From positions 10,362,975 to 10,426,974 of the forward strand of contig NC_061068.1 of assembly GCF_021917145.1 (NCBI RefSeq): a DNA stretch of 64,000 bases, written 5' to 3'. Numbering within the stretch: the stretch's first letter is position 1; each line of letters starts with the position of its first letter. A model generated the notes under the pieces. The model was not told the origin of the DNA, did no database searches, and saw only the letters and a list, made by a program, of their open reading frames with translations. The position numbers were made by a program, and so were the translations under genes. Positions 1 through 64,000 of this stretch are shown in pieces. This DNA is from Hypomesus transpacificus. Lineage: Eukaryota > Chordata > Actinopteri > Osmeriformes > Osmeridae.

Positions 1-3000
1 ATATATTAGCCCTCTCTCCAAGAGATCACAACACATACAAACCTAGCATTACAGTTAAATTATCTTCAGAGATGTAGCCTAACCTTGGAATTATGTGTGC
101 TTTTTGATGCTGTATTGTTTTAATAGAAGGTGAGAGGCTGAAGAGTTACCAGTACATGCAATTCTGATTCAAAGAACATTACAATATACACACTAAGACC
201 TAACAAAGAAATAAATGTAAGTATCCCCAGAACATTGATCCTAAACTGCTGTAGGTAATCTGCCCCCTGGCTTACAATCTACGCCTACATTTTGCCTCTA
301 GCCTTTGACATTGAACTGGCTACTCTAAAACTCACAGACTGGTGCTAGACAAGCAGCTAGGTATATAAACTACAAAATGTGAGAGGGGTCTGCCGAGCTG
401 AGCCATACCCGTATGAGTGAGGCTGTGTCTCGACAGGTGGTAGCGCTGAACAAACCTCATGTCACACATGGAACAAGCGTATGGCTTCACTCCTGAATGA
501 CCAGAGCATCAATTTATTATTGCTGCCCAACTTCCTTAATCCAATTAAGTCTGTTTGACATGCCTATGCAAAATTGATGGTTTACAACCACAGATGTCAA
601 TTATAATGCCTTGCAGGGGATATACCATTTTTTAACTTAATTTCATCCGAATTAAAAAATGTTTTGGATGGATATTTTCTAAGGTTTAGTCCACAACAAC
701 ACATCACATGAGCTGATGACATCACCTGGTTGTGTAGATCAGTATCAATATGCTGTATATTTATATAAAACTGGAATTTAATTTTTCCAAGCCCTGGACA
801 AAGGGGGTTGGGTTAATCCTGGTCTTAATTACGGGTACAGTAGGCGTGTGCATACCCATATGAGTGAGGCTGTGTCTTGCCAGGTGGTAGCGCTGAAAAA
901 ACCTCTTGTCACACATGGTGCAAGCGTAAGGTTTCACTCCTACACACACAGAGCAGCAATGTATCATTACTGTGCATCACTGCCCACCAAAGTACTTAAA
1001 CATGGGTCTAAGATTCTGCAATTATTGGTTATTAACCACTGATGCCAATTCATGCAATACATGAAATTTACATTTAAAAAATCCTCTAGGTGTTTTTGTG
1101 GATGCTTGGCCACAACCACAACAGACTGAACTAACACTCTTTTTACAAGACTTGTGAAGGCTTGTAGCCAACATTTAACACTGCAAAATCGGAGGGATTA
1201 AATGCTATGGATTCACATCTAAATGTCAATGTTTGGTTTGCCTACATTGTTACTGTGATTTAACTCTCCAATCTTCATCTTTCCTCCCTAATTACTAAAT
1301 GAGGGGTACGGTGAACGGACCCATACCCGTATGAGTGAGGCTGTGTCTCGCCAGGTGGTAGCGTTGAAAAAACCTCATGTCACACATGGTACATGCGTAC
1401 GGCTTCACTCCTAAATGACCAGAGCATTCATTTATAAATCTAATTAATTCATCTAGCTGTACAACCCATTTATGTCAATGTAACCTACAGCTGTGCAAAT
1501 TGATGGGTTAATAACCACTGAAGTCGATTTCATCAAATACTTTACAGTGGATTGACAACAATAAAGTTTACTTGGCTCAAACCAGTGTTTCTAATCGTTT
1601 TCATAGATTTAGTCCACAACACATCACAAGCTGATGATGTCACCTGGCAATAATATTACAAGCCCTGGCCAAAGTGCTTTTCATTGGATGTCATTGTGTA
1701 AACATTTTTGTATATTTAGATACAAATGATCTGTTTTCATGAGAACTGTGTTTTATTAATTCTGCCAAACCAGGTTTTGGGTTCATCTAGATCTTAATTA
1801 CGGGTACAGTAGGCGTGTGCATACCCATATGAGTGAGGCTGTGTCTTGCCAGGTGGTAGCGCTGAAAAAACCTCTTGTCACACATGGTGCAAGCGTAAGG
1901 TTTCACTCCTACACACACAGAGCAGCAATATTTCATTACTAAGCCTAACTGTCCAGCCCCTTTAAGTCTTTAAACATTAGGCCTGGCTGCTATTATTGGT
2001 TATTAACCACTGATGCCAATTCATACACAGTATTCACAATACTCTAGGTAAATAATTGTTTTTTTAAAGAAACAAAAGTCCAAATAAATACTCATATCAC
2101 AAACTCAACACAATGCATGAGCTTATGTTACATTGTAGTAATGCTTGTATGTCAATATTCTCCTTTAACAAGTGTGCTTGTGATAAACCATCTAGCCTAC
2201 TACTTTGCTCCCTAACATCTAAGTGAGAGGGGTACGGTGTGCGGACGCATACCCGTATGAGTGAGGCTGTGTCTCGCCAGGTGGTAGCGCTGAACAAACC
2301 TCATGTTACACATGGTGCAAGCGTACGGCTTCACTCCTAAATGACCAGAGCATTAGTATATCATTTTTTAAATTGTTTTAAATATTTTTTAAATGTTTCA
2401 TGCTCTTCCAATAATCCATGTTAAACACATATATATGCTAAATTGATAGGTGGTTAATAACCAATGCTAATCCATGCATTTACTTACAGGGGATTTTCAA
2501 AGTGAATATAATTACTTTCACCAATTAAAATTGTGCTTTTTAAGCATTTTATACAATCCACAACCACAACACATCACATGAGCTGATGATGTCATCTAGT
2601 GGTAAGTCAAATTCCATCTTTTCCATTAGGGAAAGGTGGTCAGATATAAAAAGATAATACATATTTCACCTGGCCCATATAAGTACAAACACATTAGGCC
2701 CAAATCCTGCTAACCCTGTATACTGGGGACCAGGTGTATCAACAAGGTGAGCGGGTGCATACCCATATGAGTGAGGCTGTGTCTCGCCAGGTGGTAGCGC
2801 TGAAAAAACCTCTTGTCACACATGGTGCAAGCGTACGGCTTCACCCCTACACACACAGAGCACCAACTTCAGCATCATAAAAGTTCTTCAACTGCCAAAA
2901 ACGATCGAATTAAACTTTACTAGGCTACTTCAACTTGAAACAAGTTTAGTAAAGTTGCTTTGTTCACCAGCCAGTGCCATTAATTAGACTAGATTTGAAT

Positions 3001-6000
3001 AACCAATCAACGCAACGCAAACAAGGCAATTCAGAAAATCTGCAGAAAGTGAGTTGACCACAGGCAACTAATTTCGCCAATGTGTCCCCAAATAGCTCGT
3101 AATCAACGCGAGTCAAAATAGTTATGGCCAGGTTAAAAATTTTGAAGGTAATGCTGGTTGACATCCGGGTTCACGTCATTCTATTCATCTGAATATTGAC
3201 AATTTTAGGCAGTTGGAATACATCCGAGTACATAACATACATTGATATAACTGATGTTACCATGGTATTGCATGTCTAACTTCTTGATGTACTTAATGTG
3301 TCAAGTATACAGCTCTGAAAGCTTATGCCAAACAAACATTGCCATTACTCCAACATGAATACTAAACTGATTGCTCAATACAAATTACTCAAACAATACA
3401 AACTCGAGTTTGATGTAGCCACTATTATTTATCTATCTAGTCCCATAAAGTGGTGGGGTTGTGAATCTGACCTCATGCACTGGTGGGCCTCATGCATGTT
3501 CAGACTGATGAAAGTGAAGGGCATATAAAAGAGAAGCATACCTGTATGAGTGAGGCTGTGTCTCTCCAGTTGATACCGCTGAATAAACCTCATGTCACAC
3601 ATGGAGCAAGCATACGGCTTCACACCTAAACATACACAGAACATATAAAAACTTTAGCCATTTTTTTGTATAATTTTAAAAGCATACATTTGTTTATTGT
3701 GCTAACCTACACATTTGCTGTATTTAATTCTGAACAAAACTCAACCAATTGCAATACATTTAGCATGTTCAAGTTTACCCTTTCATCAAGAACGATACAC
3801 GGGCAGATAATCTGTGTATTGGTCACAATAACAAGGGAATGACACCCAAAAAACAAAGTTTGTAAGACTTTAAATGGCAATGAGAGTCAAAATCTTACAC
3901 CACCAGTTGTGTTAGTTCAAGTTAACAATACTCATATATAGGAAATGTGAACCAAACAAACGTGAAACAGTGCATCTTTCACATAAAATTGGACTTTAGG
4001 TATGCGGCTTGATATAGCTAGCACAGGGGTCTTTTGAGTGTCATGGACCTTTAAATTGGAAATTTGTTTAAAAATGCTGGCCAGTAAAAATTAAACTTCT
4101 CATTTTACATCTGCTGTCATTGTTGAATGTATAATACATCTTTAAACATTGGACACAAACAATTATTTGAACAGTAGTTTCCAACAAAGCCATATTCCAT
4201 ATGTACAAATTGTCAATGGGAAGGCATGTACCCAAACAAGAAAATTACTATCTTACCTAGATTGATCTAATGTTATAAGACACTATGGGCTATCATTAAG
4301 ACGCAAGAACATGTGAGACAATGTGAGAATCCACCAGATTAAAGTTTTGGAGGTTTATTTAAAGAATAAATAAGTGCTACAAAAATGTCCTTTAAACTGA
4401 CAGAACTTTACTAAAGAGAGGATTTCAGTAAGGTGGGAACAGTTAGTAGACCCATACCCGTATGAGTGAGGCTGTGTCTCGCCAGGTGGTAGCGCTGGAA
4501 AAACCTCATGTCACACATGGAACAAGCGTATGGCTTCACTCCTAAACGCATACAGTACCAAATTTTAGAATCCCATGAACTGTGTACACATAACATATTT
4601 GTACATACATTGTCAATTTTACTGTGGTTCATATTGCGTCTAACATAGCCTTTGAAATAAACACAAAACTCAAGGGACCAACCCATCTCCCTTCATCATG
4701 CGAAATAAAGGTGACAGACCCTAAACTGTCATCAAAACAGTTAAATGATGCATCACCAATCAAAATAACTGCCATTCCAAATTCTCATGGAGTACATATT
4801 CCTAATTCTCATGGGGTACATATTCCTATGTGAGGATACCTCCTTTATTAGAGACAATTAACACCTTGTGCACTGCGTGAATTTTGTGATCCTTGGGTAT
4901 TTTGTAATGCAGGAGAGAGGGGTAAGGTAAGACGCATACCCGTGTGAGTGAGGCTGTGTCTTGCCAGGTGGTATCTCTGGAAAAATCTCATGTCACACAT
5001 GGAGCAAGCATATGGCTTCACCCCTACACACACACACACACAGAGTATCAACTTTAGTAAAGCTCTGTACACAACAGGACTCAAGCCAACTGTTCATAGT
5101 GGTGTCCCCTTGTAAGCTGTTCTGATAACACAGGACCAGCCCCATCGGTGGCTCCAATCGAACCTCTGACTACACAATTTTACACGCAAGACAATTTTAT
5201 AGCAATTTGCCATTCAATTATTTCAATGCAGGAATGGCAAGACATTGGCCAGATCAGAATAAGACAAATCAAGGATTTTGCAAGAATATTTGTCCATGGA
5301 TACAAAAACTCAAAGGTTTACTAAGACAACACCAAAGTTTGTTGAGATGTCAGTAAACTAAATAAAGAACCACCACTCGATTAAAAACCCTTTGGTAGCA
5401 TTTCCATGAGGCTTCTGTGACAACAGGGGTACAGGAAGCCTACCCGTATGAGTGAGGCTGTGTCTCGCCAAGTGGTAGCGCTGGAAAAACCTCATGTCAC
5501 ACATGGAGCAAGCGTATGGCTTCACCCCTACACACAGAGTATAAAACATTAGCTAGCCACCACCAACAAGTTGGTTTAGCACATCATGAAATAAAAGGTT
5601 GTTCACAACCACAAAGATTTACCACGCAATGGAGATATAGTCTAAAGACCTACAGGTTAACCCATTCAGTCTCAGGGCAGCTTCTAATAATAAACCTAGA
5701 ATACAATGAAGATGATATGAAAATGTACTGGGTTTTTATCAATTGAATCTAGCTGTCAGCAGGTAAATGTAAAGGCACCATTCATCATTGAACGTGTTCA
5801 AAAACCCTATAAACTAAGACGGGTTCGGAATTTGTGCCAACTGAATCCTTTGATTCCAACTGAAATGAAAACTCTCCAAGATGCAGGATTTGTAAAGGCT
5901 ATAACAGGCGGACGCATACCCGTATGAGTGAGGCTGTGTCTCGCCAGGTGGTAGCGCTGGAAGAACCTCATGTCACACATGGAACAAGCGTATGGCTTCA

Positions 6001-9000
6001 CCCCTACACACACAGAGTTATACATTAGCTAGATAGTCCCAATTAGATTACAAATGCTTGTACTTCCATGAGCAATATAAATATGTTTATTGATAAGTGT
6101 CACAAAGGACTTGCTTGAAGATGATGGTTATCAATAAACTACAGCCATTTAACCAAATACATAAACATATAGGCTTTTTTTGTTAAGCCAGGGAGAAATA
6201 AAAAAACAGGTTCTCAAAATAGAAACAAAGCCTAAATCTTTGACTTTTCCCCAAAAAATAATCTCTGGTTAATCCGTCATTTCTTCTTCTTCCCTTACAT
6301 TCTAGTGGCACCACAAGCAATCGTCAAGTACTAAAGCTTGGACATTAAGGGACTATTTCCATATCAAGATAGGAGATTTCGTCAAAGGCTAGGTGGCTTC
6401 AACCATAACTCCCTTTAATGCACATTAAGGTTGGAAAGTTTCTTAATCTTTGTCCAACAGGTACTTAAATATCCTATAGACATATCCTTTAGGGGATATC
6501 AAACTGTTATAGAAGACATCAATTCAACATACACTCAACATTTTTCTGAGTGGAGGGGGGCTTGTTTAATGTGAGATGGGTATGGAAAAAGGACGCATAC
6601 CCGTATGAGTGAGGCTGTGTCTCTCCAGGTGGTAACGCTGGAAAAACCTCATGTCACACATGGAACAAGCGTACGGCTTCACCCCTACACACACAGAGCA
6701 CAAGAATATTAGCTATTCAGTCTACACAATTGAAATTGTTTTTTTGTCTTTTATATGTATATATTATTTGCTTTGTACGGTTATTGATTACATTTATGAA
6801 GAATGGACCCATGATGCCATTGAGAAGTAATTGATCTAATCTCCAAATGATAACAAATAAGATCAAATCTAAATGAAATGCTAATAATTGATTCAAGTTT
6901 AAAGCTCACTTATATCCATGGGGATATATTTCACATGTTCAGTACAGACGAGAAGTTTATGACACAGATTACTTACCGATACTATGTTTAATGTTTCTTT
7001 TAGACAAGCAAAAACAGACAAGGATTGCAGACTACAACGCAGGAATAAGCCACAATACAGTAATGCATTGTGCAGGAGTGAATGTGCTTTTTAAGAAAGA
7101 AAGTACGTCAAACTAAGTCTAAGTACGTCATAGTCCCTTGATGTCCATGCGGTTACCTGTTCTCCCAACCAAACCATATAAAACAAAAGCTACATCTAAA
7201 CTGTAATGATGTCTTGTAATAACTTGCATCTCATTTTCTGTGTACCTCTAGGTTTAACTGTGATAATCACAAATAGGCCAAGAAATAGACCTGTCCTTTG
7301 CACTTTCACTGGTGTTGGGGGACCCATTTGTATCTATGACGACTCCTTGCCTTCACATGGTGGAGATAAAAGGAATTTTGGGCTTTGTTGGAAATTACTG
7401 TCCAATGACAAATAGAACTCTAGGAAACTTAAGTGAGATGGGTACGGTAAGATGACGCATACCCGTATGAATGAGGCTGTGTCTCTCCAGGTGGTAACGC
7501 TGAATAAACCTCATGTCACATATGGCACAAGCATACGGCTTCTCCCCTAAACCGAAGAGCACCAGTTTTAGTCAATGGTCCCCACAGTGAACACCAAGAA
7601 ACTGTGAGGCAACAGCTGACACCAAACAAGCTCTTCAGGAGGCCATTTCAAAATCTTTAAATTGATGCACACTCCTTAAGAAACCACCCATAACTTAATC
7701 CATACTGGTGTTTTCTGATGGCCTCTGGCTGAGCATTTACTTACTAAATCAGGCTTTTTTCCCTCTAAATTGTAAACGTACACCTACAGAAGCTGGTCGT
7801 GGTGATTTGGACACATACCTGTATGAATGAGGATGTGTCTCTTCAGGTGATAGCCACTCCTAAATGCTCCATAACAATGATCACAGATGAAATTTTTCTG
7901 CACTTTGGACACTGGACAGTTACCATTCTCATCCACAACCACCACCTACACAGGACAGAGAGGATAGAGGTGTGAAATACACCGTAAAAAGCTAAGCATT
8001 ACATACAGATTCTAACTAACACTAAGATAAGGACTGGCAAAGTAATCGTAATAGCTTAGTTTTTTAATAAGAAATGGCAGTCAAGCAGTCAGTTATAAAA
8101 CTAGATGAATCCACATTCTTTTGTTAAGTATTGGGCCTTTTAAGTGCATAAACTCTACATAAGGGTTAACGCCCTCACACCCCCCATGATACAGCTCCCC
8201 CTCTTGTGCACACAATTGCAGTTATTGTGCTCCTCTCTTCTCCCCTCCTGTCCCCTCCCCCTCTTTCCTCTCCAGAGACCCCCACCCCCCCTACATCTCC
8301 CTGAGCTCCTCCCCCCACCCCCACACAAACAAAATGTGCTCACTGGAAGGCACCAACTTAGCTACAGGCAGAAAAAGTCTGTCTTCGTCCAAAGAACTGT
8401 ACAGACCCATCCACCCACCAAGTTGAGAACACATAAATACTTGTGCAGTTAGAACAAAGCCAGATTTAATTGAATACTTGAATATTCATGTTACTGACCT
8501 TGCCTCCCCGTCCATCCTGCTCTCTCACTTTACAGGGGGTTCCAGATTTCCTGTTCTTCTTTTTTAGCTGCATCTCCTCATTGGCCCTCATCTCCTTCTC
8601 ATCCAGCAAGCGGGGTGCATGAAAGTCACCCTCCTTCCGAATGAGCTTTCATCACAGATGGAAGAGGACACTTAATCTACAGTCTCACCATTTCCTGATA
8701 GCTAAATAATGTTACTATGCAGATCTGTATGTAAAATCTGTTAGAAAATGTATCACAGTGGTTGATGATATGAAACTTTTTTTTTTTTTTTCTCAATCTT
8801 GACAACCGTATTTTTCGGAAAACAAGCCACATTTTCTATAAAACGCACCCCACCAGAATGGGAGCTTTGTGTTTGTAAATCTGATTATAACCCGCCCTGG
8901 AATATATGCCACACTTAATACGAACAATGATACCAAGCAATGCACAATATTTTAGATATAGTATAAGTTTAGCTAGCTTGCAAATCCTGAGGATAGCCTA

Positions 9001-9936
9001 CCAAAGTTGGATAGCCTACCAAAGTTGAATTAGCCAATGTCGTTAGCGATGCTAGCTAACATTGGTTTACTAGCTGTATATAACATTTCACTGGGTCTTT
9101 AAGCCATTTGATTTACTGAAATGAATATGAAATGTTATGTGCCATTTTCCTACTTTAGCAAGTCACTGTATTTCCAAGCCCTGATAGTGTAACTGAGACG
9201 ACACAGTAAATAATTACTCTTTCAAATAATAAGCCCCAGTTCAAGTGTTGAGCATTAAATTAGCTGCATGGTCTGTAGGCATCTTGGGACAAAGCCACTT
9301 TTTTGTTCTAAAACCGGGCTATACGCTGCTTCGAAATATAAGCCGTACAACCACAAGAAAATTGTCAAATTGGGGTACAAGCCGCGGTTTTATTTCCGAA
9401 AAATACGGTATTTGCATCCCAACATAAGTGCTAAAGAAGAATTAGTGTTCAAAATCTAACCAAGGGTGGACAGCTCATCCCAGACGGCAGGATCATGTGG
9501 CTCTGAGGCCCACGGTCAGGGCCTTCCCTCTGAGGGGGTCCGTGGCCAAGGGGGGTCATCATTTTCTTGGGTGGACCGGCCATGGAGCTCGCCTGCATCA
9601 GGGCCATACTTGAGAGCACGGCCTCACAGCCAAGCAGCCCCGCCTGGAAATTAGATGGTTGAGTTAAGGAAAAGCTTTGGTATTGTAAATCCAACTTCAG
9701 AATGATGAAGCCTATTATAACCAAGGTGTTATTTTAAGGACAAACAAAAGTATGTATGAGTTAGTGATAAAACTTAGACAAAGTTACAAACATATTAAAT
9801 ATCACTACATAAAACGACAACATCCTGAGTGACATGTTTGCATTACTGAATTTGTATTTTGGAGCTTTAATTTCTTGATAGGAAAACAAACCCATTTCAT
9901 ATGGTCGCGGACTGAGCTGCTGGGCAGGTGTGACAT
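1..9936 (-). CDS. znf740: znf740-like C2H2 zinc finger gene with tandemly amplified finger-2 exon (3' end outside window)
   Basis: ZNF740 is a nuclear C2H2 zinc finger protein that binds C/G-tract DNA. Coding exons read right to left: 9892-9936 (ATG at 9936, [15 protein letters not shown]), 9461-9643, 8499-8645, 7819-7945 (finger 1), then 13 exons of exactly 84 bp at 7463, 6601, 5920, 5444, 4940, 4458, 3542, 2763, 2253, 1825, 1327, 856 and 409 (left edges). Phases agree throughout: the first three exons end in phase 0, and finger 1 and all 84-bp exons end in phase 1. The N-terminus resembles fish ZNF740 from memory (stretches such as [10 protein letters not shown] and [18 protein letters not shown]). 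Using every exon gives 1594 nt (about 531 codons) before the missing C-terminal exon, against roughly 193 aa for human ZNF740. No finger-3 or stop exon is seen in 1-408, so the gene runs off the left edge. The family call is firm; which copies are spliced together is unknown. Confidence 0.9.
409..492 (-). CDS. znf740: znf740 finger-2 exon copy 13 (last in window)
   Basis: 84 bp, phase 1-1, acceptor cattcag, donor ACG G|gtatgg. Core [17 protein letters not shown] (Ser instead of Ala before Arg). It is the last copy visible before the left edge; more copies and the C-terminal exon probably lie outside. Positions 1-408 contain no exon I can recognise. Confidence 0.83.
856..939 (-). CDS. znf740: znf740 finger-2 exon copy 12 (THM/DKR type)
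   Basis: 84 bp, phase 1-1, acceptor gtgtgtag, donor ATG G|gtatgc. Identical in every base to copy 10. Core [17 protein letters not shown]. Confidence 0.85.
1327..1410 (-). CDS. znf740: znf740 finger-2 exon copy 11
   Basis: 84 bp, phase 1-1, acceptor catttag, donor ACG G|gtatgg. Core [17 protein letters not shown]; zinc ligands intact. Confidence 0.83.
1825..1908 (-). CDS. znf740: znf740 finger-2 exon copy 10 (THM/DKR type)
   Basis: 84 bp, phase 1-1, core [17 protein letters not shown] ending LTHM. Its 84 nucleotides are identical to copy 12 (856-939), and the identity extends into both flanking introns, indicating very recent duplication or conversion. Confidence 0.85.
2253..2336 (-). CDS. 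znf740: znf740 finger-2 exon copy 9
   Basis: 84 bp, phase 1-1. Core [17 protein letters not shown], with Asn for Asp after the second Cys and Val in place of Ile/Phe; zinc ligands intact. It belongs to the THT-type series with copies 11 and 13, spaced about 920 bp apart. Confidence 0.83.
2763..2846 (-). CDS. znf740: znf740 finger-2 exon copy 8 (THM/DKR type)
   Basis: 84 bp, phase 1-1, donor ATG G|gtatgc. Core [17 protein letters not shown] ending LTHM: Met replaces Thr at the start of the inter-finger linker, and Lys replaces Met before the helix. It shares these changes with copies 10 and 12. Confidence 0.83.
3542..3625 (-). CDS. znf740: znf740 finger-2 exon copy 7 (divergent helix)
   Basis: 84 bp, phase 1-1, donor ACA G|gtatgc, acceptor ttag then GTGTGAAG. 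Core [17 protein letters not shown]: helix position 3 is Gln instead of His, the only copy with a changed base-contacting residue there. It retains Ile and Glu like the ancestral-type copy 1. It is separated from copy 6 by about 830 bp. Confidence 0.85.
4458..4541 (-). CDS. znf740: znf740 finger-2 exon copy 6
   Basis: 84 bp, phase 1-1, donor ACG G|gtatgg. Linker TGVKPYAC, core [17 protein letters not shown]; all zinc ligands present. Confidence 0.85.
4940..5023 (-). CDS. znf740: znf740 finger-2 exon copy 5
   Basis: 84 bp, phase 1-1. The protein is the same as copies 3, 4 and 6, but several codons differ (for example CAG AGA in the helix), so synonymous changes have accumulated without damaging the finger. 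A (CA)n tract flanks the acceptor. Confidence 0.85.
5444..5527 (-). CDS. znf740: znf740 finger-2 exon copy 4
   Basis: 84 bp, phase 1-1, acceptor gtgtgtag, donor ACG G|gtaggc. Linker TGVKPYAC, core [17 protein letters not shown]; all zinc ligands present. Confidence 0.85.
5920..6003 (-). CDS. znf740: znf740 finger-2 exon copy 3
   Basis: 84 bp, phase 1-1, with intact splice sites. Linker TGVKPYAC, core [17 protein letters not shown]; all zinc ligands present. The protein is the same as copies 4, 5 and 6. Confidence 0.85.
6601..6684 (-). CDS. znf740: znf740 finger-2 exon copy 2
   Basis: 84 bp, phase 1-1, acceptor gtgtgtag, donor ACG G|gtatgc. Linker [25 protein letters not shown]; both Cys and both His are intact. 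It keeps Glu at helix position 5 (HLERH), as copies 1 and 7 do. Confidence 0.85.
7463..7546 (-). CDS. znf740: znf740 finger-2 exon copy 1 (ancestral-like, TGEKP linker)
   Basis: 84 bp, phase 1-1. It is the only copy that keeps the canonical TGEKP linker, reading [20 protein letters not shown] with helix QRYHLER and ending LIHTG. It sits next to finger 1 and is the closest copy to mammalian ZNF740 finger 2 (CDMRFIQKYHLERH), so it is probably the original from which the others were duplicated. Confidence 0.88.
7819..7945 (-). CDS. znf740: znf740 coding exon 4: zinc finger 1
   Basis: 127 bp, starting in phase 0 after tgtag and ending in phase 1 (ACA G|gtatgt). It encodes [14 protein letters not shown] and then a complete finger: C-x2-C (CDHC), helix RSGYHLKRH, second His in LIHTG. 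This is the finger 1 that precedes finger 2 in mammalian ZNF740. Its phase-1 donor can join any of the 13 following 84-bp exons without a frameshift. Confidence 0.9.
8216..8325 (-). repeat. Polypyrimidine/C-rich tract (G-rich in znf740 pre-mRNA)
   Basis: A CT/C-rich stretch of about 110 bp in the intron between znf740 coding exons 3 and 4. On the transcribed sense (minus) strand it is G/GA-rich with many runs of four or more G, so G-quadruplex formation in DNA or pre-mRNA is plausible. The open frames across it are low-complexity artefacts. Confidence 0.6.
8499..8645 (-). CDS. znf740: znf740 coding exon 3 (basic linker region)
   Basis: 147 bp (49 codons, phase 0-0), acceptor gaaag, donor AAG|gtcagt. 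It encodes a charged segment ([19 protein letters not shown], then [19 protein letters not shown]) that precedes the finger domain. The basic KKKNRK patch could serve as a nuclear localisation signal (inference). Confidence 0.88.
8805..9409. mobile_element. Palindromic MITE, about 605 bp
   Basis: Inverted termini: ACCGTATTTTTCGGAAA at the left and its complement TTCCGAAAAATACGGT at the right. The motifs AAGCCAC and AAGCCGC recur inside near each end. A related fragment (CCGTATTTTCCGGAC) occurs near 14791. The superfamily and target duplication are unclear. It sits in the znf740 intron between coding exons 2 and 3. Confidence 0.6.
9461..9643 (-). CDS. znf740: znf740 coding exon 2
   Basis: 183 bp (61 codons, phase 0-0) between acceptor ttccag (above 9643) and donor TTG|gttag. 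It encodes a Met/Pro/Gly-rich segment from [13 protein letters not shown] to MSCPPL, including [10 protein letters not shown], characteristic of the ZNF740 N-terminal region. No DNA-binding motif lies in this exon. Its donor is about 50 bp from the edge of a palindromic MITE at 8805-9409. Confidence 0.88.
9892..9936 (-). CDS. znf740: znf740 coding exon 1 (start codon)
   Basis: Encodes [15 protein letters not shown], which I recognise as the fish ZNF740 N-terminus, and ends at TGG|gtttgt in phase 0. The ATG at 9936 was chosen because this peptide joins in frame to [13 protein letters not shown] of the next exon. The 5' UTR continues to the right; its upstream exon(s) were not located. Confidence 0.85.
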
Positions 9937-12629
9937 TGCAGCGGGAACGGTGTATGTGAGGGCAGGGACAGGATAGGGGATAAGGTCATCCAGTGATCCG
10001 TCAATCAGGATGGTCGGTCTGACGGGAGGCCACACCCACCTCACTCATCTAGCACTAAAACTGAGGAAGGGGAGGATGTAGATAAAAACGGGGAAAAAAA
10101 CATTCCATGACAATAACAAGTTTTACACTAAATCTTGACGCATATTTGTAATGTTTATGCACATGTCACATATTCATGTAGCCCATCAGTACAGCGATTT
10201 TGTTTACATCAAACGTTAAGGTTTCCATGTATTTAAGATGTCCTCGTCAGCCAAATGCATGGTCTATATTAAAACCATACACCTTCCCAACTTATCACAC
10301 ACAATTAAGTTATTGACGAAATACAAAAGAAACTGAATATACTCGATGAGTAATCTTTGATATTACCATATCTTACGTTACAATCAAAATGCCACGTTGA
10401 GGCTTTAAGATCATAGAAAACTAGCAAGTAGACAAATGCTCATCACCTCACACAAGGGCAACACGAAGACGAGCCTAATAATATGAAAATGCCGTTCCAC
10501 GAGTGTAAAATGTAACCTAGTTTACCTACGTTACGAAGCTATAACACCACACTATTCGGTGATGGAAGACATGTCAAACAGATTTTGTGATAAGAATATT
10601 GTACACTTGTCTTGTTTTTAATTACTGGGTTTTACTTTTGCTTGCGAACAATGCAGCCAAGTCAGACTAGCTACAGCTAGCTAGTTGGTGTGCCGGATAC
10701 ATTGATGACCAGACTAGGTTTGCAAACCGTTGCCACCATTAAACTCAATTTTGCTAGCTCTGAATATTTTTAACATGATCAACTAGCTATATGACTTAAT
10801 ACATTTTCAATTCTTACATAGACCGATACTATGGTGGAAACAAAGCTGGCTGTAAAGAAAATAATGTGGACAAATCTCGATGGCACGAGTGCCATGATGA
10901 AAGCACAGCTCTCTAATTAAAAAGGCATTCGCCATTGGCTTCGAACAGCACCACCGACATGAGTAACCTATCTAAGTGGCACTAACGTTCGCAAAAGGAC
11001 TGCAAATGGCAATGTTGTTATAAAAAATAAACTACAAGCTAATTCTGGCATTTAACTACCAACTGAGAGAAAGATGGGCTGTGTAGCTACCAACAGTGGT
11101 AGCTAGCTAGACTACTAAAACGTCGTAAGAAGTGGTAGCTTTATGCTCCTACCTACATTACCAATTTTTAAGTCCGCGAATTAAACCCAACATTTTACAG
11201 ATTGAATCCAAACAAAAAAAACGTTATACTGTACAAAACCAAAGGCTAGAGTGTAGATTAATTTGCTTGGTACTTCAGTGAATATTGACTCTTGTATTGT
11301 AGGTAGAGCTAGCTAGCCTCCAATCCAACGTTATCCCACTAGCTAGTCTACTGTAGCTAGCCTGTGAGCTATAACAGAGGACTAGCTACCTCTATATTAT
11401 GACATTAAAAACAAGACTGGCTATAGCTAGGGTAGGGAACACGGCCTTTGATAACGCTTGCTGAAATAGCACTGAGGTATTTTTTCCCCTCAGCCTCAAA
11501 ATATATTAATCGCTTAGAGTACGGACAATGAGCGCTATCCCTTCGGCCTGTCTGTTGTGTCTGTAAGTGCTACAGCTGCTCCTACTAGCAAGCTAGCATT
11601 AGCTAGTAAGCTAACTGCTCGCTTGTGCGTCTCGTAGGAGTCGGAGGAGCATTTGAGGATGTAAGGCCAGGGTTTTAAAAATACAAATTTCTTCGATTAT
11701 AATGCTAAAGTCACGGACGATCGACCTGTGCAATATCAAAATGTACATGGATGTTGAGTTACCCAATATGTTTTCTTGTCGATCTTTTTTTTTTTCTCGA
11801 AGCCCGTCGCCTGTGTTCCGATATCTTTCGTTTACAAACACAGGAAACGCTACCGGACGTGCTCTTCGAGGAGAACCCTGTCATGCGATTGGAGAGAGAG
11901 CTTGTGAACGTCAACCATGTTGGTGAAGAGCAACTAGCCTACTCCATTTTGGTTATGGAAGTCTCAATAGCTCAAGCAGTGTCTGTGATACCTTTTAGTA
12001 TTTTTAGTATATTTAATATACATTTTAATAATTATATTTCATTGTCGACCCACATATTTTATGAGTTAGGTCTACATGTTATATGAGTAGCCTAAATATG
12101 AACAACTACCTCTGCCAACTGATTTATATTTGTTTGTCATAGGTAACCAAAAATAAGTTTTATACTGTTTCTGTAGCCTAAGTTGTACATAATATTATAG
12201 AGGCTTGGCTAATTGAAACAATTATATTGGTTTCTATGACATTGCTTTTAATTAGTAATTCCCCGAATTGACAGGGGTAGCGCACGTAGTTACCTGATCG
12301 CTTGAGTAGCCATATTTGTCACAACAGTCGGGATATTATGCTGTTTACATTTACATTTAGTCATTTGTTTATGATGTGTTCCATAACACTAGACTATGCT
12401 TGTGATTTTGACTCTTAAATTGAATACTTGTCATATTTAACGACGACAAGGCTATCATCTGCTCTCCTGTGATCTAGTTGTATTCCCTTTATGACTAAAT
12501 AGGCTACATTAGGGTGAATTGGGTGTCATATTTAATAGGCTCGTTCTAAAGTTTTAAAAAGTCTGCCCAATAGAGGTTACTGTGTAGTGCGGCTATATAA
12601 ATTCAAGTCAATGATAATACTATTTAGAG
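9937..12629. other. znf740 upstream/5' UTR region, no further coding exon recognised
   Basis: This should hold the znf740 promoter and 5' UTR exon(s), but I could not place a start site. The stretch 10660-11620 is rich in TAGCTAGC-type repeats common in fish DNA. Open frames near 11702-12086 show no family similarity. Confidence 0.4.
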
Positions 12630-12825
12630 CAGTGGTTCTCAACCCTGGTCCTCAAGTAGGCCACCCCTGTCCTGCATGTTTTAGATGTTTCCCTGCTCCA
12701 ACACACCTGATTCAAATGAATGGGTCATTATCTAGTTATGCATAAGCCTGCTAACGACCATTCATTTGAATCAGGTGTGTTGGAGCATGCAGAACAGGGG
12801 ATACTTGACATGGGTTGAACCACTG
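12630..12825. mobile_element. hAT-like hairpin MITE, about 196 bp
   Basis: Begins CAGTGGTTCTCAACCCTGG and ends GGTTGAACCACTG, hAT-type termini. Internally it has a perfect 29-bp inverted repeat: 12695-12723 against 12758-12786 (GCTCCAACACACCTG and its complement). It folds into a long hairpin. The 8-bp target duplication is not clean. Confidence 0.65.
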
Positions 12826-12906
12826 ATTTACAGTATGCCAAAACAGTAAAAACTGTGTTTAGTCACACATTGAATTTGCAATACATTTAATGCACGTTTA
12901 TACAAA

Positions 12907-13075
12907 TGTGTATATGTGGCTCACTTTGGTAAGTGGGTTTGAATCCTGCTGAGCCCAGGGATAAAGTTTGTACATCGTGTTGGGGTTTGAGTCCCATACC
13001 ACATTCAGATGCTGTTTGTAAATCGCTTTGTGTAAAAACGTTGGCTAAATAAATAAATAAATGTAAAACATTTAG
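12907..13075 (+). mobile_element. Degenerate tRNA-derived SINE-like sequence
   Basis: Contains a B-box-like GGGTTTGAATCC, then a tail (AAATCGCTTTGTGTAAAA, ending in a TAAATAAATAAATG run) resembling the 3' tail of the clearer SINEs in this window. Old and diverged. Confidence 0.35.
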
Positions 13076-13448
13076 ACAAAACACTCAATTTAAAAGGTCT
13101 GAATACTAGCCATCATCTGCTGTCTATTACTGTTTATTTTCAAGTGTATGTCCTTAAAAATTTTGATAGGAGATTACCATTAGATCTTCACTGCAATAAA
13201 TTGGAAGACTAATGAAATTAATACTGTATAATCTCATTACGAATTACTTTTCATGTTTTTTGCTTGCACTCTAGATGGCGCTCTTGGCAGGAGATAGAGG
13301 GAAACTGTAATCATACACATAAGGAAATGACAACTGGAGCAAAGGGTTGAGCACCTGGACACAGTTGTCATGTCAACTGAACACTTTGGTGTTGAAACAG
13401 GGATGGTTCCAATGGCCATGTGGCTGTGTTGGGGAATAGAGAACTGCT

Positions 13449-13578
13449 ATTCCCCCGAGGCAAGTAGGGTGAAGTGCCTTGCCAAAGGACACAACGTCAT
13501 TTGGCACGGCCGGGAATCGAACTGACGATCTTCAGATTACTAGCCCGATTCCCTAACCGCTCAGCCACCTGACTCCCC
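13449..13578 (-). mobile_element. tRNA-derived SINE
   Basis: On the minus strand it starts GGGGAGTCAGGTGGCTGAGC and carries an A box (GGCTGAGCGGTTAGGG), a B box (GTTCGATTCCC) and the GGCAAGGCACTTCACCCTA-like body shared with copies at 13650, 15388, 30892 and 59362. It is not a functional tRNA gene: there is no proper anticodon stem, and the SINE body follows. Confidence 0.75.
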
Positions 13579-13649
13579 AGTAGGCGTTCCTTATTAAAAA
13601 CATAAGTTTTATGAATTTAGTAAAACCTGAGGTCAGAGAGCTTTGTATG

Positions 13650-13836
13650 GCGTCAGATGGCTGAGCGGTTAGGGAATGGGGCTAATACTCAGAAGGTTGC
13701 CGGTTCGATTCCTGGCCTGAAAAATGACTTGTCCTTGGGCAAAGCACTTCACCCTACTTGCCTCGGGGGGCATGTCCGTGTACTTACTGTAAGTCGCTCT
13801 GGATAAGAACGTCTGATAAATGACTACATGTAAATG
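13650..13836 (+). mobile_element. tRNA-derived SINE, near full length
   Basis: GTCAGATGGCTGAGCGGTTA head with B box GGTTCGATTCC, a middle CACTTCACCCTACTTGCCTC, and the tail GTAAGTCGCTCTGGATAAGA ending in ATGTAAATGTA. Same family as the neighbouring minus-strand copy, placed head to head. Confidence 0.8.
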
Positions 13837-13934
13837 TATATAAAAGTAGTTTGAAAGTTAGTCACAGCCTGGGAGAAAGTGGACATGAAAGGAATACAAT
13901 TATTGCAACCAATGTATATGTGTATACATATATA

Positions 13935-14431
13935 CAGTATCTCACAAAAGTGAGTACACCCCTCACATTTTTGTAAATATTTGATTGTCTTGTTCTGTGA
14001 CAACACTGAAAAAATGACACTTTGCTACAATGTAAAGTAGTGAATGTACAGCTTGTATAACATTGTAAATTAGCTGTCCCCTCAAAATAACTCAACACAC
14101 AGCCATTAATGTCTAAACCGCTGTCAACAAAAGTGTGTACACCCCTAAGTGAAAATGTCCAAATTGGGCCCAAAGTGTCAATATTTTGTGTGGTCACCAT
14201 TATTTTCTAGCACAGCCTTAATCCTCTCGGGCATGGAGTTCATCAGAGCTTTACAGGTTGCCACTAAATCCAGAGTTTTTTTCAGGGGACAGCAAATTTA
14301 CACTGTTATACAAGCTGTACATTCACTACTTTACATTGTAGCAAAGTGTCATTTTTTCAGTGTTGTCATGGGAAAAGATAATCAAATATTTACAAAAATG
14401 TGAGGGGTGTACTCACTTTTGTAAGATACTG
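13935..14431. mobile_element. Tc1/mariner-type non-autonomous element, 497 bp
   Basis: Inverted termini (CAGTATCTCACAAAAGTGAG at the left, its near complement at the right) with TA on both sides (13933-13934 and 14432-14433), the Tc1/mariner target signature. A second internal pair of inverted segments (TGTACACCCCTAAGTGAA region) remains. There is no intact transposase; it is an internally deleted derivative. Confidence 0.8.
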
Positions 14432-15387
14432 TATATATATGCCAACTTATCTCAGTATTTGATGGCACTATGTTGACCACCCATGCTGCTCATTCTTATT
14501 TTATATATATTTTATATTTAAATTGTTTTATTCTTAGATTGTTTAGTTCTTAGAAATAGTTAAACTTTTGTACTTTTACTTAATTTTTAATGTTTAGTGT
14601 TTTGTACCTTAATCAACCTTGATGGAACACCCCCCAGGTCAGGAACAAAATTCTGTCCCAAAATGTTTCTAAATATTATTTTTGTAATGATACTGGGAGG
14701 AGGGACATGGCTGACTAAGAATATTGGCAAGTATGCCAGACTATGCATGCTGTAGATGTGTAAGAATTAGGCCTATGCTTTTTCAGGTTACCGTATTTTC
14801 CGGACTTTTCCATCTAATGTCCTCTCCGTCTTCTCAAATAAAGGAATGCCCTCTTTCTTGGGGATATGAATAGGCTATGCTTCTGTTTAAATTTTGAAGG
14901 AAATAATTTAATTGGGTCAGCTAAACTACTTGCATAACAGATTTAAAAAAGAATGTGATCTAGAGATGAAAATGTGACAAGTAATAGAAACTCAAAGGCC
15001 AATATTTGTTTATATATTATTAATGGTCCATAAACCATATACCTATAAGAGCACTAGATAACACCTAGCTGGGTCCCATCATCAACCCTTGTAGGCAAGG
15101 CATACTTCTGTAAACTCCAAATGGGAGAAACCTGGGAAACCCATCTGGGGCCTCGGTGGAAACTGAGGTCAAAATTGACTGGGTCCCAGCTGGGTAGCTC
15201 AGATAGGCCCCAAATATCAGCCCAGTTGCAACCCCTTTGGGCCCCACCGGAGTGTTGATGGCTGGGGTAGTCGGCCCAAGTTGGGCCCAGATAAGATGCC
15301 TATTTTGACAGGGGAGGTTCTAGACCATTTCAACTGGGTGGCCAAGCTGGGGGCAGTTGTAGAATGGGGCCAATTACATCAGCCTAA
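14432..15387. other. Intergenic, no gene seen
   Basis: AT-rich DNA. A GC-richer block at 15065-15320 has recurring GGGTCCCAGCTGGG/GGGCCCCA motifs and is probably an old repeat of unknown class. No exon or RNA gene is recognised. Confidence 0.4.
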
Positions 15388-15525
15388 ACATTACATGTAC
15401 AGGGACATTCCCCCCGAGGCAAGTAGGGTGAAGTGCCTTGCCCAAGGACACAACATAATTTGGCATGGCGGGGAACCGATCCGGCAACCTTCTGATTACT
15501 AGCACCGCTCAGCCATCTGACTCCC
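15388..15525 (-). mobile_element. tRNA-derived SINE (truncated head)
   Basis: Reverse-complement copy of the local SINE family: GTACAGGGACATTCCCCCCG, the GCCTTGCCCAAGGACACAAC body and an altered B box (GGTTGCCGGATCGGTTCC). Confidence 0.7.
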
Positions 15526-15630
15526 TATTTTTTTTATCTGATTCCCTAATTATTGTCATATTGTTTTCTTCACTGCGTGGCAGGAATGAACAGGCAAAAT
15601 ACCATGTTTATAATTATACAGACTCTACAT

Positions 15631-16295
15631 TAAGGCCGAATCCCAATACTCCCCCTTACCCCTTCCCCTTACCCCTTCCCCTTAATTTACCCCTTGCCCT
15701 TGGCCCTCAGAAGTAAGGGGTAAGGGCTACATAGCCCTAGGAAATGGGACGCCACTTGGTTACAGGTACGTTGTCTAGCACGTATCGATATTTCCAAAGC
15801 AAGTAGTGTTATGCACTGATATTAAACGAAATTCGCTGCTAATGGAGTTTACTTAAAACTGTAGACATGCTAGTCAGAGTAATGCGGGACTGTTGTGCAA
15901 TTCAACACTGTAGCATTAGCGTACCAAACTAGCGATTTTTAGAAACGTTTCAATTTGGAAAATGGTTGCAAATATATATGTTCAGGACTGTGTATAACAC
16001 AAAACAAGACTGTCATGATTTTTTTATCAATTAATTAAGCCGAAAATATTACATTTATCGGACTCTCTGGATGATCTGGCCCCCATTGTTGCCGGTCGCG
16101 CAGGATTCACATAGCCCTCGGTTTCAAGTAAGCTCCCGATCTTACTTGGTTTTAAGGGGTGGGTACCCCTTAGTCTTAGCCCTTCCCCTAGCTCAATAAG
16201 AGTATTGGGACACCACTAGCTCTCACGGGAACGCGCAAAACTAAGGGGAAGGGGTAAGGGGAAGGGGTAAAGGGGAGTATTGGGATTCGGCCTTA
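15631..16295. mobile_element. MITE with long G/C-run terminal inverted repeats, about 665 bp
   Basis: The left end runs AAGGCCGAATCCCAATACTC followed by repeated CCCCTTACCCCTTCCCCTTA. The right end is the inverse: repeated GGGGAAGGGGTAAGGGG, then AGTATTGGGATTCGGCCTT. The inner part also carries AAGGGGTAAGGG blocks. The G-run arms at 16243-16276 meet the usual four-run G-quadruplex pattern. The flanking trinucleotides (TTA/TAA) hint at a Harbinger-like target but do not give a clean duplication. Confidence 0.7.
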
Positions 16296-16780
16296 GGGTG
16301 GCCAATAGGGGGTCCAATCTTATTGTCACAGGGGCATTGGCCCCCCTCCTCTTCCCCCCAAACCGCCCCAGACCCATGCCCACTCGCTACCCCTGTAGAT
16401 TTAGTGTAGCAAACTAACTTATAGCATGCTAGCGCAGACAGCCTAGAAAACCATATTTCTTAGATTAAACGTCGCCCTCAAATAAATGCCGCCCTCGAAT
16501 GAACGGCGCACCAAAAATGAACAATGTGTAATAAACCGAAGTTTAATCGAATAAATATGGTCATTAAGATTTTTTTTTTTAAATGGCCACGCCGAGATAG
16601 CCTGGCTCTGCCCTCCTACGTACTTCCGCTCAATTTGGGTTTTGCTTCTGTACTAGGTCTGGGAGTTTGACTTTGAAGTCGGTTTTCAGAAACACATTTT
16701 TTGTAGGTCCAATCAGCGAACAGAGGGAGCGGGTGAGAACGATGACGTTAATGTCGTGCACTAGTTTGAGTAGTTCAGTA

Positions 16781-16960
16781 ATGGCGGCGGAGAAAGATGT
16801 GAGCGAAGCTATTCTGCGGTTGTGGTAACGCTGCCGAATATCCATAGGTTGAAGCCAGAGCAAGAACATTATTTGCTGAGTTTTGTTGGTGGCCATGATG
16901 TTGTGGCCCTCCTCCCCACGGGGTTCGGGAAAAGTTTGATTTTCCAGCCACGGCAGCTAG
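16781..16960 (+). pseudogene. Decayed RecQ-type helicase N-terminal fragment (transposon-associated)
   Basis: ATG at 16781 opens MAAEKDVSEAILRLW, followed by an in-frame stop. In the +2-shifted frame the sequence continues RLKPEQEHYLLSFVGGHDVV and then ALLPTGFGKSLIFQ, which carries the superfamily-2 helicase Walker A motif (PTGFGKS) and the KPEQ nucleotide-recognition motif typical of RecQ-like proteins. The stop, the frameshift and the loss of everything after motif I make it a remnant. Similar helicase-like fragments are repeated in fish genomes (recalled, not checked). Confidence 0.65.
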
Positions 16961-19169
16961 CTCCGTTACAGTAGTGGTGAAGGAGTTGGCTAAGGCGAAC
17001 GCTTGCGATTGGTTATGGCAAATCAGAGTGGCTCTGGGCAGATCCAATAGTTTTAAACAGAGGACCCGCCTTCAAGGATGTTAACGTTAGTCAATGGAGC
17101 GATCCCAGACCCTCTGTACAAATGAAATGTACAAGGTTAGGACCAGGCTAACGCCGAGGGGCCCCCATATCAATTCTGCTCAAGGCCCCATACAGGCTTA
17201 GGCCGGCCCTGGTGAAGCACAAGTAAAGTTAAACACAAGTATATAGGCTACAGGTGTATTAATTATTGTATTTTTAGCCATAAAACGCATCTTTATGTTA
17301 TTGGTTTGACATAGTTTGTTGTGTATGGAGGCGACCAGCTGCAGTGGTCGTAGTGGGTTAAAGTTAGTTATTAGCTAAATAGTAGGGTTGTGTTAAACGC
17401 AAACACTTACAGTTTGTGTTGTGTCCATATCTTTCCTTTTCTTTAGCTGAGAGGTGATCCAAAGAAACGTGGGAAGGTAAATTTGCCGGCTTTTGCTGCG
17501 TCTCACCGGTGTGAGCCGCTATCGCCAGCAGTTTTCTGACCTCCAGGTCACCGAGCATGTCACGTGACTGAAAACTATGAATAGTCAGGAAAATCAGGAG
17601 GTGCTCGTAGAGAGGCTTGGTGAGGGCACGGAGAGGGCGTTCCTTGCGTGCGTGTCACTAGTCCGTAAAAACGCATAAGTAAATTGGCCTGAGGCTCTGA
17701 ATTGGCCTTGCACTGCATGCTACGCTGGTCGACATAATGACGCGTCCGTTGATTACGAGAAGGTGTTTACGTAGGTGTACCGTTCAATGCAGTAGGCTGA
17801 GAGAAAAAGTGAAAATGGAACTCGTGAGCTGGAAAAGTTGTTTGGCCGTAATTTCAGTCAAAAGAAGGCCAATCAAGTCGACCTACATGTTCAATTTGCA
17901 AGGCCGATTTGTCTCGTGGTGGCAAGGACCCCAAACAATACACAACATATCCGCTGTTAAAACATTTGTGTATGAAACATACGAAAGAAATTCATGAAAT
18001 CTAGGCCAATATTTTGGATAGCCTATTGATTGGATCTTGACATAGGGTAAACATAGGCATATAGTAGGCCTAATTGTCAAAATAGTTATCCCACTTATCT
18101 TCCTGGCATGTTGCCTATTCTTTCTTTTTTACAGTAAAAAATCATTGTGTTAACTGTGTTAATGGACTGAAGATGGGAGTAGGATTCGGTATTCGGTTTC
18201 GGCCGAATCATAATCAGTGGATTCGGTATTCGGCCGAACCCCAAAAATCTGGATTCGGTGCATCCCTATTCACAACGAAGATCAAAGCTTTTAGACTGCT
18301 ACAGCTCAAAATTGTGCGTCACGCGTGGCCGATTCTAAAAAATAAAACGCCTCCACATTTTCTCACTCATAAAAAATAAAACGCCTCCACATTTTCTCTC
18401 TCAAAAGAAAATTGTTACCACAGCCTATGACTCATCCTTTCAGTTGGATGGCATAACTTTTTTATATTCGTCAGGTCTACAGTGAAAGATCCTTTTAGGA
18501 TCATTTTACTGTGAGTCATCTGCTTATTAGTCAGGTAGGGGGCAGGGGCGGCTTTTTTCACGTGACGTGGGGGGCGCACGAGCATTTAAAAAAAGAAATC
18601 TCTGTGCGGTTTTCTTTTATCTATCATTTCAGTGTGTGGAGAATTGGCATATTGGCGCCCCCTTCAGGCAGCTGCAGGCAGCGGCCGCTTGCTGAGACGG
18701 TGCCGTGCAGCATTTTCCTCCTCAGGTAGTAGCGGTGCTCGTTCCGTGGCTCCGACCAGGAGCCAAATCAACCAAGTTAAAGAAAAAAGTTGGCTAAATA
18801 CAAATATTCAATAAACAGTTTTTGAATTTTTTATGACTTATTTATAGTGGGCAGCCTGGCTACGTTGGTTCAACTTTTTCAACTTCAACTTTATCCTTCA
18901 AAAGGAAATTAGTGTGCAGCAGGGGTCAGAAACACAAACACAGAACAGCGCCAAATGCCAATAACATTACACCACACAGAACACACAATACAGACACACC
19001 TTCCCCCAAACCCCATGACAGAGTCCATTAGTACTGTAGTTAGTCTAATCAGCTAGTGCAAGTTAAATTCAGTATTTTGAGAGGGATGACTGTCTTACCT
19101 TGCTAGCTAGTTAAGACAAACCAAAGGTTACTTCAGTCTAGATAGAGTAGCCTATTACTAACTTAGGCA
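16961..19169. other. Intergenic, repeat-rich, no gene seen
   Basis: No exon is supported. A short repeat of GGATTCGGTATTCGG/GGCCGAA motifs at about 18178-18270 looks like a fragment of a dispersed element. A near-duplicate AAAAAATAAAACGCCTCCAC occurs twice near 18340-18395. CACGTGACGTGGGGGGCG at about 18559 may belong to another element end. Confidence 0.4.
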
Positions 19170-19660
19170 ATTCGGGCGGGGATTATGGTGCTGAAGGGAG
19201 AGCTGAAGTCCACAAACAGGATCCTGGTGTAGGATGCAGGGGTGTCCAGGTGCTGGAGGGTGAAGTGGAGAGCCATGTTAACTGCATTGTCCACAGACCT
19301 GTTGGCTCTGTAGGTAAACTGCAGGGGGTCCAGGAAAGGGTCTGTGAGGTGTGCCAGTAGGCCTGCAAGAGCTCGAAATACCTCACTACCACGGAGGCCA
19401 GGACGATGGGTCTGTAGTCATTAAGTCCTGTTGGCCTTGGCTTTTTGGGCACAGGGATGATGGGGGAGGACTTGAGACAGGCTGGCACATGGCATGTCTC
19501 CAGGGCGGTGTTGAAAATGTTGGTGAACACCGGAGACAGCTGGTCAGCGCAGTGCTTGAGGGTGACAGGAGAGACAGAGTCCGGCTCAGCTGCTTTGCGG
19601 GGCTTCTGCCTCTTGAACAGTCTGATGATGGGGAGGGGGGGGGGAGTCCATATAAGGGGT
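19170..19660 (-). pseudogene. Non-LTR retrotransposon (LINE) reverse transcriptase fragment
   Basis: The minus strand encodes [20 protein letters not shown] followed by [16 protein letters not shown], the palm/finger region of LINE reverse transcriptase. The frame then shifts near 19380 and continues as an RANRSVDNA-type segment in another frame. It is closely related to the plus-strand copy at 26550. The 5' side is cut by the hAT element at 19670. Dead fragment; the clade (L2/CR1/Rex-like) is not resolved. Confidence 0.8.
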
Positions 19661-19669
19661 AGACAGTCC

Positions 19670-20773
19670 CAGTGGCGTTTTTATATGTAAAAAATCGGTG
19701 GGGCAAAAAACATTTCAAAATATAGGATACCAGTAAGCTACAAAAGTCCCTCTTGCTACTGATGTGTTTATTTAACACGTCAACAAACAGCGTGGCTCCA
19801 CACAACACTTTTAACGACAAAGCGGCTTGCTTCTACCAGGTGTTGTAGTACACAAATTGGAGAGAGGGAGACCTTCTTGTGTAATTGCTCTCCTTGTCTC
19901 TCTCACACACACACACATGTAAAATTACCACTGTCATATTTACAAACCTAAATTAGGAATGCAACCAAGGCAAGCTCAGAACCAATGTGCCTACAGGGCC
20001 ATGCGCAAACAGCAATGAGCTCAACACAACGGAAGGCCACAACGAAGCAGAAATACAACTTTTTAGGGTTACAGATCCATTCTATGACAACAACCAGATA
20101 AGCATGGACACACTGACACGTCACCATCTTCATCTATCGATCCAGCCCCAAAATATGACCAATGCATGGACCAGCACCACAAAGGCAGGATGACAAAATA
20201 TGCTTTCACTCACCAAGGCTGAGAGCTCACTTGAAGAGAGAGGTGCCTTCTTTTGTATGCTAACTAGACTAACCGTTAGCCTCTTTCTTCAAAAACCACT
20301 CCACTTTAAACCTACGGTTACTTTTACCAGCAGTTTGAGCGATGACAATATCGTGGCTGATGGGCACCACTTAAGCTGCTTTACTTCAACTTTCTCCTCC
20401 AAATTAAGGGTTTATAGGGTATATAACCGGTGCTCAAGTATGAAATCCACTTTATTCATTTTCTCAAGTTATCTGGCGTTTGTGAAGCTAACAAGCTATG
20501 GAGGATTATAGGGGCCAAAACTAAATAAATAAATACTTGGATAAATAAATAATTATATAACACAAAGCTTAAATAAATGACACAAAATATATAAATGTTA
20601 TATGTATTTGTGTGTATATATATATATGTTTACGTTTTCATGTGTTTACATTTATTCATTTATACTTACATTTATTAATTTATACTTACATTTATTTATT
20701 TATACTTACATTTATCCACGGTGAAACTTCCTGCAGCACTGCCCCACCTGCCCCTAATGACCAGTCGCCACTG
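19670..20773. mobile_element. hAT-superfamily non-autonomous element, 1104 bp, perfect 8-bp TSD
   Basis: Terminal repeats CAGTGGCG at the left and CGCCACTG at the right, flanked by a perfect 8-bp direct duplication GACAGTCC (19662-19669 and 20774-20781), the hAT signature. Subterminal GGTGGGGC and GCCCCACC also match in inverse. No transposase frame remains; the interior is AT-rich with TTATACTTACATTTATT repeats near 20640-20715. Confidence 0.85.
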
Positions 20774-20781
20774 GACAGTCC

Positions 20782-22535
20782 CATTGTCTTTCAATGTGAT
20801 TTATATAATTGTGTTAGTTTATAGTGTACTCTACCTACTTTCCATGAGCATGAGGTACATTTATTGATGTTGGTTAGTTAATTTGCACTTAAATTACAGT
20901 ATTGCTCAATCGCTAGTCAGTCCCTGTTTTCAGAGTCTGTAACAGCAAACAGTAATTTAGTATTCTAATTTGAACTGAAAATGCCTCGTGAGCATTGTCT
21001 TGTGATGATTTCGCGCAGGCGCAAGGAAGGGGGAACGGGAACTGAATTCTCCGGAACACCGGCAGACCCGCTTAGCTTGCTTTCTCTTCGTTTTGTCACA
21101 CACCCACACCAGGGCTGCCAACTTCTGAAAAAACCTTGGAGTGAGATTTGGTGGGGCAAACCCAAATTTAGCTGCGTAGGCTATTGCGTAGAAGCTATTT
21201 TAATCAGCGCATGATCAGACGTGAACATGATCAGACGTGCATAAGAAAGTGCCGTTTTGCTCCCTCTCTCTTTATCTAATACACGTGTACCCAGGTCGTT
21301 GCCATGGAGATATAGACTAACCGAAACTATCGTTTTGGTTCCTGCTAGTTAAGAAATGTCTTCGTAGCCTGTATGCAAGTAGGTGAATTAATCTATCAAA
21401 CTATCCAATTTCTTACATTTACATTTAGTCATTTAGCAGACGCTCTTATCCAGAGCGACTTACAGGGAGAAACACAAGAAAAAAACAACACATCGACAAA
21501 ACAGGCAGCAATCACCGATTAGGACACACCCTGTGATAAAATGGGTATGGCCAGAGGTACTGTAGACAAGATTGTGGAAGTGGGACGATTACAGTTCTAA
21601 GTTTGCGTGGGACAATGTGGGACATGTTACCAACACTAAAACATAACCTGAAACTATTATATAATGTTTATCTAACTTAATAAAAACATTTGTATTATGC
21701 TGTGTTCTTTAGTAAGCTACCTTCCAGAAAACACCATTACATTTAGCTACATTTATTCATTTAGCAGACGCTTTGATCCAAAGCGACTTCCAAGAGAGAG
21801 CTTTACAAAGTGCATAGGTCACTGATAATAACAACAAGATAGCCCCAAAGCATTGCGGGTAGCCAAAGCACACATTGTGAACAACCAAAAAATAAGTGCC
21901 AAAGGAAAAAACCATAAGAGCATGTAATTAGCAAGTTACAATGTAATAACATGTCTTTATTTTACATGTCATTTAAATTCAACATCACTGTGCCCAAAGG
22001 CAGCAGGCATCTTAAACCCAGATATGTCCAAGTCCAGTCTTTAGTAAAATAACATTTCTCATTTTTGTTGCCATTATGCCGGCTTGTAAAATTTTTATTT
22101 TTAAAAGGCAAAATAACGCATGTACGTTTTCTTAATATGTTAATTAAAAACCAACAGACTGATGAAAATACGGGACATTTTCTCAATATGCGACATGCGG
22201 GACAAGGGGTGAAAATGCTGTGGTAGGCTACAACGCAAAGCGAGACGGGTGGACACTCTAACATTTCTACAACTGTCAACAAAAACAGGCTACCGTAATT
22301 CAATTATTTAGGAGAGTGAGTCGGAAGTACAAAGTGTAAGCTACAGAATTGGAACAGAGCCTAAACTTTTTTTTAAAGGTAGGCGGTCTCAAAATGGGCT
22401 GGGCTGGGCTACGTAAAACTTGTCGCCTACAAGTCTTGCTAGATATTTGCTGTTGGCTATCTAGGATCTCAACATCTCTAACAAGATTGCGACTGAGCTG
22501 GCCGACCTGGCAAAACAACCTAGATAAACGGGACA
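20782..22535. other. Intergenic upstream of the TNFRSF-like gene
   Basis: Contains two SINE/LINE-type tail fragments on the minus strand (21413-21468 and 21743-21800, each with TTTAGCAGACGCT and AGCGACTT). No exon is recognised. Promoter elements for the TNFRSF-like gene could not be identified. Confidence 0.4.
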
Positions 22536-24999
22536 ATGAGTTTCATGTCACGTTTGAGTGTTTGTGTAAGTATGTAGGGCTTACCTGTGGTGTTTTTTTA
22601 TGATAGCTGCCACCATGACAAGAAATATGTATAGAAATGTTATGATAGCACAGGAGGCATGTGTTAAATTGAGTTGTCTCCTGAGCATGATCGCTATTAG
22701 AACATTCAATTTGACTACATACTAGGACTATCCGACCACAAACTGCAGCAGAAATGTGGTTAAAATTGAACAGTCTAATGTGTTTTGTACTTAGTTTTTC
22801 TATTTTGGTGTCTTTTTATAAGCAAATATTGGTTCTTTGTGGCACCTATAGCCTACTATATGATGGGGATCATACGACATAAATAATATCAGGCAGACAA
22901 CGTCTAGTTCTGACTCATTTCAGAGAAGCTGTTGCTGTTATCTCTGATTATTATTGTCTTGCCTGCCTAAAAGTGTTGGATGTTTTAGGCTACTTCATTG
23001 TCCTTAATTCACTTTAGTGCTCTTCACTTTTTAGTCAAGATTTTTCGACTTTTTAGTCAAGAGCACATCATGAACAAATAAATAAATAATATGGAAATAG
23101 GCTATGAAAATCAGCTGTCTTTTGACTAATCTCCCAACATTTGCCATCTTTCTTGTCCCCAACCCCACCCCACTCATTCTTTGCAGGTAATCGAACTGTC
23201 TCTGTGGTTGATTGCAGAATGTCAGTATACGTGCCCACCTTGTCCACCTTGTCCGGAAGGTAATAATTATTCAATATTATCAAACAAAATAATTGCAAAA
23301 TTACACAAATTCCACTGTTTAATAAATGAAATTGTTGATTGCTTCACTCTCCATACACTTTCAGGACATTTTGTCATTTCAAATTGTAGCAAGGCGGAAA
23401 GCGGAGAATGTTATGGAATAACCTATGATGTTTGCAGAGAGTGTCGAGGTATGTTTAATTCATATAAATAAATTGACATTACGAAATGTCTCCATACCTC
23501 AAATAGTGGGAATTTAGTAAAAAGTTCATTTTTGTATTGGACATACAACTGATTTGCATGTTTTGGTTTCATCATTTACAGGAGTGGGCCAGACTACCTT
23601 GGTTCCCTGCACAGCTTACTCAGATGCAGTGTGTGGCTGTGAAGTTGGATACATCTCTAACTCAACAGACATATGCCAGAAACAACTGGCAGTGACCGTA
23701 CCTCCTAATTTACCAGGTAACAATGCTAAGGGACACTTACAGTCGTGGCCAAAAGTATTGGCAGTCACATACATTTTGTGTTTGCAAAGTTTGCTGCTTG
23801 AAACCCACATTACACAGTTTTTGGGCCCTGGCATAAAATGAATGCTGAAATAATTTCAGTAAGTCATATCGTCAGCGGATGGGAAAGTGTGAACTAGTTC
23901 TTGTAGGGTGAAGTCATTATCATTCTGATTGGATTTTAAAAGCAGATTGGTTGCTGTAGAAAAGGGTACTATTTGCATATAATGATTGTTTTTGCCAATA
24001 ATAGCTTTTAAAACCTATGAAATGTGCATTATTGTATTTCAGTATTGTACAGAAACCTGTGAAAAAAATAATTCTGTGAAATAGTGAACCAGCAAACTTT
24101 GCTTAACACAAAATGTGTCAGTGCCAATACTTTTGGCCATGACTGTACATGAAAATGTGTTACAATTTGACACCAAGTCTGTGAAATGATAAAACTAGGA
24201 GAGTAAATGTTAAGGTTCCCTACCAGTATGTCGAGTAGACATTCCATACTTGTCCAAACTAGCTCTTGTTATACCAAATGCATTCACAGTCCTTGCATGA
24301 AGGTTTAATGTTTCAACAACGATGCATTTTGTTGTTGTTGTAATGTTTCCATCAATATCCTTTTTTCTAAGGTTCAACTCCATATAATTGGGAAAATGGA
24401 CAGGAGGATAATGTACCAACAGAAATGTAAGATTATACCTCAGATTATATAAACAATAACTTCAGGTTGAATGCTTGATAACATGTACACACATTCCCTT
24501 ACTCTTTGCTCCCCTCTTTCTAGAATTATCCTGCTTGTGATCCTTCCAGTCATCCTCCTAATTATGGGTGGTGTGTTGATTTGCTTGCATAGATGGATCT
24601 CTAGTCAAGGTAATAAATCCATTAAACTAGCCATTCAGTTGGCCTTATTTTTTAATCACATTCGGGCACCGTTTTATTCTGGTTCTGGACATAATAGCAC
24701 AGCAGTATTTGAATTAATTGATTACGTTCTCAGCTTCAGTCTGAGGACTGTTCAAAATAACTACCAGGAATTTCTATTATTCTACCATTTCAAGAATAGT
24801 ATATTTCAGTGTACCTAAATACAGTAATAAGCTTTAGGTGTGAATACATAGAATTGCACTTTTATGAAGAAAACTCTTAACACATTAAGTTACAACTGAA
24901 TGCTTAATACATGGCACACAAAACTTAAAGTAAGCATGTATGCTTTCACTTACAGAATTCTGCAAGAAGGTCCCACGATGGGGTGAACAGAATGTGTGA
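22536..24999 (+). CDS. TNF receptor superfamily-like single-pass membrane protein with minimal cytoplasmic tail
   Basis: Seven exons in agreeing phase: 22536-22565, 23187-23259, 23365-23448, 23582-23716, 24372-24426, 24524-24609, 24956-24999 (TGA). Total 507 nt, 168 residues. The start was chosen because MSFMSRLSVC joins VIELSLWLIA to form a signal-peptide-like N-terminus. Cys-rich repeats follow (CPPCPPCPEG, FVISNCSKAESGECYG, VPCTAYSDAVCGC), typical of TNFRSF cysteine-rich domains. A short stalk precedes one transmembrane helix at about residues 126-147 (IIILLVILPVILLIMGG). The tail is about 20 residues ending in WGEQNV, with no death domain or visible TRAF motif. It is probably a receptor or decoy of the TNFRSF; I cannot assign an orthologue. 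Confidence 0.75.
23740..24145. mobile_element. Tc1/mariner-type MITE, 406 bp, in TNFRSF-like intron 4
   Basis: Left end CAGTCGTGGCCAAAAGTATT, right end AATACTTTTGGCCATGACTG, with TA on both sides (23738-23739 and 24146-24147). No coding capacity. Confidence 0.8.
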
Positions 25000-26332
25000 A
25001 GTCACAGAAAATGTCTCAATCTGAAGAAAAGTGTTCAGAATTTAAGTTTATAGGACAGCCAATTAGACCATTTTATCTGCTGGTACCAACCCTTCGGGCA
25101 AAGATTTAACACCAATTAAAAATAACAGTTGCAAAGAGTCATATGGAATCAGGACCAAGATAAGGGGGTTTAACTCCCAAAATAGGTTTTGGTGGTAAAT
25201 TACTCTTTAAAGTATATAGAAAATATTATAAAGGTCTGAAGAAGTGTAGTATTTGAAGCTGTGATTTTTTTTATCGTTTACTGTATGACAATGTAGTATT
25301 AGTTTCAAACAATACAAAAGATTAATTTTGTTACTGGCAGCTTAGCTATAATTTAGATATTACATTTCATTACATGTTTTTTGTGTTACAGTTTTTTTTG
25401 TTGCACATTTTATGTTTAATGTGAACATGTTAGCTTAACTGTCTCTATTCAAAGGTATAATCCTATCTTTTTAAAGAGTGAAAACTAGCTTTAGGTCAGC
25501 ATTGTGCATTAAAGAATACAGAAAATGTTATTCATGTCTGTAAAAATTTAACAATAGAAAACTTGGAAAATGCACAGGCAACACAATGCTATGTTAAATG
25601 TAAAGAAACCAAAGGAATTAAAGAATGGTATTATTTTGTTAGCTAACTATAACTTAAGTTTGACATATCTACTTTTCATGTTGGTCTATTTTCAAATCTA
25701 TTTTTATGTAAGATTAGTTGGTACTGAAACTCAGTGTCAATCTTTTAATGTGACGTTCTCTCTTTAAATTTGTTGTTTTGTTGTGGAAAAAACATCACAC
25801 TGTTGTAATTATGAAGACGGTTAATGATTATGGATGTATATGATTGAAAATGAACTTCTTCATCACCTTTTTTACTTTTATATGCTATATTACTGAAAAC
25901 CAGATGCAAAGCTGTTGACTGATTAGTATTGCCACTAATATGTAGAAGATATTAAGCCCAAAGTGCAAATCTGGATAATTAAGGGCTGAATGCGAGAGAA
26001 TACTATGTGTATATTATTCTTCCATAGAAAACTACAAGGCCCAGCTATCATGAGGTATATTTATGGCCCTATGCCCAGAAACCTAGTGCAGCTTCAAGCC
26101 AGAGTGTAAGCCTAAAAGTGGGAGAATTTTCTATGCAAAAAAGCACCTGTAATCTGAGTCCCTTATGACGAGGGACCAGCTGGGTAAGAATGCATAATGC
26201 ATTCTCTGACCAACAAGTATTGTACCAATGGTAGAACATAAAATTATTGGGAAATAATAAGTCCGGAGAAAAATTCCAGTCTGATCCCGGGATATGCTCA
26301 CGTTTGTTGGAATCTCTGTCACTCTGAATTCT

Positions 26333-26338
26333 AATAAA
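26333..26338 (+). terminator. Candidate polyadenylation signal of the TNFRSF-like gene
   Basis: AATAAA followed by AT-rich sequence, about 1.33 kb after the stop codon at 24999. It implies a 3' UTR of roughly 1.35 kb with no other gene in it. Usage is not proven. Confidence 0.45.
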
Positions 26339-26549
26339 GACTTTGCATTAAACTTTGCTGAGTTCCAGTGCTGTTGTTATGTATTGGTTGAAAATGTAGA
26401 ATATTTTTCACAACAGTTTCAGGACATGTCCTTTTCAATGTCTTAAATATAACTATAAATCCATCTCTGTGTCTCGATCTCATGAACCGGGCACTTAATA
26501 AAGTTACAATTTGGCAGGTGTTTAGCTCAGGACCCAATGATATGCTGTC

Positions 26550-27206
26550 TCTCCAGCCACCCTCAAGCACTGTGCTGACCAGCTGTCTCCGGTGTTCACC
26601 AACATCTTCAACACCTCCATGGAGACGTGCCATGTGCCAGCCTGTCTCAAGTCCTCCATCATCATCCCTGTGCCCAAAAAGCCAAGGCCAACAGGACTTA
26701 ATGACTACAGACCAGTCACCCTGACCTCTGTGGTAATTAAGTCTTTTGAATGCCTGGTGCTGGCACACCTCAAAGCCATCATGGACCCTCTCCTGGACCC
26801 CCTGCAGTTTTCCTACAGAGCCAACAGGTCTGTAGACGACGTAGCTAACATGGCTCTCCACTTCACCCTCCAGCACCTGGACACCCCTGCATCCTACGCT
26901 AGGATCCTGTTTGTGGACTTCATCTCTGCCTTAATCCCTGCTCTGCTTCAGGACAAGCTCTCCCAGTTGAACGTGCCTGACTCCACCTGCAGGTGGATCT
27001 CAGACTTCCTGTCTGACAGGAAGCAGTGCGTTAAGCCGGGAACACACGTCTCTGACTCCCAGTCCATCAGCACCTGATCCTTGGGCTTGGTCCTTTCCCC
27101 TCTGCTCTTCTCCCTGTACACCAACAGCTGCACCTCCAGTCATCAGTCTGTCAAACTCCTGAAGTTTGCGGATGACACCACCCTCATTGGGCTCATCTCT
27201 GGTGGG
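26550..27206 (+). pseudogene. LINE reverse transcriptase fragment (5' part of an interrupted copy)
   Basis: The plus strand encodes [20 protein letters not shown], then [35 protein letters not shown] (motif A region), a stop at 27076-27078 where SPQG-type sequence is expected, then LLKFADDTTLIGLISGG with the catalytic FADD motif. The motif A region is shortened ([11 protein letters not shown]). Coding similarity stops abruptly at 27206. It is homologous to the minus-strand copy at 19170. Confidence 0.85.
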
Positions 27207-27533
27207 TGTTACGGCTCCCACTCCTGCCTGTAGGGTGTGTGTGTTTTGTTTGTGTGTTGTCTGTAGGTGTTCCTGTGACGGTGCTGATGATGACGTCGGA
27301 GTGCGCGCCCCGACGTCAAGATCCAGCCCTGAGGCGGCTGTGTCTATTCGGGCCTAATTAGACACTGTCGTCATCGATAAAGCGTGTTCTGGTTGGCGTA
27401 TGAGGGAGAGGGGCGAGTCGCGCTGAGCGGCTGTTTATTTATCCAGATGTGTAAGAGGAGAAGGTAGATAGTGTAGAGACCCATGGGTTTACTCCTCAAC
27501 ACGTAGATAACCGATGTTATGCACAGTAGTTTA
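27207..27533. other. Unidentified insert, left part
   Basis: Begins TGTTACGGCTCCCACTCCTG exactly where LINE coding sequence breaks off, and is itself interrupted at 27534 by a DNA transposon; 31854-32164 is the presumed right part. The TG start suggests a solo LTR, but I could not find the matching CA end or a target duplication. Confidence 0.35.
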
Positions 27534-27668
27534 CCCAGCTAACACATGACGTTGCGGCAACGTTGCCAGTAAGTGCTCAGTTGGTAACCCGCGACGTTAC
27601 CTTCTGGCAACGTCGTGGCAACGTCGTAGCAACGTTATAAAGGGAATGTTGCCAGTTGGTCCCATGGG

Positions 27669-28200
27669 CAACGTTGCCACGACGTCGTTCCTTGGTCGGC
27701 TGGTTACGTTATTTTTAGACCAGTGGGCAACGTTGCCGCGACGTCGTACCTTGGTCCGCTGGTTACGTTATTTTTAGACCAGTGGGCGACGTTGCCGCGA
27801 CGTCATACCTTGGTCCGCTGGTAACGTCATTTCTAGGTCCGTGGGCAACGTTGCCGCGACGTTGTACCTTGGTCGGCTGGTTACGTTATTTTTTGGTCCC
27901 ATGGACAACGTTGCCGCGACGTCGTACCTTGGTCGGCTGGTAACGTCATTTTTAGGTCCGTGGGCAACGTTGCCGCGACGTTGTACCTTGGTCGGCTGGT
28001 TACCTTATTTTTTGGTCCCATGGACAACGTTGCCGCGACGTTGTACCTTGGTCGGCTGGTTACGTTAATTTTGGTCCCGTGGACAACGTTGCCGCGACGT
28101 TGTACCTTGGTCGGCTGGTTACCTTATTTTTAGACCCGTGGACAATGTTTCCGCGACGTCGTCCCTTGGTCGGCTGGTTACCTTATTTTTGTCGCAGGAC
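27669..28200. repeat. Nine-copy 59-60-bp tandem array, palindromic core
   Basis: CAACGTTGCC (or a close variant) starts at 27669, 27728, 27787, 27846, 27906, 27965, 28025, 28084 and 28143, a period of 59-60 bp. The unit continues GCGACGT, CGTACCTTGGTCGGCTGG, TTACGTTATTTTTAG. The core in several units is the perfect 12-bp palindrome GGCAACGTTGCC. Confidence 0.9.
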
Positions 28201-30097
28201 AACGGATCTTGAGTGCAATATAGTGGTTTATATATATAAATGTAGACACTGCATGTAATTCATGTGCTGCTCAGCCCCAGCAGGTCATTGGTCATCAATG
28301 TTCTCATATGCAGACACATCGTAAATTAAAAAAGACAGAATGTGGAATATAATTTAGTCTTTCATTCTTTACTATAAACATGTACAAAAGCAATCAATGT
28401 GTGATGAGTAACATGATTAAGCAAAAATTATTTGTAGGCTATAGCACACCAAAGCTGTATGACATGCAAATTTGTGCTCCAATAGTTTTGTAATAGGCCT
28501 ACAAAATTGTTAAATGTGACCAAAAGGTAAGCGACTCTTAAGAGTTTCATTTTCAAAGACAAGTCATCACAGAATATTACAATTCTTCCTTAGCAAACCT
28601 GCCCCTCAGTCTGCCCCTGAGCAACAACTTTGCGCATGCCCATTTCAAGGCATAGCTGAAACTGGGCTTCCTAAACAGTTTTTGCCGGGGTCCTACCGTC
28701 TTTCACACAATGGATTTTACCTGGAAATAAGTTACTTCAAAGGTGAGTTTCTTTACAGACATAGTTTTAAATATATAAACATATTTTTAGAAATTGGATG
28801 GGGCATATAGGTTTGAAATTGAGTTGTTTATAGCGTTATATCAGATTCACATTGTTTACTAGTACGTTAGAATTTCGCTAGCTAGGTTAAACCCTCCAGA
28901 AAGTTGTTTTGAAATACTGAAAATGCATACATGTTATCAAAGTTTAGAGTCTCAAAAATCACCCTCAAAAGAATCAGTGAAAATAAATGTTCAGAACTGT
29001 TAGAAAACCTTGTCCCAAAATAGTTTATTTAGTTAGCTAGCCCTGAATTTTCAAAGACGCTAGCGCGTGGCTGATCACGTTCATAGTCGGTCATGGCATG
29101 CACAGCAATGGCGTCTGTAAAAGTATCATGTCACTAATTCTTCCAATTTGTACATGACATTTGTTTTTGGATACGTTTATTCGTTTTAACCTTTAGATGC
29201 GTGAGTTCTAAATATTTCAGACACTTTCACCAGAGTACGTGAGTTATTTTTCCAAAACGGAAGGTATGTAGCTTTAATTAGCTTCCGTTACCTAGCAACC
29301 TAAGATAATACTCGTACCAATGCTACTACTTGCTAGTGTTACTTGTTAGCCTACTAATTGTACATTTTGAAGCCATACTGTAGTGTTTATCATATAGTTT
29401 CTGCCCATCGGAAAATAGTTGGTTGGAATGTTCAGAATCACACATGTGCGATGCTACGCTGTGGGGCCCTGCTTTCGAACGATCACATATGTGCGATGCT
29501 TCTTCAATATCAATATACTAACAGGCTACTATGTACGTAAACTACATTCCACTTTCATTTCTGTACAGGTGATCCGACCACCATCACAAGTACTGTGTCC
29601 CTTGGAAATGATGGTAAAGTAATGAATGACCGTTTATAACAGTGACAATAATTGTATGAGCCATGGCAACCCTAAAGGCTATGCTTTGAAGCAAAAGTAT
29701 GACTTAAAACGTTTGCATCACCAGATGCCATACCTCTAGGTGTCAACTCTGGTCTGGTGGAGGAGAACCCATAGGGTGCCCCGGAAAACAGCTGGCAGCC
29801 AGGCAAGTGCAAATATAAGACACTCAAAAAAATACTCATACCATTGCCATTGTAAGGCATACCTAATTGTAAGGCATACTTAAGTTGTTCTGATCGTGGG
29901 GGAAACATATTTGTCAAAACAACAAATGTTGTCTTACTAATGCTTTGTATACCCCATTCAGCTGTACCTTCTTGGGCAAAGACCAATCAAGGTAACATTT
30001 GTTATGTACATCAATGTTACAGCTAATCTAGAAGAACCACAGTGTATGCCAATCATGCAAACTCTTGTAAACTTGTTTTACTTGTCTTTAATTACAG

Positions 30098-30481
30098 ACA
30101 CATTACAGGTTATGCTCCGGAAGATGGAGACATTGGAAGAGAACCAGCGAGAGGCTCTCCTGTTCAGGCGACCACATGGCAGACACACTGAAGAGGTGCC
30201 AGTGATGGACCTACAGGTGGCCCAAACACAGGCTGAACTTCAAGACCTTGAGGAGCGCCTTAAGGTGCTGGAGTTGCGAAAGAGAGCGGTAAGTGTTTGG
30301 AGATCCCACAAACTATGGCTTACACGCATTCAACGTTCACATTGGTGCTGACAATAAGTTCATGACTTCTAATTCCAGACACTGTGATGAAGTAGAAGAC
30401 GGGACTGGGAGAGAAAGCTGTGGAGCTCCGCATAGAGGAAACACTCAAACACACCTCGGCAGCCCATTCAAAACCAGCCAG
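30098..30481 (+). pseudogene. Transposon-borne gene remnant resembling DUF4806-type proteins
   Basis: Exon-like segment 30098-30288 (acceptor ttacag, donor gcg|gtaagt) encodes VMLRKMETLEENQREALLF and then QTQAELQDLEERLKVLELRK, resembling the start of the DUF4806 domain found in fish repeat-associated proteins. A second segment, 30379-30481 (ttccag to cag|gtgaat), reads TVMK, a stop, then GEKAVELRIEETLKHTSAAH. The stop and the phase mismatch indicate decay. The DUF4806 assignment is from memory and tentative. Confidence 0.45.
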
Positions 30482-30891
30482 GTGAATGAATCATGTTTGC
30501 AACTTCCATATCCAATCTTTCACATGGCTATGACACAAATCTAGAATCACATAATATTTTAATTGATGACGTATATTATTTTAGATGTGATTTTTTTTTA
30601 TGACTTGTATAGCCCCTTTTCACACGTGCGATTATGTTAATCGAACACTAACTTATTTTGTGCTTCCTTGTCAGGGCCAACAGACAGAACTCATAGCGGG
30701 GACTGGAAGAAGATTTTAATTAATTTTTTGCACTTTGTTTGTTTGGCACTTTTGTTTTGCAGTGTTTGTTTTGCAGTGTTTTTTTCTTTGCAGTGTTTGT
30801 TTTGCAGTGGCACTTTTTATCACGTATGTATATATTTTGGCCATTTTAGTTTTTTAATTGTAAATGTTACATGCATACTTTGTGCATTGTC

Positions 30892-31036
30892 ATTTTAGCA
30901 GATGCTCTTATTTACAGTAAGTACAGGGATATTCCCTGGAGGAAAGTAAGGTGAAGTGCCTTGCCCAAGGACACATCATTTGGCAACCTTCTGATTTAAT
31001 AGCCTGATTTCCCAACCGATCAGCCATCTGACTCCC
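30892..31036 (-). mobile_element. tRNA-derived SINE inside the 4.3-kb transposon
   Basis: Reverse-complement copy of the local SINE: TTTAGCAGATGCTCTTATTT, AAGTGCCTTGCCCAAGGACA, then GATCAGCCATCTGACTCCCC. The B-box part is partly deleted. It inserted after the host transposon. Confidence 0.7.
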
Positions 31037-31325
31037 CTTTAGTATAGGTAGACCACATATTTAGGATTCCTATATGGTGAATGTATATACCTTCCTGCCA
31101 AAGTAAATTCCTTGTCTGTGCAAACTTTCATGGCGATTAAAACACTTTATGATTCTGAAATGCTGCCTCGTTTATGATTTAGCTTGAGTCAGGCTACACA
31201 TCACACAAACATATTCCTCCTAACGTTGGCTATCTATTATACCAAAACAAGTAGCCTTCTGGGCAAATGAGGTCTGCATATGAAATATAGGTTACTTCAT
31301 AATTAAGTAAATTGTTGACGTTGCA

Positions 31326-31740
31326 GTTACGGACTAGCAACGTCACAAAATTACGTTGCTAGGAGGTCGCCGTTACGGACTGGCAACGTCACAAAACAAC
31401 GTTGCTAGGAGGTCGCGGTTACCGACTGGCAACGTCGGAAAATAACGTTGCCACGACGTCGCGGTTACGGATTGGCAACGTCCCAAAACAACGTTGCTAG
31501 GAGGTTGCGGTTACCGACTGGCAACGTCGGAAAATAACGTTGCCACGACGTCGCGGTTACGGACTGGCAACGTCAGAAAATTACGTTGCTAGGAGGTTGC
31601 GGTTACGGACTGGCAACGTCGGAAAATAACGTTGCCACGACGTTGCGGTTACGGACTGGCAACGTCGGAAAATTAACGTTGCCACGACGTCGCGGTTACG
31701 GACTGGCAACGTCACAAGATGACGTTGCGGCAACCTACTG
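31326..31740. repeat. Nine-copy 46-bp tandem array with split palindrome
   Basis: GTTAC(G/C)GAC starts at 31326, 31372, 31418, 31464, 31510, 31556, 31602, 31648 and 31695: spacing exactly 46 bp (47 once). Each unit holds GGCAACGT (GCAACGTC) and a facing ACGTTGC(C/T), the two halves of the left-array palindrome, separated by about 9 bp. Units alternate between CCACGACGTCGCG and TAGGAGGT(C/T)GCG endings. Confidence 0.9.
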
Positions 31741-31853
31741 GCGCCCCACAGATGCACGGTCCCGCAACGTCGCCAAAGACGTTGCGGCAACGTATGTTTG
31801 GTCATCGCGTGACGTTGCGACAACGTCAGGGCAACGTAAATGTGTTAGCTGGG

Positions 31854-32164
31854 TAGGAGCGGTTCCACCTGCACCTTTTGTAACTTAGAGTTCAGCGTAG
31901 TTAGGTTTGGAAATACTAGGTTAGTTAGTGGTTTTCCAACAGGGCCGTTTCGGTCCTTAGCGTAGTGCACTATTTTTTGTCTCATCGGGAATCGCTCATA
32001 GTCCCTTCTCCGTGTCTTTATGTACTGGTACGTCCCTTGTCTATTAGTCATTGTTATTTGTTCACTTGTTGCGGTTTGCCGATACCTTTTTGCAGCTGTA
32101 TTAATAATGGACATAACCCGTATGACCCCGCTCAGACTTGCACAACTCGAGGACCCTAAGGCAA
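31854..32164. other. Unidentified insert, right part
   Basis: Sequence between the right end of the 4.3-kb transposon and the resumption of LINE sequence at about 32165; the presumed continuation of 27207-27533. No coding sequence or recognised repeat. Confidence 0.3.
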
Positions 32165-32485
32165 GCGAAGAAGATTGTGGCCGACTTCTCCCACCCTGGA
32201 CATTCTTTGTTCCAGCTAGTCACTTGGTCCATCAGGACCAAAACCTGACATAACACTTTATCTATTATCCTCCACCACCTATTTGCACATGTCATTTTGC
32301 AGAATTTGCACTATGCTGCTATTTAATATCGATTTTATATTATATATTGTTTAGCTCTTTAGTATTATACTTTTTTTAAATTAAGATCTGTATATGTTTA
32401 TTGTATGCCTTCCTGCCACAGTAAATTCTGTGTGTGTGTAAACTTACATGGCAATTAAAACAAATTCTGATTCTGATTCTAAGGG
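32165..32485 (+). pseudogene. LINE 3' end (C-terminal codons, 3' UTR, GATTCT tail)
   Basis: AAGAAGATTGTGGCCGACTT and on encodes KKIVADFSHPGHSLFQL, a LINE C-terminal motif. An AT-rich 3' UTR follows, ending in ATTCTGATTCTGATTCTAAG, the short tandem tail of fish LINEs of this type. It is in the same orientation as 26550-27206 and is probably the same insertion, split by later events. Confidence 0.7.
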
Positions 32486-32805
32486 CATGTAGATGTGAAG
32501 CTGTTTGGACGAGTGATTCGAGAGAAATAAGTACATGTGTCGCATAGACCTATTATTAAGAAGACCAAGCATTTAACCTTCTTAAAGATGGCGTCCCATG
32601 AGTTAATATGGCAAGTGCTCAGTTGCTCGGTAAAGCCAAGCCCCCACCCCTCGCTCCCCGACTTGAGGCAAAGGCTCCGGTGGATGTTGGTGGTATTGCA
32701 TTTCCGATTAGGTACCCGACTCGTCCGGGCGATTTTATTCTATTGCATTAACATTTACATCCACCGCTCAAGACCGCCGGGTCTCAACACAAGCTCTTCT
32801 CCTGT

Positions 32806-32920
32806 CTGGCCCCCCAGTGGTGGAATCAACTCCCCACCTCCATCAGAGACACTGACTGTCTCTCTACAAAAAAAAGGCACAAGACGCACTTGTTCCGGGA
32901 GAACAACGGTACTTAGAAAT
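32806..32920 (+). pseudogene. Second LINE C-terminal fragment
   Basis: The frame containing PQWWNQLPTSIRDTDCLS then KTHLFRENNGT and a stop matches the widespread C-terminal WNxLP...SLxxFKxxLKTxLF signature of non-LTR retrotransposon proteins. It lies beyond the tail of the preceding LINE copy, so it is a separate event. Confidence 0.55.
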
Positions 32921-35900
32921 GGTTTGCTTTACCCGATGTTAGTTTCCTCAAGGTGCTGATTTTGGAAGTTTGAAACCAATCTGAAATGTACTTAGCTTTA
33001 CTTAGACTATTGGCCCTGTCTTCATTCTAGGACTATTTCCCAGGGTTGCATTAGGGCGCATACAACAGCACCCAGGCTATTTTCAGCCCAACCAATGTTA
33101 GCCTATTCGGAGACCTTAAGAAACTGTGTGAAATAACCTATATAATCAGTCAATGACCCCTTAGAAATAAACCGACGCAAATTTTAGAAACGCATCTCAA
33201 GGCCATTCTAGGCTATTGGTGCACTTTTTTTTTAATAGGGCAATCGCATTTAGAACTTGTATGCTGGTGCACCTATGCGAACCGTTGAATCGTACCATCC
33301 CTTTGTAACGGTGTGAAGACGGTGAAACTCACTCCTCATGCAAGAAGTCACCCGCGTCAACGGAGAGCTAGCTTTTCTTTGACGTAGTTGGTAGTGGTCG
33401 CGCTTAGGAAGTCGGAGGCCGAGCGTTCGAATCCCGTGATTGGTGAACTACTTTGTCAGACGAAGCGTGGCTACCGCTCTTACAGACCCGTCACACCTAC
33501 AGTGCGTACAGAACGGATGTCACAAGAAACAACTGGGCAATAATCTTCTTCAGCTATCCGGGCCGGTTCCATAAAGCAAGTGAGTTTAAAGTGACTTTTG
33601 CTAATAATTCACCCCCAGGCCCCCACATAAGTTGGTTGTATAACCAGCTAGAGGAGTTACAAGGTTATATTCAGCTGATTGTGTAGGGGAACGCACATGT
33701 GGCTTCTGAACGAGAACTTACAACCAGACAGTCAGTGTAGGCCAAATGTATTTATTGTACTAGCTGACGATTTGCCTTAGCTGGACTAAGCGATGGCCCA
33801 TGGATCACTCTCGGGTACTGCAATAGTAGCCTAATGGTCAAGAAATGTAAGATAGGCCTATTCATTTGGAGAAGTTTTGCCAGTGTTAGGTGGTGTTATT
33901 GGGTTACACACAAATAATTAGGTCTATTACCTTATCTTCCTGGCCAATGACAAACGATTACCTCAATTTAATGCAAATCTAAATTGGCAAACTTGATACA
34001 ATCACACACACTTCTAATAGTTTGGGACATTTGGAGCTGAACTCGAAAGGAGTCTTATAAGATGAGAATCAAGTCTGGAAATCAGTTTTGAAGATGGGAA
34101 TTCCTAGAAGAATATGGATACTTTAACAAGTCACGCCCCGAGCGATGCAGACACAAGATTTTCGAACACCCGCTCTAAAAGTTTGATTGCTAGTCCTACA
34201 CGACAGCAGTGGCCTTCTTTACTTTTTTACTCTGTAGTTGTTTTCGTGTTTGATTGTAACAATTTGGAAATTAGACACGGTTGACTACAGTAAACACCAC
34301 GCTTGAATACAACTGGAAATACTTTTTGCTACACCTGCTTGCTGGCACGTCCGGGGGACATTCATCAATTGAGTTTTCAAACATGTGCAGAGACCAAATG
34401 CCGTTTGACAATTGAAGAAAAAAAGACAAAGGTGGGTATTTTGTAGGTTATAGATTTTTTTTGTATCTACAGTTGAAAATAACAGCTAGGTCATTTTACT
34501 TCTTTCAAAATATTCCTCGATCGTGTAGCTAGGTAATAGCTATATAGCCTAATGTATTGGAGTTTACAACGATACACATAAGAATCTGAACCTCATCCTG
34601 AAACGGACTTTCGGAAAACATGCATAGCGTAAACTAGCTTACTGTTTAAGAACAATGTAGGGGATCCTGTTAACAGGGGATCCTGTTAACACATTATCTT
34701 GGGACTTCATCATAAATTGTAAACACTGCTGTTTTATTTTTTGGCATAACCAGTTAGGGTAGGCTACATTGATGTTGTGATGTTAACATTGTTTTACATA
34801 TCTAAACGTGTTTAATGAATACAGTCCATCTTGGTCTGACAACAACGAGATACTCCATTATTCGTAATCCTTTTGGAGGTGGACTCTCAGTGGCTGTCTT
34901 TAGAGACATTTGTTTGGTATTCTTGTCAGTGCCTGCAGTCAGTCAACTCAATGCTGAATGTCCTTTTCTTTTATCTTGACTGTCATGCCAAGTTTAGTAA
35001 GTCATTTTCATACGTCTTTATGCTCCTTTATAGGCACAGTTATATTCAGTTTTTAACATTCTTGGCCATAGTTTATCATGTCAGAATGTGATGTTTTATT
35101 TCTCTGTTAAAAGAAAGGATACTACATAGAAGACACACAGTTTAAGAATAATTAGCTGGGAAAGGTATTTTCCATGAGATTTGTACAAATATTTGGATAA
35201 AACTCAGCAAAAGAGACAAACCATTGATCAAGAAAGATTAACCTCTTCAGTAAAAACAAGTGAAAAGGGCTGTCTTCTGGCCTTAAATTGGCCCAAATTA
35301 TCCCTGACAAACCTGGATATTATATGAACTGTGTATTCATACATGTAAGAGAAAAGTTGTTGGTTAGGCTAACCACTAAAAGAAGGAATGTCTGAAGTGT
35401 TCAGACATGTGTTGTGACAAAGCCAGCATGATTCTGGCACTGCAGCAGTACCTGGCAGGGCTCGCATGACACTCATGTACCTCCCGGTCCTCTTTCAACT
35501 ACACAGAGAAACTTGAGCTTCCTGTTCTTTCTCCCTGTTTCTCTTATCCCACCTCCTTTCTCTACACCTCTCCTCCAGCTGTCTTTGTCAATACACTCAC
35601 ACACCACCCTTATGGAGAGATGCAATTGTACCTTGTACACAGGTTATATTTGTCCGTATTCAAGTTCAACATATATGATATAATATTGATGTAGTAGTGC
35701 AAAGCAAATGTTCAACATTTGCAAGGATTTAGCTGACATGCGCACTACACACACAATGTACTTGATACGTAGAAATGCAATACCTAAGGTAATTGGTGCA
35801 GAGAATCACATGACCATCCCCCTAGAGTCCTATGACACCTTTCTCCTTACTCCGCCTCTTACACCACACAGACACACTCGCACACAAACACACACAGTAT

Positions 35901-38646
35901 CAGGTATTTCAAGGTATGCCAGAGAAGTGACTCATCGGAAGTGTAAAACGTTAAGGAAGGACCGAAGCTAAAATGAAATAAAAAAAACATATGTAATCTT
36001 TTCTTAAGACCCCGCTGACAATAGACAAACTAAAAGGTGAGTTATTTGATCTTTGCTTTTGTAGTAACTACTTGACTTCGGATCTTTGTGTTTTTAATCT
36101 ATCAATTTCATAACTTTCACAATCTGTATAGTCACTGATGTAGTGATAGCGATTGTTAAGGTGAATTGTTCAATTCTTTTCAAAAAGGCTGTTTACTGCT
36201 CAAAACTACAGGGTTAAAATAAGTTGGGTGGCTTTGTGACACCTGATCAACTGTCTCCAATGAAGTGCTGAATCAGCCATGAAGGGGAGGCCTGTGTTTC
36301 AGTTTCTGACTGAACCAGCTTTCCATAAATGACATTCAGGGGTAGTTTCCCCATTCACCACCAGCACTTGTCATTGACTAAAAATGACCATAAAGGCTTA
36401 CATTTAAGTAGTATTTTAGTTAAGGTCTTTTTTATATATAATATAAACTGTATAGACTTGTGCCTATATCCTTGTAAACTGACTTGTAATTTGTGCTTGA
36501 GGGACACAGTATTGTGCCACATTCTTTTGTTTTACTTGTGTCATTACAGGACTGACTTCCAAAGATTCTAGATTTGCAACTGACTAATCCCACTAGGATA
36601 GCAAGATGCAATTTTCACATTTGAATCTTTTGAATTGCATCACTGGGATCTTTTTGCTGTATTAGTGTTCCATTAAAGCTCAAGCATCACCTCCAGGGCA
36701 GGTTGCCCCCAACCTCCCCTAGGTGCACCACACATGTACAATTGTCTCATCCAGATTTAGGTAATGTCTATTGCACGATGCCAGAGCCATTTTGGTTCAG
36801 TTTGGTAACATTTCAAGGTTTGTTTTGGATACTGTGTTGCCAGGGAGAACTCAGAAGAAAGTGGAAGTTTAAAGGTCATTTGGTTTTGTGCTTTATTGAA
36901 GTTAACATGCGTAGGTCCAGTGTTTCTAAACCAGATAAGAATTGCCTCAGGAAAAGTTTGAACCCAGAATCGGTCATCTTCGATATATAGGCTTCACACT
37001 TAAGGTGTATTGTCCTTGTGTGAAACTGCATTACGAGTAAGCCTAAAGGCAGTAGACCTAGATGTTTGGTTATGTCTAATATTAAGTAATCAAGCTATAT
37101 TTTGGTGATGTTCTGTGTCTTTTTGCTTGGAGAGACAGTTATAGCAGATAATATCGTCTGTGAAAATGGTAGAATGCCCCTTTCTGTCTTTGGCTTGCCA
37201 AGCTATCCCACCATATCAGTATACATGAATAGGATGCATTTCCTGTATGTGTTCACACACCCACACTCACTTTGTATTCCTTTCCCCCTGAATGCATACT
37301 TAAGCTGCACAGGCTTTCAACCAATATACTCCCCATAAGCCCAGGTTTAATTGTTGGCCTGCTGTCTTCGTGAAATATGAAAACTGAGACCATGTCTAAA
37401 AATGACTGGGTATTATAAATACTGTGCTTATGAGAAGTAAATAGGATGTCTCACTGCAAATATATCAACCTTTTAATTTTTTTAAATCTTTTGCTTAATG
37501 GACAAATATTTCCACATTATCTTGTCATTACATTTATCTGTAAAGTGCCTGCCTCTCTTATTTTCCTACCCGCTCATGCACCCACAAACACACCCTCCCT
37601 GTCTCTCTTTGTGTCAACACATAACCTGCTGCTCTGTTAATTTCAAAGTCCATTCATTGTTGCCTAGTGATGTAAAAAGCAAGGTGCAACTACAACTACA
37701 AAGTCAGCTGACCGGTATAGGACATGGCTGAATTCCTGTGGTGAATTATAATGTGTATTCAAGGAGGGTCTCGATGACTTCTAGCTGATATCAATGTGTC
37801 TATTTTCAAGATGGCCCTCCCTTCCAGACAAATAACAGTTTTAAAGTCTTATCGGCTGTCTGAGAATGCTTATTTACCTGTGTATGTGTTGGCCAGCATA
37901 GCAACCATATCTTTTTATGTTTGTACGTCAAAGTATGTCTGCCTTTATTCTGTATAATCAAGCTGCCTTTAATTGTTACTTAAGAAAAACAAGTATGTAT
38001 AAAATGCTTCCACTACCACTTACGTGCTCACAGAAGGCCCCAGTCTGCAGTCAGATGATGATATGCTCTGATTCACACAATGACAGCATTACTGCTCATG
38101 TAATGCTTACTTCTTTTGCTGTCAGGCAGCACAGGCAGATCAGAACTTGCATTTTTGCTATTTGGGGCAGAGGGTTTCAAAGCTCACTCCAGTAATTGTG
38201 TTTGTGAATACGTGCAAGCGTATGCGTTAAAACGTTTGCGGTGAGTAACTGTCATTATACTGTATAAATGGACAAACAAGCTTGCAAACATTGCTGGTGA
38301 TTGGTACAGGTCAGTGACCTCATTGGGGGGTTGAAAAGGCAGTTTCTGACAGTATCTCTTTGTAAACAGACAGTACTCTCATTGAATATATAGCTCTGCC
38401 TCTAATTATCGTCAAGGACCACTTTAGCTTATTGTTGAGAAAGTAGTCAAAAGTGCAGTGTACTGTCAGTTCTTCAGTTTGATAAGTGTTGGTGATTTTA
38501 ATTGTGTTTTATTATTCTGTGACTGGGTCTTTCATCCAACAGTGTTGTCTCTTTGAGGCATATTGTGAACCTGATGTGAAAAGTGTTTTTTGTATTCCCC
38601 ACAAAAATATTTAACAATTACAATTTAAATTTTTTAGAAGGGCAAC
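32921..38646. other. lima1 upstream region and 5' UTR/intron 1
   Basis: No coding exon is supported. A segment near 34200-34431 ending AAAGACAAAG|gtgggt could be the lima1 5' non-coding exon (inference). A duplicated GGGGATCCTGTTAACA occurs at about 34661-34690. Microsatellite-like ACACAC runs occur near 35875-35900. Confidence 0.35.
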
Positions 38647-48182
<9,536 letters not shown>

Positions 48183-48554
48183 AAAGGATTTGTCTATGTC
48201 CCCCTTTCAGACAGCAGAATTAGCTTAACATGTATGAAAGGGTGAGGATGATGCAATGGGGGGGGGAGGGCACACATTTTTTCTAACTGTGTTGGTGCAA
48301 TTTGTGATTTTATATTAGGTTTAGTGTTCATTCTGTATTAAACAACTCCTGGCCTCATGGATTCCTTGAATTAATTCAAAGGTAGGCAATGGATCCTGAC
48401 TGGTGTATTGAAATGTTTTGATCTTTTTGGTACTTTTGGTAGTTATTTTTCTTTATGCAGCAAAGGCTGGTAAGTCTGTTTTTAAACTCTTAACTAAACG
48501 ACCATCTCAATGACAATGCCTTCTTATTATATGGGAATTATAAAATTGTGGGGT

Positions 48555-49027
48555 AATAAAATATACATCCTATGCTGGAACCTCTGCATCTTTCACTTAA
48601 ATATTGTCTTGCTTTGAAAGATGGTGGTGAATGATGGATTAAATATCGATAATATTAGCCAGTCCAAATCACTGCCACATGGATAATGGGAAAAGTATTT
48701 CTAAATGCTTGTTAAGTGTTAAACACTTGGATTGCTTTGATTTGAGAATGACAAGTTTTGTTTGCTTCTATGGTCCAAATGAGTTGTCTGAGTTCAGTGT
48801 TTCTGAATGGTTATGCTTCCTGCATTTGCTAATTTCCAATTAAAAGGTACCTGGTTTAAACTGTATAAAAATCATATTTTGTAATTGAGTTAAGAACTGG
48901 ATATATGCACATTGTCAGATTTACCCTGATTACGTATACTGTACTTTACTGAGGACCAATGTTTTTTATATCTTTATGGACATTAAGTCATTAAATTACC
49001 ATAATGCCATTATTTTCAATGAATAAA
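48555..49027 (+). terminator. lima1: lima1 3' UTR polyadenylation signals
   Basis: AATAAA at 48555-48560 and again at 49022-49027, 370 and 840 bp after the stop codon, suggesting short and long 3' UTRs. The distal signal lies only about 180 bp from the opposing spryd3 signal. Confidence 0.5.
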
Positions 49028-49207
49028 ATGGTTTATTATGGATATGACTCTTCTTATTTAAACATGAACTCAAGTTGATAGTTTTGTAACTGATTTAAAG
49101 TATGATCTTAGGTGGTGATTCCCTCTGCTGGCCAACCACAAGTCTTTCATATTTGTGAAGTCAAATGAACAACAACATGCTACTCTGATAGAAATACATT
49201 GAAACCT

Positions 49208-49213
49208 TTTATT
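49208..49213 (-). terminator. spryd3: Candidate spryd3 polyadenylation signal
   Basis: TTTATT on the plus strand (AATAAA on minus), 520 bp beyond the spryd3 stop at 49733. It implies tail-to-tail convergence with lima1. Confidence 0.45.
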
Positions 49214-49732
49214 TAGGCTTTGAAAGATTGCACAAGGATGCATAATTTAGAGATGACTGACACATACAGTACATTCTAATCAATGGTGCTTAACGTTGAT
49301 AACTAACAATATGAAATCAAGTACTTGAAGTTTAAGAACTTCCCTTTTAAAAAACAATTATGAAAGGTGATTCATCAAAACAGGTGGAGAAATGTTCAAT
49401 GTAAACTGCCAAACAAAATCATGAAATGGAGTCTAAACATGCAAAACAAAAGCTTCTCAAATGCCAGTAGTGCATTATGACATTATATGTATAAAGTGCA
49501 TGAGATAAAAGGATATGGCATCATCATAGTTTTAGAAAATACCCATTAAACAGCATCGTAGTTTATACAGTCATTTTGATTTTGGCATATACCTGAGTCA
49601 CCCTTCTTTGCTACTGGTTAAGGTTCCAGTCTTGAATTTGACCACTCTCAAAACATAGTCCACCTAATAAGACTAGCGGTGGCAAGGCGACTCCATCTCT
49701 CCTTTCTTCTCTCGTTGTCTCTTCTGCTTTGT

Positions 49733-52474
49733 TCAGCCGCTGAGGGGGTGTAGGTCCACTCTGACCTTCTCCCCCGTGCTCATCATGCCGATGGTGGGAT
49801 AGAACCCCCCTGCTGGAACAGCCACCTCTCTCCGTCCCACCACCTTCCCGTTTCGGGTGAAGAACACCTGTGCAGACACCAGGAGGCGACAGTGTTCACA
49901 AAGAACCTTATGGGAACCTTTGAAACCATACCTCTGCACCGTAAAAGAAGCTATGATATACCTTATAGCTCTTGCACACCGACATACAGGGTGACACCCC
50001 TTATGACCCTCTTAAATTTGACATAATAATGAGACATTTAATCCATGCACAGAGAAAGGACAGCGAAAAATTGCAGCCATAAATGCACAGAACATATTTT
50101 CAATAGGGTTCTCATTGTAGAAAGATAAGTAGGTTTTCAAACTTTTTACCAAAAGTGCTAAAAATCTAAGTAATAGTATATCACCAAATGAGAAGATGTA
50201 CAAAGACAAACATTTCATAAGAAGTTACTCTAGACATGGTTAGCCTTGTCCTTGCCACCACAAAGGGGTTAGGTTGCAGTTGGCATGGCAACAATATAAA
50301 CAGTATACAAAACTTCTGGTAAGGCTTTTCTCACCGTGACCTTCCGCCCCTCCAGCTCAGGTTCCAGCTCCTCTCCATCCTCCTCTTGATCTTCGTCATT
50401 CATGTACAGGTCGTTGTGAACCCGACGCTGCTTGGGCCGCACCTCCGGCTCCCCATCATCACTGTCATCTGAGGGAGCAACAGTCAGGCACACAGACAGG
50501 ACAGAGGGGCAACAGAAACTTAGGAACTGATCAGTCTCAACCAATAGCATTTGTGATGTTTGTTCCATGATGACGGGCCCCTCACCTCCGCTGTCCAGGA
50601 TGTAGTCTCGGGGAAACATGATCCCACAGCCCATCACGTCTCCTTCTAAACAGCGAGGACCAAAGGGGTCTCCTACCCCACTCCCCTGGAACATCTTCCC
50701 ATCATCTGAGAGAGGTTCAGAAACAGGAGAGTCAATTCTCCAAAACGTCCGGCATCCAGCCTTATCTTTAGACAAACCAGAGGATGATTGGGGATGGTGG
50801 GGTGGGTTGAGACACCATACATGTTTGAGTTGGGCAATTCCACTAGGAGTCTTACCCTATTGTATATGTGTTTGAGTTGGGCAATGTCTCTGTTACCCTC
50901 TCCTTGTATCACTAAATAGGCTAGCCAAGAGCAACACAATCCTTAGGAATGAGACAGAGAATGCATTTTCCTCTGTTAGTGGCTTAGTGTTTTACTTTAT
51001 ATGGCCTTTATTATCTATGGGATACTGTGAGCATACTGCAAACACAAACATGCTTCCCCTCCACACACAGAACTTTTCATTGCCTTCTGTTAAAAAAAGA
51101 GGTTACCAACCATTCACACGACTACAGTATGTCATGCAGAGTCATAATTGGCTAAACTGAAATGATACATGCAGACCACACAGGAATAGAACAGACACTC
51201 ACCTGCATGGTAGGCTATAGAGCCCCTGCTCCAGCCCGGGTGTCTGTTCTTGGGGTAGTCCTACCTCAGAAAAGGTCATCACAGTCAGTGAAAAACCAAT
51301 AGGGGTTTGTGTGTGTGTTAGCTATGCAACAATAGTTCCAGGAATCTTTCTGGTCTTTTATCAGTCCTGCATAGACTACATAGTCATAAAGCCCAGGGTG
51401 AAGCAATCAAACAGAGGGGTTTCTATGAAAGGCCCATGACTGTTCCTGATAACATCTGACGATGAGTCATACTTAATAGGTAGGTACTGTCCCAGGATGC
51501 ACCCTGTCCATTAGCTGAGAAACCTCAAGTCAAACAGGGCAGATAAAGGGCTTTCTTCTCTAGTAAATCCATGTGAGCAAGACACCCGTTTCCAGTGCCT
51601 TTATACACCTTAACATTTATCTCTGGAAGGCAGCTGACACATCAGATTATTAAAGAAGATATGTCTTTTCCCAACCCCATAGTTAGTTGCTTTTCTGAGT
51701 CTACTATATTTATACACTTTTAACTAGTTGTTAGGAGGGAAAGTTTAGCTAGCTGTAGCACGTTATCTGTCTACGTTGATGAAACAGCTTTCTCTGAACA
51801 CTGATGGTTATCTGCCGGAGTAACATCACCTGGGAATGGTGTCACCTGCACTGCGCTAACAGCAGCACTGGCCTGTATGCTGGTACTGTTCTTCGTGGTG
51901 TGCTATAACAAAGGCATACTGTGGAACTGTCAGGTGAGTGTCAATGCTAACTCCCAGAGGGAGTGCCTTTGTACCAGACAATGTAAGCCCTTATGACCAC
52001 ATCCCATTACAGGCAGGCTGATGGAGATAGAGACAGGGAGGGGCTCAGGACAGTCAGGTGAGAAGAAGTAGAGGCAAGAGGGATATGGAGACAGATGGAC
52101 AGAATAGGAGTATGATGAAAGTGAAAAAATGTCAAACCGGAGACAAGGAAACTAAAACATGGAATGAAGGACGGGGAGATTAAAACGAACAAAGGAATGC
52201 AGTTCATAATCACTTCATTATCCAATCACAAAGCAGTCAAAGTTGACTGCGATGTGCTGTCATTGGCGGGTTGGAGTGGCAGGTTCACTTAAATGATGAA
52301 GGCTTTTGTTGTGAATGTTTCATGGAAATGTCATTGGTTGACTTCAACACGGCAATGAGAGTTCCCTGAAACCACAGGCTACTTTACAAAACAATTCCCA
52401 GAAAACAATCAATGAAATAACAGAGTTCTATTCTCTGTCCCTGTGTACCCCCAGGGCTCTTTCCTCCTGCGCAC

Positions 52475-52505
<31 letters not shown>

Positions 52506-54894
52506 CCCACCACACACCCACATGCACACACACGCGTATAGGGTAGAGAGAAGAGAGAGAGGTGTGAACCAAACAGGATAACCATGGAGTGTGAGGAACG
52601 TAACTAATAATTATTGCTCCTTCAGAGTCAAATGTTAAAAAAGCTAAGATATATGAAATATTTGCATGCACACAAGACATAAACAGAAGTTGAGATGTGA
52701 AATGCCTTGACTAGAATTTGAATCTAATAAAATCCCAGACAAAGTATCTAAAGTATTTAAAAGTCACAGCTCTGTTATTGACATAGAACAGAATGTGGAG
52801 ATTCCTTGTTGATTAAATCCAGGCTGCCAAATCTGGTGCAATGTCTCTGTGTTGTGGAAACATTCATATGATATTCATATGACAGTCCTTTCTCTGGTAG
52901 ATGGATGGTACTTATTTCCACAACAGAGATCTGTTAATCGCTGTCATCTATTATGACGAGATGCAGATGGAATGAGTCTAAATTAATTTATACATCAACC
53001 ATATCTGGCATAGCCTGAGGAGCCAAACACGTTCTACATACAGTGTAGTGTAGATGGAAACTACTTATTTTACATGACCAGGACTCAGAAAGATTACTTG
53101 TCAACATCTTTGCGTGAGTATTTTCACAATAATATTTATTATCTATGTGTGCTGATTGTTAGGGTAACAGTATAGTATAGTGTAGAACAGAGAATAAGAG
53201 AAAAATAATTTTCCACACTGACTTAAAGTGCTACCATGCAGACATGATAGGTTAGATGTAAATGGGGCTGCTAGGGTTTTCTATGGAAAACCAAACAAGG
53301 GGTTCAAATGAGACAATATTTATTCTGTTGTTCGCTTTTTCCCTTTTGGGGAAATCCATCCATCACTCAGACTGGAAACAGTGAGGGAATGCAGAAGGGT
53401 TGGAAGGGAAGACTTAAGACTGGACAATCGACCAACTTGTATTTGTATTTATTCATAGCTTGTGCAATGTCATGCCAGTGTCAAGCAGAGACTGACACTT
53501 GGTCACAAAAATGATGGTGCTTTTGTTCACAATGTGCTTCTACTATAGGCCAGTGAGAGAAGGTTCTTACCCGGCGTGCCAGTCCCAGGGCGATGTAACA
53601 CTTCTCTCCCGCATCTGTGATCTCCAACTCATAGTAGTGGCAGCGTGTGCTGAGGGGCCGGCAAGCCTGGGCCAAGCCCACATCCACGATGCTCTTCCCC
53701 TTCCCCACGTACTCCAACAGCTGAGAGGAAGGGACAACAAAAAATAAGAAGCCATCCAACTCTAGCCTAATTAGGCTACTATAAAAATGACAAAATATTT
53801 AATGTGAAAATGTTTTTAGTTTGCACACACAAGTAATCATTTCTCCTTGGCATGGCCTGACTACCAGACTGGTGGGATAGGGCCCACGTGTTTTTTTTAT
53901 AAAGTGATGGACTAACTCCATTGAGAAAAGTACAAAAGGATTGTGTTGACTGAGATGGTCAAAAGGGCATGCTAATTTCACTGTCTGTAATGACCCAGAA
54001 TAACATCTGGAGAGTCCCTCCATTCACAAAACAAGAAAGTCAAAAGTCCAAAAGTCTTAATTCTGCCATCTCTGCAGCATACCACATAACACACAAACAC
54101 AGTTTTCAGGTCTTCTCCTGAAACTTCTCACCACAAATAATTTGGTTTCTAAATCATGAGCTCATATCCTGGTAGCTAACTGCATTCAGCTTTATGAACA
54201 GATAGTTCCTTCAGAGTAAACTTGATCCATCATGGACACACTCAACTGACACAGAAAAGCTGTCAGTCTGCCAAAAACCATGGTTCCCACCTCAAACAAA
54301 TAGGAGGAAAAACAAAGATTTTACACTGTGCCATAGTCCTTGCGAGGTGAAAAGGATTAGTGCAAGTGCTGTGTGTTATTTGTGTCAGGCTGCACTGTGT
54401 GTGACCCTTCCCTCTGCCCAGCCAGAAAAGGGTAGACATGAAGCATAAATAAAGAGCAAGGGAAAGTTATTATCATTATAATTACTTTACGACAATCTGT
54501 CAACACCACCTTTTTTCTTTCCTCTCCTTAAAACAGCAATTACCGGCTTAACCCTCTTTTTCTGTACATGTCGCTCATTTTGCTACCCACCCCTTCCTCT
54601 CCCACTCCTTGACCCTTTGACATTTTCACCTGTCATTGGAAAAAAAAAATGATACAGGACAAATAAATTATGTCAACACTGCGTTGTAATCCTTGCTTCT
54701 TTGAGGACCAAATGCATGGTCTACATGTCTGATGTCTAACATAGAGGTTAGAAAATGTGAGTGTGTCAGACTAGCCCTCCCAGTAGCAGTCAACAAGATC
54801 CGGTGGGTGTGATGACAGATCCTTAAATCTTCCAATGATCCTCAAGATGAGTGGGGAAAGGCATGCATGTGTGCCCGTGTGTGTGAGGGGTGAT

Positions 54895-54931
<37 letters not shown>

Positions 54932-57900
54932 GGTGGTGGGGGGTCTATCTCTAACATGACAAAAATGTCTTAAAAATGGTGGAAACACATTTTGTTGACC
55001 TGTTGCCCTAACAGTAAGAGCCCCTTAAGTAAGAAGAAACTAAGCTTCAACTCAGGAGAACAATATTCCACCTCCAGTTTGTGTCAAACCCCCATAAACA
55101 CAGACACATATAGAGAGAGAGTGAGAGAGAACAAGAGAAAGACAAAGTGTGTGCGTGCGTGCGCATGTCTGGCTGTCCTCAGCGAGACAGCTATTAGATT
55201 ACATTTCTTGAGGGAAAACAACATTCCTGTTAAAACAATAGCTAGGGACTACAGCTGTTTACATCCAAGTTCACCCCTGTGGCAACAGACATCATGTCAG
55301 GTTATCATTTATAGATTTGAAGGTGCTAATGAGTGTGTGCACAGGAAGGTCTGTGAAATATGTGAACGATATGAAACTTCTGCAAACCTGTATGAAGACA
55401 TAATATCATGGTTAATTATAATTTGATCGTTAATGGGAAAGATCCTTCAACATTTCTGTCAGTCAAAGTTAATGGATGAGAAATGATTAGTTATTCATTT
55501 TGATGATATCCCTGCCAATGCCACCCTTTGTTCCACACTCTTTTACTTTCAGTTGTCTGCAAGTGTGCAGATAACACCTGCCCTGTCCAGGTTTCTAATG
55601 AGTGGCCATAAATCTGGCTGTCGGTTATCGTGTCGGCGTGATAGATCCCTTCTGTCCCTGATGAACGCCCAATCATTACCACCTTTGATAAGCTCCTGAG
55701 GGTGTGGGCAAAGCTCCATCAGAGGATATAGCATGGCAGGACAAATAATGGTGGGCCAGTGTCTCACTGGTGAAACCCTGAGGCAGTGTTTCCCAAAAGG
55801 GCAGTCAGAGAGACAAATGGGAAGAAAAAGCCAGGGCCTCTAGATGGTGGAAGAGGACCTTTGGATGGAAGATAAGATGGTGTCTGTTACAGGAGAATGC
55901 AGGTCAATGTGTGTAGATGTATCTCCTAGGCATTACTTAAAGCCCATGATATCTTACACAGATCATACACATATCACCCAATCATCTACCTGTGCTGCAC
56001 ACCACAGCAATGTGGGCGAGAAAGTTGCATCATCCCTTAACAGGAAACCACTGTGAAATCACTGTGAAACCACTGTGTCTACATCACCATGGTATTTCAT
56101 CACCTTATAATACAGTAATTGTTTAAAACAGCTTCAGGCTGCTTAAAGGCCAAACACTGGTTTGGAGATACACGCTAGAGCCAACACGTACACACAGCAC
56201 AATGACGGCATGTACACAAGCTCCCTGTTACAGCTTTCATTTAACCACAACAGTAGTCTTTGTGTTGGGATGGTCCTGGCAGAGTCAAACTGGACCGGAG
56301 AGCTGGCATGGTTTGGAGACTGGATGATGGACAAGGTTTCTGGGCGTTTTCTTGACCCAGGAGTGGGACCGGGGCGTATTCGTGGAAGTCAAAGCTAATT
56401 AAAAGTGAAGGAGGTATGCAGGTTAGCTGTGCCTGCCCCGGGGCTATTCAGCTGCACTCCCCTGACGCCAAACACAATCCTTGCCCGCTTACAGACAGGT
56501 TTTGTGTGTCTTTAGTCTGAGTCAGAGGGCTCTGAGTCCTTGCGCTGATACCGCCAGGCAGACCACCCTTACCCCCCCATCCCCCCCCATCTTTGTCATC
56601 ATAAATCTGCGTCAGAACAACAAAGAGAGGGGAAAAAAAGAGAAAGAACGAAACTACATGAAAGAGAGATAAGTAACTACAGACAAAGTAAAGGTCTGGT
56701 GTGGATGAGAAACTAAAAAAGTCTCCAGAATCTCCTTCTACTAACCTATATCCAGCTCACCAACCCCTTTGGTTCTACAGTAACCTGTGACACATATCAA
56801 CCACAACATAACTTAACCTTTGGCAGTCAATTTTACAGTATTAGTCAGGCTTTACCTCCCTGTCTCTTACATGACGACAGTACAGTTGAATTACTGCACA
56901 ACCAAGGTTAAATAGAACTCTGCCAGTGTACGTGACTCCAGACATATCTGTATCGTCTTGAAGAAAATAGCAAAGAGAAAATAATTGAGGTGTCTGTTTC
57001 TTCACGATGAAGAAAGTGGTTGTATATATGTGTAGTAAGGCCATGTGTAATAATGCTTTGTGTACTAATTTACCACTACACTCAATCTGAGAAAGCCCCC
57101 CCCTCGGTCTGCAAGCTTTGCTCCATTGCCCTTAGTTTAACAGTAAGTTAAGGGGTTAAGTGAATTTTAGCCCCTATCTGAGAACCATCTGGTGTGTCTT
57201 GTTTCATAGCACTAGTGCAGTGCCTGTGATGCAGCTAGTGATTAAGATATCAGTTAGTTATATTTATTTCTCGCGAAATCCATAGTGGCTGTTGTGAATG
57301 TTTATAGATCATTTTGACATCCAATTGAATTATTCAGATAAACAAATGTTCAACTACTTTAAATAACTAGATTTAACAAAGCCTCAAGGATGTAAATTCA
57401 TATTAAGATGTTTTTGTCAAAATATTCAAGTTAGTTGTCATCCGATGAGTTATGCATCCATCTTGGCCTAATGTTGCAAAGACACTAGGCAAATGTGAAT
57501 GCTAACCTGCATATTGAAAAGTGGATGTGACAAGTTATCAAATATTGTTGAACAAAACATTTCGAATTCAAGCCAAGCTGTCTCTGAAATATGTGAAGTA
57601 AAGACATCAGTCTTTCACCTATAGACTGTATGGTCATCTACAGGTGTGCTTGTTCCAGGTGTTGTGCTATCTACATTTTCCACAATTAGTTGTGCCTAAA
57701 GCAATACACCACCAAGTCTCTAGGCAGCAGTTACCAACACAGACATAAACACTGGAACACAGAGAAACACGTACATTCATCCAAAAATGAACGCATAAAG
57801 CACCCCCCCACACACACACACACATCCATGACAGCTTCCTATGCATGGTCAATAACGAGATAAAATATCGTCTTTCTGCTCGGAAATCTGCTCAGAAGTG

Positions 57901-60759
57901 AAAGGGCCTCACAGAAAGAAAATGGTTACAACAAATGTTAAGTCTTAAACTGCCTTACAGTTCCCGTGACTGTGACATCATGCAGACGGCCCCACTCATC
58001 CTCATGGCTGTCCACCATCATCAGTCCATCCTCCTCCTCTGTCCCCCACTCAGCCTGCAGGTCCAGCTGTACCTCCTCTCCCAGTGAGTGCATTCCCACA
58101 GCAGGGTAGAGACCCTCCGGAGAACCAGGGATTACCACTGTGCCAACCTGGATACAAACACGTAGAAAAACGGTGTATTATTCAAATGGACCAACATATG
58201 TTTATGGCCTGCACTGTTCATACAACTCTATTTAGGTTAGGAGGGGTAAATGTGGATTTATACTTCTTTGCCGTTTTTGGTGAAGAATACAGTTGTCTGG
58301 TCATTCTCAAAAGAATCCAGATAAATCCCACAGCCGATACGATCACCACGATTACATTTGGGCCCAAACTGCTGTCCAACAGTGTTGCCATTGTACATCC
58401 TGTGATATGGTGGAGAGGTAAAGTTGAGCTCCCAGTCACACACTATTGGGAAGCTCATTGGGTCCAATAACATAACTGGTCATACACATCCCTGTCAAAA
58501 TAAACTTACTCTAGTAATAAAAGCAAACTAGAACAAGAACATAGCAAGAACATAGCAAGTAACAGTAACATACACTCATCTAGTACATTTTGATAGTGTT
58601 TTTTGTGCACAGGGACATGACACCTACTTGCCATCATCAGCATGGTAGGCCACAGAGTGTGGGAGCCATCCTGGCTGATGGTCCAGCTTGTAGCCCTGAG
58701 GCACCATACCAACAGCTATCATCCCCCTCACTCCTGTGTCAATGATGGTCACCTGAAACATCACAAACCACCCGACTTTAAAAACGTTGTTAGGGGGAAG
58801 AGTTACCCTTCCTATATCCTGATCAGGGTAACAGACACCTATGATTGACGTACATGTGCCTGCACCAATTGCAAATCATTATGACATCATCCCTGAGGAG
58901 CTTTAATCCTGGGTGGAGAGATTAGAACCTGACAGATGCTGAATCTGAATAAGGATCAGCTATATTCGCCAAGTAAGTTTACACAAACAAGGACTTTCAT
59001 GTGGCAAGAAGGTACATGTGATAAACATACAAGAAACGTATATGTAAAAAGTAGAACTTTTACCACAGTCTAAATCATTATAAAACAATACTTCACACAA
59101 TGTAAAATATAAAATAAGAACAAGGAGAGGTAGAAGGAGAAATCATTAAGTCCTACCAATGAACATAGTCCCTCGACTGTGTGAGAAAACACATTCCAGT
59201 ACCTATGTTGTTTTATATTATCATGAGCCCCAAAAATAAAATTTGGGACTTAGGTTGTGTAATGTGAACAAATGTGATGTATTACTTATTTTAAAAGTGT
59301 AATTCCTGAGAAGTACAGTACGTTTATTTCCTTTTAGTTAGGGAGGGGCAGATTTAGTTAGGGGGTCAGATGGCTGAGCGGTTAGGGAATTGGGCTACCA
59401 ATCAGAAGTTTGCCGGTTCCATTCCCGGCCGTGCAAAATGACGTTGTGTCCCTGGGCAAGGCATTTCACCCTAAGTCGCTCTGGATAAGAGCGTCTGCTA
59501 AATGACTAAATGTAAAGAACGCGGACGCATGTAAACAGAGATTCATAATGTCTGAGCAGCCCTATTAATCCTCCAACACCATAGGCAGGCACAGGAATCC
59601 TTCTCTATACCTCTTGACCCATTCACTGCCTTGGCACACCCTCAAGCAGTCAACATAACACAACAGACCTCTCCCTATCCCACCATGTACAGCCAAACCC
59701 TCCTTTCCTGAGCTTTCCTAAAACCCAGAACCTCTTTTATGAGCCTGCTGTCTTTATGATTTAGTCTGGAGGGAATTATATTAAAACAGCTACTGATGAA
59801 TAACTGGGGAGTTATGTTACACACCACATACTTTGCAACTGGAAAAATATCATGTTTGATCCATTTGTCAGATCATTTGTTAAAATGTAATTGGGGTCCA
59901 AAAACAACATGGTCTGGGCTGGTCTGCAAACTATTTTTACTTTCATGTGTCAACTAAATTTAGCAGCTGTGTAGCATTTTGAGCGCAGACTGTTGTTAAT
60001 CAAGAGGGTGTGGCTCATGATGGAATCTTATGATGCTCTTGAAAAACGCTCTTTAACTGTCAGGAATTATACAATGGCAAGGGATCAACAGTGAGGACAC
60101 AAGAGAGGGCCTTTGTAAGTCACTGTAACTTAAGTTTTATGTTTGGGAACATGCAAAAGTACTGATTTTACTATTGCAATGTGTTAAACACAAAATAAAT
60201 CATTTAAATTCAAATAAACCACAAAAACTGAATTTCCAAAACTGGAATTGGGGACCTCCACAGTCATGCATAATTCAATCCTAACCCTACCTCGAAATAG
60301 CTGTGTCCTTTCGATAGTGGTCGAGGAGCAACATAACAATCAACTTCATCAGAGTTGCCTTGGTAACTGTAAGTGAAAGGTTTTTCAGTTAGAGTAAATT
60401 AAACTGAATTCCAAGTTTTTTCCAAGTTTTTTCTGTGTAAAATATGCATGGCATTGTTACTAAATCATGATAAGCGGAAGATAGACGGTAGAATGTATTC
60501 TTGTTCCATCCTCCAGTTCTCGTACTAGGCCTTCAACATCAGTAGCTAAGTCTAGTGTTAACTTTGCCACAGAGAGTAACAACTACTTTCCTCAGCCTCG
60601 ATAACCAGTGACCACGTGAGTTTTTCCGCACCTGAGTATGTCTCCCTCCCTCAGCATCCTTTTGAACCGCTCACGGTACCGGACCGCCCGCACCTCGCGA
60701 ATCTCTCGGATCCTCCTTCTCCAGTTCAGGAAGCGATAGTGCAGGTTGATATCTTCCAT
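49733..60759 (-). CDS. spryd3: SPRY domain-containing protein 3
   Basis: Ten exons, phases consistent, right to left: 60632-60759 (ATG at 60759), 60291-60366, 58628-58752, 58264-58399, 57959-58147, 53571-53720, 51203-51260, 50586-50705, 50335-50468, 49733-49867 (TGA). Total 1251 nt, 416 aa (human about 442). The N-terminus MEDINLHYRFLNWRRRIREI matches human SPRYD3 without its extra leading residues. SPRY domain 1 (about residues 50-190) contains HQPGWLPHSVAYHADDGK and NRGDRIGCGI-type motifs. SPRY domain 2 (about 240-410) contains YPKNRHPGWSRGSIAYHAD, GDVMGCGIMFPRDYILDSG and FFTRNGKVVGR. An acidic insert (NDEDQEEDGEELEPELEG) splits the second SPRY, as in mammals. The molecular function is poorly known; SPRY folds are protein-interaction modules. 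Strong orthology call. Confidence 0.95.
51261..53570 (-). other. spryd3 intron 6, with homopolymer C tract
   Basis: Contains C18 at 52474-52491 followed by a (CA)n-like run to about 52530. On the opposite strand it holds a small open frame with a transmembrane-like segment (51841-51933, see findings). Otherwise nothing recognised. Confidence 0.5.
53721..57958 (-). other. spryd3 intron 5 (4.2 kb)
   Basis: No exon recognised. It contains a G36 homopolymer on the plus strand, short GA- and GT-rich repeats near 55110-55165 and a C-rich/(CA)n tract near 57805-57826. The 144-codon frame at 54992-55426 runs through simple sequence and is not credible. Confidence 0.5.
54895..54930 (+). repeat. G36 homopolymer
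   Basis: 36 consecutive G on the plus strand, followed by TGGTGGTGGGGGG. Strong G-quadruplex potential and a likely site of assembly length error. On the spryd3 sense strand it is a C tract. Confidence 0.85.
58753..60290 (-). other. spryd3 intron 2, contains a SINE
   Basis: About 1.5 kb between coding exons 2 and 3. Apart from the SINE at 59362-59516, no feature recognised. Confidence 0.5.
59362..59516 (+). mobile_element. tRNA-derived SINE
   Basis: GGTCAGATGGCTGAGCGGTT head, GCCGGTTCCATTCCCGGCC B-box region, GTGTCCCTGGGCAAGGCATT body and the tail TCGCTCTGGATAAGAGCGTC then TAAATGACTAAATGTAAA. The middle segment is shorter than in the 13650 copy. Confidence 0.8.
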
Positions 60760-62365
60760 TGCTTAGCTACCTAGCGAACATACAGGCAAGACACACATGA
60801 AGTTCACATTCAGCAACATAAAGCACATGATAAAAGTCAGTTGTCAATTGTGGTTGGTAACCCGTAATTAGCTACCAAACTAATTATCACTGGCACGAGA
60901 CTTCTCACTGTAGTAAGACTAGCTAAGCCAGCTAACGTTAGTGGCAGTGTACATTCAGTTCGCACACAGCTAGCATTTAGCTAGCTACAGTAGCTAACTC
61001 AATTCAAGATAGCTCCGTGAAGAATATTTAATGAGTTACGTTGACAACGACTACTAAACACATATTTTCCAAATATTACCCACCGTAGCCTTAGACAGTT
61101 ATCTAAACCTCTCAGCAGCCACATTGTTTACAAATATACAGTAATTCAACCTCAGTAAACAAAAAATCCACAAATAAGGAATGGCGCTTGCTAATGACAT
61201 CATGTTACAACAACGCTTGGACCAATCAGTGCGTACAAGGGCCGACTTTTTTGTATCCGGCTTGTTTGGCCAGATTGTTTGGGGATTTGTCTCACCGACA
61301 CTGTAATGTAAATATGCAAACATCTAGTTCAATATATCATGTGAAGAAAGGAAAGGGAGAGCAGTGGAAGTTAAAATGAAAAAATAAAGCTCCCATAATG
61401 CTGGCACATTGATTGGAATATTTTAAACTGAGAACTGAACGCCTTTTAAAACCATGTATCTGGAGAGTAAGAAAGCCAACACATTTATTGTTGCCCAGGT
61501 GGTTATTGTTACAGCTTTGAACAGCAGTTATACTATAGTCTGTTTTAGTCTGTTTAGGAAGGTAGTCTTTCCTCACATTCTTCACCCTAGTCTAGTCCAT
61601 CAATGTGACAGACACATTAAAGGTTTCAATCAGTAGAGAGGTGCCACTCCACTTTTAGTACCACTTTTACCAAAGTCTCTGCCTGTCATTTTACATTATT
61701 ACACAATCATTTGTGTGCATTGTTCGTCATTCCTTGCTAAGTCATGGAAACTGCAAATGAAAACATTCAATTTGATAGGCCATTTAGAAATTAATGACTA
61801 ATTCCTCTGAGTGACTAAAACCTAGCCTTAAATTGCATTCCAATATGTCTGACTGTTGCTCTCACCCTTGCTAGGAGTCTTGTCACAAAGTACATCAATA
61901 GCCTGATGAATTGTTTCACTAACATTTCTCATAGGATCTGCCTCATATGATGAATGGGGAAGAGGGGGGTGGGGGGGGGGGGGGGGGGGGGGGGGGGGGG
62001 CTACATATCTTACAAGACACTGGTAACAAATAGGAGGTGTGTTTCAAAGACAAGGGAAAGAAGGGGTGTGCTCGACAATCTGGAAAGGAAAGAGGAGACC
62101 AATTTTCTCTCTTTTACCCTCCCACTCCTTCTCCCTCCAACTTCTGACTCTTTAAAAGAGGCGGTCGGTAGTGTCTGTCGGCTTTATAATCGCTTTGTCG
62201 TAGCTGGAGGGGATTCCTCAAAATTCTACATTGCCTCTCATTTACTGATAATAGTCAGCAAAAATCAATAGCCTGGAAGAAAGAAAAGAGAAAAATATCC
62301 CAAAAATAATTTAACTGAAACCTCGAGGAAACCACCATTGTTTGATAGTTTAACTTTAAGCAAAA
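60760..62365. other. Divergent intergenic/promoter region between spryd3 and igfbp6
   Basis: 1.6 kb between the two start codons. TAGCTAGC-type sequence lies near 60970-61005. A G30 homopolymer sits 366 bp upstream of the igfbp6 ATG. Core promoter elements could not be assigned with confidence. Confidence 0.45.
61971..62000 (+). repeat. G30 homopolymer upstream of igfbp6
   Basis: 30 consecutive G after GGGGAAGAGGGGGGT. Potential G-quadruplex; its length in the assembly may be unreliable. Confidence 0.85.
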
Positions 62366-63497
62366 ATGCTGCTATACCTTGACATCCTGGCCTTGGTCTT
62401 CCTTCAGCTTGTTCTCTCCAGCTCGTGGACCCTGGCCTCTCGTCTGCCTCCACTTCAAGAATGTCTTTCCTGTGAAGGCTCACGGGGAATTAGGGCTCCC
62501 TCGCACCACGAATCCGTAAAGATCAGCACCACCACCTTGGCCCTGGGAGAACCATGTGGGGTCTATACATTGAGCTGTGCCCAAGGACTTCGCTGCAGTC
62601 CTCCACAGGGGGACATCAGCCCCCTCCAGGCCCTGCTTCAAGGGAGGGGGGTCTGTTGTGTCGCAAAGCCCAGGGCAACAGAGAAGCCCAAGACCACAGG
62701 TAAGACAATCCTGAAAGCAAGTGGGATGAAACAACTTTTTGTTGTAAAGGTGATGCACAATTATTTATCGCTAACCATATCCACGTGAATACTAAGCAGT
62801 TTATTACCTCCCCTTACCCCCAGAAACAGCAGACTCAATACCAAGAGAAGTTCTGGAGAAGGTATAAATCATTACGCAACACATTGGTTAATTGAACAAG
62901 AACTGTGTTCACTTCAGAAACTTAAAAAACTAACTTCTGTTAGAAAATAAAAAAAATAAAAAATTAATTCTTTCTCTTTTTCTCTCTCTGTACTTCTTTC
63001 TCTAGGCTCCATGCCGTAGGTTACTTGTCTCTATCCTTAAAGGCCTTGAACCTCAAGTCTTCCTGTCAGACCGTGGTATTTATATGCCTAACTGTGATAG
63101 GAATGGTTTCTTCAGAAAGAAGCAGGTGGGTTTGTCAAACATGCATTTAGTGTCTTGAAATAGAATGACATGTCCCTGTTGAATTTGTTTGTGGTAATGC
63201 ACCTTTTTCTTATTGCTCAGATGTCTGTAAAACAATGCCTTTAATGTTAGTACATTGAAATATATGATGCAAAATGTGTGAGCATGTGCTGTATGTGTGT
63301 GGGGGGTTTTGATAGTTGCTACATGCCTGGCCTAATTGTAAAATGGAAATCCTTCTGCAACATGTGTGTCTCCTTTTCTGCAGTGCCAGTCATCTAAAGG
63401 TATGCAGCGTGGTAACTGCTGGTGTGTGGATGACCATGGTCTCCCCATGCTATCTCGCACAAGACAGGATGGCACCCTGCACTGTGACAAAGTATGA
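62366..63497 (+). CDS. igfbp6: Insulin-like growth factor-binding protein 6
   Basis: Secreted protein that binds IGFs (mammalian IGFBP6 prefers IGF-II) and limits receptor access. Four exons: 62366-62699, 62824-62861, 63006-63125, 63384-63497 (TGA). Total 606 nt, 201 aa. The start [20 protein letters not shown] begins a hydrophobic signal peptide of about 24 residues. The N-domain has [23 protein letters not shown] and [12 protein letters not shown]. The thyroglobulin type-1 C-domain spans exons 3-4 (about residues 127-198) with [29 protein letters not shown] and TLHC. The GCGCC motif typical of most IGFBP N-domains is absent, in line with what is known of IGFBP6. The four-exon layout fits the family. 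Synteny with spryd3 supports igfbp6; the teleost paralogue (a or b) is undetermined. Confidence 0.93.
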
Positions 63498-64000
63498 GAT
63501 GAAACTGCCAGCATCATCCTTGTAAGGATTATGTGGCACCTTATAAGGATACAGAAAAATATTCAAGATGAGGAAGTGCTGGACACTACTTGACCAATAC
63601 AAGACAGGATCCAGTTATTTCATTGTATCTAATTGTCTGATTTCTCTCTCAAACGTTCAACCTTTTACTGTTAATAAAGTATTATTGCGCCCTCTAGTGA
63701 TGAAAATCTAAACATTAAAACCTAAAAGAGTGGAGAGCCAAGCTGCACCTTTATACTTAATTCAAAATGAGTTCAAATGTATTTGATATGCATTATTAAT
63801 AATTAGGCAACTGCATATTATTAATGACTGGAATCCTGCAACATTTTCACTGAAATGCCAACACTATCTTTCATACAGTATGTTTTTATTTTTTAAAGTA
63901 TTGAATATTGTACAATGTATTCTAAACCTGATTCATTATGTGCCTTATTTAATTTACAAGTATGCTTTTTTTAATTTTATTTTTTTATTCATATTTGTAT
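63498..64000 (+). other. igfbp6: igfbp6 3' UTR and downstream sequence
   Basis: AATAAA at 63673-63678, about 180 bp after the stop, is the likely polyadenylation signal. The remainder to the window end is AT-rich with no gene seen. Confidence 0.5.

Follow-up and report, generated by a model that had tools for sequence, protein, structure and literature searches.

The locus described here is best read as a znf740-type C2H2 transcription factor gene of Hypomesus transpacificus, with 14 symmetric cassette exons, one finger apiece, in the intron that separates the finger-1 exon from the finger-2 exon (Table 1). To this reading, taken together with the origin, maintenance and predicted variable use set out below, we assign a probability of about 0.6. 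The array runs on the minus strand, and 13 of its exons (409–7546) fall within the window, i.e., the whole stretch of 64,000 nucleotides that was analysed. The putative name ZNF740 comes from likeness to the mammalian sequence. Compared with the human protein, the locus has a three-finger C-terminal region (C2H2, C2H2, C2HC) with the characteristic residues, namely VVVV..NF-CEHC/CDHC in finger 1, finger 2, and SRTDRLLRH in the C2HC finger 3; they are complete here and similar at the C18 paralog. ZNF740 is a three-finger factor, whereas at the present locus fingers 1 and 2 are separated by 14 additional one-finger exons, and in the C18 paralog the corresponding intron measures 119 bp and contains no array.

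Table 1. Exons of the znf740-type locus in window coordinates; negative positions lie outside the window.
Feature	Position	Strand	Remarks
Coding exon N1	9461..9643	-	open reading, AG..GT; likely start ATG inside; ends in phase 0
Coding exon N2	8499..8645	-	phase 0-0
Finger 1 exon	7819..7945	-	127 bp, phase 0-1; genome place at 100% identity
Cassette e1	7463..7546	-	apparent chimera, 5' finger 2 and 3' finger 1; linker TGEKP
Cassette e2	6601..6684	-	exon reading and profile match
Cassette e3	5920..6003	-	exon reading and profile match
Cassette e4	5444..5527	-	exon reading and profile match
Cassette e5	4940..5023	-	exon reading and profile match
Cassette e6	4458..4541	-	exon reading and profile match
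Cassette e7	3542..3625	-	Gln in place of His at helix position 3
Cassette e8	2763..2846	-	K/M type
Cassette e9	2253..2336	-	exon reading and profile match
Cassette e10	1825..1908	-	identical to e12
Cassette e11	1327..1410	-	exon reading and profile match
Cassette e12	856..939	-	identical to e10
Cassette e13	409..492	-	exon reading and profile match
Cassette e14	-97..-14	-	just outside the window; read from sequence beyond it
Canonical finger-2 exon	-646..-528	-	outside the window; read from sequence beyond it
Finger-3 exon with stop codon	-1066..-893	-	outside the window; read from sequence beyond it

All 13 cassettes in the window are 84 bp long, preceded by AG, followed by GT and in phase 1-1, both Cys and both His zinc ligands are kept in 13 of 13, and neither stops nor frameshifts occur, exactly as the preliminary description had stated. 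Its 13 copies within the window stand, but the total is 14, and copy 1 is not the ordinary finger 2 for which it had been taken, the canonical finger-2 exon being located beyond the window. Pairwise identity among the 13 window cassettes is 69–84 of 84 bases, and the C-x2-C-x12-H-x3-H motif is intact in all 14 copies. A profile of the 14 exons, run over about 103 kb, matched those same exons (13 over profile positions 1–84 and e7 over 2–83), then the finger-2 and finger-1 exons partially, and beyond these only three places at E 0.38 to 7. No dead array copy was found with this profile over about 103 kb, splice sites and ligands being intact in 14/14, and a pseudo-exon array was rejected. When a 28-aa query was compared with the 437-Mb assembly at E<=1e-6, with 150 of 1063 first-look candidates scored, 16 places were obtained: the 14 cassettes, the gene's own finger 2 and finger 2 of the paralog. 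Pfam zf-C2H2 and zf-H2C2_2 were above their cut-offs in the tested protein, which comprised finger 1 plus 6 of the 14 cassettes. Single-exon C2H2 genes dominated the search of the species' own genome with an 85-aa query, the locus being absent among the matches listed, and among the best 60 of 215 and of 245 solved structures, all generic C2H2 relatives, no ZNF740 was named. The NCBIfam search and the viral-contig scan gave no match, and Tandem Repeats Finder, with a longest period of 500, did not report the array, most copies being too far apart for the method.

The 15 introns have lengths of 272–832 bp, and those separating finger units measure 344–832 bp. Five cassette combinations (0, 1, 1, 2 and 14 copies) were built and all read in frame to a single terminal stop, which bears out the earlier idea of frame-neutral cassettes with one finger per exon. 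The predicted products extend from 3 fingers and 237 aa with no cassette to 17 fingers and 629 aa with all 14, so finger number could vary from 3 to 17 and not from 1 to at least 14, as first proposed. Between -1300 and 9800, neither strand showed a G-quadruplex motif of four runs with loops up to 4.

The founder exon of the array is well supported as a probable chimera of the gene's own finger-2 and then finger-1 sequence, as from unequal crossing-over. At the informative sites of e1, 26 of 26 are finger-2-like and the following 9 of 10 finger-1-like, an arrangement reached by none of 20,000 permutations. Independently of this site test, the array profile aligns with the finger-2 exon over positions 1–69 and with the finger-1 exon over 49–83. 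Moreover, e1 is closer to the fingers of its own gene than to those of the paralog, both in its first 54 bases (48 v 42) and in its last 30 (27 v 20). If the finger-1 exon and the finger-2 exon of this gene crossed over unequally, inside their shared helix-coding stretch, the result would be a hybrid exon with the acceptor of finger 2 and the donor of finger 1; because the intron is phase 1, such a hybrid exon is automatically 84 bp and phase 1-1. Later duplications, of single and of paired units, may then have given the 14 copies. If so, the locus offers a clean example of the birth of a symmetric cassette exon with the crossover point legible in the sequence, and one unequal crossover between neighbouring finger exons would suffice for a frame-neutral, indefinitely expandable cassette. 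The finger-1 source carries a caveat, for the 3' half of the cassettes (HTG end) is also like the general C2H2 consensus, and another donor is not strictly excluded. An 84-bp, phase 1-1, one-finger exon occurs at the same finger-1 intron position in the C13 and C17 genes, presumably ZNF148/ZNF281-type four-finger genes. One such exon was found per gene; it ends in HSG, whereas the array has the finger-1-like HTG, and the two are less cassette-like, with 49 and 47 of 84 bases in common with e1 against 67 for finger 2.

The intron ends give a more divided picture. In ungapped comparison with shuffles (p<0.05), cassette flanks are above chance in 11 of 14 cases directly 3' of the donor and in 12 of 14 directly 5' of the acceptor. 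Beyond +6, the intron of finger 1 does not resemble those of the cassettes (p about 0.28), the flank upstream of e1 likewise falls within the shuffles (p about 0.47), and the flank upstream of finger 2 has weak similarity to the cassette flanks (p 0.027). For most cassettes, the intron ends are thus shown to descend from a common source, but the same is not shown for the intron of finger 1. Over the first 12 intron bases, e10 and e12 are nearer finger 2 than finger 1 (7 v 6), the reverse of the other 12 cassettes.

Comparison within this one species supports the view that the copies are old and have probably been kept by purifying selection on the protein. The preliminary description had attributed their intactness to selection or very recent expansion, and only selection appears likely. 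Over 91 cassette pairs, mean dN is 0.058 and mean dS 0.406 (dN/dS about 0.14), and the changes on the tree are 27 synonymous v 15 non-synonymous (p 4e-10). Under a substitution-only model, the neutral chance of 14 intact copies is 5e-6 at 5% change per copy and lower beyond. In the best-preserved part, the two-exon unit of e8–e13, the exons agree at 78–84 of 84 bases (93–100% identity) without gaps, while their introns are 54–67% identical with 68–105 gapped columns; outside e8–e13, the introns have in common only pieces of 22–41 bases, mostly adjoining exons. Recent expansion was rejected, since the introns are strongly diverged even between the closest copies. Exon-only gene conversion could add to the similarity of the cassettes, e10 and e12 being exactly the same.

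For the use of the array, we favour a predicted variable inclusion that tunes finger number. The donors of the cassettes score 4.4–8.4, compared with 9.6 for the finger-1 exon and 11.0 for the finger-2 exon (matrix from generic base frequencies), and the cassette acceptors have 10–13 pyrimidines of 20 against 16 and 14, respectively. The U1 pairing energy of e4 (-10.0) is better than that of the finger-1 donor (-7.8) and the donor score of e7, on the same matrix, is 8.4, near that of finger 1, so weakness is not evident in all of the cassettes. Their splice sites being mostly weaker than those of the flanking exons, the cassettes might be included variably, giving isoforms of 3 to 17 fingers. 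Across the 14 cassettes, the contact positions are Q at -1 (14/14), Y at +2 (13/14), H at +3 (13/14) and R at +6 (14/14); the recognition helix is nearly the same in all added fingers, and hence the number of fingers would change, not their kind. With more fingers, the protein would be expected to bind repeated G-rich triplets more tightly or over a longer stretch. A tentative extension, to which we give somewhat less than even odds, is that the cell picks by splicing the number of copies of one recognition helix, producing a graded protein series that reads G-rich tracts of differing length. If true, finger number could be changed by splicing within one animal and between tissues while the recognition code stays constant, and the array would be a natural series for how affinity and site length scale with finger number.

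It is unlikely that all 14 cassettes are spliced constitutively into one 17-finger protein, the split-exon layout then having no regulatory role. All cassettes are intact with AG..GT, purifying selection acts across the copies and full inclusion stays in frame to 629 aa, all of which agree with this reading; against it, the donors and acceptors of 14/14 cassettes score lower than those of the finger-1 exon and the finger-2 exon by the generic matrix and the pyrimidine count, though e4 surpasses finger 1 in U1 pairing, and the genome copy of the C18 paralog is the three-finger form only. Inclusion of a single cassette per transcript, an option already raised in the preliminary description and familiar from the insect Dscam clusters, would suit the homologous, same-size exons in tandem, but is now weakly disfavoured and improbable. 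A weak hint in its favour comes from a conserved intron element just past the donors (about CCGTACCCCTCTCACTTA), whose best partner (-22.2 kcal/mol) sits in the G-rich intron upstream of the finger-1 exon, its energy surpassing that of 4 of 5 mononucleotide shuffles (-16.8 to -22.9, every second position scanned); however, one shuffle does better (-22.9). Docking/selector complementarity between 3 candidate introns and 13 internal introns, at k = 8 to 11, was within the range of 60 dinucleotide shuffles each: the values of the array-flanking introns were equalled or beaten by 18 to 42 of 60 and those of the upstream intron by 5 to 31 of 60, the nearest to a signal being the upstream intron with 5/60 at k = 11 and 7/60 at k = 10. 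These pairing searches, in one species and with simple complementarity and few shuffles, have limited power. Furthermore, a frame-neutral length of 84 bp means that the frame forces no exclusion, and with recognition residues nearly invariant in all copies, choosing one of them would alter little.

A passenger array of rarely used copies, kept alike by exon-to-exon gene conversion, is very improbable. The identity of e10 and e12 over 84/84 bases while their introns differ, and the confinement of intron similarity outside e8–e13 mostly to pieces beside exons, are what conversion might leave, but conversion alone accounts neither for the excess of synonymous changes nor for splice sites and ligands that are intact in 14/14, dead copies being nowhere found. 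Assembly errors often arise in tandem repeats, and a collapsed or falsely expanded repeat was considered. This was rejected and is scarcely credible, as the introns of the copies are strongly different and vary in length, making the array unique sequence within one 22.7-Mb contig.

Variable inclusion of frame-neutral cassettes would set this locus apart from known repeated-exon and repeated-finger systems. The exon clusters of Dscam diversify its binding face. In Drosophila, Dscam exons 4, 6, 9 and 17 are described as tandem clusters of mutually exclusive exons (PMC1397879). The array is similar in having many homologous exons in a row within one gene, but its cassettes are frame-neutral, have near-identical contact residues and show no clear pairing elements. 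Both KRAB-type and PRDM9 arrays consist of a repeated 84-bp finger unit with varying copy number, which in PRDM9 is repeated inside one exon, and C2H2 arrays are thought to alter finger number mainly by germline change inside one exon. The fingers of the KRAB-type C2H2 proteins are described as usually encoded by a separate exon (PMC12539977). In contrast to KRAB-type and PRDM9 arrays, the units here are separate exons, so splicing could also alter their number; rather than standing head to tail in one exon, the finger units are separated by introns of 344–832 bp.

The array is a real, intact and selected set of 14 one-finger exons with a readable birth event. The window corresponds to G000:C9:10362975-10426974 in a 437-Mb assembly. 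Thirteen exons, all exactly 84 bp long, occupy 409-7546 on its minus strand, each preceded by AG, followed by GT and of phase 1-1. The preliminary description of these 13 intact exons holds, but its copy total does not, since a 14th lies left of the window start. These cassettes, numbered e1 to e14 in transcript order, each encode the finger (G)VKPYACxMCDMRFxQRYHLxRHSLTHT, with small departures among copies and a complete set of zinc ligands. Copy 1, earlier read as the ordinary finger 2, is the first cassette, and finger 2 has an exon of its own; this exon and the last one probably encode the second and third fingers of a typical ZNF740. The exon positions of fingers 1 and 2 therefore place the entire array inside the phase-1 intron between them. 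The gene model has 237 aa and three fingers without cassettes, and 629 aa and 17 fingers with all 14; the five cassette combinations built are all open through to a single terminal stop.

Coordinates of the exons of the array gene and of related single-finger exons (negative positions lie left of the window start)
Feature	Position	Strand	Remark
Finger-1 exon	7819-7945	-	
Cassette e14 (14th)	-97..-14	-	just left of window start
Finger-2 exon, 119 bp, phase 1-0	-646..-528	-	within the 40 kb left of window start
Last exon, finger 3 with NFSRTDRLLRHRRLCQG and stop	-1066..-893	-	within the 40 kb left of window start
Single 84-bp phase 1-1 finger exon, ZNF148/ZNF281-like gene	G000:C13:6167390-6167473		matching finger-1 intron position
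Single 84-bp phase 1-1 finger exon, ZNF148/ZNF281-like gene	C17:2305620-2305703		matching finger-1 intron position

In the znf740 paralog on C18, an intron of 119 bp without any cassette separates finger 1 from finger 2, and finger 3 follows; of the pair of znf740 paralogs in this genome, the array was found in just one. A search of the assembly with a single cassette, in which 150 of 1063 candidates were scored, gives at least 16 places at E<=1e-6, namely the 14 cassettes, finger 2 of the array gene and the C18 finger 2; more distant arrays built on other kinds of finger may exist beyond these. With finger 1 (E<=1e-5, 67/67 candidates scored), four places were returned: the array gene and genes on C18, C13 and C17. 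The C13 and C17 genes, which look like ZNF148/ZNF281, share with the array gene an 84-bp phase 1-1 exon at the same intron position, but they have one each against 14. A single frame-neutral finger exon therefore also occurs elsewhere in the wider family, and the unusual feature is the array of 14. The e1 exon matches finger 2 of its own gene at 67/84 bases, versus 49/84 and 47/84 for the middle fingers of C13 and C17. Across about 103 kb, a profile of the 14 exons recovered the 14 cassettes and two partial matches, which cover profile positions 1-69 in the finger-2 exon and 49-83 in the finger-1 exon. Three further matches have E 0.38 to 7; thus no dead cassette copy was found in this region.

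The origin of the cassettes was analyzed by alignments anchored at the acceptor for the comparison with finger 2 and at the donor for that with finger 1, with 20,000 permutations. The e1 exon is finger-2-like at 26/26 informative sites and then finger-1-like at 9/10 (4/40 sites matching neither finger were omitted); the respective values are 27/28 and 9/10 for e2, 26/26 and 10/11 for e7, 29/29 and 7/7 for e14, and 27/29 and 8/8 for the cassette consensus, equalled in each case by 0/20,000 permutations. For e2, e7, e14 and the consensus, the switch maps to exon positions 48 to 63. It falls in the part that encodes the helix, which is similar in fingers 1 and 2. With C18 as control, the first 54 bases of e1 match its own finger 2 at 48 versus 42 for the paralog, and the last 30 match its own finger 1 at 27 versus 20. 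Because e1 is closer to its own fingers than to those of the paralog, the founder probably arose after the paralogs had split, from fingers of the array gene itself. If the finger-1 exon on one chromatid recombined with the finger-2 exon on its partner, the product would be a hybrid exon of precisely this kind, symmetric and with the acceptor of finger 2 and the donor of finger 1. Over their first 12 intron bases, the cassettes agree with the donor side of finger 1 at 6-10 positions and with that of finger 2 at 4-8, being closer to finger 1 in 12/14 cassettes and to finger 2 in e10 and e12. No homology remains between cassette introns and the deeper part of the finger-1 intron.

The intact copies had been ascribed to either selection or very recent expansion, and the evidence favors the former. 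In the best-preserved part, a two-exon unit (e8/e9, e10/e11, e12/e13), the exons are identical at 78-84/84 bases with zero gaps. The intron within the unit has 54-67% identity with 68-105 gapped columns, and the flanks have 53-78% (upstream 130 bases) and 37-60% (downstream 340 bases), all as raw gapped identities; introns beyond e8-e13 have only pieces of 22-41 bases in common. Over the 91 non-independent cassette pairs, dN averages 0.058 and dS 0.406. When each change is counted once along the tree, 27 are synonymous and 15 non-synonymous; a binomial test that ignores transition bias gives p 4e-10, given that 16.0 of the 81 sites are synonymous. In a substitution-only neutral simulation, the probability that all 14 remain intact is 5e-6 if each copy changes by 5%, and 2e-11 if by 10%. 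The diverged introns, the synonymous excess and the simulation therefore describe an array that is neither recent nor degenerating. Gene conversion confined to exons may contribute to cassette similarity but is not a source of the synonymous bias. Cassettes e10 (1825-1908) and e12 (856-939) agree at all 84 bases, including synonymous sites, while their introns differ, possibly by local conversion or by selection at the base level. The unrooted exon tree sets e1, e7 and e14 apart from the remaining cassettes with support 95, other splits having 20 to 97.

The helix contact positions are nearly invariant (-1 Q 14/14, +2 Y 13/14, +3 H 13/14, +6 R 14/14), and therefore the array adds the same specificity again, not new ones. 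Under the usual C2H2 rules, the predicted target of each cassette finger is a G-rich triplet such as GGA or GGN; the known ZNF740 motif is a C/G run. The repetition of one specificity argues for finger number, not finger specificity, as the variable. Donor scores are 4.4-8.4 in cassettes versus 9.6 for finger 1 and 11.0 for finger 2, e4 being an exception with U1 pairing stronger than that of finger 1, and acceptors have 10-13 pyrimidines per 20 versus 16 and 14. A series of weak sites flanked by stronger ones is compatible with partial inclusion. The cassettes would be included in part and in variable number, and variable finger number through splicing is proposed as the most likely use of the array.

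The acceptor ends in TAG in 13/14 cassettes and in finger 1 itself. A UG repeat precedes TAG in 8/14 (e2, e3, e4, e5, e8, e10, e12, e14); the finger 1 acceptor ends TGTGTAG, and that of finger 2 has UGs further up, with CTCTTTCAG at its end. The feature is thus more marked in cassettes but not exclusive to them. A UG-binding splicing factor possibly controls the cassette acceptors. An element near CCGTACCCCTCTCACTT, whole or partial, is found at about +10 to +30 in the introns after e1, e2, e5 and e9-e14, and persists behind many cassette donors despite divergence of most of the intron; it could be a splicing element or the mere reach of conversion. For Dscam-like choice of one tandem exon by docking/selector pairing, nothing clear was found in the three introns tested, with limited power. 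The best pairing partner of the conserved element beats 4/5 shuffles, and its best partners lie in a tract at 8230-8331, G-rich/GGA-rich on the minus strand, in the intron just upstream of the finger-1 exon. This tract is the kind of sequence the factor might bind itself, and self-regulation is possible.

No description of a one-finger exon array was found in the accessible parts of the open-licence literature on ZNF740, zinc-finger exon duplication and exon arrays, including those of PMC12539977, PMC11350041, PMC5414179, PMC10119265 and PMC9748118; the last of these includes znf740b among zebrafish genes. The array may already be annotated without comment in genome-database gene models. Elsewhere in the window, a long exon at 47019-48182 (+) appears similar to LIMA1/EPLIN, and Pfam gave zero matches on this piece. 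There are also a UnaL2 LINE 3' element at 21423-21476 (-) and, by eye, reverse-transcriptase-like ORFs at 19183-19680 (-) and 26541-27077 (+).
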